DNA of 64,000 nt. Origin: Methylomonas sp. ZR1 (lineage in GTDB: Bacteria; Pseudomonadota; Gammaproteobacteria; Methylococcales; Methylomonadaceae). Numbering within the stretch: the first letter of the stretch is position 1; each line of letters begins with the position of its first letter. Positions 1 through 64,000 of this stretch are shown in pieces. The DNA is taken from NCBI RefSeq assembly GCF_013141865.1, contig NZ_RCST01000001.1, positions 930,001-994,000 on the forward strand. Reading direction: 5' to 3'. A model generated the notes under the pieces. It was not told where the DNA came from. It ran no database searches and saw nothing but the letters and a program-made list of their open reading frames with translations. The position numbers were made by a program, and so were the translations under genes.

Positions 1-237
1 ATTGCCGGCGCCAGCGTTTACCCGCGCGAAGTAGTCAAGCGCTGTCTGCAGCTGAATGCAGCGGCGGTCATATTCGCCCATAACCACCCGAGCGGTACAA
101 ACGAACCTAGCCAAGCAGATCGGCAAATAACCGATAAGTTGAAAGCGGCGCTAGGGATGATAGATGTTCGGGTTCTGGATCATTTCATCGTTGGCGACGG
201 TGAACCCTATTCTTTTGCCGAACATAGGATGATTTAA
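1..237 (+). CDS. radC: RadC-like JAB-domain protein, C-terminal part (cut by window edge)
   Basis: An open frame runs in from the left edge and stops at 235-237, giving the last 78 residues of a RadC-family protein. The translation contains HNHPSG, the metal-binding motif of the JAB1/MPN metalloprotease-like fold, preceded by a hydrophobic strand (AAAVIFAH) and followed by the Asp-His-Phe-Ile tail usual in this family (VLDHFIVGD). RadC-type proteins are very common in plasmids, integrative elements and genomic islands, and their molecular role is unsettled despite the DNA repair name. The neighbours here (DUF4224, recombinase remnant, integrase) fit a mobile context, so this is probably an island copy rather than the chromosomal housekeeping radC. 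The N-terminal helix-hairpin-helix region, if present, lies outside the window. Confidence 0.85.
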
Positions 238-270
238 CTTGAATTATCTAACATAGCCCAGGCGGATCAA

Positions 271-477
271 ATGACAACCAGCTTGATACAAGAAGAGGAA
301 TTGATGGAATGGAGCGGATTTAAGCGCCGCACAGCCTTGGTCAACTGGTTGCGACAGTGTGGTATTCCTTATCTACTTGGCAATCACGGGCGTGTTTGTG
401 TTACTGCGGAATCGGTCAATCTGCCGCTATTGCATATTCAACGGGTTTTAGCCGACAGTAGCGACGACATTTTTTGA
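271..477 (+). CDS. DUF4224-family small protein
   Basis: A 68-residue acidic-to-neutral protein starting at an ATG 33 bp after the RadC-like stop. The segment LMEWSGFKRRTALVNWLR followed by a short strand and a GRVCVT turn matches the pattern of DUF4224 proteins. These are small proteins found next to integrases in prophages and islands, and they look like a short winged-helix or excisionase-like DNA-binding fold. The function is not established; a role in element excision or regulation is only an inference from the family's usual company. The gene runs in the same direction as the RadC-like gene and could be co-transcribed with it. No signal peptide or membrane segment is visible. Confidence 0.6.
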   Translation: MTTSLIQEEELMEWSGFKRRTALVNWLRQCGIPYLLGNHGRVCVTAESVNLPLLHIQRVLADSSDDIF

Positions 478-521
478 AGCCGCATGGATCGCGGCTTATG
501 TTGGCTGGATCGGTCGAAAAC

Positions 522-842
522 TCAGGCGGCAATCAGCTTGTAAAGCGTTGGCCGGCTAATGCCGTATTCCTTCGCCAGTTTGCTTTTATCGTCGCCCTGT
601 TCAACCCGTGCTTTGATTTCGGCGGTTTGTTCCGCTGTCAGCTTGGCCGGTGCGCCTAGCTTTTTGCCTTGGGCTTTGGCCGCTTCGATGCCTTCCCGTT
701 GGCGTTCCTTAATCGATATTGTTCGAATGTGCCGTCTGGTTAAAACGAACTGATAGCGCCCGCGCGAGCTATCGGCTATTCTTTTGGGACATACTTGCCC
801 TAATTGATGCATAATCAGTATATCGGTTGATATAGAAAACAA
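522..842 (-). pseudogene. Serine recombinase (resolvase/invertase) C-terminal remnant
   Basis: The last 60 or so residues of this minus-strand frame (from about KERQREGIEAAKAQGKKLG to the end) match the C-terminal end of small serine recombinases: the E-helix tail with RQREGI, a linker, then a Hin-like helix-turn-helix ending in KLAKEYGISRPTLYKLI. The catalytic N-terminal domain, with its active-site Ser and the Arg cluster, is absent. The roughly 45 residues in front show no resemblance to the family. It is therefore a decayed recombinase or a truncated DNA-binding remnant. It lies convergent to the DUF4224 gene. It could still make a small DNA-binding protein, but nothing seen supports recombinase activity. 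Confidence 0.6.
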
Positions 843-887
843 CCGGCAACATACCAGTAATGGTTTTTTAAAAGTTAAGAGTAATTT

Positions 888-1097
888 ATGGCAGCATTAG
901 TACAAGGCAAAGTTAAGTGGTTCAACGATGACAAGGGCTTCGGCTTCATTGAACAAGATGGTGGCAAAGATGTGTTTGTTCACTTTAGCGTCATTCAAGG
1001 TAGCGGCCGCAAAACCCTGAGAGAAGGCCAGAGCGTAACGATGGAAGTGACCGCCGGAGCGAAAGGCCCTCAAGCGGAAAACGTCACCCCTTTATAG
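888..1097 (+). CDS. csp: Cold-shock protein, CspA family
   Basis: A 69-residue single cold-shock domain protein of normal family length. It carries both RNA-binding motifs: RNP1 (KGFGFI, about residues 17-22) and RNP2 (VFVHF, about 30-34), plus the N-terminal GKVKWFN strand. Such proteins bind single-stranded RNA and DNA and act as RNA chaperones or antiterminators in the cytoplasm. The AT-rich leader upstream (about 843-887) ends in a weak purine-rich ribosome binding site. The gene sits between a recombinase remnant and an integrase element, so it may be carried by the mobile region, although core csp genes look the same. Family assignment is secure; which paralogue it is cannot be told from the sequence. 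Confidence 0.93.
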
Positions 1098-1212
1098 TCG
1101 TCATGCGGTGATTGGATTTTGGTAGGCAAAACTCGAAGGAGTGACACGAATAGTGATACGTGCGCAATGTTATATAAATAATTTTTTATAAAACAATGCC
1201 TTGTATTTCATA

Positions 1213-1233
1213 TCGGTTCCGACCCTCGTACCA
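1213..1233 (+). repeat. Left 21-bp direct repeat (probable attL)
   Basis: A 21-bp sequence beginning TCGGTTCCGACCC and ending GTACCA is repeated without mismatch at 3512-3532, on either side of an integrase gene. Each copy is followed about 33 bp later by a similar rho-independent terminator. The ...CCA end recalls a tRNA 3' end, but the T-loop consensus is not met and no tRNA body precedes either copy. The most likely reading is a core attachment site left by integration. Confidence 0.7.
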
Positions 1234-1266
1234 TTGATTAGTGCAATCAAATGCAAAGAGAAGTAC

Positions 1267-1300
1267 AAACCCGCAAGCCGACTGGCTTAGCGGGTTTTTT
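1267..1300 (+). terminator. Rho-independent terminator following the left repeat
   Basis: An inverted repeat with arms AACCCGC and GCGGGTT, an inner AGCC/GGCT pair and a small GACT loop is followed by a run of T. An almost identical hairpin follows the right copy of the 21-bp repeat at 3564-3600, so it appears to belong to the duplicated attachment region. Confidence 0.75.
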
Positions 1301-1345
1301 ATTGTGCAAAGAAATGCAGCAAGATGCAGGGGCATGCAATCAAAA

Positions 1346-1408
1346 GTGTGTCCTTCATTGTGTCCTTTCCTATAATGTCTGTTACCGAGGACACAATTGA
1401 GGACACAC
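1346..1408 (+). promoter_or_regulatory. Integrase promoter flanked by inverted GTGTCC repeats
   Basis: Two 20-bp inverted arms (1346-1365 and 1389-1408; 18 of 20 positions pair) enclose a perfect TATAAT at 1371-1376. The right arm overlaps the GAGG ribosome binding site at 1399-1402 and ends one base before the integrase ATG at 1410. Each arm holds two copies of a GTGTCC core. This arrangement suggests binding sites for the integrase or an excisionase that also repress the gene. The protein that binds is an inference. Confidence 0.6.
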
Positions 1409-1409
1409 T

Positions 1410-2579
1410 ATGGCACTCCAACTCAATAAAGACACGGTCTACAGAGCGGCAAAGGCGCGCGATAAAGAATACTTTATCAACGATGGCGGCGGACTCTATC
1501 TCGTCGTCGGGAAAAACGGCACCAAGATATGGAAATTCATTTTCTCGTTTGAAGGGAAGCGGAAAAAACTCTCATTTGGCGTGTATCCGGATACCACCTT
1601 GGAAAACGCCAGGCGCAAAGCTGATGAGGCTAGAAACAGCCTTGCCAACGGCATCGATCCCAGCGAAATCAGAAAGCAAGCCCGGGCAGAAATTACCCAA
1701 GCCGTCGAAAATCAAAATCGAGTAAACGCCGGACTACCCATCGTCAACAGTTTCGAAGACATCGCCAGGCAATGGATGGATTCGACGTCACATACAGTGC
1801 GCGATGTAACCAACCAAAAGAAAGTTCGCCGATTCGAACTCTACGTGTTTCCGGAAATCGGTCAAAAGCCCATAGGCGAAGTGAAATCGCCCGACATATT
1901 TGCTGTTGTCCGCCCACTCATCATCAAAAAGCAACTGGAAACCGCCCACCGCGTGCGTGCGGACATTAGCGCGGCTTTTGCCTATGCCATCGCTCACGGC
2001 TATACCGACTACGATCCAGCGCAAGCCGTTGGCGCCCAAATTCCGGCGCAAAAAGTCAAACACAACGCCGCAGTCACCGAGCCAAAGCAAGTTGGCCAAT
2101 TACTGCGCGACATCTCCAACTACCAAGGCACCTTTGTCGTGCAATGCGCGTTAAGACTCTCGCCATACCTGTTTCAACGGCCGGGAGAAATCAGGCAGAT
2201 GGAATGGAAGGATATTGATTTCTCCGCAAAAGAATGGCGTTACTTCGTCACCAAAACGGAAACACAACACATCGTCCCATTGTCGCGTCAGGCTATAGAG
2301 GTTTTGGAAGCCATCAAGCCGTTAACCGGTATTGGCCAGTATGTTTTTCCGTCCAGCCGTGGCGATGGTCGGTCTATGTCAGATGGCACAATACGCACCG
2401 CGCTTAAAACCCTTGGATACCAACGTGAAGAAATGAGCGCTCACGGTTTCAGAACCACCGCATCGACATTGCTCAATGAACAAGGCTGGTCGCCGGATGC
2501 GATAGAACGCCAACTGTGCCACATGCCCAAGGACCAAGTCCGTGCCGCCTATACACGGATCAATGAATTACGCCTTTAA
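1410..2579 (+). CDS. int: P4-type tyrosine-recombinase integrase (DUF4102 N-terminus)
   Basis: A 389-residue site-specific recombinase, close to the usual 390-420 residues of P4-like island integrases. The N-terminal 90 residues match the DUF4102/arm-binding domain (GGGLYLVV, KIWKFIFSFEGK, FGVYPDTTLENAR). A SAM-like core-binding domain follows, then the catalytic domain with Arg in QRPGEIR (about R257), His-x-x-Arg in HGFRT (H345, R348) and the nucleophile Tyr in AAYTR (Y381). It catalyses insertion and excision of the element between att sites. The ATG at 1410 is chosen because GAGG lies 7 bp upstream and the DUF4102 homology begins at once. The gene begins 176 bp inside the left 21-bp repeat, the usual position for an integrase. 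The frame is intact, so the enzyme may be active. Confidence 0.93.
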   Translation: MALQLNKDTVYRAAKARDKEYFINDGGGLYLVVGKNGTKIWKFIFSFEGKRKKLSFGVYPDTTLENARRKADEARNSLANGIDPSEIRKQARAEITQAVENQNRVNAGLPIVNSFEDIARQWMDSTSHTVRDVTNQKKVRRFELYVFPEIGQKPIGEVKSPDIFAVVRPLIIKKQLETAHRVRADISAAFAYAIAHGYTDYDPAQAVGAQIPAQKVKHNAAVTEPKQVGQLLRDISNYQGTFVVQCALRLSPYLFQRPGEIRQMEWKDIDFSAKEWRYFVTKTETQHIVPLSRQAIEVLEAIKPLTGIGQYVFPSSRGDGRSMSDGTIRTALKTLGYQREEMSAHGFRTTASTLLNEQGWSPDAIERQLCHMPKDQVRAAYTRINELRL

Positions 2580-2823
2580 GCAAATCTCTGCCGGCATGGT
2601 CGAGCAATCGGCGGCCAAGCTAATAGAATTAGCCGGCGAACCATTTAGGGATTTGGTTACAGCGATCATCGCTGACAAAGGCATAGAAAATGCCGAGAGA
2701 GTCAGCATTATGGTTTGTGAACGTCTTTTTCAATTGGTATTCAGTCGTGAAGGCGGTTATGTGATGCCAGATACGAGATATGCCTATCGCCAAATAGCAG
2801 ACCTGATAGAAACAGCGGCTTAA
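2563..2823 (+). CDS. Small hypothetical protein overlapping int
   Basis: An open frame of 86 residues from the ATG at 2563, overlapping the end of the integrase gene by 17 bp; a GTG at 2542 would add seven residues. The predicted protein is soluble and mostly helical, with no recognised motif, signal peptide or membrane segment. Its tight overlap with int and the good terminator immediately after it (2831-2861) argue that it is a real gene made as part of an int operon. It is the only possible cargo of the small element. I do not recognise the family. A role in excision or control would be a guess from its position. Confidence 0.6.
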   Translation: MNYAFKQISAGMVEQSAAKLIELAGEPFRDLVTAIIADKGIENAERVSIMVCERLFQLVFSREGGYVMPDTRYAYRQIADLIETAA

Positions 2824-2830
2824 TGCAAGC

Positions 2831-2861
2831 GGCAATCTGGATAGTTCCGGATTGCCTTTTT
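2831..2861 (+). terminator. Rho-independent terminator after the int operon
   Basis: GGCAATCTGG pairs with CCGGATTGCC across the six-base loop ATAGTT (ten pairs including one wobble), followed by five T. It ends the integrase/small-protein unit. Confidence 0.8.
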
Positions 2862-3511
2862 GACCGGTTAAATCCATTGGCTAAAGCAGCCTGATCGAGG
2901 TCGCAACTTGGTAACGGTATAGCTGGTTAATTCAGACCGTCCGCCGGTCAAAATTCACTCCTCCTCGCCCGCGCGGTTTTTGCACAAAAATTTGCACACG
3001 AAGTTCGCTTTGAACCGCTTAAATCCGGACCAGAAGCGTTAAAGCCAGGAAATTCTCGGCTTTCTGGCACTAAAGTGGACCGCTTTTACCCGATGTGCAG
3101 AATTCGCAAAATGCCGATCATTTACACATTCTGCCATTTAAGACCGCTAAACGGCACACCTTAAAATCGCCAAATTTAATGTAACAAACTGATAAATAAT
3201 TGATTTTTTGTCTATTCAATTTTTTGGCGAAATTTTACCGTGTTCGATGCGATTGGCTGAAAGCCGCGAATTACCTGGATTTGGTGAAAAACCGAATGGC
3301 GGAAATCGGCAGTTTTTCAGTATTTGTGAGGTTGGGTTTATTTAGGCTGATCCAGGCTAAATAATCTCTATAGTAACGACCGGCGAAAGATTTGGATTTG
3401 AGCTGTTTAGGTAGGAAAATATCGGATAAGACTTCGGATTGTGTCCTTGTGTGTGTCCTTGCTCAGGCTTTTAAATTTTTATGATAAATAAAACAAATGC
3501 TTATGAATTTT
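2862..3511. other. Non-coding right arm of the integrase element
   Basis: No convincing gene is seen in this 650-bp stretch. The last part carries two direct GTGTCCTT motifs (3441-3448 and 3453-3460) like those around the integrase promoter, placed 52 to 72 bp inside the right 21-bp repeat. These could be arm-type recombinase binding sites. Confidence 0.5.
3440..3461 (+). repeat. Paired GTGTCCTT motifs near the right element end
   Basis: Two copies of GTGTCCTT, 12 bp apart, in direct orientation. The same core occurs four times in inverted pairs around the integrase promoter (1346-1408). Sharing of a short motif between the two ends of an element is typical of arm-type sites of tyrosine recombinases; binding here is inferred. 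Confidence 0.5.
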
Positions 3512-3532
3512 TCGGTTCCGACCCTCGTACCA
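3512..3532 (+). repeat. Right 21-bp direct repeat (probable attR)
   Basis: Exact copy of the 21-bp sequence at 1213-1233. With that copy it delimits a 2.3-kb segment that contains only the integrase and one small gene. Confidence 0.7.
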
Positions 3533-3563
3533 CCTACTCTTCCAGAGTAGTCCAAAGAAATTT

Positions 3564-3600
3564 AAAAACCCGCTAGCCGTAAGGCTTAGCGGGTTTTTTA
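3564..3600 (+). terminator. Rho-independent terminator following the right repeat
   Basis: AACCCGCTAGCC pairs with GGCTTAGCGGGTT around a GTAA loop with one bulged base, followed by six T. It is the counterpart of the hairpin at 1267-1300 and probably the original terminator of whatever gene once ended at the attachment site. Confidence 0.8.
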
Positions 3601-3648
3601 TTTTTAAGCGATGCATTTTCGCACCAAGGTTCTCCACGAGGTATTGAT

Positions 3649-5448
3649 ATGCCTTTCTCCCGTTCTAAGCAAACCGATCCCACCCGAAAAATATCGACCT
3701 TAAAGGCGTTATGGCCGTTTATCCGTCCCTATCGCGCTAGAATGCTGTTGGCCTTTTGCCTGTTGTGCCTGGGCTCGGCGACGATTCTGTTAGTACCGTT
3801 GGCGTTCCGCGACCTGATTGATTTTGGCTTTGGTCAGCGACAGGCAGAGCAGGGTGGGTTGTTAGGCGCGCTGAGCATGGATGGACATTTTCTGGCGCTA
3901 TTTGCCTTAGCCTGCCTGTGGGCGGTGACGATAGCGGCACGTTATTACACGGTCAGTTGGGTTGGCGAACGGGTGACCGCGGATTTGCGTAGCGCGGTTT
4001 ACGAACGGGTCTTGGCGCAGTCTCCGCAGTTTTTCGAAACCTTGCAAACCGGGGAAGTTTTGTCACGACTGACCGGCGATACCACGCTGATTCAGACTGT
4101 GGTGGGCAGTTCGATTTCCATGGGCTTACGCAGCGTATTCCAGTTTATCGGCGGCATGATTATGTTGGCGGTGACCAGTCTGCATCTATTCTCATTGATA
4201 TTGGGCTTAATGATCTTGCTGACCTTGCCGATTTTGGCAATGGGCCGGAAAGTAAAAAAGCTGTCGCGGGAGTCGCAGGATAAGATCGCCGATGCCTCGG
4301 CGCTGGCCGGCGAGATCCTCAATGCGGTACCTACGGTCCAAGCCTATACCCAGGAAGGCCGTGAAGCAGCGCGCTTTAGTGAGCGCGCCGAAGTCAGTTT
4401 TATGACTGCTGTTCGCCGTAGTCGGTTTCGTTCCGCATTGACGGTTATCGTCATCACAGCCGTGATGGGCTCCATTATTTTCGTATTGTGGATAGGCGCC
4501 AACCAGGTCAACGCGGGTGTTATGACCGGCGGGCAACTGGCTTCTTTCGTGCTATATGCCACGCTGGTGTCCGGCGGGGTCAGCACCATAGCGGAAGTAT
4601 GGGGGGACGTGATGCGGGCGACCGGCGCAACCGGGCGCTTACTGGAACTGCTATATGCCCAACCGGCAATCATTGATGCTGCTACACCTCAGCCTTTGGT
4701 AAATGGCGATACAGCGGCGATTGAATTTCAGCAAGTCAGCTTCAGTTACCCGTCGCGCTTGCAAGCCGCCGCACTGGATAGAATCGATTTAAGTATCTCG
4801 GCAGGGGAGAGCGTCGCTTTTATCGGCCCGTCCGGGGCCGGCAAGACTACGTTGTTTCAATTGCTGTTGCGTTTTTACGATGTAACGCACGGTACCATTC
4901 GCCTTAACGGTCAGGATATTCGTCACCTATCCTTACAGGAACTGCGCGGCAAAATTGCCATTGTGCCGCAGGATGCTGTGATTTTCTCGACCACCGCGCT
5001 GGAAAATATTCGTTACGGCCGGCCCGAAGCCAGCGATGAGGAAGTTATCGCGGCCGGGCAATTGGCGCAAGTAGCGGAGTTCATTGATCGCTTGCCGGAT
5101 GGTTACCAAACTTTTCTCGGCGAGCGCGGTACACGTTTATCCGGTGGGCAAAGACAGCGCATCGCCATCGCTCGGGCCATTCTGAAAAACGCACCGCTGT
5201 TGTTATTGGACGAGGCGACCAGCGCGCTGGATGCAGAATCGGAAGTGTTGGTGCAACGGGGTTTAAATGCCGCCATGCAGGGTCGTACCACACTGATTAT
5301 TGCGCACCGTTTGGCCACCGTGAATAAGGTCAGCCGCATCGTGGTGTTGGATCAAGGACGCATCGTCGAAACCGGATCGCCCGAGGATTTGCGCAAACAA
5401 AGCGGACTCTATGCTAGGCTGGCGAATCTACAGTTCGATGTGCAATAA
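3649..5448 (+). CDS. MsbA-related ABC exporter (fused permease and ATPase)
   Basis: A 599-residue half-transporter of the ABCB/MsbA type. Residues about 30-330 form the six-helix membrane domain, including the intracellular-loop signature around ADASALAGEILNAVPTVQAY. Residues about 350-595 form the nucleotide-binding domain with Walker A GPSGAGKTT (393-401), the signature LSGGQ (497-501), Walker B LLLLDEATSALD and the H-loop in IIAHRLATV. It would work as a homodimer in the inner membrane exporting a lipid or other amphipathic substrate. It most resembles the MsbA-related proteobacterial branch rather than MsbA itself, and no lpxK gene follows, so lipid A export is unlikely to be its main task. 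The start at 3649 follows a GAGG ribosome binding site. It is the first gene outside the integrated element. Confidence 0.9.
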   Translation: MPFSRSKQTDPTRKISTLKALWPFIRPYRARMLLAFCLLCLGSATILLVPLAFRDLIDFGFGQRQAEQGGLLGALSMDGHFLALFALACLWAVTIAARYYTVSWVGERVTADLRSAVYERVLAQSPQFFETLQTGEVLSRLTGDTTLIQTVVGSSISMGLRSVFQFIGGMIMLAVTSLHLFSLILGLMILLTLPILAMGRKVKKLSRESQDKIADASALAGEILNAVPTVQAYTQEGREAARFSERAEVSFMTAVRRSRFRSALTVIVITAVMGSIIFVLWIGANQVNAGVMTGGQLASFVLYATLVSGGVSTIAEVWGDVMRATGATGRLLELLYAQPAIIDAATPQPLVNGDTAAIEFQQVSFSYPSRLQAAALDRIDLSISAGESVAFIGPSGAGKTTLFQLLLRFYDVTHGTIRLNGQDIRHLSLQELRGKIAIVPQDAVIFSTTALENIRYGRPEASDEEVIAAGQLAQVAEFIDRLPDGYQTFLGERGTRLSGGQRQRIAIARAILKNAPLLLLDEATSALDAESEVLVQRGLNAAMQGRTTLIIAHRLATVNKVSRIVVLDQGRIVETGSPEDLRKQSGLYARLANLQFDVQ

Positions 5449-5585
5449 GTCTGCATAAGCCTAATGCCTGGGGCGAACCTGTTGCGGTAGAAGATGTATA
5501 GCCATCAACTTGGCTTTTTCAATTTATACTGTCAGCGGAGAACGGATTCTATCTTCCCAGTTACCGCCACCCGTCAAGTTCAGCC

Positions 5586-6899
5586 ATGCACCACAAATTA
5601 ATGACGTTTGTCCGAGACGATATTTGGTTGTTGCACGAGCAAGATCTGCCTTATGTTCAAGAAAAACTGATCAAGTATTTAAAAATCGTTATTTTGTCCT
5701 GGCAAAGTTTCGGTTTGGATCTTTGTCAGCTACGCGCCTCCGCTTTAACCTTGTACAGCATTTTGTCGATAGTGCCGGTCATTGCCATGTTGTTTGGCAT
5801 TGCCAAGGGCTTTGGCTTTGAAAGCATGCTCGAGCAAGAACTGTTGCAGCGCATGCCGGAGCGAGATGCGCTAGTGGTGCAGCTAATCGGTTTTGCCAAA
5901 AACCTGTTGGAAAGCGCCAAGGGTGAAGTGGTGGCCGGGATAGGGATTGTCGTGCTGTTTTGGACTGTCATCAGCTTGATAGGCAATATCGAAGAGTCTT
6001 TCAACTACATCTGGAAAATCGGCAAGAGCCGGTCGTTGGGCCGCAAATTTAGCGATTATTTATCGCTGATGCTATTGGCGCCGGTGTTGCTGATCGCCGC
6101 CAGCAGCATCACCGTCTTTGTTAGTACGCAAATCACTTGGTTTATTACCGTCATGCAATTGCCGGCGTTTGCCAGCTGGCTGGTGGTCAAAGCGCTGAGT
6201 TTGTCGCCGGTGCTGCTGATGATTGCCTTGTTTTCCTTTACGTTTATTTTTATGCCTAATCATAAAATACACGTTCGCGCCGGCATTATCGCCGGTGTGG
6301 TGACGGGCGTTAGTTATCATTTGTTGCAATGGGCGTATTTAAGCTTGCAGATCGGCGTGTCGAGTTATAACGCCATTTACGGCAGTTTTGCGGCGCTACC
6401 CTTGTTTGTGGTTTGGCTGCAAAGCTGCTGGATGATTGTTTTGTTCGGTTGCGAGATGGCTTTTTTTACCCAAAACTACCAAACCTATCGAAACAATAAT
6501 CGCTTTGCCCATTTAAGTTTTGCGCTGAAAAAACTGGTGGCCTTGCAAGTCATGCATTTGATAGTCAAAAACTTTAGCCAGTTGCAGACTCCCTTAAGCG
6601 CAGCCGACATCGCCGGCAAGCTGGCCATACCTATAGCGATCATTCAGGAAGTGCTGGCGAAATTACTGCTTAGCCACCTGCTGGCCGAACTGAAAGAACC
6701 TGATGGTAGCGACGAGGTCTATCTGCCGGCTATAGACATTCATATCCTGACCATCAGCTTTGTGATCAACGCACTGGAGCAATGCGGGCAAAACCAATTG
6801 CCGGAAAGCAACCAGCAGCCGCTGCTGATCGACGCGGTCGAAAGCTTCAAGAGTCTGATAGAAGCATCCGAGCGTAATCAGCTGCTAAAAGACATTTGA
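5586..6899 (+). CDS. YihY/BrkB-family inner-membrane protein
   Basis: A 437-residue protein whose residues about 30-295 form the YihY/virulence factor BrkB domain, with six hydrophobic segments and the conserved internal ISLIGNIEESFNYIWKI stretch. The family was once labelled ribonuclease BN, which is wrong for these membrane proteins; a transport role has been proposed but is unproven. The C-terminal 140 residues are soluble and hold a winged-helix-like segment (LSAADIAGKLAIPIAIIQEVLAKLL), as in the longer members of the family. The gene follows the ABC exporter by 137 bp in the same direction and ends before a strong bidirectional terminator. Function remains unknown; family assignment is firm. 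Confidence 0.88.
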   Translation: MHHKLMTFVRDDIWLLHEQDLPYVQEKLIKYLKIVILSWQSFGLDLCQLRASALTLYSILSIVPVIAMLFGIAKGFGFESMLEQELLQRMPERDALVVQLIGFAKNLLESAKGEVVAGIGIVVLFWTVISLIGNIEESFNYIWKIGKSRSLGRKFSDYLSLMLLAPVLLIAASSITVFVSTQITWFITVMQLPAFASWLVVKALSLSPVLLMIALFSFTFIFMPNHKIHVRAGIIAGVVTGVSYHLLQWAYLSLQIGVSSYNAIYGSFAALPLFVVWLQSCWMIVLFGCEMAFFTQNYQTYRNNNRFAHLSFALKKLVALQVMHLIVKNFSQLQTPLSAADIAGKLAIPIAIIQEVLAKLLLSHLLAELKEPDGSDEVYLPAIDIHILTISFVINALEQCGQNQLPESNQQPLLIDAVESFKSLIEASERNQLLKDI

Positions 6900-7120
6900 A
6901 AGAGTCGGTAGAATTGAGTGCTGAGAATTTTAATTTGAAAGCCAATGCAACATTTAGCGCAAGTTGCAAAGCAAGCGGAATCGCTGCATGACTGACTTTC
7001 AGTCTTTAAGCTTCGTACAATTTCAGTTGCGTTGAGCGAGCGCTTCTTGATGCTGAGCAGGACTGCTAATTTTGAGGTAGTTGCTGCGTCGTTTAAAAAG
7101 ATAGGGGAAATTGCCCCCAC

Positions 7121-7180
7121 AAAAAAGCCTCTCGTGTAACAGGGTTGTTTAGCAAACTCTGTTACACGAGAGGCTTTTTT
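7121..7180. terminator. Strong bidirectional terminator
   Basis: A perfect 22-bp inverted repeat (arms starting AAAAAAGCCTCTCG and ending CGAGAGGCTTTTTT) with a loop of 16 bases. It has T runs on both strands, so it can end the yihY-like transcript on the plus strand and the tRNA-Ser transcript on the minus strand. Confidence 0.9.
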
Positions 7181-7214
7181 CAAAAAAATTATTGTTATTC
7201 AATAATTTATAAGT

Positions 7215-7302
7215 TGGCGGAGAAAGAGGGATTCGAACCCTCGATACGTTGCCGTATACACACTTTCCAGGCGTGCGCCTTCGACCGCTCGGCCATCTCT
7301 CC
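7215..7302 (-). tRNA. serT: tRNA-Ser (anticodon GGA)
   Basis: Read on the minus strand the 88-nt sequence starts GGAGAGATGGCCGAG and ends with an encoded CCA. It has the extended variable arm of a class II tRNA, the T-loop GGTTCGAATCC and an anticodon loop with GGA (complement of 7266-7268). It decodes UCC and UCU serine codons. The terminator at 7121-7180 lies downstream. No integrated element adjoins this tRNA. Confidence 0.97.
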
Positions 7303-7694
7303 TAATACATTTTTGGGCTGATCAGCAGATTTAGTGCTTCAGAAATTGATCGCTTCATAACTTAATCTGCGTTTGTCGCCGTGATAGCGACCACCCAATC
7401 CCGACTAGGATAATGGATACACGGTTATTTTGCAATTCGGACGAGTGTTTTCTCGGTTATTGGCCTAGGCATTGAATTTCCCATTGGCGTTACTTCCCTA
7501 AAAGACAATCCAGTTTAGTCATTGGTTTAGCGCCCGATCAGCCCTTACTTGTACTCGGTTAACCATATTCTGTCGGATAAATAAATTGTTGAATTTTGCT
7601 CTTCAGTGGATCGTGGTCTAAGTTTGCGCAGGAGTTTGCTGGAGAGTGAACTCACATTTTGTCGATGGCCTATCGGAGTGAACGGGGGAGCTCT
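7303..7694. other. Intergenic leader region upstream of the signalling block
   Basis: About 390 bp without a credible gene. It must carry the tRNA-Ser promoter (minus strand) and the promoter of the five-gene signalling block (plus strand). No clear operator or structured RNA is seen. Confidence 0.5.
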
Positions 7695-8117
7695 ATGAAC
7701 GATATTTGTATTTCAAACGAAAAACCAAAAATTCTGATCGTCGATGATGTTCACGAAAACTTGCATACTTTGCTGAATATTTTGCGGCAAGATTATGCGG
7801 TGATGGCTGCTACTTCCGGTGAAAAAGCCTTGGAAATCGCCCGGCGCGCGTCGGCTCCTGATTTGATTTTGCTGGATATAAAAATGCCGGAAATGGATGG
7901 ATACCAGGTGTTGGAATATCTGCGCGATGATCCGGCAACGGCCGAAATCCCGGTCATTTTTGTGACTGCGGCCGCTGAAGTCGGTGACGACGCCAAGGGT
8001 ATGGCGCTGGGCGCCGACGACTATTTACTCAAGCCCGTAGTGCCTGAGTTGCTTCTAGCTCGGGTTAGACTGCATTTGGAGCTAGCCACCTATCGGAAAC
8101 GCTATGGCAGACTATAA
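7695..8117 (+). CDS. Receiver-only response regulator
   Basis: A 140-residue protein consisting of one REC domain and a short helical tail. Key residues are the acidic pair in IVDDVHEN, the phospho-acceptor Asp at about 61 ([13 protein letters not shown]), the Thr in VIFVTAA and the Lys in LLKP. The ATG at 7695 is preferred to the upstream ATGs at 7659 and 7665 because a GGGGGAG ribosome binding site lies just upstream and the REC homology follows at once. It has no output domain, so it probably acts by protein contact or as a phosphate sink. It leads a block that ends with a hybrid kinase carrying two REC domains and an Hpt domain, its likely partner, and it is followed 43 bp later by an EAL-domain regulator. 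Confidence 0.9.
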
Positions 8118-8160
8118 TCGTTGGGGTCAAGCAACGCTGATCTAACTATTTCCTTGGATA

Positions 8161-10182
8161 ATGAACAAAGACAAATCCCTATCGCTCAATCCCAGGCCGA
8201 CTATTTTGGTGGTAGACGATCTTCCCGAAAATATTCACGGCTTACTCGAAGCACTCAAGGACGATTACGGCATTATGGTGGCGACGGAAGGCATGCGTGC
8301 GGTGGAGTTGGCGCAAGGCCCGACGCCGCCTGATTTGGTATTGCTGGACGTCAGAATGCCGGGTATGGATGGCTATGAGGTTTGCCGGCGGCTCAAGAGC
8401 GATCCTAGAACCGCGGGGATACCCATTCTCTTCGTGACGATAGTCGAAGCGTCCATCGAAAAAATTCGCGGTTTTTCCATGGGCGCCGCCGATTTCATTA
8501 CCAAGCCGTTTGATATTGACGAAGTACGGGCCAGGGTCAAAACGCATTTGGAACTGAGCCGCTTACGCCGCGCTCTGGAAGGCCGGGTGAAACGTCTGAG
8601 CGAATACCGGCATGCCACGGATGTGTCTAATATCGTATTCCGCACCGATCCGCACGGCGTCATCACTTTTGTAAACGATGCGTTTGTGCAAACCTATGGT
8701 TATACCCGCGAGGAGGTTATAGGCAAAACCAGCCGGATTCTCAAAGATCCCGACGCGGCTCCGGGTTTGCATCGGGAGTTATGGAACACGATTCTAGGCG
8801 GTGCAATCTGGCGCGGGACCTACAGCAATCTTACTAAAAGTGGCGAGGTGATTTACATCAACAATACCATCGTCCCCATCCTTGACGCCGACGGCTCGAT
8901 TCGCGAATTTATATCCACCAGCGTTAATGTCACCCATTTGATCAAACAGGAAGAGTTGATTAGGGAACAGACCACGGATGCGCTAACCGGCTTGCCCAAC
9001 CGGGTGAAATTGATGCAGGATTTGGCTGACGCCGGTCCGTCGATATTGGGCATGATAAACATCGATCAATTCAAAGCCATCAATGATTTTTACGGTTTGC
9101 GCAACGGCGATAAAGTCTTGTTAGAAATTGGTGAGCGTTTGCAAAAAATGAGCGGCGCGGATGCGCAGGCTTACCGCATCGGCGGCGATTTATTTGCGTT
9201 GCTCTCCAAAAACGGTGGCGATCCCGGCCGTTTTGAGCAATTGATAGACAGCATTATCAAGCGTTTGGAATCGGAAGCGATCGATTGCGGCGAAGACAAG
9301 ATTAACATCCGCGTGACTGCAGGCATCTGTTCGGGGGCCGACAGTCCTTATACGCATGCGGCGCTGGCGTTGGAGCGCGCCAGGATCGAACGTCGGGATT
9401 ATTTGATTTATACAGATCAAATGCAGATCAAGTCGCACTACAAGGATAACATCCACTGGAGCCAGAAAATTCGCAGTGCCCTGGCCGACGGCCGCATCGT
9501 GCCTTTTTATCAACCCATCATCGACAATCGCAACGGGAAAGTCGTGAAATATGAAGCGCTGATGCGGATGATAGACGAAGAGGGTAATGTGATTCCGCCT
9601 AGCTTTCTCGGCGTGGCAAAACGCACCCGGCAATATACCGCCTTGACTCGCACCATCGTCGAACAAGTCGTGAAAGCCTTGCCCGAGTCGGAGGGGGAGA
9701 TGAGTATCAACTTAACCGTCGAGGATATTATCGATGCCAATACGGTGAGCTTTATTGCCGAAAAACTCTCTCAGCCCGGCGTCGGTTCGCGCATTGTATT
9801 GGAGATTACCGAATCTGAAGGTATCGAAAGTTACGAGGAAGTGCGCCAGTTTGTTAATCGCATGAAAGGCTATGGCTGTCACTTTGCGATTGACGATTTC
9901 GGTAGCGGCTATTCCAATTTCGTGCATTTGTTGCGGTTGAAGATCGATTACTTAAAGATCGACGGCTCCATCATCATGAATATTATCGACAATCCGGATT
10001 CTGAAGTGATTGCCCGTGTCATAGTCGATGCCGCGCGGCGCTTGGGTATGCGCACGGTTGCCGAATTTGTGGGGAGTGCGGAGATCCAAGCCAAGGTCGT
10101 TGAGCTGGGTATCGATTTTTCGCAAGGTTTTTATCTGGGCAAACCGGCACCGCAAACGCTGGGGACGCCCCGCCATGATTGA
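8161..10182 (+). CDS. Response regulator with PAS, degenerate GGDEF and EAL domains
   Basis: A 673-residue multi-domain protein: REC (about 12-130, phospho-acceptor D63 in LLDVRMPGMDG), PAS (about 145-265), GGDEF (about 275-425) and EAL (about 430-670). The GGDEF signature reads GGDLF at 341-345, so the catalytic Glu is replaced and cyclase activity is unlikely. The EAL domain looks intact: EAL at 465-467, the Glu in EITESE, the Asp pair in IDDFGSGYS, the Lys in DYLKID and SQGFYLGKP. It should therefore hydrolyse cyclic di-GMP, controlled by phosphorylation and perhaps by a ligand at the PAS domain. The degenerate GGDEF domain may bind GTP and regulate the EAL domain, as in some family members. 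It is co-directional with the regulator before it and the receptor after it. Confidence 0.9.
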   Translation: MNKDKSLSLNPRPTILVVDDLPENIHGLLEALKDDYGIMVATEGMRAVELAQGPTPPDLVLLDVRMPGMDGYEVCRRLKSDPRTAGIPILFVTIVEASIEKIRGFSMGAADFITKPFDIDEVRARVKTHLELSRLRRALEGRVKRLSEYRHATDVSNIVFRTDPHGVITFVNDAFVQTYGYTREEVIGKTSRILKDPDAAPGLHRELWNTILGGAIWRGTYSNLTKSGEVIYINNTIVPILDADGSIREFISTSVNVTHLIKQEELIREQTTDALTGLPNRVKLMQDLADAGPSILGMINIDQFKAINDFYGLRNGDKVLLEIGERLQKMSGADAQAYRIGGDLFALLSKNGGDPGRFEQLIDSIIKRLESEAIDCGEDKINIRVTAGICSGADSPYTHAALALERARIERRDYLIYTDQMQIKSHYKDNIHWSQKIRSALADGRIVPFYQPIIDNRNGKVVKYEALMRMIDEEGNVIPPSFLGVAKRTRQYTALTRTIVEQVVKALPESEGEMSINLTVEDIIDANTVSFIAEKLSQPGVGSRIVLEITESEGIESYEEVRQFVNRMKGYGCHFAIDDFGSGYSNFVHLLRLKIDYLKIDGSIIMNIIDNPDSEVIARVIVDAARRLGMRTVAEFVGSAEIQAKVVELGIDFSQGFYLGKPAPQTLGTPRHD

Positions 10183-10207
10183 ATCCAACGTGCATCCGGG
10201 GGAGGAC

Positions 10208-10261
10208 ATGAAACAGTCTGATCCAGGCAACTCTGCTACTAAAGCCGGAATGGAGTTTTAA
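10208..10261 (+). CDS. Possible 17-residue leader peptide
   Basis: A mini-gene ATG...TAA of 17 codons (MKQSDPGNSATKAGMEF) sits in the 80-bp gap between the EAL gene and the TonB-dependent receptor. It has a much better ribosome binding site (GGGGGAGG, 10198-10205, 2 bp before the ATG) than most genes here, although the spacing is short. Its stop lies one base before the receptor ATG at 10263, so the two could be translationally coupled. The peptide resembles nothing known. It may only be a chance frame over a purine-rich leader. Confidence 0.25.
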   Translation: MKQSDPGNSATKAGMEF

Positions 10262-10262
10262 G

Positions 10263-13259
10263 ATGCGGCCGGTTTTTAATGAACATCCTCTGCGCAAGAC
10301 GATAACCTGGCAGAGGCTCGTCGGTTTTACGGTCAGCCGGTTATCAAGCGCCGCCAGCGTTCTGCTGACGATAGGCTGTTGGAGCCATCCGGTGCAGGCC
10401 GACATCAGTGCGGCGACAATTCGTGGTCAAGTCACGCTGCGAGGGGCTGACACTCAGGCAGGTGCGCAAATCATCGTTACCAGTCTGGAGCGGGGGTTTT
10501 CCACGCGGACCTTTTCCCGAGCTGATGGCTCTTATGTACTGATGGCATTGAAACCCGGCCGTTACCAGCTCAAGGTATTAGGCTTGGAAGGCAAGCAAAA
10601 CAGTCAAGAGCTGACGCTGCAAGTGGGGCAGGTGGCCTTGGTAGACGTTGCGTTAGGCGATGATAATAGCGTTGCCGAACAGACGAGTGAGGGCAACTCC
10701 GCGGAGTTGGCTACCTATTTAACGCCCGAGCAAATGCAGCGCTTGCCGCAGGTAAACCGCAATTTTCTGAATTATGCCGATCTGGCGCCCGGTGTGAACG
10801 TGGTAAACGATGAAAATGGTAGTACCCGCTTGCAAAGCGGCGGGCAGCGGCCGGATAGCGTCAATTTGTTTATCGACGGCGTTAGCCAGAAAAACTATGT
10901 GGTCAGGGGGGGCGTAGCCGGCCAGGATTCCAGTCGCGGCAATGTGTTTCCGGAATCGGCGGTTGCCGAATATAAAGTCATTAGCCAGAACTATAAGGCC
11001 GAGTACGATCAAGTCGGCGGCGCGGCAATTTCGGTGCAGACCAAATCCGGCGGCAATACCTTTCACGGCGAAACATTTTACGATCATACCAATCAGGATC
11101 TGCGCAGCGTTACCCCCAGCGAACAACTGGCGGGCGGCAAGCGCGACACCGAGCAAGTGCAATTCGGTGTGACCTTAAGCGGTCCCATCGCCAAGGATGT
11201 CGCGCATTTTTTCATGGCATACGAACGTAAACTCAACGACGATTACGCCAATATTAGCGCGGGTGACGGCTCCCGCTTACCCGAGCCGTATCAAGCGCAA
11301 CTGGGTCGGGTGAACAGGCCGTTCAGGGCGGATTTGTTCTTCGGGAAACTGGATTGGGCGCTTAACGATAGTAATTTGATCGAAGTGTCTTTTAAGCTGC
11401 GCGACGAAACCGAAACCTTAGGGATTGGCGGTGAAAACTCAGAGTCTTACGCGCTGACCAAGGGTAACAGCGAAAAACGCCTGGATTTTAAATATCAATA
11501 CAGCGCGGAACATTGCGTAAACGAAGCCCGGTTTACTTATGAAGATGCCAATTGGCGGCAACTGCCGGCCACGCAAAGCGCGGGTTTGCAGCTGCGGCGC
11601 CTGGATGGCAGTTTGAGCGCGGGGAATCTGAATAGCCGGAGTGTGTTGAATAGCGGCGGCGCGACCAATTATCAGGACAAGGGCCAAAACGGGCCGGGTT
11701 TTCAAGATGATCTAACCTTCAGCGGTTTGGATTGGCATGGCACCCATGTCGTCAAGCTGGGCGCTAAAGTTAAACAGATAGAACTCGGTGCGGTGGAGCG
11801 CGACCCTTACCACCCGCAGTTCGGCTTAAATTTAAACAATCCTGCCGGCAACCCGTATCAAGTGCGTTGGGCAACGCCCTTGGCCGGCGGCGGTGACGGT
11901 TCCGCCCAATCCGATGTGACGCAATTCGGCGCGTATCTGCAAGACGATTGGAACCCTAATCGACACTTGAGCGTGAACCTGGGCGTACGCTGGGATTACG
12001 AATACAACCCCGGCTATCTAAACCATGTCACGCCCGGCGATGTCAGCAGCGCGCTCCGCAACTGGCGTAACATTCACAACGCGAATACGGGTTACGACAT
12101 CGAAAACTACCTCAGTAACGGCGCGAACCGGGCAGCGGACAGCAATAATATTGCGCCCAGATTAGGTTTGGCATACGACTTATTCGAAGATCAGCGGCAT
12201 GTGTTATTCGGCGGTTACGCTAAAGCCTACGACCGCCATATTTACGACGTGTTGCAACTGGAACGTACCAAGGGCAGTTATCCCAGTTTTAGCGTCAATT
12301 TTCAGGGCGACCCCAATTATGATTGCGTGGCCGGCGTCGACTGCATTGCCTGGAATCCCGGGTATTTAAACTATACGCCGGCGCAATTGTCCGCACTGAC
12401 CGGCGCCAGTGCCGGCAGCAGCCGGGAAATCAATTTGATGCGCAACAATCTGCGCACGCCCTATGCCGACCAATTTAATATCGGCATGCGCAATCGTTTC
12501 GGCGACTGGCATACCGAGGTCAGCGTGTCGCACGTACACAGTTACAACGGTTTGGTCGGTTTGCTGGGCGGCCGCAATGCCGATGGCAGCTTTTACGCAG
12601 CCGGGTCCGGGTTCGGGGGTACCTTTCAGGCCGTGCCTGGTTTTGGGCAATTGATTTTGTTCGATAACGGTGTACAGACCAAAACCAATTCGGTATTTGT
12701 CAAAGCCGAAAAACCGTACAGCAAAGACAGCGGCTGGGGTATGACGTTTGCCTACACCTTTACCGATTCCGAGGAAAACAAACCGCAGTCTTTCTTCGAT
12801 AACAGCAGTTATTTGTTTGAACATCCCAATACCCACACCAATGGCTGGCTGGATACCGCCGGGGTCAGAAAACATAAGCTGGTGACAACCGCCAGTGTCG
12901 ATTTGCCGTGGGATTTGATTTTTTCTACCAAGCTGACGCTGGCGACCCCGGACACCCGCTCCGGCGTCAACTGTGCAAGCGGTGCTTGCCGTTTCGATAC
13001 CTTTACGCCGCAGGGTAGCGATTTTATTTTTCCGGGGCAGTGGTGGGGATACAAACAAGTCGACATTGCGCTGATAAAAAGTTTCGATACGCCGCACGAC
13101 ACCCGGATGAAACTGCGCCTGGATGTATTGAATTTATTCGATTTTAAAAATTATGCGGCATTTAACAGCGACTTTGCCTCGCCGAATTTGGGGGCGCCGC
13201 TGACCGTGCTGGCCGGACCGAGTTTGACGGTGAAATTGACCGCCCGCCTGGAGTTTTAA
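10263..13259 (+). CDS. TonB-dependent receptor with carboxypeptidase-regulatory-like N-domain
   Basis: A 998-residue outer-membrane protein. A long signal peptide ends near HPVQA-D (about residue 46). Residues about 50-130 form a carboxypeptidase-regulatory-like beta-sandwich (IRGQVTLRGADTQAGAQIIV, SRADGSYVLMALKPGRYQLKV). Next come a plug domain (about 150-265, with NLFIDGVSQKN and AISVQTKSGGN) and a long beta-barrel ending in the terminal Phe of ARLEF, needed for outer-membrane assembly. This Oar-like layout is common in TonB-dependent proteins that take up or sense large substrates. There is no STN domain, so it does not use the FecA/anti-sigma route. The next gene overlaps it by one base and encodes a periplasmic YfiR protein, then a CHASE8-type kinase, so a sensing role is plausible. 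The substrate is unknown. Confidence 0.9.
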   Translation: MRPVFNEHPLRKTITWQRLVGFTVSRLSSAASVLLTIGCWSHPVQADISAATIRGQVTLRGADTQAGAQIIVTSLERGFSTRTFSRADGSYVLMALKPGRYQLKVLGLEGKQNSQELTLQVGQVALVDVALGDDNSVAEQTSEGNSAELATYLTPEQMQRLPQVNRNFLNYADLAPGVNVVNDENGSTRLQSGGQRPDSVNLFIDGVSQKNYVVRGGVAGQDSSRGNVFPESAVAEYKVISQNYKAEYDQVGGAAISVQTKSGGNTFHGETFYDHTNQDLRSVTPSEQLAGGKRDTEQVQFGVTLSGPIAKDVAHFFMAYERKLNDDYANISAGDGSRLPEPYQAQLGRVNRPFRADLFFGKLDWALNDSNLIEVSFKLRDETETLGIGGENSESYALTKGNSEKRLDFKYQYSAEHCVNEARFTYEDANWRQLPATQSAGLQLRRLDGSLSAGNLNSRSVLNSGGATNYQDKGQNGPGFQDDLTFSGLDWHGTHVVKLGAKVKQIELGAVERDPYHPQFGLNLNNPAGNPYQVRWATPLAGGGDGSAQSDVTQFGAYLQDDWNPNRHLSVNLGVRWDYEYNPGYLNHVTPGDVSSALRNWRNIHNANTGYDIENYLSNGANRAADSNNIAPRLGLAYDLFEDQRHVLFGGYAKAYDRHIYDVLQLERTKGSYPSFSVNFQGDPNYDCVAGVDCIAWNPGYLNYTPAQLSALTGASAGSSREINLMRNNLRTPYADQFNIGMRNRFGDWHTEVSVSHVHSYNGLVGLLGGRNADGSFYAAGSGFGGTFQAVPGFGQLILFDNGVQTKTNSVFVKAEKPYSKDSGWGMTFAYTFTDSEENKPQSFFDNSSYLFEHPNTHTNGWLDTAGVRKHKLVTTASVDLPWDLIFSTKLTLATPDTRSGVNCASGACRFDTFTPQGSDFIFPGQWWGYKQVDIALIKSFDTPHDTRMKLRLDVLNLFDFKNYAAFNSDFASPNLGAPLTVLAGPSLTVKLTARLEF

Positions 13260-13768
13260 TGCCGGGCAAGTTAGTGAGCGCGGGTTTATTGTTGTGGGTG
13301 TTGCTCAGCAGTTTCTGCGCCGCTGCCGACGACATGCTCAACGCCAAAACCAAGGCCAATTATGTGTTCAATTTCACCAAGTTCGTGGAGTGGCCGGCGC
13401 TGATGAACGATACGCTGCATGTCTGCATCGTCGGCGCCGAACCTATCGTCAACTTGCTGAGCGAGTTGGCCAGCCGTGATACCAAGGGGCATTTATTGCA
13501 AATCTGGTCGGGCATAGACGACCCGCAGATTTGCCAGATTTTGTATATCGACCATGACGCGCCGGAATTGCCAGCCTTGATACAGCAGGTGCGCGGCAAT
13601 CAGATATTAACTGTCAGCGATGCCGAGGGGTTTGCCGGCCGCGGCGGCTGTATCGGTTTTTATAGCGAAAACGGCCAGATCAAACTGGAAATCAATCCGG
13701 ACGCCGTGCGCCGAGCGCAATTAAAAGTCAACGCTTTGTTGATGGAAATCGCCCGTATCGTCCGTTAA
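13259..13768 (+). CDS. YfiR-family periplasmic regulator (DUF4154)
   Basis: A 169-residue secreted protein with a signal peptide of about 23 residues (cleavage near CAAA-DD). The mature part matches the YfiR/DUF4154 family: KANYVFNFTKFVEWP at the start, ICIVG-like strands, LLQIWSGIDD, the QILTVSDAEGFAGRGGCIGF stretch, and a C-terminal helix with RRAQLKVNALLMEIARIV. In Pseudomonas YfiR binds the periplasmic domain of the diguanylate cyclase YfiN and silences it. Here the following gene is a hybrid kinase with a YfiN-like sensor domain instead of a cyclase. The ATG overlaps the stop of the TonB-dependent receptor (TAATG), a sign of translational coupling. Its likely role is to connect the receptor with the kinase; that is inference. 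Confidence 0.88.
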   Translation: MPGKLVSAGLLLWVLLSSFCAAADDMLNAKTKANYVFNFTKFVEWPALMNDTLHVCIVGAEPIVNLLSELASRDTKGHLLQIWSGIDDPQICQILYIDHDAPELPALIQQVRGNQILTVSDAEGFAGRGGCIGFYSENGQIKLEINPDAVRRAQLKVNALLMEIARIVR

Positions 13769-13784
13769 TTCACTCCGGAATCCC

Positions 13785-16700
13785 ATGACAAACCAGGCTG
13801 AATTTAAACGCGATCTGACCATAAAAACCAAGCTGGTGCTGATCATGTTGGCAACCAGCATCTTGTCCCTGCTGCTGGCGGGGGCCGGTTTTATTGCCCA
13901 GGAACACATGCGGGTAAAAGAGGACATGGGCCGGGATTTGAGTTCTCTGGCTCGTATCATTGCCAATCGCAGTACCGTGGCCTTGTCGTTTAATGACAGC
14001 AGCGTCGCCAACGCCACTTTGGCCGCTTTAAGCGTCAAGCAGAGCGTGGTATCGGCCTGTATTTACGATAGTGCCAATCAGCTGTTTGCACTTTACGAGC
14101 CTGGCTTGGCCTGTCCGCTGCAACATCCCGAGCCTTCGGCTAGCGAGCGGCCGCGATTCGACGATGCCTATTGCACCATAAGCGAAACGATAGCCTTGGA
14201 CGGCCGCACCTTGGGAAGGGTTTGGATAGCCTCCAGCCTGGCGGAGCTGGATTCCTTATGGCGGGATTTTTTGGCTGCGGCGATGGGCATTGTGATGTTA
14301 TCCGGTCTGTTCGCCTTGCTATTGGCTTCCAGTTTGCAGCAAGTGGTGTCCGGTCCGCTGGTCAGGTTGAAGAAAACCGTCGAAACGATCAACAGTGAAA
14401 AGAACTACACCTTGCGCGCCGCACAAGAGAGTAACGATGAATTGGGTGCACTGATTCAAGCCTTCAACACGATGATAGCTACCATCGAAGCTCGCGATAG
14501 CGAACTGTTGGCCTTGAACAGGCAGCTTGCCGAGAATGAAAAGCTATTGGCCAGCATCAACGAAGGTTTGGAAGAGCGCGTGGCTGCCCGCACCACGGAG
14601 TTGGCGGAAATTAACGCCAAATTGGCGCATAACAGCGTCATGCTGGCGACGGTGCTGGATAGCATGTCGCAGGGCTTGATAGCCTTTGATAGCAATTTAA
14701 AGTTATTGGTTTGGAATAAAAAACTCAGCGAGGTGCGCGGTTATCCGGAAAGCATGTTGGCAGTGGGCAGGGACCATGCCGATTTCGTGCAGTTTGATTT
14801 AACCGATCCGCAGTTGCGTTTCCGTGATCCCGATACCGAACTGCGGCAATTGCTGGAAGAAATAAGACATTTTCGGCCGCACAATTTTACTCGGCAAAGA
14901 TTGGACAACCGGGTCATCGAGATTAGCGGCGGGCCGATAGCCGATGGCGGTTTCGTCAGTACTTACGAGGATGTGACCTTACGCAAACAGGCCGAGCTGG
15001 CGTTGAAAGAGGCTCGGGACGCCGCCCAGTCAGCCACCCAGACTAAAAGCCAGTTTCTGGCCAATATGTCGCACGAGATTCGCACGCCGATGAACGGCGT
15101 GCTGGGTATGTTGCATCTGGCTTTGCAGACCGAATTGACCGCGTCGCAACGCAACTATTTGGCAAAAGCCCACAGTTCCGCACGTACCTTATTGGGGATT
15201 CTTAACGATATTCTGGATTTTTCCAAAATCGAGGCCGGTAAATTGGCGCTGGAAGAAACCGAATTTCGCTTCGATAGCGTGGTGGAGCAATTGGCTGACA
15301 TGATCGGTTACCAAGCCGGCTTGAAAGGTATCGAGTTTCTGATTCGTCACGATCCGCAAATTCCGCCGGTGTTGTTGGGCGATCCCTTGCGTTTCGGCCA
15401 GGTGTTGACCAATTTATGCGGCAACGCGCTGAAATTCACCGAAGCCGGTGAATTGGAACTGGCATTCTATTGCCTGGCCAAAACCGATAGCACTATCGAA
15501 TTGCGGGTATCGGTCAGAGATACCGGCATCGGTATGGCGGAAGACGATCAGAAAAAACTGTTTCAAGAGTTTACCCAAGCCGATCAGGGCACCAGCCGGC
15601 GCTTTGGCGGCACAGGTTTAGGCTTGGCCATCTGTAAAACCCTGGTGGAAATGATGCAGGGCCGGATCTGGATCGAGCAGTCGCAATTGGGCCAGGGCAC
15701 AACCTTTTGTTTTACCGTGCGCTTGGGCGTGGCTAAGGATACTTTGCTGCATCAAGACGCGCTGGAGCAAAGCATAGGCGTGTTGTTGGCCGAGGTGCGG
15801 GTATTGGTGGTGGATGACAATGAGGCTTCCCGGGAAATCATCAGCGATATGTTGCGGCCGTTTCAGCTACGGGTGAGCTGTTCGGCCAGTGCGGCCGGGG
15901 CGCTGAGAGCGTTGCGGGAGGCGCCGGCCGATCAGCCTTTCGATGTGGTGTTGATGGACTGGAAAATGCCGGGTATGAACGGCGATGAGGCGATCAGGCA
16001 GATTCGCGCCGACACCAGCCTGATGCCTCAGCCCAAGATTATCATGGTCACCGCTTACGGCAGCGAAGATGTGATGGTGTTGGCGGGCCGAGCCGGTATC
16101 GATGGCTTTTTGATCAAACCGGTATCGCCGTCCTCATTACTGGATGCGATTTTGTCGGCACTTGGACGTGGCCGGGTGCTTGGGGTGGTGGATAAATTTA
16201 AGCAATTGGGTGGGGCCGATATTGCCGGTATCAAACAATTGCAAGGGATCCGGCTGTTACTGGTGGAAGATAACGAAATCAACCGCGAATTTGCCTGCGA
16301 ATTGCTGCGCAGCCACGAGATTGAGGTTGACGAAGCGGTGAACGGCGAAGAAGCGGTCAGCATGGTTAGGCAGCATCATTACGATGCGGTCTTGATGGAC
16401 ATCCAGATGCCGGTGCTGGACGGCTTGCAAGCCACCGTCAAAATTCGGGCCTTGGCGGAATCCGAGAACGATCAACGTTTTGCAACTATGCCCATCATCG
16501 CGATGACCGCCCATGCCATGGCCCGCGATGTCGAGAAAAGCCTGGAGGCAGGTATGAACGATCACGTTACGAAACCGATTGATCCCGACCGGTTGTTCAA
16601 AGCATTGGCAACCTGGATTCCGCTCACGGCCGACGGCGAACAGAGCCAGGAGGCGGCGCGGATTTATCAAGCTGCCGATTATCCCGAAGATTTACAAACC

Positions 16701-17288
16701 TTGACCAGCCTGGATATTGTGCAAGGCATACGCCGGATCGGCGGTAATCCGGAGGCCTATCGCAAACAGTTATACCGTTTTAAAGAACACTACCCGGATG
16801 CGGTCGCCGAGATTCGCGGCTTGATCAATGCCGGGGAACTCAAACAGGCTGAAGAGCGTTGCCACGCCTTGAAAGGGGTTAGCGGCAATCTGGGGGCGAC
16901 GGATTTATTCGAAGCCGCCGCCGGTGTGGATATTGTCCTTAAGCAAAATCAAATACCGCCCGCTGAACACTTGCAGTACATGGAAGGATTTTTGCGCCAA
17001 GTCATCGGGCAAATTGAGGCCTTGCAAGCACTGGCGAGCAGCCAAGCGCCCGACACGGATCCACTTGTGACAGGGGTTAGCGACGCCGAGATAGCGGCGG
17101 ATTTACAGACATTGTCGCGATTGCTGGAAAGCGATCTAGGCGCGGCCGAAGCCATGTTGGAGCAATTACAGCGTAGTATGGCTGGTCATCAGTATTTGCC
17201 CTTGCTGGAGGACATCGCCAAAAAAATCGACCGATTTGCCATTGACGAGGCACTGGCGCAACTGAGCGAGTTGCAGCAAAAACTTTAA
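13785..17288 (+). CDS. Hybrid histidine kinase, CHASE8-HAMP-PAS-HisKA-HATPase-REC-REC-Hpt
   Basis: A 1167-residue inner-membrane kinase. A first membrane helix (about 15-35) is followed by a periplasmic CHASE8-like domain (about 40-155, with IIANRSTVALSFNDSSVA), a second helix (about 160-185), HAMP (about 185-240), a coiled coil, and a PAS domain (about 290-400). HisKA follows with the phospho-acceptor H430 in NMSHEIRTPMNG, then HATPase (about 535-655, with GTGLGLAI). Two REC domains come next (D725 in LMDWKMPGMNG, D872 in LMDIQMPVLDG) and a C-terminal Hpt domain (H1027 in CHALKGVSGN). All catalytic positions look intact, so a full phosphorelay is possible, with the upstream REC-only and REC-EAL proteins as likely receivers. 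The sensor domain is the one that YfiR proteins bind in YfiN. It starts 17 bp after the YfiR-like gene. Confidence 0.92.
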   Translation: MTNQAEFKRDLTIKTKLVLIMLATSILSLLLAGAGFIAQEHMRVKEDMGRDLSSLARIIANRSTVALSFNDSSVANATLAALSVKQSVVSACIYDSANQLFALYEPGLACPLQHPEPSASERPRFDDAYCTISETIALDGRTLGRVWIASSLAELDSLWRDFLAAAMGIVMLSGLFALLLASSLQQVVSGPLVRLKKTVETINSEKNYTLRAAQESNDELGALIQAFNTMIATIEARDSELLALNRQLAENEKLLASINEGLEERVAARTTELAEINAKLAHNSVMLATVLDSMSQGLIAFDSNLKLLVWNKKLSEVRGYPESMLAVGRDHADFVQFDLTDPQLRFRDPDTELRQLLEEIRHFRPHNFTRQRLDNRVIEISGGPIADGGFVSTYEDVTLRKQAELALKEARDAAQSATQTKSQFLANMSHEIRTPMNGVLGMLHLALQTELTASQRNYLAKAHSSARTLLGILNDILDFSKIEAGKLALEETEFRFDSVVEQLADMIGYQAGLKGIEFLIRHDPQIPPVLLGDPLRFGQVLTNLCGNALKFTEAGELELAFYCLAKTDSTIELRVSVRDTGIGMAEDDQKKLFQEFTQADQGTSRRFGGTGLGLAICKTLVEMMQGRIWIEQSQLGQGTTFCFTVRLGVAKDTLLHQDALEQSIGVLLAEVRVLVVDDNEASREIISDMLRPFQLRVSCSASAAGALRALREAPADQPFDVVLMDWKMPGMNGDEAIRQIRADTSLMPQPKIIMVTAYGSEDVMVLAGRAGIDGFLIKPVSPSSLLDAILSALGRGRVLGVVDKFKQLGGADIAGIKQLQGIRLLLVEDNEINREFACELLRSHEIEVDEAVNGEEAVSMVRQHHYDAVLMDIQMPVLDGLQATVKIRALAESENDQRFATMPIIAMTAHAMARDVEKSLEAGMNDHVTKPIDPDRLFKALATWIPLTADGEQSQEAARIYQAADYPEDLQTLTSLDIVQGIRRIGGNPEAYRKQLYRFKEHYPDAVAEIRGLINAGELKQAEERCHALKGVSGNLGATDLFEAAAGVDIVLKQNQIPPAEHLQYMEGFLRQVIGQIEALQALASSQAPDTDPLVTGVSDAEIAADLQTLSRLLESDLGAAEAMLEQLQRSMAGHQYLPLLEDIAKKIDRFAIDEALAQLSELQQKL

Positions 17289-17363
17289 CGCCAGCCTAAC
17301 CCCGGCTTTGCAGCGTGCGGTCGATAACGATGCAATTTAATTTACCTGCCCAGCGTCAATATC

Positions 17364-17391
17364 TTACAATTTGGTAGCCCATGGCTAAAAT
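17364..17391 (+). promoter_or_regulatory. Probable promoter of the cytochrome c peroxidase gene
   Basis: TTACAA at 17364-17369 and TAAAAT at 17386-17391 are 16 bp apart, a fair sigma-70 match, followed by a strong AGGAGG ribosome binding site at 17400-17405 just before the ATG at 17411. Confidence 0.4.
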
Positions 17392-17410
17392 AATTACTTA
17401 GGAGGATCTC

Positions 17411-18418
17411 ATGTTTAAATTTCGTATGCTGGTTTCTGCGATAGCGCTGACTGGTTCGATGTCTGTTATGGCGGCGGATGCGCTGCCCACCACGGCGCCA
17501 GCGCCTGCCAACAACCCCACAACCCCCGAAAAAGTTGAACTGGGTAAAATGCTGTATCACGATCCGCGTCTGTCTTCCACGGGCACCGTTTCTTGCGCGT
17601 CTTGCCACAACACCATGCTGGGCGGCGAAGATAACCGGCCCAACTCCATGGGTGTCAACGGCCAAACCGGCGGCCGCAGTGCACCAACGGTCTGGAATGC
17701 CGCATTCAACAAAGTGCAATTCTGGGACGGCCGCGCCGACAGTCTGGAAGCGCAAGCAGCAGGTCCAGTCACCAACCCAATTGAAATGGGTATGAAAAGC
17801 TGGGATGACGTGGTTGCTCGCTTGAAAACCATCAAAGGCTATCGCCATGCTTTCGAAGTGGCCTTTGGTAGCGACGCCGAAGCTATTACCAAAGACAACG
17901 CCACCAAAGCGATTGCCGCCTACGAAAGAACGTTGATTACACCGAATAGCGCCTACGACAAATATGTCAAAGGCGATAAAGATGCATTGACCGAACAGCA
18001 AGAACGCGGTCTGAAAAAAGCCGTGGAATTGGGTTGCACCAGTTGCCACAGTGGTCCGGCCTTTAACGGCCCAGGGGTATTCCAAAAATTCCCTGTTAAC
18101 CCTAGCGGCTACTTCGAAGCGCAATACCACTTCCAAAAAGACAAAGGCTTAGCTGAAGTCACCAAAAAAGAAAGCGACGAGCACCTGTTTAAAGTGCCGA
18201 CTCTGCGTAACGTGGCTTTGACCGCACCTTATATGCACAACGGTTCGGTAAAAACTTTGGATAAAGCCGTTTGGTTGATGGGTAAATTGCAATTAAATCA
18301 AGAGTTGTCCGATGCTGATGTGGCTGACATCGTCGCGTTTTTGAATGCGCTGACCGGCGAATTCCCAGCGCAAACCATGCCGCAATTGCCAGGAACACCG
18401 GGTTCCAGCTTTAACTGA
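17411..18418 (+). CDS. ccpA: Di-haem cytochrome c peroxidase (CCP/MauG family)
   Basis: A 335-residue secreted protein, the usual length of bacterial di-haem peroxidases. A signal peptide ends near MAA-DA (about residue 22). Two c-type haem sites are present: CASCH at 62-66 and CTSCH at 209-213, with the surrounding GRSAPTVWNA, EMGM and HLFKVPTLRNVALTAPYMHNGSV motifs of the family. The enzyme reduces hydrogen peroxide in the periplasm using electrons from a small cytochrome or cupredoxin. It has a very strong ribosome binding site, its own likely promoter and its own terminator, so it seems to be an independent, well-expressed gene. MauG-like cofactor maturation is a formal alternative, but no mau genes are near. 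Confidence 0.93.
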   Translation: MFKFRMLVSAIALTGSMSVMAADALPTTAPAPANNPTTPEKVELGKMLYHDPRLSSTGTVSCASCHNTMLGGEDNRPNSMGVNGQTGGRSAPTVWNAAFNKVQFWDGRADSLEAQAAGPVTNPIEMGMKSWDDVVARLKTIKGYRHAFEVAFGSDAEAITKDNATKAIAAYERTLITPNSAYDKYVKGDKDALTEQQERGLKKAVELGCTSCHSGPAFNGPGVFQKFPVNPSGYFEAQYHFQKDKGLAEVTKKESDEHLFKVPTLRNVALTAPYMHNGSVKTLDKAVWLMGKLQLNQELSDADVADIVAFLNALTGEFPAQTMPQLPGTPGSSFN

Positions 18419-18443
18419 GTTTTATCAGGTAGTTAAAGATTAA

Positions 18444-18467
18444 GGGGGCCGCAAGGCCCCTTTTTTT
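18444..18467 (+). terminator. Rho-independent terminator of the peroxidase gene
   Basis: GGGGCC pairs with GGCCCC around a GCAA tetraloop and is followed by seven T, 25 bp after the peroxidase stop. Confidence 0.92.
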
Positions 18468-18739
18468 GTCAAAATACTTCCTTCACGGGGCACAATACGC
18501 AATGTAGATTAAGAGTTTTGGGTACTTTAAGTCGTTTCCAGGGCAAAGTCATGGGACGGTTTGCCAACTTTTGCATGGTGAGAATACGTTGACCCTGATT
18601 TTATTTGAAGGATCGCCAAAGCATATTACCGAACAAGCACCGGCAAGCCGAAAATAATCATTGCGGGAAAATATTACCGTTTCCCTGATAGGCAAAGATA
18701 TGTATAAGCGTATCTTTACCATCTGCTTGGGGGCTTTTT

Positions 18740-19273
18740 ATGAAAAATTACTTAACGATAATATGCCTGGCCATCGCGTCATTTTCATTTCAAGTTAATG
18801 CGTCAACTTTAAGTTGGGGCACAATTACCGGTTATGGCCCTATTCTCGGAAGTTTGCAATCAGGTCAAAATTCGCCGCAGGATCTATTCGGCATAGTAAC
18901 CGGCCTACGTATCGAAACCAATGTGCTTGACGATTGGACTTTTAATTTACACAACAGCAGTCAAGTTAGGGTTTCAGTAAGTTCCCTAGAAACTAACACT
19001 GGGAGTCTGTTATACGCCGTCAACTTGGATGGAAGTCCATTGGCTAAAAGTGCCGGACCTGCCGATGAAGCTTGGTCCTTTGACGGTATATTGACTGCCG
19101 GCTCTCACACGATAAATATTCTGGGTATCGCCATTTCCCTGGAGAGCACAAGTGGCTACCAAGTTAATGTTAGCGCCATGAATGCAGTTGTTCCTATCCC
19201 GGCGGTTGGGTGGGTTTTCAGCTTTTTTCTGTTTTATATGTTCCGAAATATGCCGCGCCGTCGAGGTTATTGA
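18740..19273 (+). CDS. Secreted protein with VPIPA-type PEP-CTERM-like sorting tail
   Basis: A 177-residue protein with an N-terminal signal peptide (cut near VNA-ST, about residue 22) and a beta-rich middle. The C-terminus reads VVPIPAVGWVFSFFLFYMF followed by Arg-rich RNMPRRRGY. This VPxPA, hydrophobic helix and basic end make the variant of the PEP-CTERM signal common in gammaproteobacterial methanotrophs. The signal is recognised by an exosortase that cuts and anchors surface or exopolysaccharide-associated proteins. The middle domain resembles the beta-sandwich of many PEP-CTERM proteins but no specific function is recognised. The gene stands alone with 270 bp upstream. No exosortase gene is in the window. 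Confidence 0.7.
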   Translation: MKNYLTIICLAIASFSFQVNASTLSWGTITGYGPILGSLQSGQNSPQDLFGIVTGLRIETNVLDDWTFNLHNSSQVRVSVSSLETNTGSLLYAVNLDGSPLAKSAGPADEAWSFDGILTAGSHTINILGIAISLESTSGYQVNVSAMNAVVPIPAVGWVFSFFLFYMFRNMPRRRGY

Positions 19274-19658
19274 TGTTAGGTATAACAAATCGATGCAATC
19301 TTTCCGCTGTCTCCGCGGTACCAGCAAAGACTCTGAACGCCGGTAAGGATTTGTTTTCCGTTGCCATTTCAGGTGGTTGGATATTGCAAAGCTTCTACGA
19401 CAAAACCGCTGATATTTCTGCGGCGTTTTGCGATTGAGTCTTCGGGCGGTAAGTCCAATAGACTTTTGATTTTCAGCTAAGCAATATTCGGAAGCAAAAG
19501 CTGACAATTTTAGGATTGGCGATTAAATCGCTCCCGCATTTGCGGGAGCGCATTGCTCAAAGTAGCGTAATTTTGAGTCCTATCACTTCACTTTCTACGG
19601 GAATGCCTCTGTCTATTTCGCAACAGAACTGACGGATTCCTAAGGCTGGCAGCAAATT
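19274..19658. other. Intergenic region with a short perfect hairpin
   Basis: Nothing coding is supported in this 385-bp gap between the VPIPA protein and the convergent carbonic anhydrase gene. A perfect palindrome (CGCTCCCGCA paired with TGCGGGAGCG, 19529-19550) could be a terminator stem but lacks a T run. Confidence 0.5.
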
Positions 19659-20237
19659 TTAGCTGGCTTGGCCGGCGGCAGTCGCTTCCGGTACTTCGAT
19701 CAAACGGCCGGTTTTGACGTCGTAAACATAACCATAGACTGGAATGTCGCTAGGTACCAGGGGGTGGGACTTGATGCGCTTAACATCTTCCAACACGCTT
19801 TCGGCTTGGTTTTTAATGGTCAGCCAGTTGATGTATTTGCCATCTGTCGAGCCGGGGCCTTCGCCGCTGTCATGCCAGCCGGTGGCATCGACGCTGGCGG
19901 TTTTCAGGCTGCTGGCCAACAAATCGCTCATGATGTCGTTGGTAAAGGTTTCCATACCGCAGTCGGTGTGATGAATCACAAACCATTCCTTGGTCCCGAG
20001 TAATTTGTAAGAAATAACCAAAGAGCGGATGGCGTCGTCGCTGGCGCGGCCGCCGGCGTTGCGGATCACGTGGGCGTCGCCTTCGGATAAACCGGCGTAC
20101 TTGGCCGGGTCCAGCCGGGCGTCCATGCAGGTCAGTATGGCAAACTGACGAGCAGGGGGCATAGCCAAATCGCCTTTAGTGAAACTGGATACATAATCGC
20201 GGTTGGCTAACAGTACTTCGTTGTGAATTTTGCTCAT
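19659..20237 (-). CDS. Beta-class carbonic anhydrase
   Basis: A 192-residue enzyme interconverting CO2 and bicarbonate. The zinc ligands are C37 in [11 protein letters not shown]90 and C93 in VIHHTDCG, with the D39/R41 dyad of the CxDxR motif. The pattern CMDARLDP and the short length fit the Rv1284-like branch of beta carbonic anhydrases. The start at 20237 is preferred to the ATG 42 bp upstream because a GAGG ribosome binding site precedes it and homology begins there. The gene is divergent from a LysR regulator, with 155 bp between the starts, so control by that regulator is likely. It is cytoplasmic; there is no signal peptide. In a C1-using bacterium it could supply bicarbonate for carboxylation, an inference. 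Confidence 0.92.
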
Positions 20238-20359
20238 AAAAACCTCGGTGCATGAAAAAACGTCTGGCCTGAATGTCAAACCAGACGAGGTAACGACTAT
20301 CTCCGGGCGGCATTGTAGCCAAGCGGCATTCTGGTTTAAAGACGCTATTTGGTTTATAA

Positions 20360-20382
20360 AATATAAACTTTAAGTTTATATT
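20360..20382. promoter_or_regulatory. Perfect 23-bp palindrome, candidate operator of the LysR regulator
   Basis: AATATAAACTT and AAGTTTATATT are exact inverted arms around a single T. The site lies 11 bp upstream of the LysR ATG at 20393 and 123 bp upstream of the carbonic anhydrase start, and contains T-N11-A spacing as in LysR boxes. It overlaps the region expected for the regulator's own ribosome binding site or promoter, so autorepression is likely. Confidence 0.6.
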
Positions 20383-20392
20383 GAGTGCCGCG

Positions 20393-21277
20393 ATGGATAA
20401 ATTTAACAACATGCGTGTTTTTTGCCGAATAGTCGAGCTAGGCACTTTCTCTGCTGTTGCAAAAGAATCGAAGCTGTCCACGATGATGATCAGCAAATAC
20501 ATTGCCCAATTGGAAGCATCTCTGGGGGTGGTGCTATTGCATCGCACTACCCGTAGTCTAAGTCTGACCAGTGCCGGCGAAGCCTACTATAACCGCAGCA
20601 AGCAATTGCTGGAAGATTTGGCTGATTTGGAAGCGTCTACCGCACAATCAGGCGAGCGGGTGAAAGGCACCATTAAAATCAGCGCGCCTATCGATTTCGG
20701 CGGTATGTACATGGTGCCGGCTATCGAACGTTATCTAAAGCAATATCCGGAAGTGAAGATTTTAATGTCGTTGGATAACAAACCGCCGAATTTGCGAGTC
20801 GGCAGTTTCGATATTTCCCTGTTGGTTACCGATACCCTGGACCCCGGCGTGGTGGCGCGCAAAATTGCCGAGACTGAACTGTGTACCTACGCCGCGCCGA
20901 CTTATCTAGCCGAAAAAGGTTATCCGCAAACCATAGACGAATTGGCCCAGCATCAATGCCTGCACTATGTCGATACCCCGCATGGCGAATTTTGGTTGTT
21001 TGAAGTGGACGGCGAATTGAAGAAAATCAAATCCGACTGGGTGCTGGCGTCCAATAACGGTCGCGCGCTATGTCAGGCGGCGGCCTTGGGTATGGGCATC
21101 GTGCAGGCGCCCAGACTATCGGTAGCGCCGTATTTACAAAGCGGTGAATTGGTGGAGATCCTCAGGCAATATCGCCGACCGGCGCTAGCCATTTACGCCA
21201 CTTATCTACAACGCCGCTTTTATCCGGCCAAATTGACGACGTTTATTGATTTTTTGCTGGCGTATTTCGAGCGGTAG
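20393..21277 (+). CDS. LysR-family transcriptional regulator
   Basis: A 294-residue regulator of normal family length. The N-terminal winged helix-turn-helix (about 5-62) reads FCRIVELGTFSAVAKESKLSTMMISKYIAQLEASLGVVLLHRTTRSLSLT, and residues about 88-290 form the periplasmic-binding-protein-like effector domain. It belongs to the branch near CrgA/DhcR-type regulators that often act on divergent genes. ATG at 20393 is used because the helix-turn-helix starts at once; a GTG four codons upstream is possible but would lie inside the palindrome's end. The adjacent target is probably the beta carbonic anhydrase, and itself through the 20360-20382 palindrome. The effector is unknown. Confidence 0.92.
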   Translation: MDKFNNMRVFCRIVELGTFSAVAKESKLSTMMISKYIAQLEASLGVVLLHRTTRSLSLTSAGEAYYNRSKQLLEDLADLEASTAQSGERVKGTIKISAPIDFGGMYMVPAIERYLKQYPEVKILMSLDNKPPNLRVGSFDISLLVTDTLDPGVVARKIAETELCTYAAPTYLAEKGYPQTIDELAQHQCLHYVDTPHGEFWLFEVDGELKKIKSDWVLASNNGRALCQAAALGMGIVQAPRLSVAPYLQSGELVEILRQYRRPALAIYATYLQRRFYPAKLTTFIDFLLAYFER

Positions 21278-21368
21278 TCCGCATTTGTCAAAGACAACAA
21301 ACTGTTCAGTGCCGCAGTAAAATTGTCCGCAGTCATCTGATGCATTAACCTGAACAGAGCATTGAGCC

Positions 21369-21486
21369 TTGAAAAATCCCGTTCGTCCTGAGTTTTGTCG
21401 AAGGGCGAGCGGGATTTTTCAATCACCCGGCGGGTGAGTATGTTGTAGGCCGTCCATGCTTCGACTTTGCTCAGCACGAACGGCCA
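21369..21486. repeat. REP-like palindromic element with inverted 21-bp cores
   Basis: The region holds a 17-bp stem hairpin (21369-21422, one wobble pair), a small CACCCGGCGGGTG hairpin and a third hairpin closed by GGCCGT and ACGGCC (about 21449-21486). Inside the first and third lie related 21-bp cores in opposite orientation (21382-21402 and 21460-21480; ends TTCG...CGAA). This TTCGTNCTGAG...GTCGAA type of core is a dispersed repeat in many proteobacterial genomes. It is non-coding. Confidence 0.65.
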
Positions 21487-21583
21487 CCACACCCCCCAAC
21501 TGCTCTTTTTAGGCTACATAATAGCGTCATGCCCCGAGAGGCTTAACCAACGTGGCGGATGACGCTCCGCTCAAAGCATTTAA

Positions 21584-21905
21584 GCTCGCGCACGCGGTCT
21601 TTTGCTATCGTCGCAAACTTTTTTACCTTGCACACAAGCTGCCAACCCTGGCGATTAAACCTAAAAGCCTTGCGTGCAACCCGTTTCAGCTCGTGCACGA
21701 GGTATTTTGCTATCGTCGCAATCATTTTTACCTTGCGCGCAAGCCTGCCGAGCCTGGCCATTAAACCTAAAAGCCTTGCGGGCAAGGCAAATTGATTTGC
21801 CGGTCCGGCAGAATGCCTTGCACGCAACGGGATTAATCTCGCGCACAAGGTGATTTACTATCGTCGCAAAGCTTTCTGTGTTACCCGCCAGCGCACTAAG
21901 CCAGG
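21584..21905. repeat. Three imperfect tandem repeats of about 105 bp
   Basis: Units begin with a CTCGNGCAC motif at 21585, 21690 and 21838, and each contains the core CTATCGTCGCAA (21605, 21710, 21858). The first spacing is 105 bp (35 codons), the second 148 bp because of an insertion of about 43 bp. On the minus strand the units translate as similar peptides with ATIA-K-LV-ELK and RKAFRFN motifs, in two different frames separated by the insertion. This is either a decayed gene for a repeat protein or a structured non-coding array; each unit can fold a stem of TTGC...GCAA type. Confidence 0.65.
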
Positions 21906-22189
21906 CGGCAACGTGTTTTAGTTTGAGTCCGAGCGAACGGGGCTTTCGCGAATAGCTCAATGCGATTAGCGCGAGGCGTCAAGGCCCGAATGAGAGGAAA
22001 ATCCCCAACCCCCCAAAGAAAATCATGCCGGGCACTAAGCAATCGCCCTGCACTTGAATGCAATCGAGCAATGAATTGTTGGCAGGCTGGTTATCGGCCA
22101 ATTGCTGCCGCCGTAGGGTGGTGTGAATGACTGCTGTAAACCCCATAATGGACACGGAGAATGACTTACCAGTAAGCGCTCTATCTGGA

Positions 22190-25100
22190 CTAAAGCGCAA
22201 AGCGTACCTCTGGAAGAGCATCCATACGTGATTTGTTAATCATAGTTTCCAGATCGCAGTCTCCTAACGACTGTTCGCAGATTATTTTTGCCAGTTTTAC
22301 GGATTCCTCTCTGATACTTGACGCATTGATAGCCTCTCGGCTGTTGGGGTCAATATTGGAGTAATCAGATATATCAAAAGCATTTATTAGCGCCTCTCTT
22401 AGCGTTTCTATTTGCTCAGTGGATAGCTGTTGCTTTTTGAATAATTCACCGGCCACCCAAAGTAATTGCTGCAATCCGACAGCGCGACCCGAGTCGATAA
22501 TGACAACTAGCCTTGAAACCAAATTTTTAATTTGTGGTAAATCTTTCGATTCAGATAATTCACTCCATCTATGTAACGCAACTGCAGCATAAGCTACATC
22601 ACGGCTATCTCGACCTTGTAATGCCTTACGTATGAGTTTCTCAACGCAAAGTGCTATTTCATCGTTTATAGATACGAAATAAACAAGTGCAGGAAGGGCG
22701 GCGATAGCCCCATCAACTTCGGCGTAAAACGCCTGTAGTTTGTTAAATTGTTCAACGGATTTTGCCTCGCTAGATAAAGCTGGCAAAATCGCATAAGAAA
22801 GTGCGTTACAAATAGACTCGGTTAATCGTCCGCGTTGACCAGCTTCAAAATCAAAATGACCATCACCACCTTTCCATGGTCGCCATATCATCAAACGCTC
22901 AAAAAGTATGCACGCTTGACCCGCTGAGGGAAGCAATTTCGTTCGCTCATTGATGGCCGCATTCGCCATGCTCGCATAAACCGTAATGGCTCGCTGAATT
23001 TCTTTCGAAGGAAAACTCCGTAATTCTTTCTCGGTATCTATCAGAATATCGTCGCTTGTTTCATATAAATGACGTTGCACCAAAGCCTTCACTTGCTGTT
23101 CGTCGGGCGCAGGCAAGAGTAAAAAGGCGTGGGGATATAAATCCTTTATATTGGGTAAGTGTTCATAATTGGGCATTTCCCCCCAAATTGCGGTTGCCAA
23201 GCTTTCAAGTTCTGATGATTTAAGAAAATCTTTTTCTATCAAGGGTAAAATTCTCGACAAGGCTGCAGTGCTGCTTTTTGAGCCATTTGGAGTCACCCCC
23301 GTTATTAACTCACCGATCCTTCTTTCGATACCAGGGTATGTTTGGCGTTCATTCGGAAAATTGATAATCGGATTGGGCCAATGATGAACATCATTGCTTG
23401 CCAACTCACTGCTTAAGGGAAACGCCAATGCTTCTAACAATAGATATCCCTGTTTTGAGTTTGGAACGCTTTTTAGTGAATAGGTTAAAAGGTGATCAAT
23501 AACATCAGATAACCAAAAATGTTGAAAATCTTTCTGTTGCCCTAATGAGACAGCCAGTTTAAATATGTCTGCGGCCTCTTCATCTGAAACGCGAACGGCT
23601 AGACGTGCAAAAACCTCCATTAGGACGCGAAGGATGGATATAGCATGACCTTGTTGCTCTTCTGTACCTTTACTTCGCAGGTTACTCCAATAATTAATCG
23701 CTAAACGGAGATGACAAACCAATTTCGCTACAACTTTTTCTGAAGCACATGCTAAACCGATACGTGTGAAAATGCCTTTTATTGATGATGAACTTTCGCT
23801 GATGGCAGCACGTATCGCCAAAGAGTAATCCCAAAGCTCAATTCCGATGCCACCAGACAGGATTAACTTTTCAGCTGCGCCTGCTAACAAGTTGATATTT
23901 ATGCCAGTACCACCAGTATGTAAAGGAATGCCCACACATCCGCTCACCCCCTGCAAAAGCAAGAACTCTGAGATGTCGGAGTTAACTGAACGGTTATTCG
24001 AATTATTTCGATAATGGCCTTGGTCAAATAACGGCTCAACAGGGTTCTGATTTTTAAGGTAGTCGTCTTGTCGTTTCCTAACTTTCTCTTGAAGATCTTC
24101 GATCCAAACCCAAGGATCACACTGCCAATCTTTGAAAGTGACAGGTAATGGTTCTAACGGCTTATCGGTTTGAAATTGAGATACCGCTTTTAATAACCAA
24201 TGGCACCATGTCAAGCGAGATAAAATTGGAATTGAATTTTGGTTATACCGATAACGCTCTCGAAGCTCGCGGTAGGCCTCCCTAATTAGGTGGGTAGCAT
24301 CTTCAAATCGGCCCAACTCCATTAGTAATGCAGCGCGCCTGAGTTTCCAAACAGGATCTTCACCAGTGATATTTACAATTACAGACTCGATGCCTGCAAA
24401 GTCAAGCTTGTCAAGACTAACAAGAGCTTGGTGATAGGCTAGCTCTGCATTGCAGTCTGGTAAGTACGACGCATAATTTTTCAATATGCCAATCAGTACT
24501 TGAATGCGCTCTGCAATGAATTGGTTTCCTGCTTCATCACTTGCCTCCAGCCATCGGCTGTTTTTAAGCAAGGTTAATGCAAGTTCCATTTGTTGGTGTT
24601 TGCTTAAAGAGCAGGATTGACTTGGATTAGCAAACTGAAAAAATTCATCAGTCAGCCAAGGGTCTATATATTCAAACGTAACACTATGCCGCCATGCTAT
24701 TTCATAAAGCAGATTGGCTCGATCAACCGAGTCAAGTGCAGCAACGTTATCAGGAGTGAGAAATATTGCATGAAGCTGGGAGCGTATAAGCCAGCGTAGT
24801 GACGGCGGGCACATTAACCAGCCGGGATAAGACTCTCGGTCATTTTGCAAGTGCTTAAGATGCCGTTTTATTACTCCTGCAGCATATTCTGGTTCTTTAC
24901 GAATCCGAGAATGATCTTCTTGCGCAACGTCCATAACATGTAAATCTTTTGGCCGCCACTGATGTGGCCCCGCCTTCGATTTTCCCTCGTCCCTCATTGC
25001 CTCTAAAAACAATTCGTTTGCTGTCTGATGCATAAGTTCGCGGTCGTCGATATGTTTTACCGCGTCCCACAAATCAACCGGAGCAATGTTAATAGATTCA

Positions 25101-25858
25101 AGATACTTCCGTCGTGCTGCTGACAGATTCAGTGCGCCAACCAAATAAATTTTGCGTGCATGATCGGCTAAATGATCCCGTACCCAACCTGCCCATTGTA
25201 AAAAATTTGGGTCATCCCCCGAAAAGCCCAATAAACAAAGTTCATTTTCAATAAATACTTGCCGCGCAAAATTGACAAAAGGAGCAAATTTAACAGGATA
25301 AGATCGATAGTCCTCTTGAGCTGCTATGAATATATCTGTTGCACCTATTGTGCCGTGTAGTTTAACGATACGTGGAGATTGAGCCCATGCAAGATCAGAG
25401 GGTTTTGTAACGGGACTATAGTATGGATTATGTATATTCTTCGCTGCTCGCTCCAACAATGTGTCCCAGTTAGTGGTCATAATTTCAGACCAAGGTAATG
25501 TAAGTAACGACGAATATAGTGCTCCAGGGCGCCAAGCCTCATCGTCAATTTCAAAACGAATTTGGTCGTTGAGAGATGCTTGACCAAAGTATGCGCGATA
25601 TTCCTCCGCCACACGTAACGGATCAGAAAAACTCAAGTCTTCAGTTGGATTAAGTGATTTCACTAATCTTTTGCTGAAATCATTCCAAAGGGGCATTTTT
25701 TTCCCACCCCCGCCATGATGAGCAGCGCTACGACTAAAACCTGCTCCTATCATAATCGCGGCTCCGTGCCTATTGGCATCAAGTTTATGCAGAGCAGATG
25801 CTAGCTTTTTGATGGCGGGATAATCGGAAAGATCGCTAATTTTTGATATGGATTTCAT
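22190..25858 (-). CDS. SIR2-domain protein, likely defence-associated sirtuin
   Basis: A 1222-residue single-gene unit. Residues about 25-260 form a SIR2-like NAD-binding domain: GAGFS at 38-42, TTNWD at 128-132 (N130), KLHG at 166-169 (catalytic-type H168) and GFSGDDPNF at 211-219. The remaining 950 residues are helical and repeat-like, without recognised enzymatic motifs. Large proteins with an N-terminal SIR2_2 domain and a long helical C-terminus, such as DSR1 and DSR2, protect bacteria from phages by destroying NAD once the C-terminus senses a phage protein. The layout and the Asn/His pair fit that class closely. The gene is visibly richer in A+T than its neighbours and is bordered by repeats, both signs of transfer. 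There is no partner gene (no HerA, Argonaute or TIR), so it would act alone. ATG 25858 is the only good start. Confidence 0.82.
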   Translation of the reverse strand: MKSISKISDLSDYPAIKKLASALHKLDANRHGAAIMIGAGFSRSAAHHGGGGKKMPLWNDFSKRLVKSLNPTEDLSFSDPLRVAEEYRAYFGQASLNDQIRFEIDDEAWRPGALYSSLLTLPWSEIMTTNWDTLLERAAKNIHNPYYSPVTKPSDLAWAQSPRIVKLHGTIGATDIFIAAQEDYRSYPVKFAPFVNFARQVFIENELCLLGFSGDDPNFLQWAGWVRDHLADHARKIYLVGALNLSAARRKYLESINIAPVDLWDAVKHIDDRELMHQTANELFLEAMRDEGKSKAGPHQWRPKDLHVMDVAQEDHSRIRKEPEYAAGVIKRHLKHLQNDRESYPGWLMCPPSLRWLIRSQLHAIFLTPDNVAALDSVDRANLLYEIAWRHSVTFEYIDPWLTDEFFQFANPSQSCSLSKHQQMELALTLLKNSRWLEASDEAGNQFIAERIQVLIGILKNYASYLPDCNAELAYHQALVSLDKLDFAGIESVIVNITGEDPVWKLRRAALLMELGRFEDATHLIREAYRELRERYRYNQNSIPILSRLTWCHWLLKAVSQFQTDKPLEPLPVTFKDWQCDPWVWIEDLQEKVRKRQDDYLKNQNPVEPLFDQGHYRNNSNNRSVNSDISEFLLLQGVSGCVGIPLHTGGTGININLLAGAAEKLILSGGIGIELWDYSLAIRAAISESSSSIKGIFTRIGLACASEKVVAKLVCHLRLAINYWSNLRSKGTEEQQGHAISILRVLMEVFARLAVRVSDEEAADIFKLAVSLGQQKDFQHFWLSDVIDHLLTYSLKSVPNSKQGYLLLEALAFPLSSELASNDVHHWPNPIINFPNERQTYPGIERRIGELITGVTPNGSKSSTAALSRILPLIEKDFLKSSELESLATAIWGEMPNYEHLPNIKDLYPHAFLLLPAPDEQQVKALVQRHLYETSDDILIDTEKELRSFPSKEIQRAITVYASMANAAINERTKLLPSAGQACILFERLMIWRPWKGGDGHFDFEAGQRGRLTESICNALSYAILPALSSEAKSVEQFNKLQAFYAEVDGAIAALPALVYFVSINDEIALCVEKLIRKALQGRDSRDVAYAAVALHRWSELSESKDLPQIKNLVSRLVVIIDSGRAVGLQQLLWVAGELFKKQQLSTEQIETLREALINAFDISDYSNIDPNSREAINASSIREESVKLAKIICEQSLGDCDLETMINKSRMDALPEVRFAL

Positions 25859-26146
25859 TTGTAGAATTCACAGATGGGCAAAGATTTAATGGGATATAGG
25901 CTATGTAAATTACCATATAGCTGCCATAGCTATTAGGAACAACGAAAGGCTGCTACATGCGACTAACCATACAATCAAATTGCCGTCTTAAAGTCAGCTG
26001 TTTTCAATTTGGATACAACTTTTTCAGAGTGTAATTTGCTAGAGCGCGGAAAACAGGAGGCCCTAGCATCAATTCCACTCGCATATTCATTATTTGCATC
26101 ACTCTATAGTTGGGTAGGCAAGAAGAATAAACGAAAAGCCTCGTGT

Positions 26147-27055
26147 CTATTTTGATTCACCGTTCACCGACCAACTAGCCAGTAAGTTCTGATGTTCGCT
26201 CAAGCTAGGTAAACCCGGCCTGGCGCCCGTTTTGGTGCAGCAAAACGCACCGGCTACGCTGGCGTAACGCAATAATTCTATCCAGCTAAAGCCTTTGGAG
26301 AGGCCGGCGGCAAAGGCGCCGTGAAAGGCGTCGCCGGCGCCGGTGGTGTCTATGGCGACAATAGGCGGCGCGCTGAGGCTGCCCTGTTCCTGGCCGCGTT
26401 GCCAGATCAAGCCGCGTTCGCCCAGGGTAATGACTACCACCGGGGCAATTTGCGCCAGTTTGGCTAAGGCCAGGTTTTCGTCACCGGCATATTGCAGCGC
26501 AAACTTTTCCGAACAGACCAGATAGTCGACTTTATCCAACAGAGCCAAAGTGCCGTCGTGCAGCGAGCCGGCGTCTAACACGGTCGGTACTGGGCGGGTT
26601 AACTGCTTTAATACGCGCAGAGAAATATGCGGCTCGTGACCATCGAACAACAGCACTTTGGCTGCTAAGTCGTCAAAGTCGATAGCGGTTGCGGGCAGGG
26701 CGCTGGTTTGTCCTTTGTAATTGATCAAGGCGCGCTGGCCGTTCGGTTTGACCAGCACGGTCGATAATGGCGTTGGCGATGCGCCGCGCACTACCCAGTG
26801 GCTATCGACGCCATGATCTTGCAACTCCCGTAAATGACTGTCGCCGTATACATCATCACCCAAATAGCCGCAAAAGCCGGCCTTACCGCCTAGTTTAGCC
26901 ACCGTGACCGCGGCGTTGGCGGCAGGTCCGCCACCGCAGCCCAGCAAGTCGTCGGCGACGATCTTTTCATCGGCGCCGGGATGATGCGGCACCGAAAACA
27001 CCAAGTCGTAACTGGCATGGCCGATGCAAAGTACGTCGAGCGGTGTGGCGGTCAT
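26147..27055 (-). CDS. PfkB-family sugar or nucleoside kinase
   Basis: A 302-residue kinase of the ribokinase/PfkB fold. It shows the N-terminal glycine-rich GGGPAANAAVTVAKLGG motif (about residues 40-56) and the C-terminal DTTGAGDAFHGAFAAG signature with the catalytic-base Asp of GAGD (about 237-252). It phosphorylates a small sugar-like substrate with ATP in the cytoplasm. The branch is near the YihV/ribokinase-like group, so the exact substrate cannot be told. Its start overlaps the stop of the RimK-like gene by 4 bp (ATGA), so the two are co-translated. That coupling suggests the kinase modifies a substrate or product of the ligase, although this is only inference from position. Confidence 0.85.
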   Translation of the reverse strand: MTATPLDVLCIGHASYDLVFSVPHHPGADEKIVADDLLGCGGGPAANAAVTVAKLGGKAGFCGYLGDDVYGDSHLRELQDHGVDSHWVVRGASPTPLSTVLVKPNGQRALINYKGQTSALPATAIDFDDLAAKVLLFDGHEPHISLRVLKQLTRPVPTVLDAGSLHDGTLALLDKVDYLVCSEKFALQYAGDENLALAKLAQIAPVVVITLGERGLIWQRGQEQGSLSAPPIVAIDTTGAGDAFHGAFAAGLSKGFSWIELLRYASVAGAFCCTKTGARPGLPSLSEHQNLLASWSVNGESK

Positions 27056-28530
27056 TGCGCGACTCCTTTGCTGCGGTTGTCCATGCGCCGCAGGAATTCG
27101 CTCATGATGGCTTTGTATAATTCATCGCCCAGATATTTGTCTTCCACGCCGCTGTCGATGCTGGGGTTGTCGTTGACTTCAATGACATAGCCTTTGCCCT
27201 TGATTTCTTTTACGTCCACACCGTACAAGCCGTTGCCTATCGGCTGCGTGGCCCTTAACGCCGCGTCCAGTACGCCTTTGGGTACTTCAAAAGTCGGCAG
27301 GGTGTCGAAGTTACCACTGTCGGTGCGTTTGGCGCCGTGCCGGTATATCTGCCAATGGTTTTTCACCATGAAATAGCGGCAGGCATACAGGGCTTTTTGG
27401 TTGAAGATGCCGATGCGCCAGTCAAAATCGGTGTACAAAAACTCCTGGGCCAGCAATAGCGCCGATTGCTCGAACAACTCGGCGACTTTGCTTTCCAATT
27501 CCTGGCGGTTATGCACTTTGACGATGCCGCGCGAAAACGAGCCGTCTGGGATTTTGATCACCACCGGATAACCGGCGCTGGCTTCCAGATTATCCAGGTG
27601 TTGGGTATTGCCCTTGTGCAAAATCCAGGTTTTCGGCGACGGGACTTTGTGGGTGCGAAACAAGTCTGCGAGATAGACTTTATTGGCGCAGCGCAATATT
27701 GAGGTGGGATCGTCAATCACTACCAAGCCTTCCGCTTCGGCTTTTTTGGCGAACCGGTAAGTGTGATGGTCGATGGCGGTGGTCTCGCGGATGAATAAAC
27801 CGTCGAACTCCGGCAGGCGGCCGTAATGATTCAAGGTAATCAGTTCCACATCGATGCCCAGTTGCCGGCCGGCATCGATAAATTTTTTCAGCGCGCCGCG
27901 ATTGCTGGGTGGCAGTTGCTCGGAGGGGTTGATCAGAATCGCCAAATCGTAACGCGCGGTCTTTCTGGCTCGGCTTTTCCGCCAGACCTTTTTACTAAAG
28001 CGATCCAGCGCATCGGCGAATAAGGTCTGCATGGCATCGTCCAACTGCCTGGGGGAGACGGCTTTGAGATCGGTGATTTGCCATTGCTGGTCAAAGCGCA
28101 AGCTGATTTCCAAAATTGGGCAGGCGAAACGCTCAAACAATAGTCGCGCCAATTCTTGAAAGGCCGGTTCCTGCGTGGTGCCAAAATAGCTGTGCAGGAT
28201 AACTTCGCCGTTCTGGTTTTGATGTTTGAAGGCGCGCGCCAGCGGCTGGTTTAAGTCTTCCAATTGCAGGCGGTATAAGGCATTTTTGCCCAAGTCGTTG
28301 ATGACTTTAACCGACGGAATCACATGATGATTGCGGGCCTCGGCCAGCAGCGAGCAATAATAGCCGTCAGATAAATAGGTGTAGCTACTGCACAGGTTGA
28401 TCACCCGCACCCGTTGATCGGGATCGGTTTGTTCGCTGGCCAGATAATCTTCAAAGCTGGCGACCTGATCGCTGGGGTAATAAGGGTTCCAATCCGAAAG
28501 GTCGTCGACGACCAACAGCGTGCTTGCCAT
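27052..28530 (-). CDS. RimK-like ATP-grasp ligase with RLAN N-terminal domain
   Basis: A 492-residue protein. The first part (about 1-200) matches the RLAN domain found only in front of certain RimK-like enzymes. Residues about 280-480 form an ATP-grasp domain with YPVVIKIPDGSFSRGI (nucleotide-binding Lys and glycine loop), the VKEIKGKGYVIEVNDNPSIDSG metal-binding end and the DFDWRIGIFN strand. ATP-grasp ligases of this type join an amino acid to a carboxyl group through an acyl-phosphate. The start at 28530 is chosen because the protein begins MASTLLVVDDL at the family's usual place; an upstream ATG would add 42 unlike residues. It heads a two-gene unit with the PfkB kinase and is divergent (156 bp) from the peptidase and GNAT-C39 genes, an association seen in other proteobacteria. 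Confidence 0.85.
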   Translation of the reverse strand: MASTLLVVDDLSDWNPYYPSDQVASFEDYLASEQTDPDQRVRVINLCSSYTYLSDGYYCSLLAEARNHHVIPSVKVINDLGKNALYRLQLEDLNQPLARAFKHQNQNGEVILHSYFGTTQEPAFQELARLLFERFACPILEISLRFDQQWQITDLKAVSPRQLDDAMQTLFADALDRFSKKVWRKSRARKTARYDLAILINPSEQLPPSNRGALKKFIDAGRQLGIDVELITLNHYGRLPEFDGLFIRETTAIDHHTYRFAKKAEAEGLVVIDDPTSILRCANKVYLADLFRTHKVPSPKTWILHKGNTQHLDNLEASAGYPVVIKIPDGSFSRGIVKVHNRQELESKVAELFEQSALLLAQEFLYTDFDWRIGIFNQKALYACRYFMVKNHWQIYRHGAKRTDSGNFDTLPTFEVPKGVLDAALRATQPIGNGLYGVDVKEIKGKGYVIEVNDNPSIDSGVEDKYLGDELYKAIMSEFLRRMDNRSKGVAQ

Positions 28531-28686
28531 GGTAAAAAATGCCCGAAAGGTTTGTGTTGGGCGGGGATTTTGAAACCAGTCGGGTATTAAGACAAGCCGA
28601 ATTCTGCAATTCCCTCTGCTGTTGCCTATTGCTTGCGGCCTGGGGGTTTGCCACACTGTACTATTACCGTCTCCGAACAGTTGAGT

Positions 28687-29790
28687 ATGCAGATGAGTTT
28701 GTCCCCCTACGGCACCGAAATCGATACCCGCGTTTTCCCGGCTAGTTATGCCAAGGCACGCCAGGCTTGGTTGTCGCTAATCTCTGCGGTGACACACCCG
28801 CTAAGACACGAGATTTATCAATGCGTCGGACTGGGGCCGGACGGCGAATCTTTGCTGACCGATACCGCCTGGATAGGCGATGATCAAGCGGACAACGTGG
28901 TAGTGTGCCTTGCCGCGACGCACGGCGTGGAAGGCTTTGCGGGCAGCGCAATTCAGCTTGATGTGCTGCAAGGCTTAAACAAACGCCAGCTGGATATTCC
29001 CAATGGTACGGCGCTGTTGCTGGTCCACGCCTTAACGCCCTGGGGCTATACCTGGTCGAGGCGCTGCGACGGCGACGGAGTGGATTTGAATCGCAATGCC
29101 GTGGATTTTTCGCAGCCCTTGCCGGAGAACCCGGATTACGACAAGTTGCGGGAGTGGCTGTTCGTGGCGGATGCCGGGCAACGACAACAAGCCTATGCCG
29201 ATTTTAGTCAGCAATACGGTCGAGTCGCGTTGGAAAAAGCCATCAGCGGCGGCCAATACCGCGACCCGTCCGGACCATTTTATGGTGGCCGGGCGCCGGC
29301 GCATGGCCGGCTGGTCTGTGAGGATTTGATCAATCGGCACAGTCTGGCTCAACGCCGTGTGGCTGTGGTGGATTTGCACACCGGCCTTGGCCCCTATGGG
29401 TACGGGGAAATTATCTGCGATCATCAGCCAGACAGCGCAGGAGCAGCGGTTGCGCAGCGTTGGTACGGCGATTCGGTGACGCTGCCGCTGGCAGGGACGT
29501 CCAGCTCGGTACCCAAACTGGGCTTATTGGATTATCTGTGGCACGCCAACATGAATCCGCAAAGCTGCTATGTGACCCTGGAGTTTGGCACGTATAGCAC
29601 CGATCACTTGTTTGAGGTTTTGTTGCGTGATCATCAGCTTTGGGCTGTGGAGGATAACCACGATCAACGCTTCGCACACAGCCTGACGATGCGCCATCAT
29701 TTTTGCCCCAACGACAATGCCTGGCAGGAAATGGTGCTGTTTCGGGCGCGGCAAGTGCTGAGTCAGGCACTGCGCGGGGTGTCGTCTTGA
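28687..29790 (+). CDS. M14-like zinc carboxypeptidase (DUF2817)
   Basis: A 367-residue protein of the M14/DUF2817 metallopeptidase family. Zinc ligands appear as H79 and E82 (ATHGVEGFAG) and H231 (VVDLHTGLG), and the catalytic Glu as E299 (VTLEFGTYS). The substrate-binding Arg segment DLNRNAVDF is present. It has no signal peptide, so it should work in the cytoplasm on a small peptide or amide. The ATG at 28687 is preferred to a start 54 bp upstream because the latter would lie deep in the divergent promoter region. Its last four bases overlap the start of the GNAT-C39 gene. In this setting it may trim the product of the ligase. Confidence 0.82.
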   Translation: MQMSLSPYGTEIDTRVFPASYAKARQAWLSLISAVTHPLRHEIYQCVGLGPDGESLLTDTAWIGDDQADNVVVCLAATHGVEGFAGSAIQLDVLQGLNKRQLDIPNGTALLLVHALTPWGYTWSRRCDGDGVDLNRNAVDFSQPLPENPDYDKLREWLFVADAGQRQQAYADFSQQYGRVALEKAISGGQYRDPSGPFYGGRAPAHGRLVCEDLINRHSLAQRRVAVVDLHTGLGPYGYGEIICDHQPDSAGAAVAQRWYGDSVTLPLAGTSSSVPKLGLLDYLWHANMNPQSCYVTLEFGTYSTDHLFEVLLRDHQLWAVEDNHDQRFAHSLTMRHHFCPNDNAWQEMVLFRARQVLSQALRGVSS

Positions 29791-30908
29791 CAGCTTTAGC
29801 CAACGAGTTGGCGGTGCGCCCGGCGCAAAGTGCCGATCTGGAGGGCTTGGTTGCCTTGGAGAATGCCAGCTTTGCGACCGATAAACTCAGTCGACGCAGT
29901 TTTCGGCATTGGTTAAGTTCCGAGCACCGCGCCCTGCTATTAGCGGAATGGGCCGGGCTAGTGGCCGGCTATATTTTGATCATTTATCATCCCGGTACCC
30001 GCTTGGCGCGGATTTATTCGCTGGCCGTGGCGCCGCAGCTGCGCGGCAAAGGCATAGCCAAGACCTTAATGCTAGCCGGCGAGCAAGCCGCGCGCGACGA
30101 CGGCCGCCTGTACCTGCGTCTGGAAGTCAGTGTGGATAACACGCCGGCCATTGGTTTATACGAGTCGCTGGGTTTTCAAAAGTTTGGTTTGTACCGCGAC
30201 TATTATCAAGACCATAAAGATGCCTTGCGCTATCAAAAGCGCATCCGCCGTTATCGTGACACCCCTCAGCATCGTTCGGTGCATTGGCTACGGCAAACCA
30301 CGCCGTTTACCTGCGGCCCGGCGGCGTTGATGATGGCGATGCACGCTTTGAACAAAAGCTATTTGCCGTCGCGGGAACAGGAAATCGAGCTCTGGCGTGA
30401 AGCGACGACGATTTTCATGACCTCTGGTCACGGCGGTTGTCATCCGATAGGTTTGGCCTTGGCAGCCAAACGCCGGCAGTTTGCCGTGGAGGTCTGGATC
30501 AATCAAACCGGCTCTTTGTTTATCGATAGCGTGCGTAGCGAGGATAAAAAGCAGATTGTCGAGCTGGTCGATACCTGCTTCAAGCGCGAAGCGGCGGAGC
30601 AGGGCGTGTCTATCCACTATGCCAACGTCACGCAGAACGATTTGATCGCCGCCTTCGAGGCCGGGGCGATTCCATTGATCCTGATCAGTACCTTTTCAAT
30701 GGATAGAAAAAAAGCCCCGCATTGGGTAGTGATGAGCGGTTTTGATAAAGATTGTCTGTATATGCACGATTCCGACCCGGACGACGGTCGGCAAAATGAG
30801 CTGGATTGCCAGTTTATTCCGATTGCCCGTGAGGACTTTGATCGTATGTCCTGTTTTGGTAAATCTCGCTTGCGGACGGCGGTGATTGTTTGGCCGAGCA
30901 GCAAATGA
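29787..30908 (+). CDS. GNAT acetyltransferase fused to C39-like cysteine peptidase
   Basis: A 373-residue fusion. Residues about 8-150 form a GNAT N-acetyltransferase domain, with the acetyl-CoA loop in VAPQLRGKGIAKTLM and the NTPAIGLYESLGF end. Residues about 160-370 form a papain-like C39 peptidase with nucleophile C176 (TPFTCGPAAL), general-base H312 (APHWVVMSG) and an Asp in MHDSDP. Such fusions are known next to RLAN/RimK ligases and are thought to release or modify peptide products. The frame has no ATG at its beginning. A TTG at 29787, overlapping the previous stop as TTGA, is the most likely start through translational coupling; a GTG at 29811 is the alternative. Both active sites look intact. 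Confidence 0.85.
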   Translation: MTALANELAVRPAQSADLEGLVALENASFATDKLSRRSFRHWLSSEHRALLLAEWAGLVAGYILIIYHPGTRLARIYSLAVAPQLRGKGIAKTLMLAGEQAARDDGRLYLRLEVSVDNTPAIGLYESLGFQKFGLYRDYYQDHKDALRYQKRIRRYRDTPQHRSVHWLRQTTPFTCGPAALMMAMHALNKSYLPSREQEIELWREATTIFMTSGHGGCHPIGLALAAKRRQFAVEVWINQTGSLFIDSVRSEDKKQIVELVDTCFKREAAEQGVSIHYANVTQNDLIAAFEAGAIPLILISTFSMDRKKAPHWVVMSGFDKDCLYMHDSDPDDGRQNELDCQFIPIAREDFDRMSCFGKSRLRTAVIVWPSSK

Positions 30909-30983
30909 GAGCTTTTCGTTCTCAGCCAGCGGTGCAGACGGTACAATTGAGTTAGCATCCTGTATATTCCCGAGACTTTATTC

Positions 30984-31139
30984 ATGAACAACCAGCGTCA
31001 AGACGACAGCAAGAAAGTTAAAAACATCGCCGCAGTGCTATACCTATTGGTGCTGACATTTTTAGTCGGCGGCTCTTACCTGCACCAGCAGCGAGCGGAA
31101 GCCGAAACTGGTGCTGCCGCTGATAGCGCGCAACCTTAA
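30984..31139 (+). CDS. Small single-span membrane protein (51 residues)
   Basis: A short frame from ATG 30984 to TAA 31137-31139. It encodes a polar, basic N-terminus (MNNQRQDDSKKVKN), one hydrophobic segment (IAAVLYLLVLTFLVGGSYL, about 15-33) and a short Ala/Glu-rich C-terminal tail. The charge pattern predicts an N-in, C-out inner-membrane protein. I do not recognise a family. It lies alone between the GNAT-C39 gene and alaC with its own short leader. The clear membrane topology makes chance less likely, but it has no other support. Confidence 0.55.
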   Translation: MNNQRQDDSKKVKNIAAVLYLLVLTFLVGGSYLHQQRAEAETGAAADSAQP

Positions 31140-31263
31140 ACGCCAAGCCGCGTTTTTCGGACCCGTCTGGCTGCACCGAAATTGACATCGTCTTGCAACA
31201 ACAGTACCTTAGCCGGCTTTCTTTTAGAAGCCGTCTTCAAAATCAGAATCTCAAGAGTCATTA

Positions 31264-32448
31264 ATGGAAGAATTTCATCGCATTAGCCGCCTGCCGCCGT
31301 ATGTTTTTAATATCGTTAACGAGCTGAAAGCCAAAGCCCGAGCGGAGGGCGAAGATGTCATAGACTTTGGGATGGGGAATCCGGACCAACCCACGCCCAA
31401 GCATATTCTCGACAAAATGCTGGAGGTGGCGCAACGCGACGACACGCATCGTTACTCTGTTTCTAAAGGCATTCCCCGTTTGCGTAAAGCCATTTGTGGT
31501 TGGTACAAACGCCGTTTTGATGTTGACTTAGACTTTAATACCGAAGCCATCGTCACCATAGGATCAAAAGAAGGCTTGTCGCATCTGGCCTTAGCCACGC
31601 TGGGCCCCGGCGATGTGGTGTTAGTGCCCAATCCGGCTTACCCGATTCATCCTTACGGCGTGGTGATCGCCGGTGCCGATATTCGCCATGTGCCTTTGAC
31701 GCCGGGCGTCGATTTCTTTGAAGAGCTGCAAAAAGGCATTGCCGAATGCTGGCCCAAGCCGAAGATGTTGATTTTAAACTTTCCGGGCAATCCGACCTGC
31801 CAATGCGTAGAGCTGGATTTTTTTGAGAAAGTGGTGGCGATTTGCAAGGAACATAATATCTGGATCGTCCACGACATCGCTTATGCGGACATCGTGTTCG
31901 ACGGTTATGTGGCCCCCTCGATTTTGCAAGTGGAAGGGGCGAAAGACATCGCCGTGGAGTTTTTCTCCTTGTCCAAAAGTTACAACATGCCGGGCTGGCG
32001 GGTTGGGTTCATGTGTGGCAACCCAACCTTGGTGGCTGCGTTGACCCGGATCAAATCCTATATGGACTACGGCACCTTCACACCGATTCAGGTCGCGGCG
32101 ATTACTGCATTGGAAGGCCCGCAAGATTGCGTGAAAGAAATCTGCGACATGTATAAGGCGCGCCGCGATGTGTTGTGCGACGGCTTGAATGCGATGGGTT
32201 GGCATGTCGAAAAACCGCGGGCGACCATGTTTGTTTGGGCCAAAATTCCGGAAGCCTATCGTGAAATGGGTTCCATCGAGTTTGCCAAGAAATTGATCAT
32301 TGATGCCAAAGTCGCGGTATCGCCCGGCATTGGTTTTGGGCAGCACGGCGACGACCATATTCGCTTTAGTTTGATCGAAAACGAGCACAGAACCCGGCAG
32401 GCCTTGCGCAGCATCCGCAATATGCTGAAAAAAGACAACGTAGTATAA
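31264..32448 (+). CDS. alaC: Alanine/glutamate-pyruvate aminotransferase AlaC
   Basis: A 394-residue class I/II PLP aminotransferase. It opens with [19 protein letters not shown], the hallmark of the AlaC branch, and has the Schiff-base Lys at 238 in [15 protein letters not shown], plus NPTCQC and the C-terminal Arg in [17 protein letters not shown]. It makes alanine from pyruvate and glutamate in the cytoplasm. The gene lies 37 bp before hom and co-directional with thrC, so an amino-acid operon alaC-hom-thrC is likely, as in many gammaproteobacteria. The start at 31264 is the first ATG and begins at the conserved N-terminus. Confidence 0.95.
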
Positions 32449-32485
32449 TCGCCGCCATTTTTGGGTATAACGCTAGGAGTCAGGT

Positions 32486-33796
32486 TTGAAGCCGGTAACA
32501 GTTGGGGTTTTGGGATTGGGTACCGTTGGTGGCGGTACCGTCAACGTACTGAAAAGGAATGCCGGGGAAATCGCTCGCCGGGCCGGCCGTGAAATCTTGG
32601 TCACCCGCGCATCTGCGCGCGACCTGAACCGGACGCGGATTTGCGCTACCGATGGCATTATCTTAACGGCCGATCCGTTCGAAATCGTTAACGACCCGGA
32701 CATTGATGTGGTTGTCGAATTGATCGGCGGCTACGATCTGGCGAAACAATTGGTGTTAACCGCAATTGCCAATGGCAAACACGTGGTTACCGCCAATAAA
32801 GCCCTGATTGCCTTGCACGGCAATGAGATCTTCGCCGAAGCCAGCAAAAAAGGCGTGATGGTGTTGTTCGAAGCGGCGGTGGCCGGCGGCATACCCATCA
32901 TCAAGGCCATCCGCGAAGGCCTGGCCGGTAACCGCATCAAATGGTTGGCCGGTATCATCAACGGCACCGGTAATTTCATCCTCACCGAAATGCGCGACAA
33001 GGGTCGCGATTTTGCCGACGTCTTGGCCGAAGCCCAGGCCTTGGGTTACGCAGAAGCCGATCCCACCTTTGACGTGGAAGGTATCGATGCCGGGCATAAA
33101 TTGACTATCTTGGCCTCAATCGCTTTCGGCATCCCATTGCAGTTCGAGAAAGTCTTCACCGAAGGTATCACCAAGATTACCCGCCTCGACGTCGAATATG
33201 CTGAAGCACTGGGTTACCGAATCAAGAATCTGGGTATCGCCCGCAAGACCGAGGACGGCATCGAGTTGCGCGTGCATCCAACTCTGATTCCCAAACGCCG
33301 CTTGATCGCCAATGTCGACGGCGTGATGAATGCGGTGTTGGTCTGCGGCGACGCGGTCGGCCCCACCTTATACTACGGTGCCGGCGCGGGCGCCGAGCCT
33401 ACGGCGTCAGCCGTGGTAGCGGATTTGGTCGATGTAGTCCGAGCGATGACCAGCGATCCGGAGAACCGGGTGCCGCATCTGGCGTTCCAGGCCGATGCCA
33501 TTGCCGATATACCGGTATTGCCTGCCGAGCACATCAAGACCGCCTATTACTTGCGCCTGACTGCCGAAGACAAGCCCGGCGTGTTAGCCGATGTGACCCG
33601 GATTTTGGCTGCGCACAACATCAGCATTGAAGCTTTGATTCAAAAGGAACCGCCGCAAGGCGAGACTTCCGTGCCGATCATCATGCTGACGCAACTGACC
33701 TTAGAAAAAGAAATGAACGCCGCGATTGCGGCCATCGAAGCGCTGGCGACAGTCAGCGGTAAAGTGGCGCGGATTCGCTTGGAAACTTTAGGATAA
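32486..33796 (+). CDS. hom: Homoserine dehydrogenase
   Basis: A 436-residue monofunctional homoserine dehydrogenase with an N-terminal NAD(P)-binding fold (GVLGLGTVGGGTV), the catalytic domain (KALIALHGNEIF, AAVAGGIPIIKAIREGLAGN, GYAEADPTFDVEGIDAGHKL) and a C-terminal ACT domain (about 355-430) for threonine feedback. It reduces aspartate semialdehyde to homoserine for threonine, methionine and isoleucine. The start is a TTG at 32486, 7 bp after an AGGAG ribosome binding site; no ATG lies near. It is 3 bp from thrC, so the two are surely co-transcribed. Confidence 0.96.
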   Translation: MKPVTVGVLGLGTVGGGTVNVLKRNAGEIARRAGREILVTRASARDLNRTRICATDGIILTADPFEIVNDPDIDVVVELIGGYDLAKQLVLTAIANGKHVVTANKALIALHGNEIFAEASKKGVMVLFEAAVAGGIPIIKAIREGLAGNRIKWLAGIINGTGNFILTEMRDKGRDFADVLAEAQALGYAEADPTFDVEGIDAGHKLTILASIAFGIPLQFEKVFTEGITKITRLDVEYAEALGYRIKNLGIARKTEDGIELRVHPTLIPKRRLIANVDGVMNAVLVCGDAVGPTLYYGAGAGAEPTASAVVADLVDVVRAMTSDPENRVPHLAFQADAIADIPVLPAEHIKTAYYLRLTAEDKPGVLADVTRILAAHNISIEALIQKEPPQGETSVPIIMLTQLTLEKEMNAAIAAIEALATVSGKVARIRLETLG

Positions 33797-33799
33797 ATA

Positions 33800-34894
33800 A
33801 TGGCCATCCCAACTCGCTACACAGGCATCATCGAACGTTACCGCGACCGCTTGCCGGTCTCCGCCGATACCCGGCTGATCAGCCTTTGCGAAGGCAACAC
33901 CCCGCTGATCCAGTTACAAAATATTCCGCGCTTGATTGGCAAGGATGTGGATATTTATGTGAAATTCGAAGGCCTAAATCCGACCGGTTCGTTTAAAGAT
34001 CGCGGTATGACCATGGCCGTGACCAAAGCGGTGGAAGAGGGCAGTCAAGCCATTATTTGTGCGTCCACCGGCAACACCTCGGCTGCCGCCGCAGCGTATG
34101 CGGTGCGGGCCGGCATTCGTGCCTTCGTATTGATTCCCGAAGGCAAGATTGCGTTGGGCAAATTGGCGCAAACCATGATGTACGGAGCCAAGATCATTCA
34201 GATTAAAGGTAATTTCGACGCCGGCATGTCTATCGTTAAGGAAATCACGGATCACGCGCCGGTAACCATCGTGAACTCTATCAACCCTTTCCGTCTGGAA
34301 GGTCAAAAGACCGCTGCTTTCGAGATCGTTGATGCCCTGGGCGATGCGCCCGATTTCCACTGCTTGCCTGTCGGTAACGCCGGCAATATCACCGCGTACT
34401 GGAAGGGCTATAAAGAATATTCAACCGATACTGCCACCCATAAAGCCGTGACCAAAAAACGTCCGGTGATGTGTGGCTATCAAGCGGCCGGCGCCGCGCC
34501 ATTTTTGGCGGGGCACCCAGTGGAAAATCCAGAAACGGTCGCTACAGCCATTCGCATCGGTAATCCGCAATCCTGGGATGGAGCCTGGACCGCGCAGAAG
34601 CAATCCGGTGGTTGGTTCGCATCGTTCACCGATCCGCAAATTCTGGCCGCGCAAAAAATGCTCTCCGCCTATGAAGGTATCTTCTGTGAGCCTGCTTCCG
34701 CCACCTCACTGGCGGGCGCCTTGCACGACATTGCGAATGGCAATATTCCGGAAGGTAGCAAGATAGTCTGTACCTTAACCGGTAACGGCATTAAAGATCC
34801 CGATACCGCCATTGCGCAATGCAAGGACGATCAACCGATCACGATAGACGCGACGCTGGATGCGGTAAAAAAAGCCATTCTGGATTCGATGTGA
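33800..34894 (+). CDS. thrC: Threonine synthase
   Basis: A 364-residue PLP enzyme of the short (class II/Bacillus-like) threonine synthase group. It shows the PLP Lys at 66 in PTGSFKDRGM, CASTGNTSAA for substrate binding and the glycine loop in LPVGNAGNITAYWKGYKE. It converts O-phosphohomoserine to threonine, the last step after hom. A good terminator at 34915-34938 ends the transcript, just in front of recJ. Confidence 0.96.
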   Translation: MAIPTRYTGIIERYRDRLPVSADTRLISLCEGNTPLIQLQNIPRLIGKDVDIYVKFEGLNPTGSFKDRGMTMAVTKAVEEGSQAIICASTGNTSAAAAAYAVRAGIRAFVLIPEGKIALGKLAQTMMYGAKIIQIKGNFDAGMSIVKEITDHAPVTIVNSINPFRLEGQKTAAFEIVDALGDAPDFHCLPVGNAGNITAYWKGYKEYSTDTATHKAVTKKRPVMCGYQAAGAAPFLAGHPVENPETVATAIRIGNPQSWDGAWTAQKQSGGWFASFTDPQILAAQKMLSAYEGIFCEPASATSLAGALHDIANGNIPEGSKIVCTLTGNGIKDPDTAIAQCKDDQPITIDATLDAVKKAILDSM

Positions 34895-34914
34895 TTCTAA
34901 CGAGGAGCATCGAC

Positions 34915-34938
34915 AAGCCGGCAATTGCCGGCTTTTTT
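34915..34938 (+). terminator. Rho-independent terminator after thrC
   Basis: AAGCCGGCAATTGCCGGCTT is a perfect self-complementary stem followed by T residues. It ends 10 bp before the likely recJ ATG, so recJ either has a start inside or upstream of this site or depends on read-through. Confidence 0.85.
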
Positions 34939-34948
34939 ATTGCCTGAT

Positions 34949-36694
34949 ATGTATTTACAAAGCGTTAAAAAAGTCATCCTGCCCAGGCCGGTGCAGATTA
35001 AAAATCCGCACTTTGGTGAGATGGACCCAGTGCTGCAACGGATTTTTAGCAGCCGCGGTGTGCAGAGTGCCGATGAACTGGATCGGAGTCTGGCGAGTTT
35101 GCCTTCGCCGTGGCTGCTGACCGGTATGAAGGAGATGGTCGAGCATTTGGTGTCGGCGATCAAACAGCAGCAAAAAATTACCGTGGTCGCCGATTTTGAT
35201 GCCGACGGCGCCACCAGCTGCGCCCTAGCTTTAAAAGGCTTCGCGCTGCTCGGGGCGAAAGCCGTGGATTTTGTGGTGCCCAACCGTTTTGAATACGGTT
35301 ACGGCTTGACGCCGGAAATTGTGGAGTTGGTGAAGCGGCAGAGTCCAGACATTATTCTTACTGTGGACAATGGCATATCCAGTATTGACGGTGTCAAAGC
35401 CGCCAAGGCTGCTGGTATCAAGGTGTTAATTACGGATCACCATTTACCAGGACTGGAACTGCCGGACGCCGATGCCATCGTCAATCCCAATTTGCCTGAC
35501 GATAAGTTTCCAAGCCGAAACATCGCCGGCGTAGGGGTGATGTTTTATATCCTGATGGCCTTGCGGATTCGCTTGCGCGAATTGCATTGGTTTGAAAAGG
35601 CCGGAATCCCTGAACCGAATCTGGCGCGTTTGCTGGATTATGTGGCCTTGGGCACCGTCGCCGACGTGGTGGCTTTGGATCAAGTTAACCGGATCTTGGT
35701 GCATCAAGGCTTATTGCGCATCCGTTCCGGGCAATGTCAGTCGGGCATCAAAGCGTTGGCCGAAGTGGCCGGCAAGCAGTTGGCCGGGATTCATGCCAGC
35801 GACCTGGGCTTTTCGATTGCGCCGCGTTTGAACGCGGCCGGGCGGATGGACGATATGTCCTTAGGCATTCAGTGCTTGTTGACTGACGATGCCGGCTTGG
35901 CACATGACATTGCCGAACAATTGCATGCCTTGAACCAAGACCGAAAAGAAGTCGAAGGGCAGATGAAGACCGAGGCGATGGTATTGCTGGCGGAAATGAA
36001 GGCTCTTGATGAAAAACATGTGCCGGCTGGTGTGTGTTTATATGACGGCAATTGGCATCAAGGGGTGATCGGCATCCTGGCATCGCGGATCAAAGACCGC
36101 TTGCACAGGCCGGTGATCGCATTTGCTCCAGCCGACAATGGCGACATTAAGGGGTCTGCCCGTTCCATCAATGGTGTGCATATCCGCGATGTGCTCAGTG
36201 AAATCGCTGCCAGGCATCCGCAGATATTAAGCAAATTTGGCGGCCACGCGATGGCAGCAGGGTTGACGATTAAATTGCATGACTATCCACATTTTGCCCT
36301 GGCTTTTGCCGAGACAGTGGCGGCGAAACTGGAGTTGGTGGATCTGGAACAAAAAGTCTATTCCGACGGTGAATTGGATGAGCAACATATGACTTTGGCT
36401 TTCGCGGAAGTGCTGCAGCAGGCGGCGGTGTGGGGGCAAACCTTCCCGGAACCGGTATTCAATGGCGTATTCGATGTGATCCAATGCCGCATCGTCGGGC
36501 AGCAGCATTTAAAGTTTGTGTTGCGCTTGCCGTTTAGCGGCCAACTGCTGGATGCAATCGCGTTTTTTGCCGATCACCCGGAAAAATGGCTGGGTTGCCG
36601 GAAAATCAACGCAGCCTATAAACTGGATATCAATGAATTTCGCGGGCAACGCAGTCTGCAACTGTTGTTACATTATCTGGAGAAATGGGAATAA
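34949..36694 (+). CDS. recJ: Single-stranded-DNA exonuclease RecJ
   Basis: A 581-residue 5'-3' single-strand-specific exonuclease used in recombination and mismatch repair. The DHH phosphoesterase domain (about 60-260) has VVADFDADGATS and ITDHHLPG; the DHHA1 domain (about 345-450) has FGGHAMAAGL with its nucleic-acid contact; an OB-fold follows. Start at 34949 gives a length and N-terminus close to the E. coli protein (577 residues). A frame eight codons longer would begin inside the thrC terminator. It is followed 6 bp later by a glycosyltransferase gene, suggesting read-through transcription into the envelope genes. Confidence 0.95.
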   Translation: MYLQSVKKVILPRPVQIKNPHFGEMDPVLQRIFSSRGVQSADELDRSLASLPSPWLLTGMKEMVEHLVSAIKQQQKITVVADFDADGATSCALALKGFALLGAKAVDFVVPNRFEYGYGLTPEIVELVKRQSPDIILTVDNGISSIDGVKAAKAAGIKVLITDHHLPGLELPDADAIVNPNLPDDKFPSRNIAGVGVMFYILMALRIRLRELHWFEKAGIPEPNLARLLDYVALGTVADVVALDQVNRILVHQGLLRIRSGQCQSGIKALAEVAGKQLAGIHASDLGFSIAPRLNAAGRMDDMSLGIQCLLTDDAGLAHDIAEQLHALNQDRKEVEGQMKTEAMVLLAEMKALDEKHVPAGVCLYDGNWHQGVIGILASRIKDRLHRPVIAFAPADNGDIKGSARSINGVHIRDVLSEIAARHPQILSKFGGHAMAAGLTIKLHDYPHFALAFAETVAAKLELVDLEQKVYSDGELDEQHMTLAFAEVLQQAAVWGQTFPEPVFNGVFDVIQCRIVGQQHLKFVLRLPFSGQLLDAIAFFADHPEKWLGCRKINAAYKLDINEFRGQRSLQLLLHYLEKWE

Positions 36695-36700
36695 AAGCCT

Positions 36701-38242
36701 ATGTCTGAGAGACTGTTACGCTGGATAGATTCACATACGCTGGCTTTGCTGCTGGCGCTCATGTTGTTGCGTGGCGGATTTTTGCTGATCAATGGCTTTG
36801 ATTTGATCGGCGATGAAAGCTACTACTGGGATTGGTCGCGGCGACCGGACTGGTGCTATTACAGCAAGCCGCCGATGATAGCTTGGCTGATCGGTGCGTT
36901 TACCTGGTTATTGGGCGATCATACGTTTACCGTGCGTTTGCCGGCGCTGTTGTTGGGTACGGTATTTCTGGGGTATTTTCACGCCACGGCCAAGGCATTT
37001 TACGGTGCGCGCGGTGGTGCCTTGGCACTGTTGCTGGTGTTGGCGACGCCGATCAATGTGTTGGCCAACTTCCTGATGACCATCGATGCGCCGCTGTATT
37101 GTTTCTGGATAATGACCGTGTATTACTTGAGACGGGCATTGTTCGACAATCAAGCGCGTGCCTGGTTATGGGCCGGTTTGGCCAGCGCCGCCGCCTTACT
37201 CAGCAAGCAATCAGCATTGATTTTGCCGTTAATGTTGCTGATCTTTTTAGCCTTGGATAAGCAGCGCCGAGGGCAGTTGAAAAAAGAGTTTCTGGTTTAT
37301 TTAAGTCCTATCGTGATCGCGGCAGTGCCGATTTTATGGTGGAACCAGCAACACGATTGGGTGATGTTCGGGCATAGTAGAGGTCATTTCGGTAACCATG
37401 AACCGGTCAGCGTACTTAAGCATTTACAATGGGCCCGAGATTTTCTGCTTTACCAGCTGTTACTGGTCTCGCCGGTGCTGTTTGTACTGGTGCTGATTAG
37501 CAGCGCGCAAGCGGCGCTTAATTTTAAACGCCTGGCTGCGGAGAAACGGTTTTTGTTATTGATGGGGCCAGCCTTGTTACTCGGCGTTTTGCTGCTCAGT
37601 TTGCTGCAAAAAGCCCAAGGCAATTGGCCTATGCCGTTTTATTTTACCGGCTTGATTTTGTTGACCGGCAACTGGCTGGCCGGCGCCTGGAAGAAAGCCT
37701 TGAAATACGGTGTCGCCCTGGGTTTAGCGATGGTGCTGTTGACCTATTCGCTGCCCATTGTCTTGCAAGTGTTTAAATTACAAAACACGGCGTTCGATCC
37801 CACCAAGCGTTTCAACAGCTGGCAGGAGTTGGCGATTAACGTGCATTTCGAGCGCATGATCAGTCTGCCCAATCTGGATAATACCTTTGTGGTAGCCTTG
37901 GGCCATCGTTATCTGGCGAGCGAGTTGGCGTTTTATTTACCCGATCATCCCCAGGTTTATCGTTACGAACCCAGTGGTGTGGTGACGTCGCAGTACGAAG
38001 TTTGGCCTGGTCCGCAGGCGTTTGTCGGCAAAAACGGCTTTGTGCTGGGTGAAACTTCGGAGGAAAACCTACCCGCAGAATTGAAAGCGGCGTTTCAAAA
38101 TTTTCGCTTCTTGGCGCAAATCCCCAATCCTGCCAAGCCGAGTTCCCCGTATTACCTGTATTTAGGTGAAAACCTGAAGTTTTGGCCGGAAACCGTCCGG
38201 CTAACATTGGATAAGGAAAGCTATGCCCCATCGGAAAATTAG
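36701..38242 (+). CDS. GT39-type membrane glycosyltransferase (ArnT-like)
   Basis: A 513-residue polytopic inner-membrane protein with about ten hydrophobic segments. The first periplasmic loop carries GDESYYWDWSRRPDWCYYSKPPM, the Asp-Glu catalytic motif of the PMT/ArnT family, and the C-terminal 130 residues are a soluble periplasmic domain. Members transfer a sugar from a polyprenyl-phosphate donor to lipid A, another lipid or a protein. It overlaps the next gene, a PAP2 phosphatase, by 20 bp, so the pair may modify lipid A or recycle the lipid carrier. No arnBCDEF genes are near, so aminoarabinose is not implied. Substrate unknown. Confidence 0.85.
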   Translation: MSERLLRWIDSHTLALLLALMLLRGGFLLINGFDLIGDESYYWDWSRRPDWCYYSKPPMIAWLIGAFTWLLGDHTFTVRLPALLLGTVFLGYFHATAKAFYGARGGALALLLVLATPINVLANFLMTIDAPLYCFWIMTVYYLRRALFDNQARAWLWAGLASAAALLSKQSALILPLMLLIFLALDKQRRGQLKKEFLVYLSPIVIAAVPILWWNQQHDWVMFGHSRGHFGNHEPVSVLKHLQWARDFLLYQLLLVSPVLFVLVLISSAQAALNFKRLAAEKRFLLLMGPALLLGVLLLSLLQKAQGNWPMPFYFTGLILLTGNWLAGAWKKALKYGVALGLAMVLLTYSLPIVLQVFKLQNTAFDPTKRFNSWQELAINVHFERMISLPNLDNTFVVALGHRYLASELAFYLPDHPQVYRYEPSGVVTSQYEVWPGPQAFVGKNGFVLGETSEENLPAELKAAFQNFRFLAQIPNPAKPSSPYYLYLGENLKFWPETVRLTLDKESYAPSEN

Positions 38243-38918
38243 ACGCGCGCGCAACGAACTCATGCTCGTGTTGCTATTGGCGGCACTGACCACACTATTG
38301 TTTGGGCTGACAGACCTGGATTTGCGCCTGGCGGCCTTGTTTTATCATCCGGAAAATCCCGGCGATGTCTGGCCGACCCAGCATTGGTGGCCCTGGAAAT
38401 TGCTGTATGACTATGCTTTTCCGTTCACCTTGTGGGCCGGTCTAATAGCTTTAGCGGTTTATGTCCTCAGTCATTTCAATACTCATACGCAACGCTTTCG
38501 CCGTAAGGCCTTGTACATACTGCTGGTCATTGCTTTAGGTCCGGGCTTGGTGGTTAATCTGATCGTCAAAGATCATTGGGGAAGACCCCGGCCGGTGCAT
38601 GTCAGCCAGTTCGGTGGCGAGCATCAGTATGTACCACCGGCTAAATTTGGCCATACCCCGGATAAATCCTTCGTCTGCGGCCATTGCTCGGTAGGCTATA
38701 CATTTTTTGTATTGTATTTTCTGTCGCAAAACCATAAAGCCATCTATTTTCTGTTGACCATAGTGTTGGCGTGGACTCTGGGCTTTACCCGGATGACTTC
38801 CGGCGGACATTTTGCGTCGGATATTTTATGGTCCGGCTACCTGGTATTTTTGGTGGCTTATGCCTTGTACTACGGTTGGTATGTTCGGATAAAGCCGGAC
38901 GTGAAGACCGCGCAATGA
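38223..38918 (+). CDS. PAP2-family membrane phosphatase
   Basis: A 231-residue inner-membrane protein with about six hydrophobic segments and the three phosphatase motifs: KDHWGRPRP (C1), CGHCSVGY in place of PSGH (C2) and TRMTSGGHFASD (C3, catalytic His). Such enzymes remove phosphate from undecaprenyl diphosphate, lipid A or phosphatidic acid on the periplasmic face. The Cys before GHCSVG in C2, where most members have Ser, is unusual but is seen in LpxE/LpxT-like proteins. It overlaps the GT39 gene by 20 bp and the YaiI-family gene by 4 bp, forming one transcript. Confidence 0.85.
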   Translation: MPHRKIRRARNELMLVLLLAALTTLLFGLTDLDLRLAALFYHPENPGDVWPTQHWWPWKLLYDYAFPFTLWAGLIALAVYVLSHFNTHTQRFRRKALYILLVIALGPGLVVNLIVKDHWGRPRPVHVSQFGGEHQYVPPAKFGHTPDKSFVCGHCSVGYTFFVLYFLSQNHKAIYFLLTIVLAWTLGFTRMTSGGHFASDILWSGYLVFLVAYALYYGWYVRIKPDVKTAQ

Positions 38919-39376
38919 CGGGGGCAATCAAGATTTGGGTGGATGCGGATGCCTGTCCTAATTTGATTAAAACGGTTTTGTTCCGCGTCGCCCAAAAAAG
39001 GCAGTTGGAATTGCTGCTGATTGCCAATCAAAGCATCGCCGTGCCGCCATCTCGTTATATCCAATCCATTCGCGTCAGCGGCGGTTTCGATGTCGCTGAT
39101 GATTATATCGTCGAGCATCTGTGGGCCGGCGATCTGGCGATTACCGGCGATATTCCGTTGGCTGCAAAAATCCTAGCCAAGCAGGGGTTTGTGATTCATC
39201 CGCGCGGCGAAGCGTATACGGTGGAGAATATCGGTGAAAAACTGGCCATGCGCGATTTCATGGAAGGCTTGCGCGATAACGGTTTGGCATCCGGTGGTGC
39301 GGCGGCCATGACGGCCAAAGATGTCCAAAATTTCGCCAACGCGCTGGATAGATTTCTGGCCGCCCGGCAAATATAA
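38915..39376 (+). CDS. yaiI: YaiI/YqxD-family protein (DUF188)
   Basis: A 153-residue protein opening with IKIWVDADACPNLIKTVLFRVAQ, the signature of the DUF188/YaiI family, with the later GDIPLAAKILAKQG and VHPRGE segments. The fold is NYN/PIN-like and a nuclease role has been suggested, but none is proven. The ATG at 38915 overlaps the PAP2 stop (ATGA), which argues for translational coupling and against an upstream start. The length agrees with the family. No link in function to the two envelope genes is evident. Confidence 0.92.
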   Translation: MTGAIKIWVDADACPNLIKTVLFRVAQKRQLELLLIANQSIAVPPSRYIQSIRVSGGFDVADDYIVEHLWAGDLAITGDIPLAAKILAKQGFVIHPRGEAYTVENIGEKLAMRDFMEGLRDNGLASGGAAAMTAKDVQNFANALDRFLAARQI

Positions 39377-39380
39377 CAGG

Positions 39381-39409
39381 CTGAGTTTTCAGGGTTAGCT
39401 TGATATAAT
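39381..39409 (+). promoter_or_regulatory. Likely dapA promoter
   Basis: A perfect TATAAT at 39404-39409 with CTGAGT 17 bp upstream (a weak -35), 37 bp before the dapA ATG. A GAGA ribosome binding site follows at 39435-39438. Confidence 0.5.
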
Positions 39410-39445
39410 GCCCCGGTTTTATATACCTAAACACGAGAGATTTGC

Positions 39446-40321
39446 ATGATTCAAGGTAGTATCGTTGCGCTGGTAACCCCGATGACGGAAGACGGTGCGG
39501 TGGATGAAACCAGTCTGAAACGGCTGGTCGAATTTCATATAGAGCAAGGGACTGACGCATTGGTAGCGGTTGGTACCACTGGCGAATCGGCAACTCTCGA
39601 CGAAGACGAGCATTGCGCAGTCATTAAATTTATCGTCGATTGCGTGGCCGGACGGATACCGGTTATCGCCGGCACCGGTGCCAATTGCACCCGCGAAGCG
39701 ATACACCTGACTCAAAAAGCCAAGCAAGCCGGTGCGGACGCTTGTTTGCTGGTCACGCCTTATTACAACAAACCGACCCAGGAAGGCTTGTACCTGCATT
39801 ACAAAGCCATCGCCGAAGCGGTCGATATTCCGCAAATTCTGTACAACGTGCCGGGGCGTACCGCTTGCGACTTGTTGCCGGAAACCGTGGGTAGACTGGC
39901 GAAAATCGATAACATCGTGGGTGTGAAAGAAGCCACCGGTAAGCTGGAAAGAGTTAAAGAAATCCGGGATTTAACCGGTGACGATTTTGCGCTGTACACC
40001 GGCGACGACGCCACCAGCTGCGAATTTTGTTTATTGGGCGGCAACGGCAGCATCACCGTGACCGGCAACGTGGCACCGAAACTGGTCCACGAAATGTTGG
40101 CGGCGGCAATGGTGGGTGATCGCGCGACTGCCGAGGCGATAGACGCCAAGTTGACCGGTTTGCACAGCAGTCTCTTCATACAATCCAATCCCATTCCGGT
40201 CAAATGGGCGGTGGCGGAAATGGGTTTGATGGGCCAAGGCATCCGTTTGCCTTTGACTTGGCTGACTGAAGACTGTTTTGCTACCGTGCGCGCGGCGATG
40301 CATCAAGCCGGCGTTTTATAA
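39446..40321 (+). CDS. dapA: 4-hydroxy-tetrahydrodipicolinate synthase
   Basis: A 291-residue TIM-barrel enzyme. It has the Schiff-base Lys at K161 in [11 protein letters not shown], the same number as in E. coli, and the conserved GTTGESATL and YYNKPTQEG motifs including the catalytic Tyr. It condenses pyruvate and aspartate semialdehyde, the first step towards diaminopimelate and lysine. The order dapA-bamC is typical of gammaproteobacteria; the next gene begins 2 bp after the stop. Confidence 0.97.
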
Positions 40322-40323
40322 CC

Positions 40324-41070
40324 ATGAAAACTCGCCTATACGGTCGTCTGACGCTGGTTTCGGCGTTGCTGTTGAATGCCTCGTGCAGCACCATCAAGAG
40401 CTGGTTTCCGGATAAGGAAAGAGATTATCAATTTACTACCGAAATCCCCGAATTAGTTGTCCCGGACGATCTAAAAACCAAGACCTTGGCGACCCGTCCG
40501 GTAAGCAATGCGCCGGAACCTGCACCAGAGCCGGTGCGGCAGGAGCCTGTCCGATCCGCGGCAGCCGCAGAGCCGGCGCCTAGTAAGCCGGAAAAAACCG
40601 AAGCTAAAGAGACTGTCGCGGCAGCCGGTTCCGGGAAAAGTGTGCAAGCGGCCGGCAGCAGTGGCGTCAGCAGTTTACAAATCGATCAATCTGCCACTCA
40701 AGCGTGGTGGATAGTCGGCAAAGCCTTGAGCCGCCAAAAATTGGAAGTGGTCGAGCGGAATATGGACAAAGGCTATTTCTTCGTCAAATACGATCCTGAC
40801 GCGATTAAGCCGGAAGACGGTTCCATTCTGGACGAAATCACTTTTTTATTCGGCGACGATCCCAGCCAGGAACAGGAATATCGGGTAAGCCTGCATCAAC
40901 TTGATGAACTGCTTACCGAAGTGACGGTGCAAGATAGTGATGGTAAGACCCTGTCAAATGTCGCTGCGACCTCTTTGCTCAGATTGATCACCGAAGGCAT
41001 TAATCAGGATATACCCAGCGGTACCGCTGACAAGTCGGACAAAGCAGCCGACGATACGCCGTCGCCATAA
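40324..41070 (+). CDS. bamC: Outer-membrane assembly lipoprotein BamC
   Basis: A 248-residue lipoprotein, with a signal peptide and lipobox LLNASC (lipidated Cys at 21). After the unstructured N-terminal part (about 22-55) comes a Pro/Ala/Glu-rich linker (about 60-115), and then one helix-grip domain (about 118-225: [40 protein letters not shown]). E. coli BamC has two such domains and 344 residues, so this is a short one-domain form. It belongs to the BAM complex that inserts beta-barrel proteins into the outer membrane. It is translationally close to dapA, the classic dapA-bamC pair, here followed by purL instead of purC. Confidence 0.85.
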
Positions 41071-41168
41071 AATCGCCGCCTTGTTTGCGATTTGGGGCTT
41101 GCCGTGTTTTATCTGCGGAATGTTCTGTATTTACTCTTTTAGCTATAAAAACCACTCAAACACAGCCC

Positions 41169-44100
41169 ATGTTGACCCTATCCGGAACCTCCGCTCTTTC
41201 CCGTTTTCGTATTGAAAAACTGCTGACCGAACTGCAGGCAGTGGCCGGCAGCATTAATGCCGTTAGTGCCCGGTTTCAGCATTTTGTGCAAATCGATGGT
41301 CAGCTATCCGCCGAGCAATCGGCGATGCTGGAACGCTTGCTCGATTACGGTCAAAGCGAGGAAAACAGCGAAAATGCGGCGGTGGAAGAGGGTGGTGAAT
41401 CACCTGAACCCCAATTTGTCTCCTTGTGGGTGGTGCCGCGTTTGGGCACTATTTCCCCTTGGTCTAGCAAGGCCTCGGAAATAGCCGAGCGTTGCGGCCT
41501 GGCTGCGGTAAAACGCATTGAGCGCGGTATCGAATACCGCTTTACCTCTTCCGAGCCTTTGAGCGATGCTGTTAAACACCAACTGGCGTCTTTACTGCAC
41601 GATAGAATGATTCAGCAAGTGGTTTACGATCAGGCTGGCCTTGATTTGTTTGCCGAGCACGATCCCCAGCCTTTACAAACCGTAGCTATCGTAGAGCAGG
41701 GCAGGGACGCTTTGGTTAAGGCCAACGCTGAATTAGGCATGGCTTTGTCGGCTGACGAGATCGATTATTTGACCGAGAGCTTCATCAGTTTGGGTCGTAA
41801 TCCGACCGACGTGGAACTGATGATGTTCGCCCAGGCCAACTCGGAGCATTGCCGGCATAAAATCTTCAACGCCAGTTGGACCATTGATGGCGAAGAGCAA
41901 GCCAAGTCCTTGTTCGCGATGATCCGCAACACCCACACGCTGAATCCGCAAGGCGTGCTGTCAGCCTACAGCGACAACTCGTCGGTGCTGGAAGGCCCGA
42001 CAGCCCAGGTATTTATCCGCGATGCGGCGAATAACTATGCCTATGGCTATGTCGAAGAACACGCGCACCTGCTGATGAAGGTGGAAACCCACAACCATCC
42101 GACTGCGATCTCACCGCATCCCGGCGCGGCAACCGGTTCCGGCGGGGAGATTCGCGACGAAGGCGCCACTGGCCGGGGGTCGGCGACCAAGGCCGGTCTG
42201 ACCGGTTTCAGCGTCTCGCATCTGAAAATTCCTGGTTTCCCGCAGCCTTGGGAAGCGGATTACGGCAAACCCGAGCGCATCGTTTCCGCGTTGGACATCA
42301 TGCTGGAAGGGCCAATCGGCGGCGCAGCGTTTAATAACGAATTCGGCCGGCCCAACATCGCCGGCTATTTCCGCAGCTTCGAACAACCATCGGAAACCGG
42401 CGAAGCCAATCAATATCGCGGTTACCATAAACCGATCATGATCGCCGGCGGCATGGGCAACATCCGGCCGATGCTGGTGGATAAACATCCTATTCCGGCA
42501 GGTTCGCTGATCATTATCCTGGGCGGCCCAGCGATGCTGATCGGTCTAGGCGGTGGCGCGGCATCATCGCAAACTTCCGGCGAAAGTGCTGCGGAACTTG
42601 ATTTTGCTTCGGTGCAACGCGAGAATCCGGAAATGGAACGGCGTTGCCAGGAAGTGATTAATCACTGTAATTCGCTAGGCGAAAACACACCCATCATCTC
42701 TATTCACGACATCGGCGCCGGTGGCTTATCCAACGCAGTACCGGAAATTATTCACGACTGCGATCGTGGCGGCCGTTTCGAATTGCGCAAGGTGCAGAAC
42801 GCCGACAAGGGCATGTCGCCGATGCAGATCTGGTGCAACGAAGCTCAGGAACGTTATGTCGTCGCGATCAAACCGGAATCGCTGGCATTGTTCGAATCTT
42901 TCTGCAAACGCGAGCATTGTTTGTACGCGGTGATCGGTCATGCCACCGACGAGGAACATCTGACGCTGAGCGACGAATGGCTGGGTGGTAAACCCGTTGA
43001 TCTGCCTATGTCGGTATTGTTCGGCAAGCCGCCGAAAATGCATAGAAATGTCCAGCGTTTAAACAAGAATTTACCCGGCCTGCAACTGGATCAAGTCGAA
43101 TTGGCCGAAGCCGTGAAACGGGTCTTAGCATTTCCGGCCGTGGCGGACAAGAGCTTCTTGATTCACATCGGCGACCGCTCAGTGACGGGTTTGGTCGCTC
43201 GCGACCAGATGGTCGGCCCCTGGCAAGTGCCGGTGGCTGATGTTGCGGTCACGGCTTCCGGCTTTTATGCCCACACCGGCGAAGCAATGGCAATGGGTGA
43301 GCGCACGCCCTTGGCTTTGATCGACGGTCCTGCTTCCGGACGCATGGCGATAGGTGAGGCGTTGACCAACTTGGCAGCGGCTCGTATCGGCAAGCTCAAT
43401 GATGTCAAACTGTCCGCCAACTGGATGGCCGCCTGCGGCAGTCCCGGTGAAGACGCCGCGCTGTTCGATACGGTCAAGGCAGTCGGTATGGAATTGTGCC
43501 CGCAATTGGGCATTGCGATTCCGGTAGGTAAGGATTCGCTGTCGATGAAAAGCGTCTGGCATGAGAAGACCATGACCTCGCCGCTGTCGCTGATTATCAC
43601 TGCCTTCGCGCCGGTGCAGGACGTTCGTTCTACACTCACTCCTGAGTTGAAAAATGCCGATAGCGTGTTGCTGTTGATTGAGCTTGGCCGGGGCAAGAAC
43701 CGTCTCGGCGGTTCGGTGCTAGCCCAAGTTTACAATCAGCTCGGCAACCAGGCTCCGGATCTGGACGACGCGAGTTTGTTCAAGCGTTTCTTCGATACCA
43801 TTCAAGCCTTGAACGACCAAGGGCTGATTCTGGCTTACCATGATCGGGCCGACGGTGGTTTGCTGGCTACGGTAACCGAAATGCTGTTTGCCAGCCGTAA
43901 AGGCGTTGAACTAGATATTTCCGAACTGGGCGACGACGTGCTGGCGACCTTGTTCAACGAGGAATTGGGCGCGGTACTGCAAGTAAAAACGGCTGAATTG
44001 GATCATGTCGCGCGACTGTTGGATCAGGCCGGGCTGGACGAATTTACCCATATCGTCGGTAAATTAAGTTCAGATCAAAAGTTACGAATCGTCCGTAACG

Positions 44101-45062
44101 GCAAGGAAATTTACAGCGCGGAACGCGCTGAACTGCAACAAACCTGGTCGGAAGTCAGCTTCAGGATGCAAGCCTTGCGCGACAATCCCGATTGCGCACG
44201 GCAACAATTCGAGCGAATCGCCGATGACAACGATCCAGGTTTGTCCGCTCAGTTGACTTACGACATCAACGACAACATCGTTGCAAGATTCGCGGATGCG
44301 CATCGACCTAAAGTCGCGATTTTGCGCGAACAAGGCGTCAACGGCCACGTGGAAATGGCGGCAGCCTTCGATAGAGCCGGTTTCGCGGCCATCGATGTAC
44401 ACATGACCGACATCATCAGCGGCCGGGTGTCGCTGGCCGATTTTACCGGTCTGGTGGCTTGCGGCGGTTTTTCTTACGGTGACGTGCTTGGTGCGGGCGG
44501 CGGTTGGGCCAAATCCATCTTGTTCAACCCGAAAGCACGCGACGAATTTGCCGCGTTTTTTGCCCGCCCCGATACGTTTGGTTTGGGGGTTTGTAACGGG
44601 TGTCAGATGATGTCCGGCCTGAAGGATATTATTCCAGGTGCGGAACACTGGCCGCAGTTCAAACGCAATCTGTCGGAACAATTCGAGGCGCGGGTAGCGA
44701 TGGTCAAGGTGCAGGCTTCGCCGTCGATTTTCTTCCAAGGCATGGCGGGTTCTATATTGCCGGTCGTGGTCGCTCATGGGGAAGGGCGCGCCGAGTTCGA
44801 TTCCGAAAACCCTGCCGAAGCCGAGGTTGCGATCAGTTATGTCGATAACTACGGCAATGAAACCGAAGCCTTTCCGGCCAACCCGAACGGATCACCGCTG
44901 GGCATTACCGGTTTAACCACCGTCGACGGCCGTTTTACCATCATGATGCCGCATCCGGAACGTTGTTTCAGGGCGATACAGAACTCCTGGCATCCTGCCG
45001 ATTGGTTGGAAGATGGGGCGTGGTTGCGAATGTTCAGAAATGCTCGGGTTTGGGTAGGCTGA
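41169..45062 (+). CDS. purL: Phosphoribosylformylglycinamidine synthase (FGAM synthase)
   Basis: A 1297-residue single-chain PurL of the large gammaproteobacterial type. Order: N-terminal PurS-like domain, linker with SEHCRHK, two AIRS-like synthase halves ([28 protein letters not shown]) and a C-terminal class I glutamine amidotransferase with the nucleophile C1142 in [11 protein letters not shown] and the HPERCFR end. It makes FGAM from FGAR, ATP and glutamine in purine synthesis. ATG at 41169 is preferred to a start 84 bp upstream because the conserved N-terminus ([14 protein letters not shown]) begins there. Confidence 0.97.
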
Positions 45063-45246
45063 GTCAGCGCCGAGGCTTTCGTTTGGTTAAATAGGATCGA
45101 GCTTGAGTAACCCATATCCCGAGCCTCTCCATGATTCAGGGGCTCCAATTTGCAGTTCTCATCGCCAGGAAATAAATAAGAATTTTTCCTATAGCTGTGT
45201 GGGAAGCTAGACGGGATAATAGAGGGTTTTCAACGCACTCCACGTT

Positions 45247-46560
45247 ATGAGCCTTCGCTACCAGATTATCTGTCGCATCCTGCTGTCTTCGGTTTGTATT
45301 TTGGTATTGGGCGGGGCGATTGCGGTCTGGCAAGCCCGCCAAGCGGTCGAGAAGGAGGTGGATGCCTCGATTCATCTGGCCTTGCAGCTGATCACCTTGG
45401 GCATCACCGATACCCCGGTATTTCAACAAAGCGACGATTTATCCCGCTTCAGCGCCTTGCGGCAAACGCGGCATTTGAGCATTCAATTGCAAAAGCCGGA
45501 CGGACAGTTAATCCATTTCGCCGGCGAAAATCAACCGACCAATCCCGAAGAAATGCCGCCTAGTTGGTTTATCCGCTTGGTGAAGGGCGACTATCCCAAA
45601 GTCGAGCATCAGCTGAACATGCAGGACGGCAAGTTATTGACGCTGATTATTCAGGCTCAGCCGCTCGATGAAATCACTGAAGTCTGGCAGGAAAGCGTGG
45701 CGTTTTTTGCGTCGATTTCCTTGTTGACTATGTTGACTTTTCTGGCGGTCAATCTGGTATTTAATAAGTCTTTGCAATCGATTGCGGTCATCGTGGACGC
45801 CTTGCGCCTGATCGAAACCGGCCAATATCGGCAACAATTGCCGCCATTTTCCACGCAGGAATTCGATGATATTGCCAAGGCAATCAATCATATGACGGTT
45901 GAATTGGAAAAAACCCGCCAGGAAAATCGCGCATTGACACAGCATTCGCTAGCCATTCAGGAAGAAGAGCGCCAACGCCTGTCTCAGGAATTGCATGACG
46001 AATTTGGCCAATCCCTGACGGCTATCAAAGTGATGGCGGTTACGGCAGCGCATCGTAAAGCCGACGCGGCTAAAATAACCGCAACAATCGCGGAAATTTG
46101 CGATCACTTAATGACTGTGGTGCGTTCGATGATGCAGCAATTGCATCCTCTGGTCTTGACCGAATTAGGATTGAAGGCCACTTTGGAAGAGATGGTTAAT
46201 CATTGGTCGGAACGCAATGCCGACCTGCGTCTGACGATTCGTTGTAGCGACGCAGTGGATGGTTTGGATAAAAATCTGACTATTCAAGTGTTTCGGGTGA
46301 TTCAGGAGTGTTTGACTAACGTGGTGCGCCATGCACAAGCCCATAGCGTGACAATTGACTTGGATAAGCTGGATCTCCCCCAGGCATGTTTGCAACTTAA
46401 AGTGCAGGATGACGGACGCGGCTGCGATTTGCAGACTACCAGTCAAGGCTTTGGTTTGCTGGGTATAAAAGAACGTATCAAGTCGCTGGACGGCGAATTG
46501 CAGGTGTTGTCTCGCCCTGGTTCAGGTATGTTGGTTAATGCGCGAATCCCACTCGTATGA
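45247..46560 (+). CDS. Sensor histidine kinase with LapD/MoxY-type N-domain (MoxY-like)
   Basis: A 437-residue inner-membrane kinase. A first membrane helix (about 10-30) is followed by a periplasmic LapD/MoxY-type domain (about 32-150, with EVDASIHLALQLI and the tryptophan-rich PPSWFIRL). A second helix (about 152-175), HAMP, the HisKA_3 dimerisation helix with H250 in QRLSQELHDEFGQ and a HATPase domain with GRGCD and GFGLLGIKERI come next. This is the NarX/MoxY class. In methylotrophs the MoxY/MoxX pair controls methanol dehydrogenase genes, and the following gene is a matching NarL-type regulator, overlapping by 4 bp. The methanol link is inferred from the domain type, not shown here. Confidence 0.88.
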   Translation: MSLRYQIICRILLSSVCILVLGGAIAVWQARQAVEKEVDASIHLALQLITLGITDTPVFQQSDDLSRFSALRQTRHLSIQLQKPDGQLIHFAGENQPTNPEEMPPSWFIRLVKGDYPKVEHQLNMQDGKLLTLIIQAQPLDEITEVWQESVAFFASISLLTMLTFLAVNLVFNKSLQSIAVIVDALRLIETGQYRQQLPPFSTQEFDDIAKAINHMTVELEKTRQENRALTQHSLAIQEEERQRLSQELHDEFGQSLTAIKVMAVTAAHRKADAAKITATIAEICDHLMTVVRSMMQQLHPLVLTELGLKATLEEMVNHWSERNADLRLTIRCSDAVDGLDKNLTIQVFRVIQECLTNVVRHAQAHSVTIDLDKLDLPQACLQLKVQDDGRGCDLQTTSQGFGLLGIKERIKSLDGELQVLSRPGSGMLVNARIPLV

Positions 46561-47201
46561 ATAACAAGATAAAAATCGTGTTGGTGGATGACCACCTGGT
46601 GGTGCGGGCTGGTTTTAAAATGCTGTTGGCTGCCGGGGATAGTGTCGAAGTTATCGGCGAAGCCGAGCGTGGTGAACAGGCTATTCAGCTTTATCAAGAA
46701 TTACAGCCCGATATGTTGGTGATGGATTTGTCCATGCCGGGGATTGGCGGTTTGGAAACTATTCGGCGGATCATTCAGCGCGATAGTGAGGCAAGAATTT
46801 TAGTTTTTAGTGTGCATCATGAACAAGTTTATGTCAGCCGGGCATTGGCAGCCGGCGCGCAGGGCTATATCACCAAAAATAGCGCTCCCGGTATTCTTGC
46901 CGAAGCGATAGCGGCAATTATGGCTGGTCAACAGTATGTCGAGCGCGGTTTGGTCAAGGGGGGCGGTGAAGAACGCCAGCACACCGGTTATCACGCGATA
47001 ATCGCCGGTTTTTCTGCACGCGAGTTCGATGTATTTAGCTTGCTTGCCCAAGGGTTGACGGTGCATAAGATCGCCGATCAACTGTGTTTGGGTCATAAAA
47101 CCGTGGCGAACTACGCCACGCAAATCAAGAAAAAGCTCCAGGTGGACACTACCACCGAGCTTGCTCATATTGCGGTCAATTTGGGGATGACGGCGCGCTG
47201 A
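46557..47201 (+). CDS. NarL/LuxR-type response regulator (MoxX/MxaB-like)
   Basis: A 214-residue regulator with an N-terminal REC domain (VLVDDHLVVRAGF, phospho-acceptor D57 in LVMDLSMPG, Lys in ITKNSA) and a C-terminal LuxR-type helix-turn-helix (about 150-205: FSAREFDVFSLLAQGLTVHKIADQL, KTVANYATQIKKKL). It is coupled with the preceding kinase gene by an ATGA overlap, so the two form one two-component system. In gammaproteobacterial methanotrophs similar regulators (MxaB) act on methanol dehydrogenase; the targets here are unknown. Confidence 0.9.
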   Translation: MNNKIKIVLVDDHLVVRAGFKMLLAAGDSVEVIGEAERGEQAIQLYQELQPDMLVMDLSMPGIGGLETIRRIIQRDSEARILVFSVHHEQVYVSRALAAGAQGYITKNSAPGILAEAIAAIMAGQQYVERGLVKGGGEERQHTGYHAIIAGFSAREFDVFSLLAQGLTVHKIADQLCLGHKTVANYATQIKKKLQVDTTTELAHIAVNLGMTAR

Positions 47202-47265
47202 TACTGGGTTTTAGGGTGCGGTGGACTCTATGAGGCGGGGGCTTAAATAGCGAGACTGGTGTGGC

Positions 47266-47299
47266 AATCGTTCAGGCAAATAAATTCGTCTGAACGATT
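47266..47299. terminator. Possible bidirectional hairpin between convergent genes
   Basis: AATCGTTCAG and CTGAACGATT are exact inverted arms separated by 14 bases. They lie in the gap between the response regulator (plus) and the HDOD gene (minus). No strong T run is present. Confidence 0.4.
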
Positions 47300-47316
47300 A
47301 TTGAAAATTATGTTTC

Positions 47317-48147
47317 TTAATCCAGAAGGCCGTCGAGTTCAGATTTAGCCGCTAGAACATCCGGCAGTTTTTCCTTAAGAAGTTGCTCCGATAGGCCTAA
47401 AAGTGCGGTTAATTGATTGGGTAACGAGGCTAAAATCTGATTTTCATCCAAACCCTGATCTTGGTAATCGCTGATTGCATGGGCGAGGAAAACTGTGCAA
47501 GCTAACTTGTTAGGCGTCTCCGCAGCCAAAGGTTCCGCCGATTGTTCGATGGTTTCGACCAATTCGTCAGCAAATTTCCAGCGACGGCAAAGCTCCGCGC
47601 AGACTGCCGGGCTGGTATAGCCCAAGCGCCTTTTTTCAATTTCCAATCTGACGTTGCCGTTTTTCACATGCTGATCAATTTCGTTGGCTTCACGGGGACT
47701 GCCAATGTGAATGAGCAGGTTGCCCAGATTGCTGATTAGCCCGGCAGTATAGGCGATGTCGGCTGCCAGGCCCGCTTGGGCCGCGAACCATCTTGCATAA
47801 CCTGCTGTGCGAAAACTATTCCGCCAGCTTTGTTTGACATCGAAATTATCCAATTGCGGTACCACACCGACAATCCCGGATGCGATCACCAAGGTTTTCA
47901 GCTGGTTCATGCCCAGCAAGGTGATGGCTTCATCTATTGAGCCAATTTTACGGGATAAACCAAAATGCGCGGAGTTGACCAAACGCAGGATTTTTAAAAC
48001 AATCACCTGCTCTTTTTCCACGTTTTTGGCTATGTCGAGCATATCCGCGTTGGGATTGTTTAGCTGATTGATGAGGGATCTGACGACTTCGGGTACTTGC
48101 GGAATTTTGTGGATTTCATCGAACAGTTGGTTCATTTTTGTGGGCAT
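47317..48147 (-). CDS. HDOD-domain signalling protein
   Basis: A 276-residue protein made almost wholly of an HDOD domain (about 12-210; PQVPEVVRSLINQLNNPNADMLDIAKNVEKEQVIVLKILRLVNSAHFGL and AITLLGMNQLKTLVIASG). HDOD domains resemble HD hydrolases but lack the metal-binding residues and act as adaptors in signalling, often in motility and chemotaxis. It lies downstream of the haem-type chemoreceptor gene in the same direction (145-bp gap), so a joint role in behaviour is plausible. Alternative starts downstream exist (Met at residue 4 or 5). No membrane segment is seen. Confidence 0.88.
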   Translation of the reverse strand: MPTKMNQLFDEIHKIPQVPEVVRSLINQLNNPNADMLDIAKNVEKEQVIVLKILRLVNSAHFGLSRKIGSIDEAITLLGMNQLKTLVIASGIVGVVPQLDNFDVKQSWRNSFRTAGYARWFAAQAGLAADIAYTAGLISNLGNLLIHIGSPREANEIDQHVKNGNVRLEIEKRRLGYTSPAVCAELCRRWKFADELVETIEQSAEPLAAETPNKLACTVFLAHAISDYQDQGLDENQILASLPNQLTALLGLSEQLLKEKLPDVLAAKSELDGLLD

Positions 48148-48292
48148 GTCTTCATCCTTAAGCTACGAAACTGTAATTATTTTTAGAGAATTATAGCCAG
48201 CCTCGGCGAACAAACCTTATAAATTTAAACCGGTTCAGGGCCCGGCGCCGCCTGAATCCAGGTTACGCCGGGCCAAGCGGATAGCGGTTTAG

Positions 48293-50044
48293 CTAGGTCT
48301 TAAAGTTTCCAACCATGGAGCGTAACTGATTCGCCAGGTCAAGTAATTCGTGGCAGGCATCCGCCGTATTTTTCGCGCCAATCGAAGTCTCTTCGGATAC
48401 CCGGCTGATATTGCTGATGTTGCGATTGATTTCCTCGGCTACAGCGGTTTGCTCCTCGGCCGCGCTGGCTATCTGATTATTCATATCGTTAATGGTATCG
48501 ATACGTTCACTGATAGTGGTTATCGAACCTCCGGCGGATGCGGCTTGCTCTACGCTGGAGTTGGCGCGGCTTCTACCGTTTTCCATCACGGCCACGGCCT
48601 GTTTCGCGCGGTCCTGCAAGCGTTCGATGGTTTTTTGAATTTCCAAAGTGGAGTTTTGGGTGCGGCTGGCCAAGGTTCTCACTTCATCCGCTACTACCGC
48701 GAAGCCACGACCTTGCTCGCCAGCCCTCGCGGCTTCTATGGCGGCGTTCAGTGCCAGCAAATTGGTTTGCTCGGCAATACCTTGAATCACGCCTAATACC
48801 TCGCCAATACTGTTACTGTCGTTTTCCAGTTCGTGTATCACATTGGCGGCGTTTTCCACTTCAGACGCCAAGCTGTTGATGCCATGTACCGCATCTTTCA
48901 CGATGTTTTTGCCTGACGACGCTTCACGGTCGGCGATTTCGGCGGCTTCCGATGCTCTAACGGCATTTTTTGCGACTTCTTGCACCGTCGATGTCATTTG
49001 CTTCATGGCATTAGCCACCAACGTGGTTTCGTGCAATTGCCGCTCAACACCGGCTTGAGTCGATTGGGTGATATTCGCAAGCTTATGGGAAGAGCTGGCC
49101 AGTTTTTCGCTGGTGGAGCTGATCTGGTCGATGGTTTTGGCTATTTTGCGCACGAAGGTATTAAAACTCGATGCAATCCAGGCAAATTCCGACTTGCCGC
49201 TCGCATCCAGGCGAGCCCGCAGGTCGCCTTCGCCACTACCGATGTCCTGCAGTTTCAAAGCCAATGCTGTCAGCGGACCGATGATGATTTTGCTCATCGT
49301 GAAGTAGCCGGTAAAACCAATGATGATCAGTGTTATGCATAAGAAGCCGATAGCGTAGAAGGTATTATTCTTCAGCTCGGCTAGCGCCACGCTAAATGGG
49401 GTGACGATCTCAAATGCACCATGCAAGTCGCCGGCGTGGCGATTTTCCATCGGATACCCCAGTAAATCTTGGCCCTTTTCGTTATTCCAGAGACTTTGCG
49501 ATGTCTTGGGGTCGCCATGGCACAATTCGCATTGTTTGACTAATTTGACCGGGCGTAAATAGCGGACTTCCTGTTTTTCTTCGTCTACGTAGCTGAAGTC
49601 TTGGGCGGACGGGTTGCTTCTGAAAAACTCCAGCGCTTGACGCTCGATGTCATCCGCTGCGTTCCGGGGGTTTCGGGGGTTAAGAGACGGTGCTTTAAAA
49701 CGAAAGCCGTGCTCTTTGGCTTCTGCTTCGATGACATCCCAGGCATTGGCCGTCGGTACGGTGGCGATCACCAGTTCTCTGGCTTTAGAGCTACCTTTTT
49801 GTTCGACCAATTGCATGAGTTGCTCAGGCGTGTAGATGCCGGCTTCCCATTTTTTTACGACATTGTCGCGGATTGATTCGGACAAAGTGAGTAGTTGCCG
49901 CGAGGCTTTGATTTCCCGGTCAATCAGCTTTTGTTTCTCAAAGCTTGAGTAAACAACCAAGATGGCTATGCCTAAAAGTGTTAGCACCGACATGGTGATA
50001 GAAACCACCTTTACCCCTACAGAATGCCAGTTCATCATCAACAT
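48293..50044 (-). CDS. Methyl-accepting chemotaxis protein with haem-binding Tll0287-like sensor domain
   Basis: A 583-residue chemoreceptor. One membrane helix (about 10-32) is followed by a periplasmic DUF3365/Tll0287-like domain (about 40-215) that carries QCELCHGD, a covalent haem-c site (C172, C175, H176). A second helix (about 220-245), HAMP and a long cytoplasmic signalling helix follow, with the conserved hairpin tip [32 protein letters not shown]. It should sense redox state or a gas ligand and direct chemotaxis. The start at 50044 is chosen for its GGGGAG ribosome binding site; a frame reaching back to 50119 would add 25 residues without support. No che genes are nearby. Confidence 0.9.
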
Positions 50045-50169
50045 CCGAAACTCCCCTAAAATACGCTTTAAATTTCTTGTATTAACTGTCTTTCCAGTAC
50101 CGCCCTGAAGACATGCCAACCGAGTATAGCTTACAATTTAGCGTCAACTATTCTAAAAACTTAACAACT

Positions 50170-50652
50170 ATGCGGAAAATCAAGGTTTTGTTTGTGTGTA
50201 TGGGTAACATCTGTCGATCGCCCACCGCAGAAGGCGTTTTCTCTCATTTAGTGTCTACAAGAAACCTGGCGGAGCGCTTTCAAATAGATTCAGCCGGTAC
50301 CCATGCCTACCATGTTGGCGATGCGCCCGATCTGCGCGCGCAAAAAGCCGCTCGCGACAGGGGGATTGAATTGAAACATCTGCGGGCGCGCAAAGTTGTG
50401 TCCGCAGATTTCGAAGCGTTCGATCACATTCTGGTCATGGACGACGAAAATCACGCCGTACTAAAAGAAGCCTGTCCGATTGATTTGAGTCATAAAATTC
50501 GCCATTTTCTCGATTATGCACCGCACTTGAATCAACGCGAAGTGCCAGACCCTTACTACGGTGGTAGTTATGGTTTTGAGCGGGTGCTGGATATGGTCGA
50601 AGAGGCATCGGCGGGATTTTTGCAGGCATTGCAACAAACGGGCGAGCTGTAA
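50170..50652 (+). CDS. Low-molecular-weight protein-tyrosine phosphatase
   Basis: A 160-residue LMW-PTP. It starts with KVLFVCMGNICRSPTAEG, in which C10 is the nucleophile and R16 the phosphate-binding Arg, and has the general-acid Asp in VPDPYYGG. It removes phosphate from tyrosine or small molecules in the cytoplasm. It is a solitary copy here, without a BY-kinase or capsule locus, so a general role is likelier than capsule control. An ATG at 50170 is preferred to one 57 bp upstream because the conserved strand begins three residues later. It is divergent from the chemoreceptor gene and 22 bp before a dienelactone-hydrolase gene. Confidence 0.93.
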   Translation: MRKIKVLFVCMGNICRSPTAEGVFSHLVSTRNLAERFQIDSAGTHAYHVGDAPDLRAQKAARDRGIELKHLRARKVVSADFEAFDHILVMDDENHAVLKEACPIDLSHKIRHFLDYAPHLNQREVPDPYYGGSYGFERVLDMVEEASAGFLQALQQTGEL

Positions 50653-50674
50653 TTAACGGGGTAGGAAAAAGCTC

Positions 50675-51394
50675 ATGGCGATAATCTCGAATACGGTCAG
50701 TTACCTGGATCGCGACACGGTGCTGGAAGGTTTTTTTGCTTACGACGATGCGATTGTCGGTCAGAGACCGGTGGTGTTGATCCATCATGCTTGGGGTGGG
50801 CGAGACCAGTTTGTGGCTGACAAGGCCTTCAAGTTGGCGGAATTGGGTTACTTGGCGTTCGCTACCGATATGTACGGCAAAGGCGTCCTAGGTAAGACGC
50901 CCGAACAAAACGCCAAATTGATGCAACCCTTCATACAAGATAGGGCGAAATTGCAACAGCGCTTACAGGCAGCACTATCCACAGTCAAGCTGATGCCTTG
51001 GGCCGACAACGCCAGGATTGCGGCGATAGGCTTTTGTTTTGGTGGTTTATGCGCGCTGGATTTGGCGCGGACCGGTGTGGATATGCGTGGAGTAGTGTCG
51101 TTTCATGGATTGCTCGGTGCGCCTGAAAATATCCCGAACCCTCAAATCAAGGCGAAGGTACTGGTGTTGCATGGCTATGACGACCCTATGGCCTCCGCTG
51201 AGCAAGTGCTTGCCTTACAAGACGAATTAACCAAGGCTGGTGCGGACTGGCAGTTGCATAGCTACGGGCATACGATGCACGCCTTTACCAACCCGGTGGC
51301 TAATAATCCTGATTTTGGTACCGTTTATCAGCCGGTTGCTGATCGCCGGTCTTGGCAGGCGATGCAAAACTTTTTGAGCGAGATTTTTGCCTGA
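50675..51394 (+). CDS. Dienelactone hydrolase family protein
   Basis: A 239-residue alpha/beta-hydrolase of the dienelactone hydrolase family. It has a Cys nucleophile, C121 in GFCFGGLCALD, an Asp in HGYDDPMAS and a His in GHTMHAFTNP, making the Cys-Asp-His triad typical of this family. Substrates of this branch are generally unknown and aromatic degradation genes are absent, so dienelactone itself is not implied. It follows the phosphatase gene by 22 bp and precedes the gyrA promoter. Confidence 0.9.
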   Translation: MAIISNTVSYLDRDTVLEGFFAYDDAIVGQRPVVLIHHAWGGRDQFVADKAFKLAELGYLAFATDMYGKGVLGKTPEQNAKLMQPFIQDRAKLQQRLQAALSTVKLMPWADNARIAAIGFCFGGLCALDLARTGVDMRGVVSFHGLLGAPENIPNPQIKAKVLVLHGYDDPMASAEQVLALQDELTKAGADWQLHSYGHTMHAFTNPVANNPDFGTVYQPVADRRSWQAMQNFLSEIFA

Positions 51395-51420
51395 CGGCAG
51401 AGGGTGGCGTTTGCTATAAT
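51391..51420 (+). promoter_or_regulatory. Likely gyrA promoter
   Basis: A perfect TATAAT at 51415-51420 with CTGACG at 51391-51396, 18 bp apart, lies 100 bp before the gyrA ATG. The promoter overlaps the end of the dienelactone hydrolase gene (stop at 51392-51394). Confidence 0.55.
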
Positions 51421-51520
51421 CGACTGCTTTATAAACCTGTTAGCCATGCTTAAATGGAATTGATGCTTCAGGCTAACCCGTCGATCGATAAGCTTTCGAC
51501 TGCACTGGAACCACGGACCC

Positions 51521-54136
51521 ATGTCAGACTTCGCTAAAGAAATTATCCCCGTCAATCTCGAAGACGAGATGAAACAATCCTACCTCGATTACGCCATGAG
51601 CGTCATCGTCGGCAGGGCACTCCCCGATGTCAGAGACGGCCTCAAGCCGGTGCACCGTCGCGTCCTTTACGCGATGAACGAGCTCGGAAACGACTGGAAC
51701 AAACCTTATAAAAAGTCGGCGCGTATCGTCGGTGACGTGATCGGTAAATACCATCCGCATGGTGATACAGCGGTTTACGACACCATGGTGCGGATGGCGC
51801 AGCCGTTTTCCTTGCGCTACATGTTAATCGATGGTCAAGGCAACTTCGGTTCGGTGGACGGTGATTCGCCGGCGGCGATGCGGTATACCGAAGTGCGAAT
51901 GGCCAAAATCGCCCATGAATTACTCGCGGACCTGGATAAGGAAACCGTGGACTTCGTTGCCAACTACGACGAATCGGAATCTGAACCCACTGTGATGCCG
52001 ACTCGGGTGCCTACTCTGTTAGTCAATGGCTCTGCCGGCATCGCGGTCGGTATGGCCACTAATATTCCTCCACATAATCTGGGTGAGATTATCAGCGCCT
52101 GCCTGGCCTTGATCGAAAACCCCGATCTGACGATTCCTGAATTAATGCAAATTGTGCCGGGACCGGATTTTCCGACCGCAGGGATCATCAATGGCGCCTC
52201 CGGTATTTTTGAAGCGTATGCCACCGGTCGTGGCCGGATTTACCTGCGTGGCCGCAGCCATTTTGAAGACATTGGCGATAGCGGTCGCCAAGCCATCATC
52301 ACCACCGAGCTACCCTATCAGGTTAACAAAGCCCGCTTGCTGGAAAAAATCGCCGAACTGGTTAAAGAAGGTAAGTTAGACGGTATATCGGGCCTGCGCG
52401 ACGAATCCGATAAGGACGGCATGCGCATGGTGATTGAACTGCGTCGTGGTGAAGTGCCGGACGTGGTGCTGAATAATCTGTACAAACAAACCCAAATGCA
52501 GACCGTATTTGGTATCAATATGGTGGCGCTGTACGACGGCCGTCCACATTTGATGAATCTGAAAGAGATTCTGGCGGCGTTTGTCGATCACCGTCGCGAG
52601 ATCGTTACCCGCAGAACCATTTATAACCTGCGCAAGGCACGGGAGAGGGCGCATATTCTGGAAGGTTTGGCGGTTGCATTGGCTAATATCGACGAGATGA
52701 TTGATCTGATCAAATCCTCGCCCAGCCCGCAAGAAGCCAAAGTCGGCCTGCTAGCGCAGACCTGGAATGCCGGTTTGGTTGCGTCCTTGCTGGATAGAGC
52801 CGATGCGGATCGTTCGCGGCCGGACGATTTGTCTATCGAATTTGGCTTGGTAGACGGCTCTTACCGCTTATCCGAAAATCAGGCGCAGGCTATTTTGGAT
52901 TTGCGTCTGCATCGCTTGACCGGCTTGGAACAAGAAAAAATCGTCAACGAATACAAGCAGCTGCTGGAACTGATCGACGAATATCTGCATATTTTGGGTA
53001 GCGATGTGCGCTTGATGGAAGTAATTCGCGAAGAGCTGGAAGAGATCAAAACTCAATACGGCGATACCCGCCGCACCGAAATCGTCCAGGATTATTCAAA
53101 TCTGTCCGCTGAAGACCTGATTACCGAAGAAGATATGGTGGTGACGATGTCGCACGAGGGTTACGTGAAAACGCAGCCGCTCAGCGATTACAAAGCTCAG
53201 CGCCGCGGCGGCCGCGGTAAGTCGGCGACTGCAACGAAGGAAAACGATTTCGTCGAAAAACTAATCATCGCTAATACTCACGATACGATTCTGTGCTTCT
53301 CTTCGGCGGGTAAAGTCTATTGGTTACGGGTGTTTAATCTGCCGGTCGCCAGCCGGGCATCGCGCGGCAAGCCGTTTGTAAATCTGTTGCCGTTGGAAGA
53401 AGGCGAGAAGATCAATGCGATGTTGCCGGTCCGTGAGTACAGTGCGGATAAATACATTTTCATGGCCACATCATCGGGTACCGTGAAGAAAACCCCGTTG
53501 CCCGAGTTCGAACGCCAGCGCAGTAACGGCAAAATCGCTATCGATCTAAACGAAAACGACACTTTAGTGGGCGTGGCGATTACCGACGGGCAGCAAAACG
53601 TGTTGTTGTTCAGCAGTGATGGCAAGGCCGTGTGCTTCAACGAAACCGATGTGCGCTCCATGGGCAGGACCGCTACCGGCGTACGCGGTATCCGTCTGCA
53701 GGAAGGCCAAAAAGTCATATCCTTAATCATCGCCAGCGAAGGCACGGTGTTGAATATCACCGAAAACGGTTACGGCAAACGCACTAAGCTGGAAGAGTTT
53801 ACCCAGCATAGGCGCGGCGGACAGGGCTTAATCGCGATCCAAACCTCCGAGAGGAATGGTGCGGTAGTCGGCGCGGTATTGGTTAACGATACTGACGAGA
53901 TCATGTTGATCACTGACGGCGGTACGCTGGTGCGGACACGGGTTAAGGAAATTTCCATCGTCGGCAGAAATACTCAAGGTGTTACCGTCATTCGTCTGGA
54001 TAAGGGCGAAAGAGTCGTTGGCGTTGATTGTATCGATGGTCTGGGCGATGAAGACGATGTGGACGGCGATATCGACGAAAATGATGTTGATGTGGTGGAA
54101 ACAGACAGCGCCGAACAAGGCGGAGAAGAGGAGTAA
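51521..54136 (+). CDS. gyrA: DNA gyrase subunit A
   Basis: An 871-residue type II topoisomerase subunit. The breakage-reunion domain (about 30-490) holds the catalytic Tyr at 122 in [10 protein letters not shown]. The C-terminal beta-pinwheel (about 505-840) has the GyrA box QRRGGRGK. With GyrB it introduces negative supercoils. In the quinolone-resistance region the residue at position 83 is Thr ([10 protein letters not shown]) where E. coli has Ser; Asp87 is kept. The last 25 residues are very acidic ([19 protein letters not shown]), longer than the usual tail. It is followed 2 bp later by serC, an arrangement common in gammaproteobacteria. Confidence 0.98.
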
Positions 54137-54138
54137 CG

Positions 54139-55218
54139 ATGGCAAGGATTTACAACTTTAGCGCCGGTCCGTCCATGTTGCCGGAATCGGTACTGGTGCA
54201 AGCTCAACAAGAGATGTTGAATTGGCAAGATAGCGGCATGTCGGTGATGGAAATGAGCCACCGCGGTAAGCATTTCATGGCCATCGCCGAAGCGATGAAA
54301 AATGATTTGATCGAATTGCTCGCCATTCCGGCCAACTACAAGGTCCTGTTTCTGCAAGGCGGTGCCAGCGCGCAATTTGCAATGATCCCGCAAAACATTC
54401 TGAACGGCAAAACCAAGGCCAGTTACGTGAACACTGGAGCCTGGTCTACCAGTGCTATCAAAGAAGCCGGTAAATATTGCGAAGTACAGCTTGCTGCCAC
54501 CTCGGAAGCCGAAAAATTTACTACTATTCCAGCGCTCGATACCTGGAATATCGATAAAGACGCCGCTTATCTGCACTACACCTCTAACGAAACCATTCAC
54601 GGCGTGGAATTTTCCGAAGTTCCCGACGCAGGGGATTTGCCCTTAGTGTGCGATATGTCTTCGAACATTTTGTCGCGTCCGGTCGATGTCAGTCGCTACG
54701 GCATTATTTATGCGGGTACTCAGAAAAATATGGGGCCTTCCGGCGTGACCGTGGTTATCGTTCGCGATGATTTAGTCGGCTTGGCACCAAAAACCGTGCC
54801 GGCTGTGTTCGACTACCAGCAACAGGCAAAAGCCGACTCCATGTTGAATACGCCTGCCACCTATAACTGGTATCTGTTGGGGTTGGTGTTGCAATGGCTG
54901 AAACAGCAAGGGGGTATCGCGGCCATTGAGCAGCATAATATTCGTAAAGCCGGCAAGCTTTACCAAGTTATCGATGAATCCAGCCTTTACAGCAATCCGG
55001 TGGTGAAAGACTACCGCTCCCGAATGAACGTGCCCTTCGTGTTGGCGGATGCGGCGCTGGATAAAGAGTTTTTGGTCTTGGCCGAGAAAAACGGCCTTAG
55101 CACGCTCGCAGGCCACCGTTCCGTCGGTGGCATGCGCGCCAGTATTTACAATGCTATGCCGGAAGCCGGGGTCGATGCCTTGATCGATTTCATGGCCGAG
55201 TTCGAACGTACTCACTAA
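54139..55218 (+). CDS. serC: Phosphoserine aminotransferase
   Basis: A 359-residue PLP aminotransferase of fold type I. It opens with IYNFSAGPSMLPESVL, and has the Schiff-base Lys at 196 in GTQKNMGPSG and the SRYGIIYAG strand before it. It makes phosphoserine from 3-phosphohydroxypyruvate, and also serves pyridoxal synthesis. It begins 2 bp after gyrA and continues into pheA after 10 bp, heading the aromatic amino acid block. Confidence 0.97.
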   Translation: MARIYNFSAGPSMLPESVLVQAQQEMLNWQDSGMSVMEMSHRGKHFMAIAEAMKNDLIELLAIPANYKVLFLQGGASAQFAMIPQNILNGKTKASYVNTGAWSTSAIKEAGKYCEVQLAATSEAEKFTTIPALDTWNIDKDAAYLHYTSNETIHGVEFSEVPDAGDLPLVCDMSSNILSRPVDVSRYGIIYAGTQKNMGPSGVTVVIVRDDLVGLAPKTVPAVFDYQQQAKADSMLNTPATYNWYLLGLVLQWLKQQGGIAAIEQHNIRKAGKLYQVIDESSLYSNPVVKDYRSRMNVPFVLADAALDKEFLVLAEKNGLSTLAGHRSVGGMRASIYNAMPEAGVDALIDFMAEFERTH

Positions 55219-55228
55219 GCAATCCAAA

Positions 55229-56314
55229 ATGACGGCGATTATTCCTTTATCGGAGCTGCGCGAACGTATCGACGCGATTGATCAGCAAATATTGCAGTTG
55301 ATCAATCGGCGGGCGGAGTGCGCTATTGAAGTAGCCAGAACCAAAATGGCCGAAGGCGAAACCGGTAGTTTTTACCGTGCTGATCGCGAAGCTCAGGTGT
55401 TGCGCAAAATCAAGGAGCTGAATCCGGGTCCATTGAGTGACGATGCTTCGGTGCATTTGTTCCGGGAATTGATGTCGGCTTGTTTGGCTTTGGAAAAACC
55501 CTTGGAAGTGGCGTTTTTGGGGCCGGTTGGCACCTTTACCCAGCAAGCAACCTTCAAACATTTCGGTCACGCCGTGAAGGGCATTCCGGTGGCGACAATA
55601 CCGGAGATTTTTTTGGCGGTGGAAACCGGTCATTGTCAATTCGGCGTGGTGCCTGTGGAAAATTCCACCGAAGGCGTAATTGCGCATACGCTGGACCGTT
55701 TTATGACCACGTCCTTGCAAATTTGCGGCGAAGTCGAAATCCGGGTGCATCAAAACCTACTCGGTAAAATGGACACGTTGGCGGCGATTAACGAAGTCTA
55801 TTCGCATCAACAATCCTTGGCGCAGTGTCGGCAATGGCTGAATAGCTATTTGCCGGGTGTGCCCTGCACGGCGGTCAGCAGTAATGCCGAAGCCGCCAGG
55901 CTGGCGTCTTTGGACCACAATAAAGCCGCGATAGCCGGTCTGATGGCGGCCGAATTGTATGAGTTGAACATCATCGAGCAACACATCGAGGATGAATCCA
56001 ACAATACCACACGCTTTATCGTCATCGGCAAACAGCAGCCGGCATCCACCGGGCTGGATAAAACATCCATTTTGGTGTCCACCGGCAATCAAGCCGGCGC
56101 CTTGCATAAGATTTTGGGGCCGTTTGCCGAATACGGCATCAGCATGGCGCATATCGAGTCCAGGCCATCGCGGCAGGGCTTGTGGGAATACGTGTTTTTT
56201 ATCGATATCGATGGTCATCGCGACGATCCCGATGTCGCCAAAGCTCTGGAAACCCTGCAAAACAACGTCAAAATGTTGAAAATCCTCGGCTCTTATCCAA
56301 AAGCCGTCATTTAA
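55229..56314 (+). CDS. pheA: Chorismate mutase/prephenate dehydratase (P-protein)
   Basis: A 361-residue bifunctional enzyme. An AroQ chorismate mutase domain (about 1-90: LRERIDAIDQQILQLINRRAECAIEVA) is followed by a prephenate dehydratase domain (about 95-270: AFLGPVGTFTQQA, VPVENSTEG, NNTTRFIVIG) and a C-terminal ACT domain (about 280-355: GALHKILGPFAEYGISMAHIESRPS) for phenylalanine feedback. It makes phenylpyruvate from chorismate. ATG at 55229 follows serC by 10 bp. The GALH and ESRP motifs of the phenylalanine site are kept. Confidence 0.97.
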   Translation: MTAIIPLSELRERIDAIDQQILQLINRRAECAIEVARTKMAEGETGSFYRADREAQVLRKIKELNPGPLSDDASVHLFRELMSACLALEKPLEVAFLGPVGTFTQQATFKHFGHAVKGIPVATIPEIFLAVETGHCQFGVVPVENSTEGVIAHTLDRFMTTSLQICGEVEIRVHQNLLGKMDTLAAINEVYSHQQSLAQCRQWLNSYLPGVPCTAVSSNAEAARLASLDHNKAAIAGLMAAELYELNIIEQHIEDESNNTTRFIVIGKQQPASTGLDKTSILVSTGNQAGALHKILGPFAEYGISMAHIESRPSRQGLWEYVFFIDIDGHRDDPDVAKALETLQNNVKMLKILGSYPKAVI

Positions 56315-56325
56315 TCTTTAATTCG

Positions 56326-57429
56326 ATGAACAAATTTTTAGAACTTGCTACTGCCGGCGTTCAACAGCTGGTGCCTTATGTGCCCGGTAAACCGGTGGAT
56401 GAATTGCAGCGCGAGCTGGGTATCGCAGAAGTCATCAAGCTGGCTTCCAACGAAAATCCATTGGGCACCGGCGCCAAAGTCGCGGCGGCTATTCAAGCAA
56501 CCTTGCCCGAATTAACCCGTTATCCCGACGGCAGCGGTTTTACATTGAAAGCCGAATTGTCGGCCAAATTAAATGTGGCGCCCGAGCAAATTACCCTGGG
56601 TAACGGTTCCAGCGAGATTCTGGAATTGGTGATGCGGACTTTCGTTACGCCGGAACTGGAAGTAGTGTTTTCCCAGCACGCATTCGCGTTATATCCAATT
56701 CTGACGCAAGCCGTCGGCGCCAAAGCCAAAGTGGTGCCGGCTAAAAATTACGGGCATGATTTGGCGGCAATGCGGGCGCAAGTCGGTCCAAAAACCCGAG
56801 TCGTGTTTATTGCCAATCCCAACAATCCAACCGGTACTTTGCTGAATAAAAACGAACTGGAAAGCTTTATCGCTGATTTGCCAGCGCATGTGCTGTGCGT
56901 CTTAGACGAGGCTTATTACGAGTTTGTCGATCCTGCCGTGCGAACCGAATCGTTGGCTTGGCCGAATCGTTATCCGAATCTGATTATTGCCCGCACGTTC
57001 TCCAAGGCCTACGGCTTGGCGGGGTTGCGTATCGGTTACGGGATTTCCTCCCCTGACATCGCCGATCTGTTGAACAGAGTGCGCCAACCTTTCAATTGCA
57101 GCATGCTGGCATTAGCCGCAGCGGAAGCCGCGCTGGGGGACACAGATTACCTGAATCAGACCGTGGCTCTTAACAACGCCGGTATGACGCAACTGACTGA
57201 TGTTTTTAAGGAATTGGATTTACCCTGGATTCCCTCGTCCGGCAATTTCGTTTCCGTGGATGTGAAACAACCGGCTTTGCCGATTTACGAGGCCTTGCTG
57301 CGCAAGGGCGTAATCGTAAGGCCGGTTGCCAATTACGAAATGCCTAACCACCTGCGTGTCAGTATCGGCACGGAACGTGAAAACGCCATATTCATAAAAG
57401 CGTTGCGCGAGGTGCTGAGCGGTGTTTAA
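56326..57429 (+). CDS. hisC: Histidinol-phosphate/aromatic aminotransferase
   Basis: A 367-residue class I/II PLP enzyme with the Schiff-base Lys at 227 in RTFSKAYGLAGLRIGYG and NPNNPTGT before it. By sequence it is a HisC. Its place between pheA and tyrA is the widespread pattern in which a HisC paralogue supplies aromatic aminotransferase activity for phenylalanine and tyrosine; it may do both jobs. The ATG at 56326 is chosen for the conserved start (MNKFLELATAGVQQLVPYVPGKP). It ends in an 8-bp overlap with tyrA. Confidence 0.93.
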   Translation: MNKFLELATAGVQQLVPYVPGKPVDELQRELGIAEVIKLASNENPLGTGAKVAAAIQATLPELTRYPDGSGFTLKAELSAKLNVAPEQITLGNGSSEILELVMRTFVTPELEVVFSQHAFALYPILTQAVGAKAKVVPAKNYGHDLAAMRAQVGPKTRVVFIANPNNPTGTLLNKNELESFIADLPAHVLCVLDEAYYEFVDPAVRTESLAWPNRYPNLIIARTFSKAYGLAGLRIGYGISSPDIADLLNRVRQPFNCSMLALAAAEAALGDTDYLNQTVALNNAGMTQLTDVFKELDLPWIPSSGNFVSVDVKQPALPIYEALLRKGVIVRPVANYEMPNHLRVSIGTERENAIFIKALREVLSGV

Positions 57430-58297
57430 CCGCCTGTGCATCATCGGCATCGGTTTGATCGGCGGTTCTATTGCCAGGGCCGCGCGCGCCCAAGGCTTAT
57501 GTCGTGAAGTCGTTGCCTACGGCCGCGAGAAAAATCTGCCGAATATGCAATTGGCGAAGCAACTCGGTGTCATCGACCAGTTTTACACCGACATAGCTGC
57601 GGCATTGCAAAATACCGATTGCGTAATCGTCGCCACGCCGGTCGGTAGCATGAAGGCTATTTTCGAACAAATTAAACCGCACTGGAACTCGAATGCTATT
57701 TACAGCGATGCAGGCAGCACCAAGGGCAGCGTGGTTTCCGCATTGGCGGAAGTTTTCGGTACCGTACCCAGCAATTTTGTGCCTGCGCACCCGATTGCCG
57801 GCGCCGAGCGCAGCGGTGTGGATGCTTCGACCGTCGATTTGTTTGTCAATCGCCGCCTGATCCTGACGCCGCTAGAAGGCACCGATAAGCTGGCGCTGGC
57901 GAAAATCCATACATTTTGGGAAAAGATCGGCTCCAGCGTTTCGGTGATGTCGGTAGAACACCATGATACCGTGCTGGCTGCCACTAGCCACTTGCCGCAT
58001 ATCCTAGCCTTTGCCTTGGTTGGTTTGTTGGGGCGCAAGGACGAACAGCGCGAGATATTCAAATATGCCGCCGGCGGTTTCAGGGATTTCAGTCGCATCG
58101 CCTCCAGCGACCCGACCATGTGGCAGGACATCTGTCTGGCCAATAAGCAGGAAATCGTGCCCTTGATTCGCCAGTTTCAAGCGGAATTAAGCAAAATAGA
58201 ACAATTGCTGGTTGAGGATAAGTCTGCGCAATTGTTCGAAACCTTTACGTATGCCAGAAATGCCCGGCAGCGTTTTCTCGATCAACAAGAAGACTAA
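57422..58297 (+). CDS. tyrA: Prephenate dehydrogenase
   Basis: A 291-residue NAD-dependent dehydrogenase: the nucleotide loop GIGLIGGSIARAAR at the N-terminus, then AGSTKGSV, HPIAGAERSGVDAS and the helical domain with DTVLAATSHLPHILAFALV. It converts prephenate (or arogenate) to 4-hydroxyphenylpyruvate or tyrosine. It lacks the chorismate mutase domain of the enteric TyrA. The start is a GTG at 57422 that lies inside the end of hisC, so expression is coupled. Confidence 0.95.
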   Translation: MFNRLCIIGIGLIGGSIARAARAQGLCREVVAYGREKNLPNMQLAKQLGVIDQFYTDIAAALQNTDCVIVATPVGSMKAIFEQIKPHWNSNAIYSDAGSTKGSVVSALAEVFGTVPSNFVPAHPIAGAERSGVDASTVDLFVNRRLILTPLEGTDKLALAKIHTFWEKIGSSVSVMSVEHHDTVLAATSHLPHILAFALVGLLGRKDEQREIFKYAAGGFRDFSRIASSDPTMWQDICLANKQEIVPLIRQFQAELSKIEQLLVEDKSAQLFETFTYARNARQRFLDQQED

Positions 58298-58307
58298 GAA
58301 GATTAAC

Positions 58308-59624
58308 ATGTCACAAACCATTACTTTTCAAGTACAGCCGGGCGGCAGTTTGCGCGGCGAAATCCGTGTGCCGGGTGATAAGTCCATGTCGCACCGTTCG
58401 ATTATGCTGGGTTCACTGGCGGAAGGTGTCACCCACGTCACCGGTTTTTTAAACGCGGAAGATGCCATTTCTACCTTGGAAGCTTTCCGGGCCATGGGTG
58501 TAAAAATCGAAGGGCCGGTCAATGGCGAAGTGACGATACACGGCGTTGGCAAGCACGGTTTGCAAGCGCCGGAGAAACCTTTGTATTTGGGCAACTCCGG
58601 TACTTCAATGCGACTGCTGAGTGGTCTGTTGGCAGGTCAGCCGTTCGATGTGGTGTTGACTGGCGATAAGTCGCTGGAATCGCGGCCGATGAAGCGCGTC
58701 ACCGTGCCGTTGGCGCTGATGGGCGCCGAGATTGTTACCCAGGAAAACGGCACCGCGCCGCTGCATATCAAAGGCAAGGCCGGAAAATTGCAAGGCATTC
58801 ATTACGATATGCCTATCGCCAGCGCTCAGGTCAAATCCTGTTTGCTGTTGGCGGGCATGTATGCCGAAGGTGAAACCAGCGTCACCGAACCAGCGCCGAC
58901 CCGCGACCATACCGAGCGGATGTTGAACGGATTTGGTTATCCAGTCATCCGCGAAGGCAGCACAGCCCGTATTACCAATCAAGGCAAATTGACTGCCGCG
59001 CGCATTGATGTACCCAGCGATATTTCCTCGGCGGCGTTCTTTCTGGTCGGTGCCAGTATCGCCCCGGATTCCGATGTGACTTTGCGTCACGTAGGGATCA
59101 ACCCAACCCGCACCGGTATCATCGATATTTTGCGTTTAATGGGGGCGAATATCGAAGTATTGAACGAGAGAGAAGTCGGCGGTGAACCCGTAGCCGATTT
59201 GCGTGTGCGTTCGGCACAGTTGAAAGGCATCAACATCCCCGAGCATTTGGTGCCGCTGGCCATCGACGAGTTTCCAGTCTTGTTCGTGGCCGCTGCTTGT
59301 GCGGAAGGTCAAACCGTATTGACTGGCGCCGAAGAATTAAGGGTCAAGGAATCCGACCGTATTCAAGTGATGGCTGACGGTTTGCAAATTCTCGGTGTCG
59401 ATGCGCAGCCCACCAAGGACGGCATGGTGATTAACGGCGGCGGGCATATTGGTACTGGCGAAGTGGAATCGCATGGCGATCACCGCATTGCTATGTCGTT
59501 TTCGATTGCCGGCTTGCGGGCGAGTGGTCAGATCACGATCAATGACTGTGCGAATGTGAATACATCGTTTCCGGAATTCCGCGATTTGGCCACCAAACTG
59601 GGTTTGGCATTAACGAGTTTTTAA
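58308..59624 (+). CDS. aroA: 3-phosphoshikimate 1-carboxyvinyltransferase (EPSP synthase)
   Basis: A 438-residue enzyme with two inverse half-barrels. Motifs: VPGDKSMSHRSIMLGSLAEG, LGNSGTSMRLLSG, ESRPMKR, VKSCLLLAGMYAEGET, DISSAAFF and ESHGDHRIAMS. It makes 5-enolpyruvylshikimate-3-phosphate in the shikimate pathway. The GNSGTSMR loop is nearer to the Bacillus/Rhizobium type than to the GNAGTAMR form of E. coli. ATG at 58308 follows tyrA by 10 bp; a frame opening inside tyrA is not needed. cmk begins 1 bp after it. Confidence 0.97.
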   Translation: MSQTITFQVQPGGSLRGEIRVPGDKSMSHRSIMLGSLAEGVTHVTGFLNAEDAISTLEAFRAMGVKIEGPVNGEVTIHGVGKHGLQAPEKPLYLGNSGTSMRLLSGLLAGQPFDVVLTGDKSLESRPMKRVTVPLALMGAEIVTQENGTAPLHIKGKAGKLQGIHYDMPIASAQVKSCLLLAGMYAEGETSVTEPAPTRDHTERMLNGFGYPVIREGSTARITNQGKLTAARIDVPSDISSAAFFLVGASIAPDSDVTLRHVGINPTRTGIIDILRLMGANIEVLNEREVGGEPVADLRVRSAQLKGINIPEHLVPLAIDEFPVLFVAAACAEGQTVLTGAEELRVKESDRIQVMADGLQILGVDAQPTKDGMVINGGGHIGTGEVESHGDHRIAMSFSIAGLRASGQITINDCANVNTSFPEFRDLATKLGLALTSF

Positions 59625-59625
59625 G

Positions 59626-60288
59626 ATGCAAGTACCCGTATTGACGATAGATGGTCCCAGTGGCGCAGGTAAAGGCACGGTCAGCCGCGCCGTCGCGAAA
59701 CTTTTGGGTTGGAATTATCTGGATAGCGGCTCGATTTATCGCTCGTTAGCTGTTGCGGTTTTAAAATCGGGTCTTGAGTTATCGGACGTAACCGCTATTT
59801 GCCGAGTCGCTGAAGCCATGTCGTTAGAATTCGATTGCGGCGACGAGTTGATCGTTAAGCTTGATGGCATCGACATTACCAGTCAATTGGGCACCGAAAC
59901 CACCGGCAATACTGCGTCCGTGATTGCCGCGTATCCGGAAGTAAGGGCAGTGTTATTGCAAAAACAAAAGGATTTTCAAAGACTTCCAGGCTTGGTCGCC
60001 GATGGTCGAGACATGGGTAGCGTCGTATTTCAGGACGCCAAAATCAAGGTTTATTTAACCGCCAGCGCGGAGGAAAGGGCGCTTAGGCGATATAAACAGT
60101 TGATTGAAAAGGGAATTGATGCTAACCTTGCTCAAATCACTCGGGAAATAGAAGAACGCGATTTTCGCGATCAGCAGCGAGCTACGGCTCCGCTCACCGT
60201 GCCGGAAGGTGCGCATTACATCGATTCATCCAGTTTGACTATTCAGCAAGTGATTGATCAGGTGGTAAATTTAGTCAATTCAGACTAG
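59626..60288 (+). CDS. cmk: Cytidylate kinase
   Basis: A 220-residue (d)CMP kinase with the P-loop IDGPSGAGKGT at 8-18, YLDSGSIYRSLA, DGRDMGSVVF and the RALRRYKQL lid. It phosphorylates CMP and dCMP. It lies 1 bp after aroA and 90 bp before rpsA, the usual aroA-cmk-rpsA order of proteobacteria. Confidence 0.97.
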   Translation: MQVPVLTIDGPSGAGKGTVSRAVAKLLGWNYLDSGSIYRSLAVAVLKSGLELSDVTAICRVAEAMSLEFDCGDELIVKLDGIDITSQLGTETTGNTASVIAAYPEVRAVLLQKQKDFQRLPGLVADGRDMGSVVFQDAKIKVYLTASAEERALRRYKQLIEKGIDANLAQITREIEERDFRDQQRATAPLTVPEGAHYIDSSSLTIQQVIDQVVNLVNSD

Positions 60289-60378
60289 TGGTGGTTACCG
60301 AATTGTTATCGGTGGCTTTATTTTAATTTCAGAGAAGAGAAAGCTTGCTTGAGTCTTAGCAAGTTTGGGAAAGTAGAG

Positions 60379-62040
60379 ATGGGCGAAAGCTTTGCAGAGT
60401 TGTTTGAAGAGAGTTATGCCAAGACGGAAATGCGTCCTGGCGCAATGCTAATTGGTACCGTTGTTGATATCGAAAACGAATTTGTTATCGTCAGCACGCA
60501 AGCCAAATCAGAAGGGGTCATTCCTAAATGGCAATTTCTGAATGCCGACGGCGACCTTGAGGTCAATGTAGGCGACGAAATTGAGGTAGCTCTCGATTTA
60601 TTCGAAGATGGCCTGGGCGCCACTCTTCTTTCCCGTGATAAAGCCAAGAAAAGTAAAGCTTGGGCAGAACTGGAAAAAGCCTTTGAAACGCAAGAAACCA
60701 TTGTCGGCCGTATCAACGGCAAAGTACGTGGCGGTTTCACTGTTGCGGTCGGTGCGTTGCGCGCCTTCTTGCCAGGCTCTCTGGTAGACGTTCGTCCTAT
60801 CCGCGATACCGCTTTCCTGGAAAACCGCGATCTGGAATTTAAAGTCATCAAAATCGACCAAAAACGTAACAACGTTGTGTTGTCACGTCGTGCGGTCGTC
60901 GAAAGCGAATACAGCGCAGAACGCGAAGAGTTGGTTAAAACGCTGCAAGACGGCGCGATTGTTACCGGTATCGTTAAAAACCTCACCGATTACGGTGCGT
61001 TTATCGATCTGGGCGGCGTCGATGGTTTGCTGCACATTACCGATATGGCATGGCGCCGTGTACGTCACCCATCCGAGTGTGTAGAAATTGGTCAGGAAGT
61101 TAAAGTTAAAGTCCTGAAATTCGACAAAGACAAAACCCGCGTCTCGTTGGGCATGAAACAAATGGATGAAGATCCATGGCAAAACATCGCTCGTCGTTAC
61201 CCAGCCGGCACTCGCGTGTTCGGTAAGGTCAACAACCTGACCGACTACGGCTGCTTTGTGGAAATCGAAGAAGGCGTCGAAGGCTTGGTACACGTTTCCG
61301 AAATGGACTGGACCAACAAAAACGTTAATCCGTCTAAAGTTGTTCAATTGGGCGACGAAGTTGAAGTTATGGTTCTGGAAATCGACGAAGAACGTCGTCG
61401 TATTTCACTGGGCATGAAACAATGCCGTTCCAACCCTTGGGATGAATTTGCCGCCACGCACAACAAAGGCGACAAAATCTCCGGCAAAATCAAATCCATC
61501 ACCGATTTCGGTATCTTCATCGGTCTGGACGGTGGTATCGACGGTTTGGTTCACATGTCCGATATTTCCTGGAACGAGAACGACGAAGAAGCGATTCGCA
61601 ATTACAAAAAAGGTGACGAAGTTGAAACCGTTATCTTGGCTGTTGATTCCGAGCGCGAACGTATCTCCTTGGGTATCAAACAACTCGAACAAGATCCTTT
61701 CCAAAACTACATTGCCGTGCATGAAAAAGGCAGCTTAGTTAAAGGCGTCATCAAGGAAATCGATGCTAAAGGTGCAGTGGTGACCTTGGCTGATAACGTC
61801 GAAGGTTACTTGCGCGCTTCCGAAATCCAACGTGACCGCGTCGAAGATGCGCGTACTTTGTTGAAAGAAGGCGAAGAAATCGAAGCTAAATTTGTCGGTG
61901 TTGACAAAAAGACTAAATCTATTTCTTTGTCTATCAAAGCGAAAGATGTCGAAGAAGAGTCTAATGCTATTAAAGATTACTCGTCACAAAATGCTGGCAC
62001 AGCCACATTAGGCGATATCTTTAAACAAATGGACAAGTAG
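60379..62040 (+). CDS. rpsA: 30S ribosomal protein S1
   Basis: A 553-residue protein with six S1 RNA-binding repeats, each with the GxV...F.DYG.FV.....GLLHITDM pattern (about 20-90, 105-172, 190-258, 275-345, 362-432, 449-518). It binds mRNA leaders at the ribosome. The codon use is of a highly expressed gene. ATG at 60379 ([23 protein letters not shown], matching the E. coli N-terminus) with GGAAAG before it is preferred to a TTG at 60349. A strong terminator follows at 62054-62088. Confidence 0.96.
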
Positions 62041-62053
62041 TAAAACCATCTCC

Positions 62054-62088
62054 AAGGGTGGCATGACTAGCTCATGCCACCCTTTTTT
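62054..62088 (+). terminator. Rho-independent terminator after rpsA
   Basis: AAGGGTGGCATGA pairs with TCATGCCACCCTT around a CTAGC loop, followed by T residues. It lies 14 bp after the rpsA stop and 19 bp before the ihfB start. Confidence 0.92.
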
Positions 62089-62106
62089 GATTATTCAGGG
62101 CTGGAT

Positions 62107-62412
62107 GTGACGAAATCAGAATTGATAGAGATGCTGGCACGAAAACAGCCTCATCTCGCGCTTAAAGATGTTGAATTGGCAGTTAGATGCGTTGTTGATC
62201 ACTTGAGCGATACGTTGGCAAGTGGCGATAGGATAGAAATTAGAGGTTTTGGCAGTTTTTCGTTACACCATCGTTCTGCACGACTGGGACGTAACCCCAA
62301 GACCGGCGATTCAGTGTCCTTAACAGAAAAGCATGTGCCGCATTTTAAACCGGGAAAGGAGTTACGGGATATGGTTGATGCTTCCAGGGAAAAATACAAA
62401 ATCGTCGATTGA
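62107..62412 (+). CDS. ihfB: Integration host factor subunit beta
   Basis: A 101-residue DNA-bending protein of the HU/IHF family: [10 protein letters not shown] at the start, [14 protein letters not shown] in the middle, RNPKTGD with the intercalating Pro of the beta-arm and [10 protein letters not shown] near the end. With IhfA it bends DNA at specific sites. The start is a GTG at 62107, giving the same MTKSEL N-terminus as E. coli; an ATG at 62074 would place the start inside the rpsA terminator stem. The position after rpsA is the classical one. Confidence 0.95.
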
Positions 62413-62579
62413 CGATAGCTTGTAAACCAACAATAGCGACGCCCTCCCATGTTAGGGATGGTGTTGTACTTTAGATGATTTTCTAGTGGCGGCAGTGTCC
62501 GCCGCTTAAAATTTTTGCCCCATTGCTAAATAGACCCTTAATACAGGATCTAGCTAGAATTTAATCAGGCCGGTAGCCC

Positions 62580-63539
62580 GTGAGCTTATTTGATCATTAT
62601 TACAGCTATGATCCTGGCTATGGCTACAGTCTCGACGATCTGTTAAGTGTTCCCGCACCGCAAGAGCCTGCCGATTTCTGTCGGTTTTGGCGGGATAAAT
62701 ATCAAAAAGCCTTAACGGTCTCTCCGCAATTTTCTCTGAATTACCAATGCCAGCGCGCAGGCTATCGGGTTTATGACATTAGCTATCGGTCTACCGATGA
62801 TTTTCAGATAGCCGGCTGGTTGCTTGAGCCGGATGCGAACCCCATTACTCAGAGCATAGTGGTCGGCCATGGTTACGGCGGCAGAGAGCAACCCGATTTT
62901 CATCTGAACATACCAGGTGCCGCCTTACTTTTTCCTTGCTTTCGTGGCATATCTCGCAGTCGCTGCGAGCGCTTGCCGGAACAACCCAATCAACATGTCG
63001 TACAAGGCATTGATGATCCTAATCATTATGTAATCGGCGGATGTGTAGAAGATCTCTGGCTGGCTGTAACCGTTTTGGCCGAACGTTATCCAGCAAGCGT
63101 GGATAAGATCGGCTATATGGGCATTAGCTTTGGTGGCGGCATCGGAGCATTGGCCGCGCCATGGGACGCCAGAATCAAGAGAGTGCACTTAAATGTGCCC
63201 ACCTTTGGCAACCAACCCTTGCGTTTAAGTTTGCCTACCAGCGGCAGTGCCGCGGCTTTGAAAGCCTACAGTCAATCTCACCATAATGTGTTTGACACAT
63301 TAGCCTATTATGATGCCGCTGTCTCGGCGCGTTATGCATTGCAACCCTTGCATGGTGCCGTCGCGCGATTCGATCCGGTCGTAGCGCCACCCGGACAATT
63401 TGCAATCTACAACGCTTGGGCCGGCGATAAACAGTTATTTATATTGGATGCGGGGCATTTTGATTATCCGCGCCAACATGATCAGGAGCGGCAGCTGATT
63501 GCGGAGCTGCAAAGTTTTTTCGGGGAATCGTCGCTTTAG
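62580..63539 (+). CDS. Acetylxylan-esterase-like alpha/beta hydrolase
   Basis: A 319-residue protein of the AXE1/acyl-esterase family. It has FWRDKYQKAL, the oxyanion segment VVGHGYGGRE, the nucleophile S183 in GYMGISFGGGIG and the His of DAGHFDYP near the end. No signal peptide is visible, so it is probably cytoplasmic. It begins with a GTG at 62580 with a poor ribosome binding site. The substrate is uncertain; this group includes deacetylases and cephalosporin-C-type esterases. A second, unrelated esterase gene follows 3 bp after the stop. Confidence 0.85.
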   Translation: MSLFDHYYSYDPGYGYSLDDLLSVPAPQEPADFCRFWRDKYQKALTVSPQFSLNYQCQRAGYRVYDISYRSTDDFQIAGWLLEPDANPITQSIVVGHGYGGREQPDFHLNIPGAALLFPCFRGISRSRCERLPEQPNQHVVQGIDDPNHYVIGGCVEDLWLAVTVLAERYPASVDKIGYMGISFGGGIGALAAPWDARIKRVHLNVPTFGNQPLRLSLPTSGSAAALKAYSQSHHNVFDTLAYYDAAVSARYALQPLHGAVARFDPVVAPPGQFAIYNAWAGDKQLFILDAGHFDYPRQHDQERQLIAELQSFFGESSL

Positions 63540-63542
63540 ATT

Positions 63543-64000
63543 ATGAATCGCGAATATCATCACTGGTACAGCCCGCGCTTGGGTCGCGACATGGAGTTTC
63601 TGGTTTTCGGGCATGCCGGAGCCAAAGTACTGATTTTTCCTACTCGCGACGGCCGTTTTTACGAGTACGAGAACCTCGGCATTGTCGAACGGTTACGCAA
63701 TAAAATTGAAGCGGGACACATACAACTGTACTGTGTTGACAGCATTGATCATGAAACTTTTTACTGCTTTTGGCGCAAGCCGAAAGACCGTATTCAGCGG
63801 CACATGTTTTTCGAAGACTACATACTGAACGAAATCATGCCGTTCATGGCCTTGAAAAATCCACACCCCTGCGTCATCGCGCACGGCTGTAGTTTAGGCG
63901 GTTATCATGCGGCCAATATTGCTTTCCGTCACCCGCATTTGTTCAGAAAATTAGTAGCCTTCTCCGGTCGTTTCGATTTGACGCTGGAAGTAGAGTGTTT
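63543..64000 (+). CDS. Putative esterase, N-terminal part (cut by window edge)
   Basis: An open frame starts at ATG 63543 and runs to the window edge (152 residues seen). It resembles the putative-esterase/esterase D-like group: MNREYHHWYSPRLGRDMEFLVFGH at the start and the nucleophile elbow HGCSLGGYHAAN (S117), followed by the FRHPHLFRKLVAFSGRFDL strand. No signal peptide is seen. It lies 3 bp after the AXE1-like gene and is almost surely co-transcribed with it. The His and Asp of the triad lie outside the window. Confidence 0.85.
   Translation, partial: MNREYHHWYSPRLGRDMEFLVFGHAGAKVLIFPTRDGRFYEYENLGIVERLRNKIEAGHIQLYCVDSIDHETFYCFWRKPKDRIQRHMFFEDYILNEIMPFMALKNPHPCVIAHGCSLGGYHAANIAFRHPHLFRKLVAFSGRFDLTLEVEC

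Follow-up and report, generated by a model that had tools for sequence, protein, structure and literature searches.

The gene P0001, which lies in a 64,000-nucleotide window (the whole stretch of DNA analysed) of Methylomonas sp. ZR1, most probably encodes a Dsr2-like, single-gene abortive-infection defence protein in which phage sensing by a long helical part would lead to NAD+ destruction by a SIR2 domain, and we put the probability of this reading at roughly 0.8. The computed basis for it is an intact gene, a predicted SIR2 fold, catalytic residues, a relation to Dsr2 profiles and a less conserved sensor, together with a context of patchy presence, other cargo at the site in relatives and defence neighbours of some homologues. 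Points against it are the failed equivalog cut-off, clear defence neighbours at only three of eight homologue loci, the contexts of the Glaciimonas and Ideonella copies and the small number of promoter-like sites. A defence sirtuin had already been proposed in a sequence-only reading of this DNA and is still the best reading, and the two tests named there, on an NAD pocket and on conservation of the gene in place, gave no result against it.

The SIR2 domain and helical sensor of P0001

The gene and the parts of its product are located as follows.

22190..25858, minus strand: Dsr2-like SIR2 gene P0001, 1222 aa (ORF list, translation, Pfam, PADLOC and NCBIfam profiles)
24989..25858, minus strand: predicted SIR2 NADase domain, residues 1-290
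25730..25747, minus strand: GAGFSR nucleotide-binding motif, residues 38-43 (translation)
25463..25471, minus strand: N130, W131 and D132, equivalent to DSR2 N133, Y134 and D135 (alignment; invariant in 46/46)
25355..25357, minus strand: H168, equivalent to DSR2 H171 (alignment; invariant)
22193..24988, minus strand: helical sensor region, residues 291-1222 (first structure model; conservation below that of the SIR2 domain)
22193..23185, minus strand: C-terminal HEAT-like solenoid, residues 892-1222
22202..22222, minus strand: C-terminal tail D-x-L-P-E-V-R, residues 1213-1219 (invariant in 46/46)

The reading frame opens with an ATG at 25858 and continues for 1222 codons with no internal stop, which confirms the ORF of the sequence-only reading as intact and supplies the strand missing from it. 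The GAGFS (38-42), TTNWD (128-132, with N130) and KLHG (166-169, with H168) motifs cited there are all found in the translation. Pfam scanning at E <= 0.001 returned SIR2_2 as the sole match (70.4 bits; cut-off 24.5), and the 932 residues of the sensor region were modelled almost wholly as helix with a few short strands, in keeping with the earlier description of a long helical part lacking another enzyme. Among 46 aligned relatives of P0001 (alignment A1), G38, G40, F41, S42 and R43 were invariant, while N130, D132 and H168 were invariant both in these 46 and in all 31 sequences of a wider SIR2 set. Our first structure model covered residues 23-1222 and was poor in the SIR2 part, with 147 of its 1200 residues below a pLDDT of 50 and nearly all of these in model residues 1-184, and we therefore based claims on the pocket on a second model, which predicts with high confidence the NAD-pocket fold on which the sequence-only reading depended.

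The sensor region is less conserved than the enzyme. Mean conservation in A1 was 0.82 for residues 1-290 and 0.63 for residues 291-1222, and pairwise identity to P0001 in the SIR2 domain versus the sensor was 70% versus 44% for a homologue from another family of the same order (L002), 71% versus 40% for the Ideonella copy and 51% versus 26% for the same-family copy (L029). An enzyme that is conserved and a sensor that changes faster would fit recognition of changing phage proteins, without proving it. In distant homologues the C-terminal tail retains EVR, EIR or DVR; it resembles a HEAT-repeat signature and may cap the solenoid. A role for the tail as an inhibitory plug was considered and is not pressed, as the HEAT-repeat reading fits too.

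What we infer for P0001 is that it hydrolyses NAD+, stays inactive until it is triggered, forms oligomers and responds to a phage protein. The N-terminal SIR2 domain would be an NAD+ hydrolase held inactive, with the long helical C-terminal part acting as sensor; a phage product made during infection would bind this sensor and switch the SIR2 domain on, and the resulting destruction of NAD+ would stop the cell before the phage could be completed.

The A+T richness reported for the gene was also borne out, with 43.0-43.6% G+C in its two 2-kb bins and 46.6-56.5% in the 30 that make up the rest of the window. We found no promoter-like site directly upstream of the P0001 start, and the four such sites observed in the slot between its neighbours were below the 9.2 of shuffled sequences. 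In the 5.18-Mb source genome three sequences match the methane/ammonia monooxygenase A family, which suggests that the bacterium is a methane (or ammonia) oxidiser; the third of these AMO/PmoA-like matches (G000:C1:2904249-2904950) carries an internal TAA.

Homologues of P0001 and their surroundings

P0001 matched the PADLOC Dsr2 profile (PDLC02184) over residues 31-1196, corresponding to positions 23-1187 of 1222 (480.8 bits, E 2.7e-144), and the NCBIfam Dsr2 profile (NF041819) over residues 32-1196, corresponding to positions 19-1183 of 1215, where its 491.3 bits did not reach the equivalog cut-off of 1400 bits. Likewise, seven other homologues scored 442-682 bits, all short of this cut-off; their sources are Ideonella, Methylorubrum, Priestia, one phage record and three more genomes. 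There were no relatives above it among 369 class-level or 398 phylum-level genomes. That P0001 and these seven all score below it indicates that the Dsr2-like family is broad and the curated equivalog a narrow part of it.

At E <= 0.001 we recovered 458 homologues of P0001, with identities of 49-92% over 81-100% of its length among the 120 matches listed, which is well above what chance would produce. Full-length homologues were present in two of 61 genomes and, at family level, in two of 201, the source being included in both counts, with five more partial matches at family level. None of 35 other genomes of the same genus had a full-length homologue, the partial SIR2 matches in G014 and G015 being other proteins, and a genome of the same species gave no match to P0001, the same query having recovered the source copy in a separate search. 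The Dsr2 profile was mostly spanned in one of 369 genomes at class level, namely the source (partial matches in seven), and in seven of 398 at phylum level including the source (partial only in 26); among these phylum-level matches, that of G849 spans 8-920 and that of G651 has one internal stop. Presence is thus patchy and the content of the slot differs between relatives, as opposed to a gene kept in place in all of them.

Seventeen plasmid records gave matches, one of which covered over 80% of the query, and a single match among phage records carried a 1181-aa homologue. In the gut phage IMGVR 517045 (L075) a Dsr2-like gene is found near a C5-cytosine methylase, and a nearby 1276-aa ORF contains two stretches resembling serine recombinases, with Ccr/XisF-type matches that stay below cut-off. 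A search with six peptide patterns gave no match in viral contigs and one locus in genome contigs, from Glaciimonas soli, where the homologue directly follows dnaA-dnaN-gyrB (L019:4337-13702).

We examined the neighbourhoods of eight homologue loci by running PADLOC on selected ORFs, one to five per locus. Clear defence matches lay beside the homologue at three: a type III restriction operon surrounds the SIR2 gene in G946, G836 has PDC-S37/Hhe-like and MkoC-like matches, and G773 has a type I restriction-like and a pAgo/AlbA_2-like match. Selected ORFs at L019, L067, L069, L070 and L071 gave either no PADLOC match or just a weak one. The Ideonella copy is surrounded by metabolic and metal-resistance genes. 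At L066:5799-17790, in a relative, the SIR2 gene is enclosed by a DrmD-like helicase and type III methylase, PDC-S02 and type III restriction genes, and the slight overlap of these ORFs suggests that they are perhaps a composite defence operon.

The lysR-pfkB slot and its cargo

P0001 is the sole ORF of at least 100 aa in a cassette bounded by conserved edges, between lysR and pfkB genes that are convergent (ending at 21277 and 26147, respectively).

20381..21277, plus strand: lysR-type regulator, left neighbour (Pfam)
21344..22088, no strand: dispersed intergenic repeats at the left edge of the site (BLAST against relatives)
22089..25994, no strand: variable cassette between conserved edges (ORF lists; BLAST of the edges against relatives)
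25995..26146, no strand: conserved right edge of the site (80-81% identity in G011, G031, G024 and G025)
26147..27055, minus strand: pfkB-type sugar kinase, right neighbour (Pfam)

We surveyed this site in 37 genomes of the genus, reading the tables by eye. Among the matches listed, lysR and pfkB adjoin in 11 of the 37 (G003, G004, G005, G009, G010, G014, G015, G016, G030, G033 and G034), with 15-617 bases between match ends; they are separated by 2.8-4.9 kb in six, the source included; and in 20 they lie away from each other or on separate contigs, or lysR or pfkB is unmatched, with G025 and G028 within these 20 looking like inserts divided over contigs. The slot holds different genes in some close relatives, part of them defence-like. 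Where the source has its SIR2 gene, the same-species genome G061 has a 498-aa protein kinase (L005:3112-4608), while G013 carries DUF2971/PDC-S31 and DUF4238 proteins, G024 a GmrSD_N/NsnA-like and an AlbA_2 protein, G031 two ORFs without assignment, and G011 a Y1 transposase, an unassigned ORF and a Mutator transposase; G025 and G028 have in common, at 96%, an unassigned 237-aa protein, with an additional 177-aa ORF in G025. Pairwise comparison of 14 cargo proteins gave no match at E <= 1e-3 beyond the G025/G028 pair. Four of seven cargo sets had a PADLOC match at E <= 1e-20, a count in which the kinase and GmrSD matches are domain-level and which leaves aside G031 and G025, whose matches are weak (E 0.001-0.01). 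The outer junctions, of lysR with a putative carbonic anhydrase (our reading of ORF 19659-20279) and of pfkB with a RimK-like gene, were each covered by a single continuous BLAST match at the five other contiguous loci, apart from trimmed ends, which indicates that variation is confined to the slot. Cassettes would be exchanged by recombination between the slot edges.

Repeats downstream of the gene had been offered as a sign of transfer. They are real, but they are a property of the site, stand beside other cargo in relatives and are no mark of the transfer of P0001 itself. The region has a unit of ~68 nt at a spacing of 105-148 nt, and contains a palindromic element (21369-21422) within a sequence that recurs many times in the genus. 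In or beside some repeat copies elsewhere there are 409-aa ORFs, of which Pfam identifies the one at L007 as a Mutator transposase; those at L081, L082 and L084 were grouped with it by equal length alone.

Alternative readings and known SIR2 defence systems

Some relatives are named 'SIR2 family NAD-dependent protein deacylase' in their sources, and the SIR2 fold would also suit a sirtuin with a housekeeping or regulatory task, acting as a protein deacylase. Deacylase sirtuins have a four-cysteine zinc-binding motif, which is absent from P0001 as C208 is the only cysteine in residues 1-290; furthermore, the gene is patchy and sits in a variable slot, and the top structural matches of its SIR2 model are defence NADases, making this role most improbable. 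Thoeris and SIR2-HerA provide examples of SIR2 effectors whose sensors are separate, and one relative of P0001 lies inside a restriction operon, so that an NADase effector needing a partner encoded elsewhere deserves consideration; we hold it to be quite improbable, given that P0001 carries a long helical region on the same chain as SIR2, that there is no other ORF above 101 aa between lysR and pfkB (small ORFs of 80-101 aa are present in the repeats), and that the annotated neighbours of two plasmid records include no common partner gene. Competition between elements would predict homologues on plasmids and in a phage record, as we observed, and P0001 might then guard against plasmids or other mobile elements instead of phages, but published abstracts and PMC10973363 present both DSR1 and DSR2 as anti-phage proteins, and we regard such a target as improbable.

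Compared with other SIR2 systems, P0001 shares with Dsr1 an N-terminal SIR2 domain, which PMC10973363 gives for DSR proteins, while the Dsr1 profile NF041818 gave no match to it at E <= 1, a search in which HMMER filters may drop weak matches. It differs from ThsA of Thoeris in that the PADLOC ThsA profile covers residues 29-240 only and the C-terminal sensing domain of ThsA has no match, and the nine neighbours scanned with Pfam included neither a TIR gene, the Thoeris partner, nor any helicase match that could represent HerA (SIR2-HerA, Nezha). The STAND ATPase that follows SIR2 in AVAST type 5 (SIR2-STAND) is absent at the Pfam threshold used above.

The DSR2 of Bacillus subtilis has a solved structure and, according to published work, is activated by tail tube protein and blocked by DSAD1. 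Like P0001, it is a single protein with a C-terminal helical sensor and an N-terminal SIR2 fold (predicted in P0001) with both the catalytic Asn and His; it differs in length (1005 residues versus 1222). When P0001 was compared with a close homologue of B. subtilis DSR2 using hhalign and BLASTP, the SIR2 domain aligned and the sensor did not. Credible matches of solved-structure (PDB) sequences to P0001 and A1 likewise cover the SIR2 part alone, that of profile A1 being limited to positions 55-229. The close DSR2 homologue gave no match to NF041819 or PDLC02184 at E <= 1, so the name DSR2 seems to cover two sequence families, and by sequence P0001 and the scanned homologues would belong to the profile-database 'Dsr2' family and not to that of B. 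subtilis. It appears rather unlikely that P0001 acts like B. subtilis DSR2 in detail, as a tetramer with a C-terminal cavity that binds free phage tail tube protein, and that trigger cannot be assumed for it. In the literature searched, mechanistic work concerns the B. subtilis family, and no trigger is described for the profile-database family.

The sequence-only reading took the helical part to be not obviously of DSR1 or DSR2 type. As worded this is not supported, since the Dsr2 profiles match P0001 nearly end to end, yet the hunch of a new trigger survives on other ground, the sensor having no sequence relation to that of B. subtilis DSR2 (as judged from the close homologue). We tentatively propose, at somewhat less than even odds, that P0001 belongs to a widespread clade of Dsr2-like NADases in which the sensor has no sequence kinship with the B. 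subtilis one and responds to some phage signal that is not the tail tube protein. On the same proposal, the small lysR-pfkB slot that houses it in one (probably methane-oxidising) clade would exchange defence cassettes one at a time, through recombination between its conserved edges. A literature search on single-gene defence hotspots or SIR2 defence in methanotrophs returned nothing useful. The interest of P0001 lies in the combination of a little-explored sensor with a cassette slot: the profile-database Dsr2 family bears on whether helical-sensor NADases share one trigger or evolve new ones, and the slot is a short, well-bounded place for finding more single-gene defences in its bacterial group. 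With Dsr2 as represented by NF041819 and PDLC02184, P0001 shares a collinear, nearly full-length match, the pairing of SIR2 with a helical sensor and a similar length (1222 aa, compared with 1215 and 1222 profile positions), from which it differs in being a distant relative that falls below the equivalog level.
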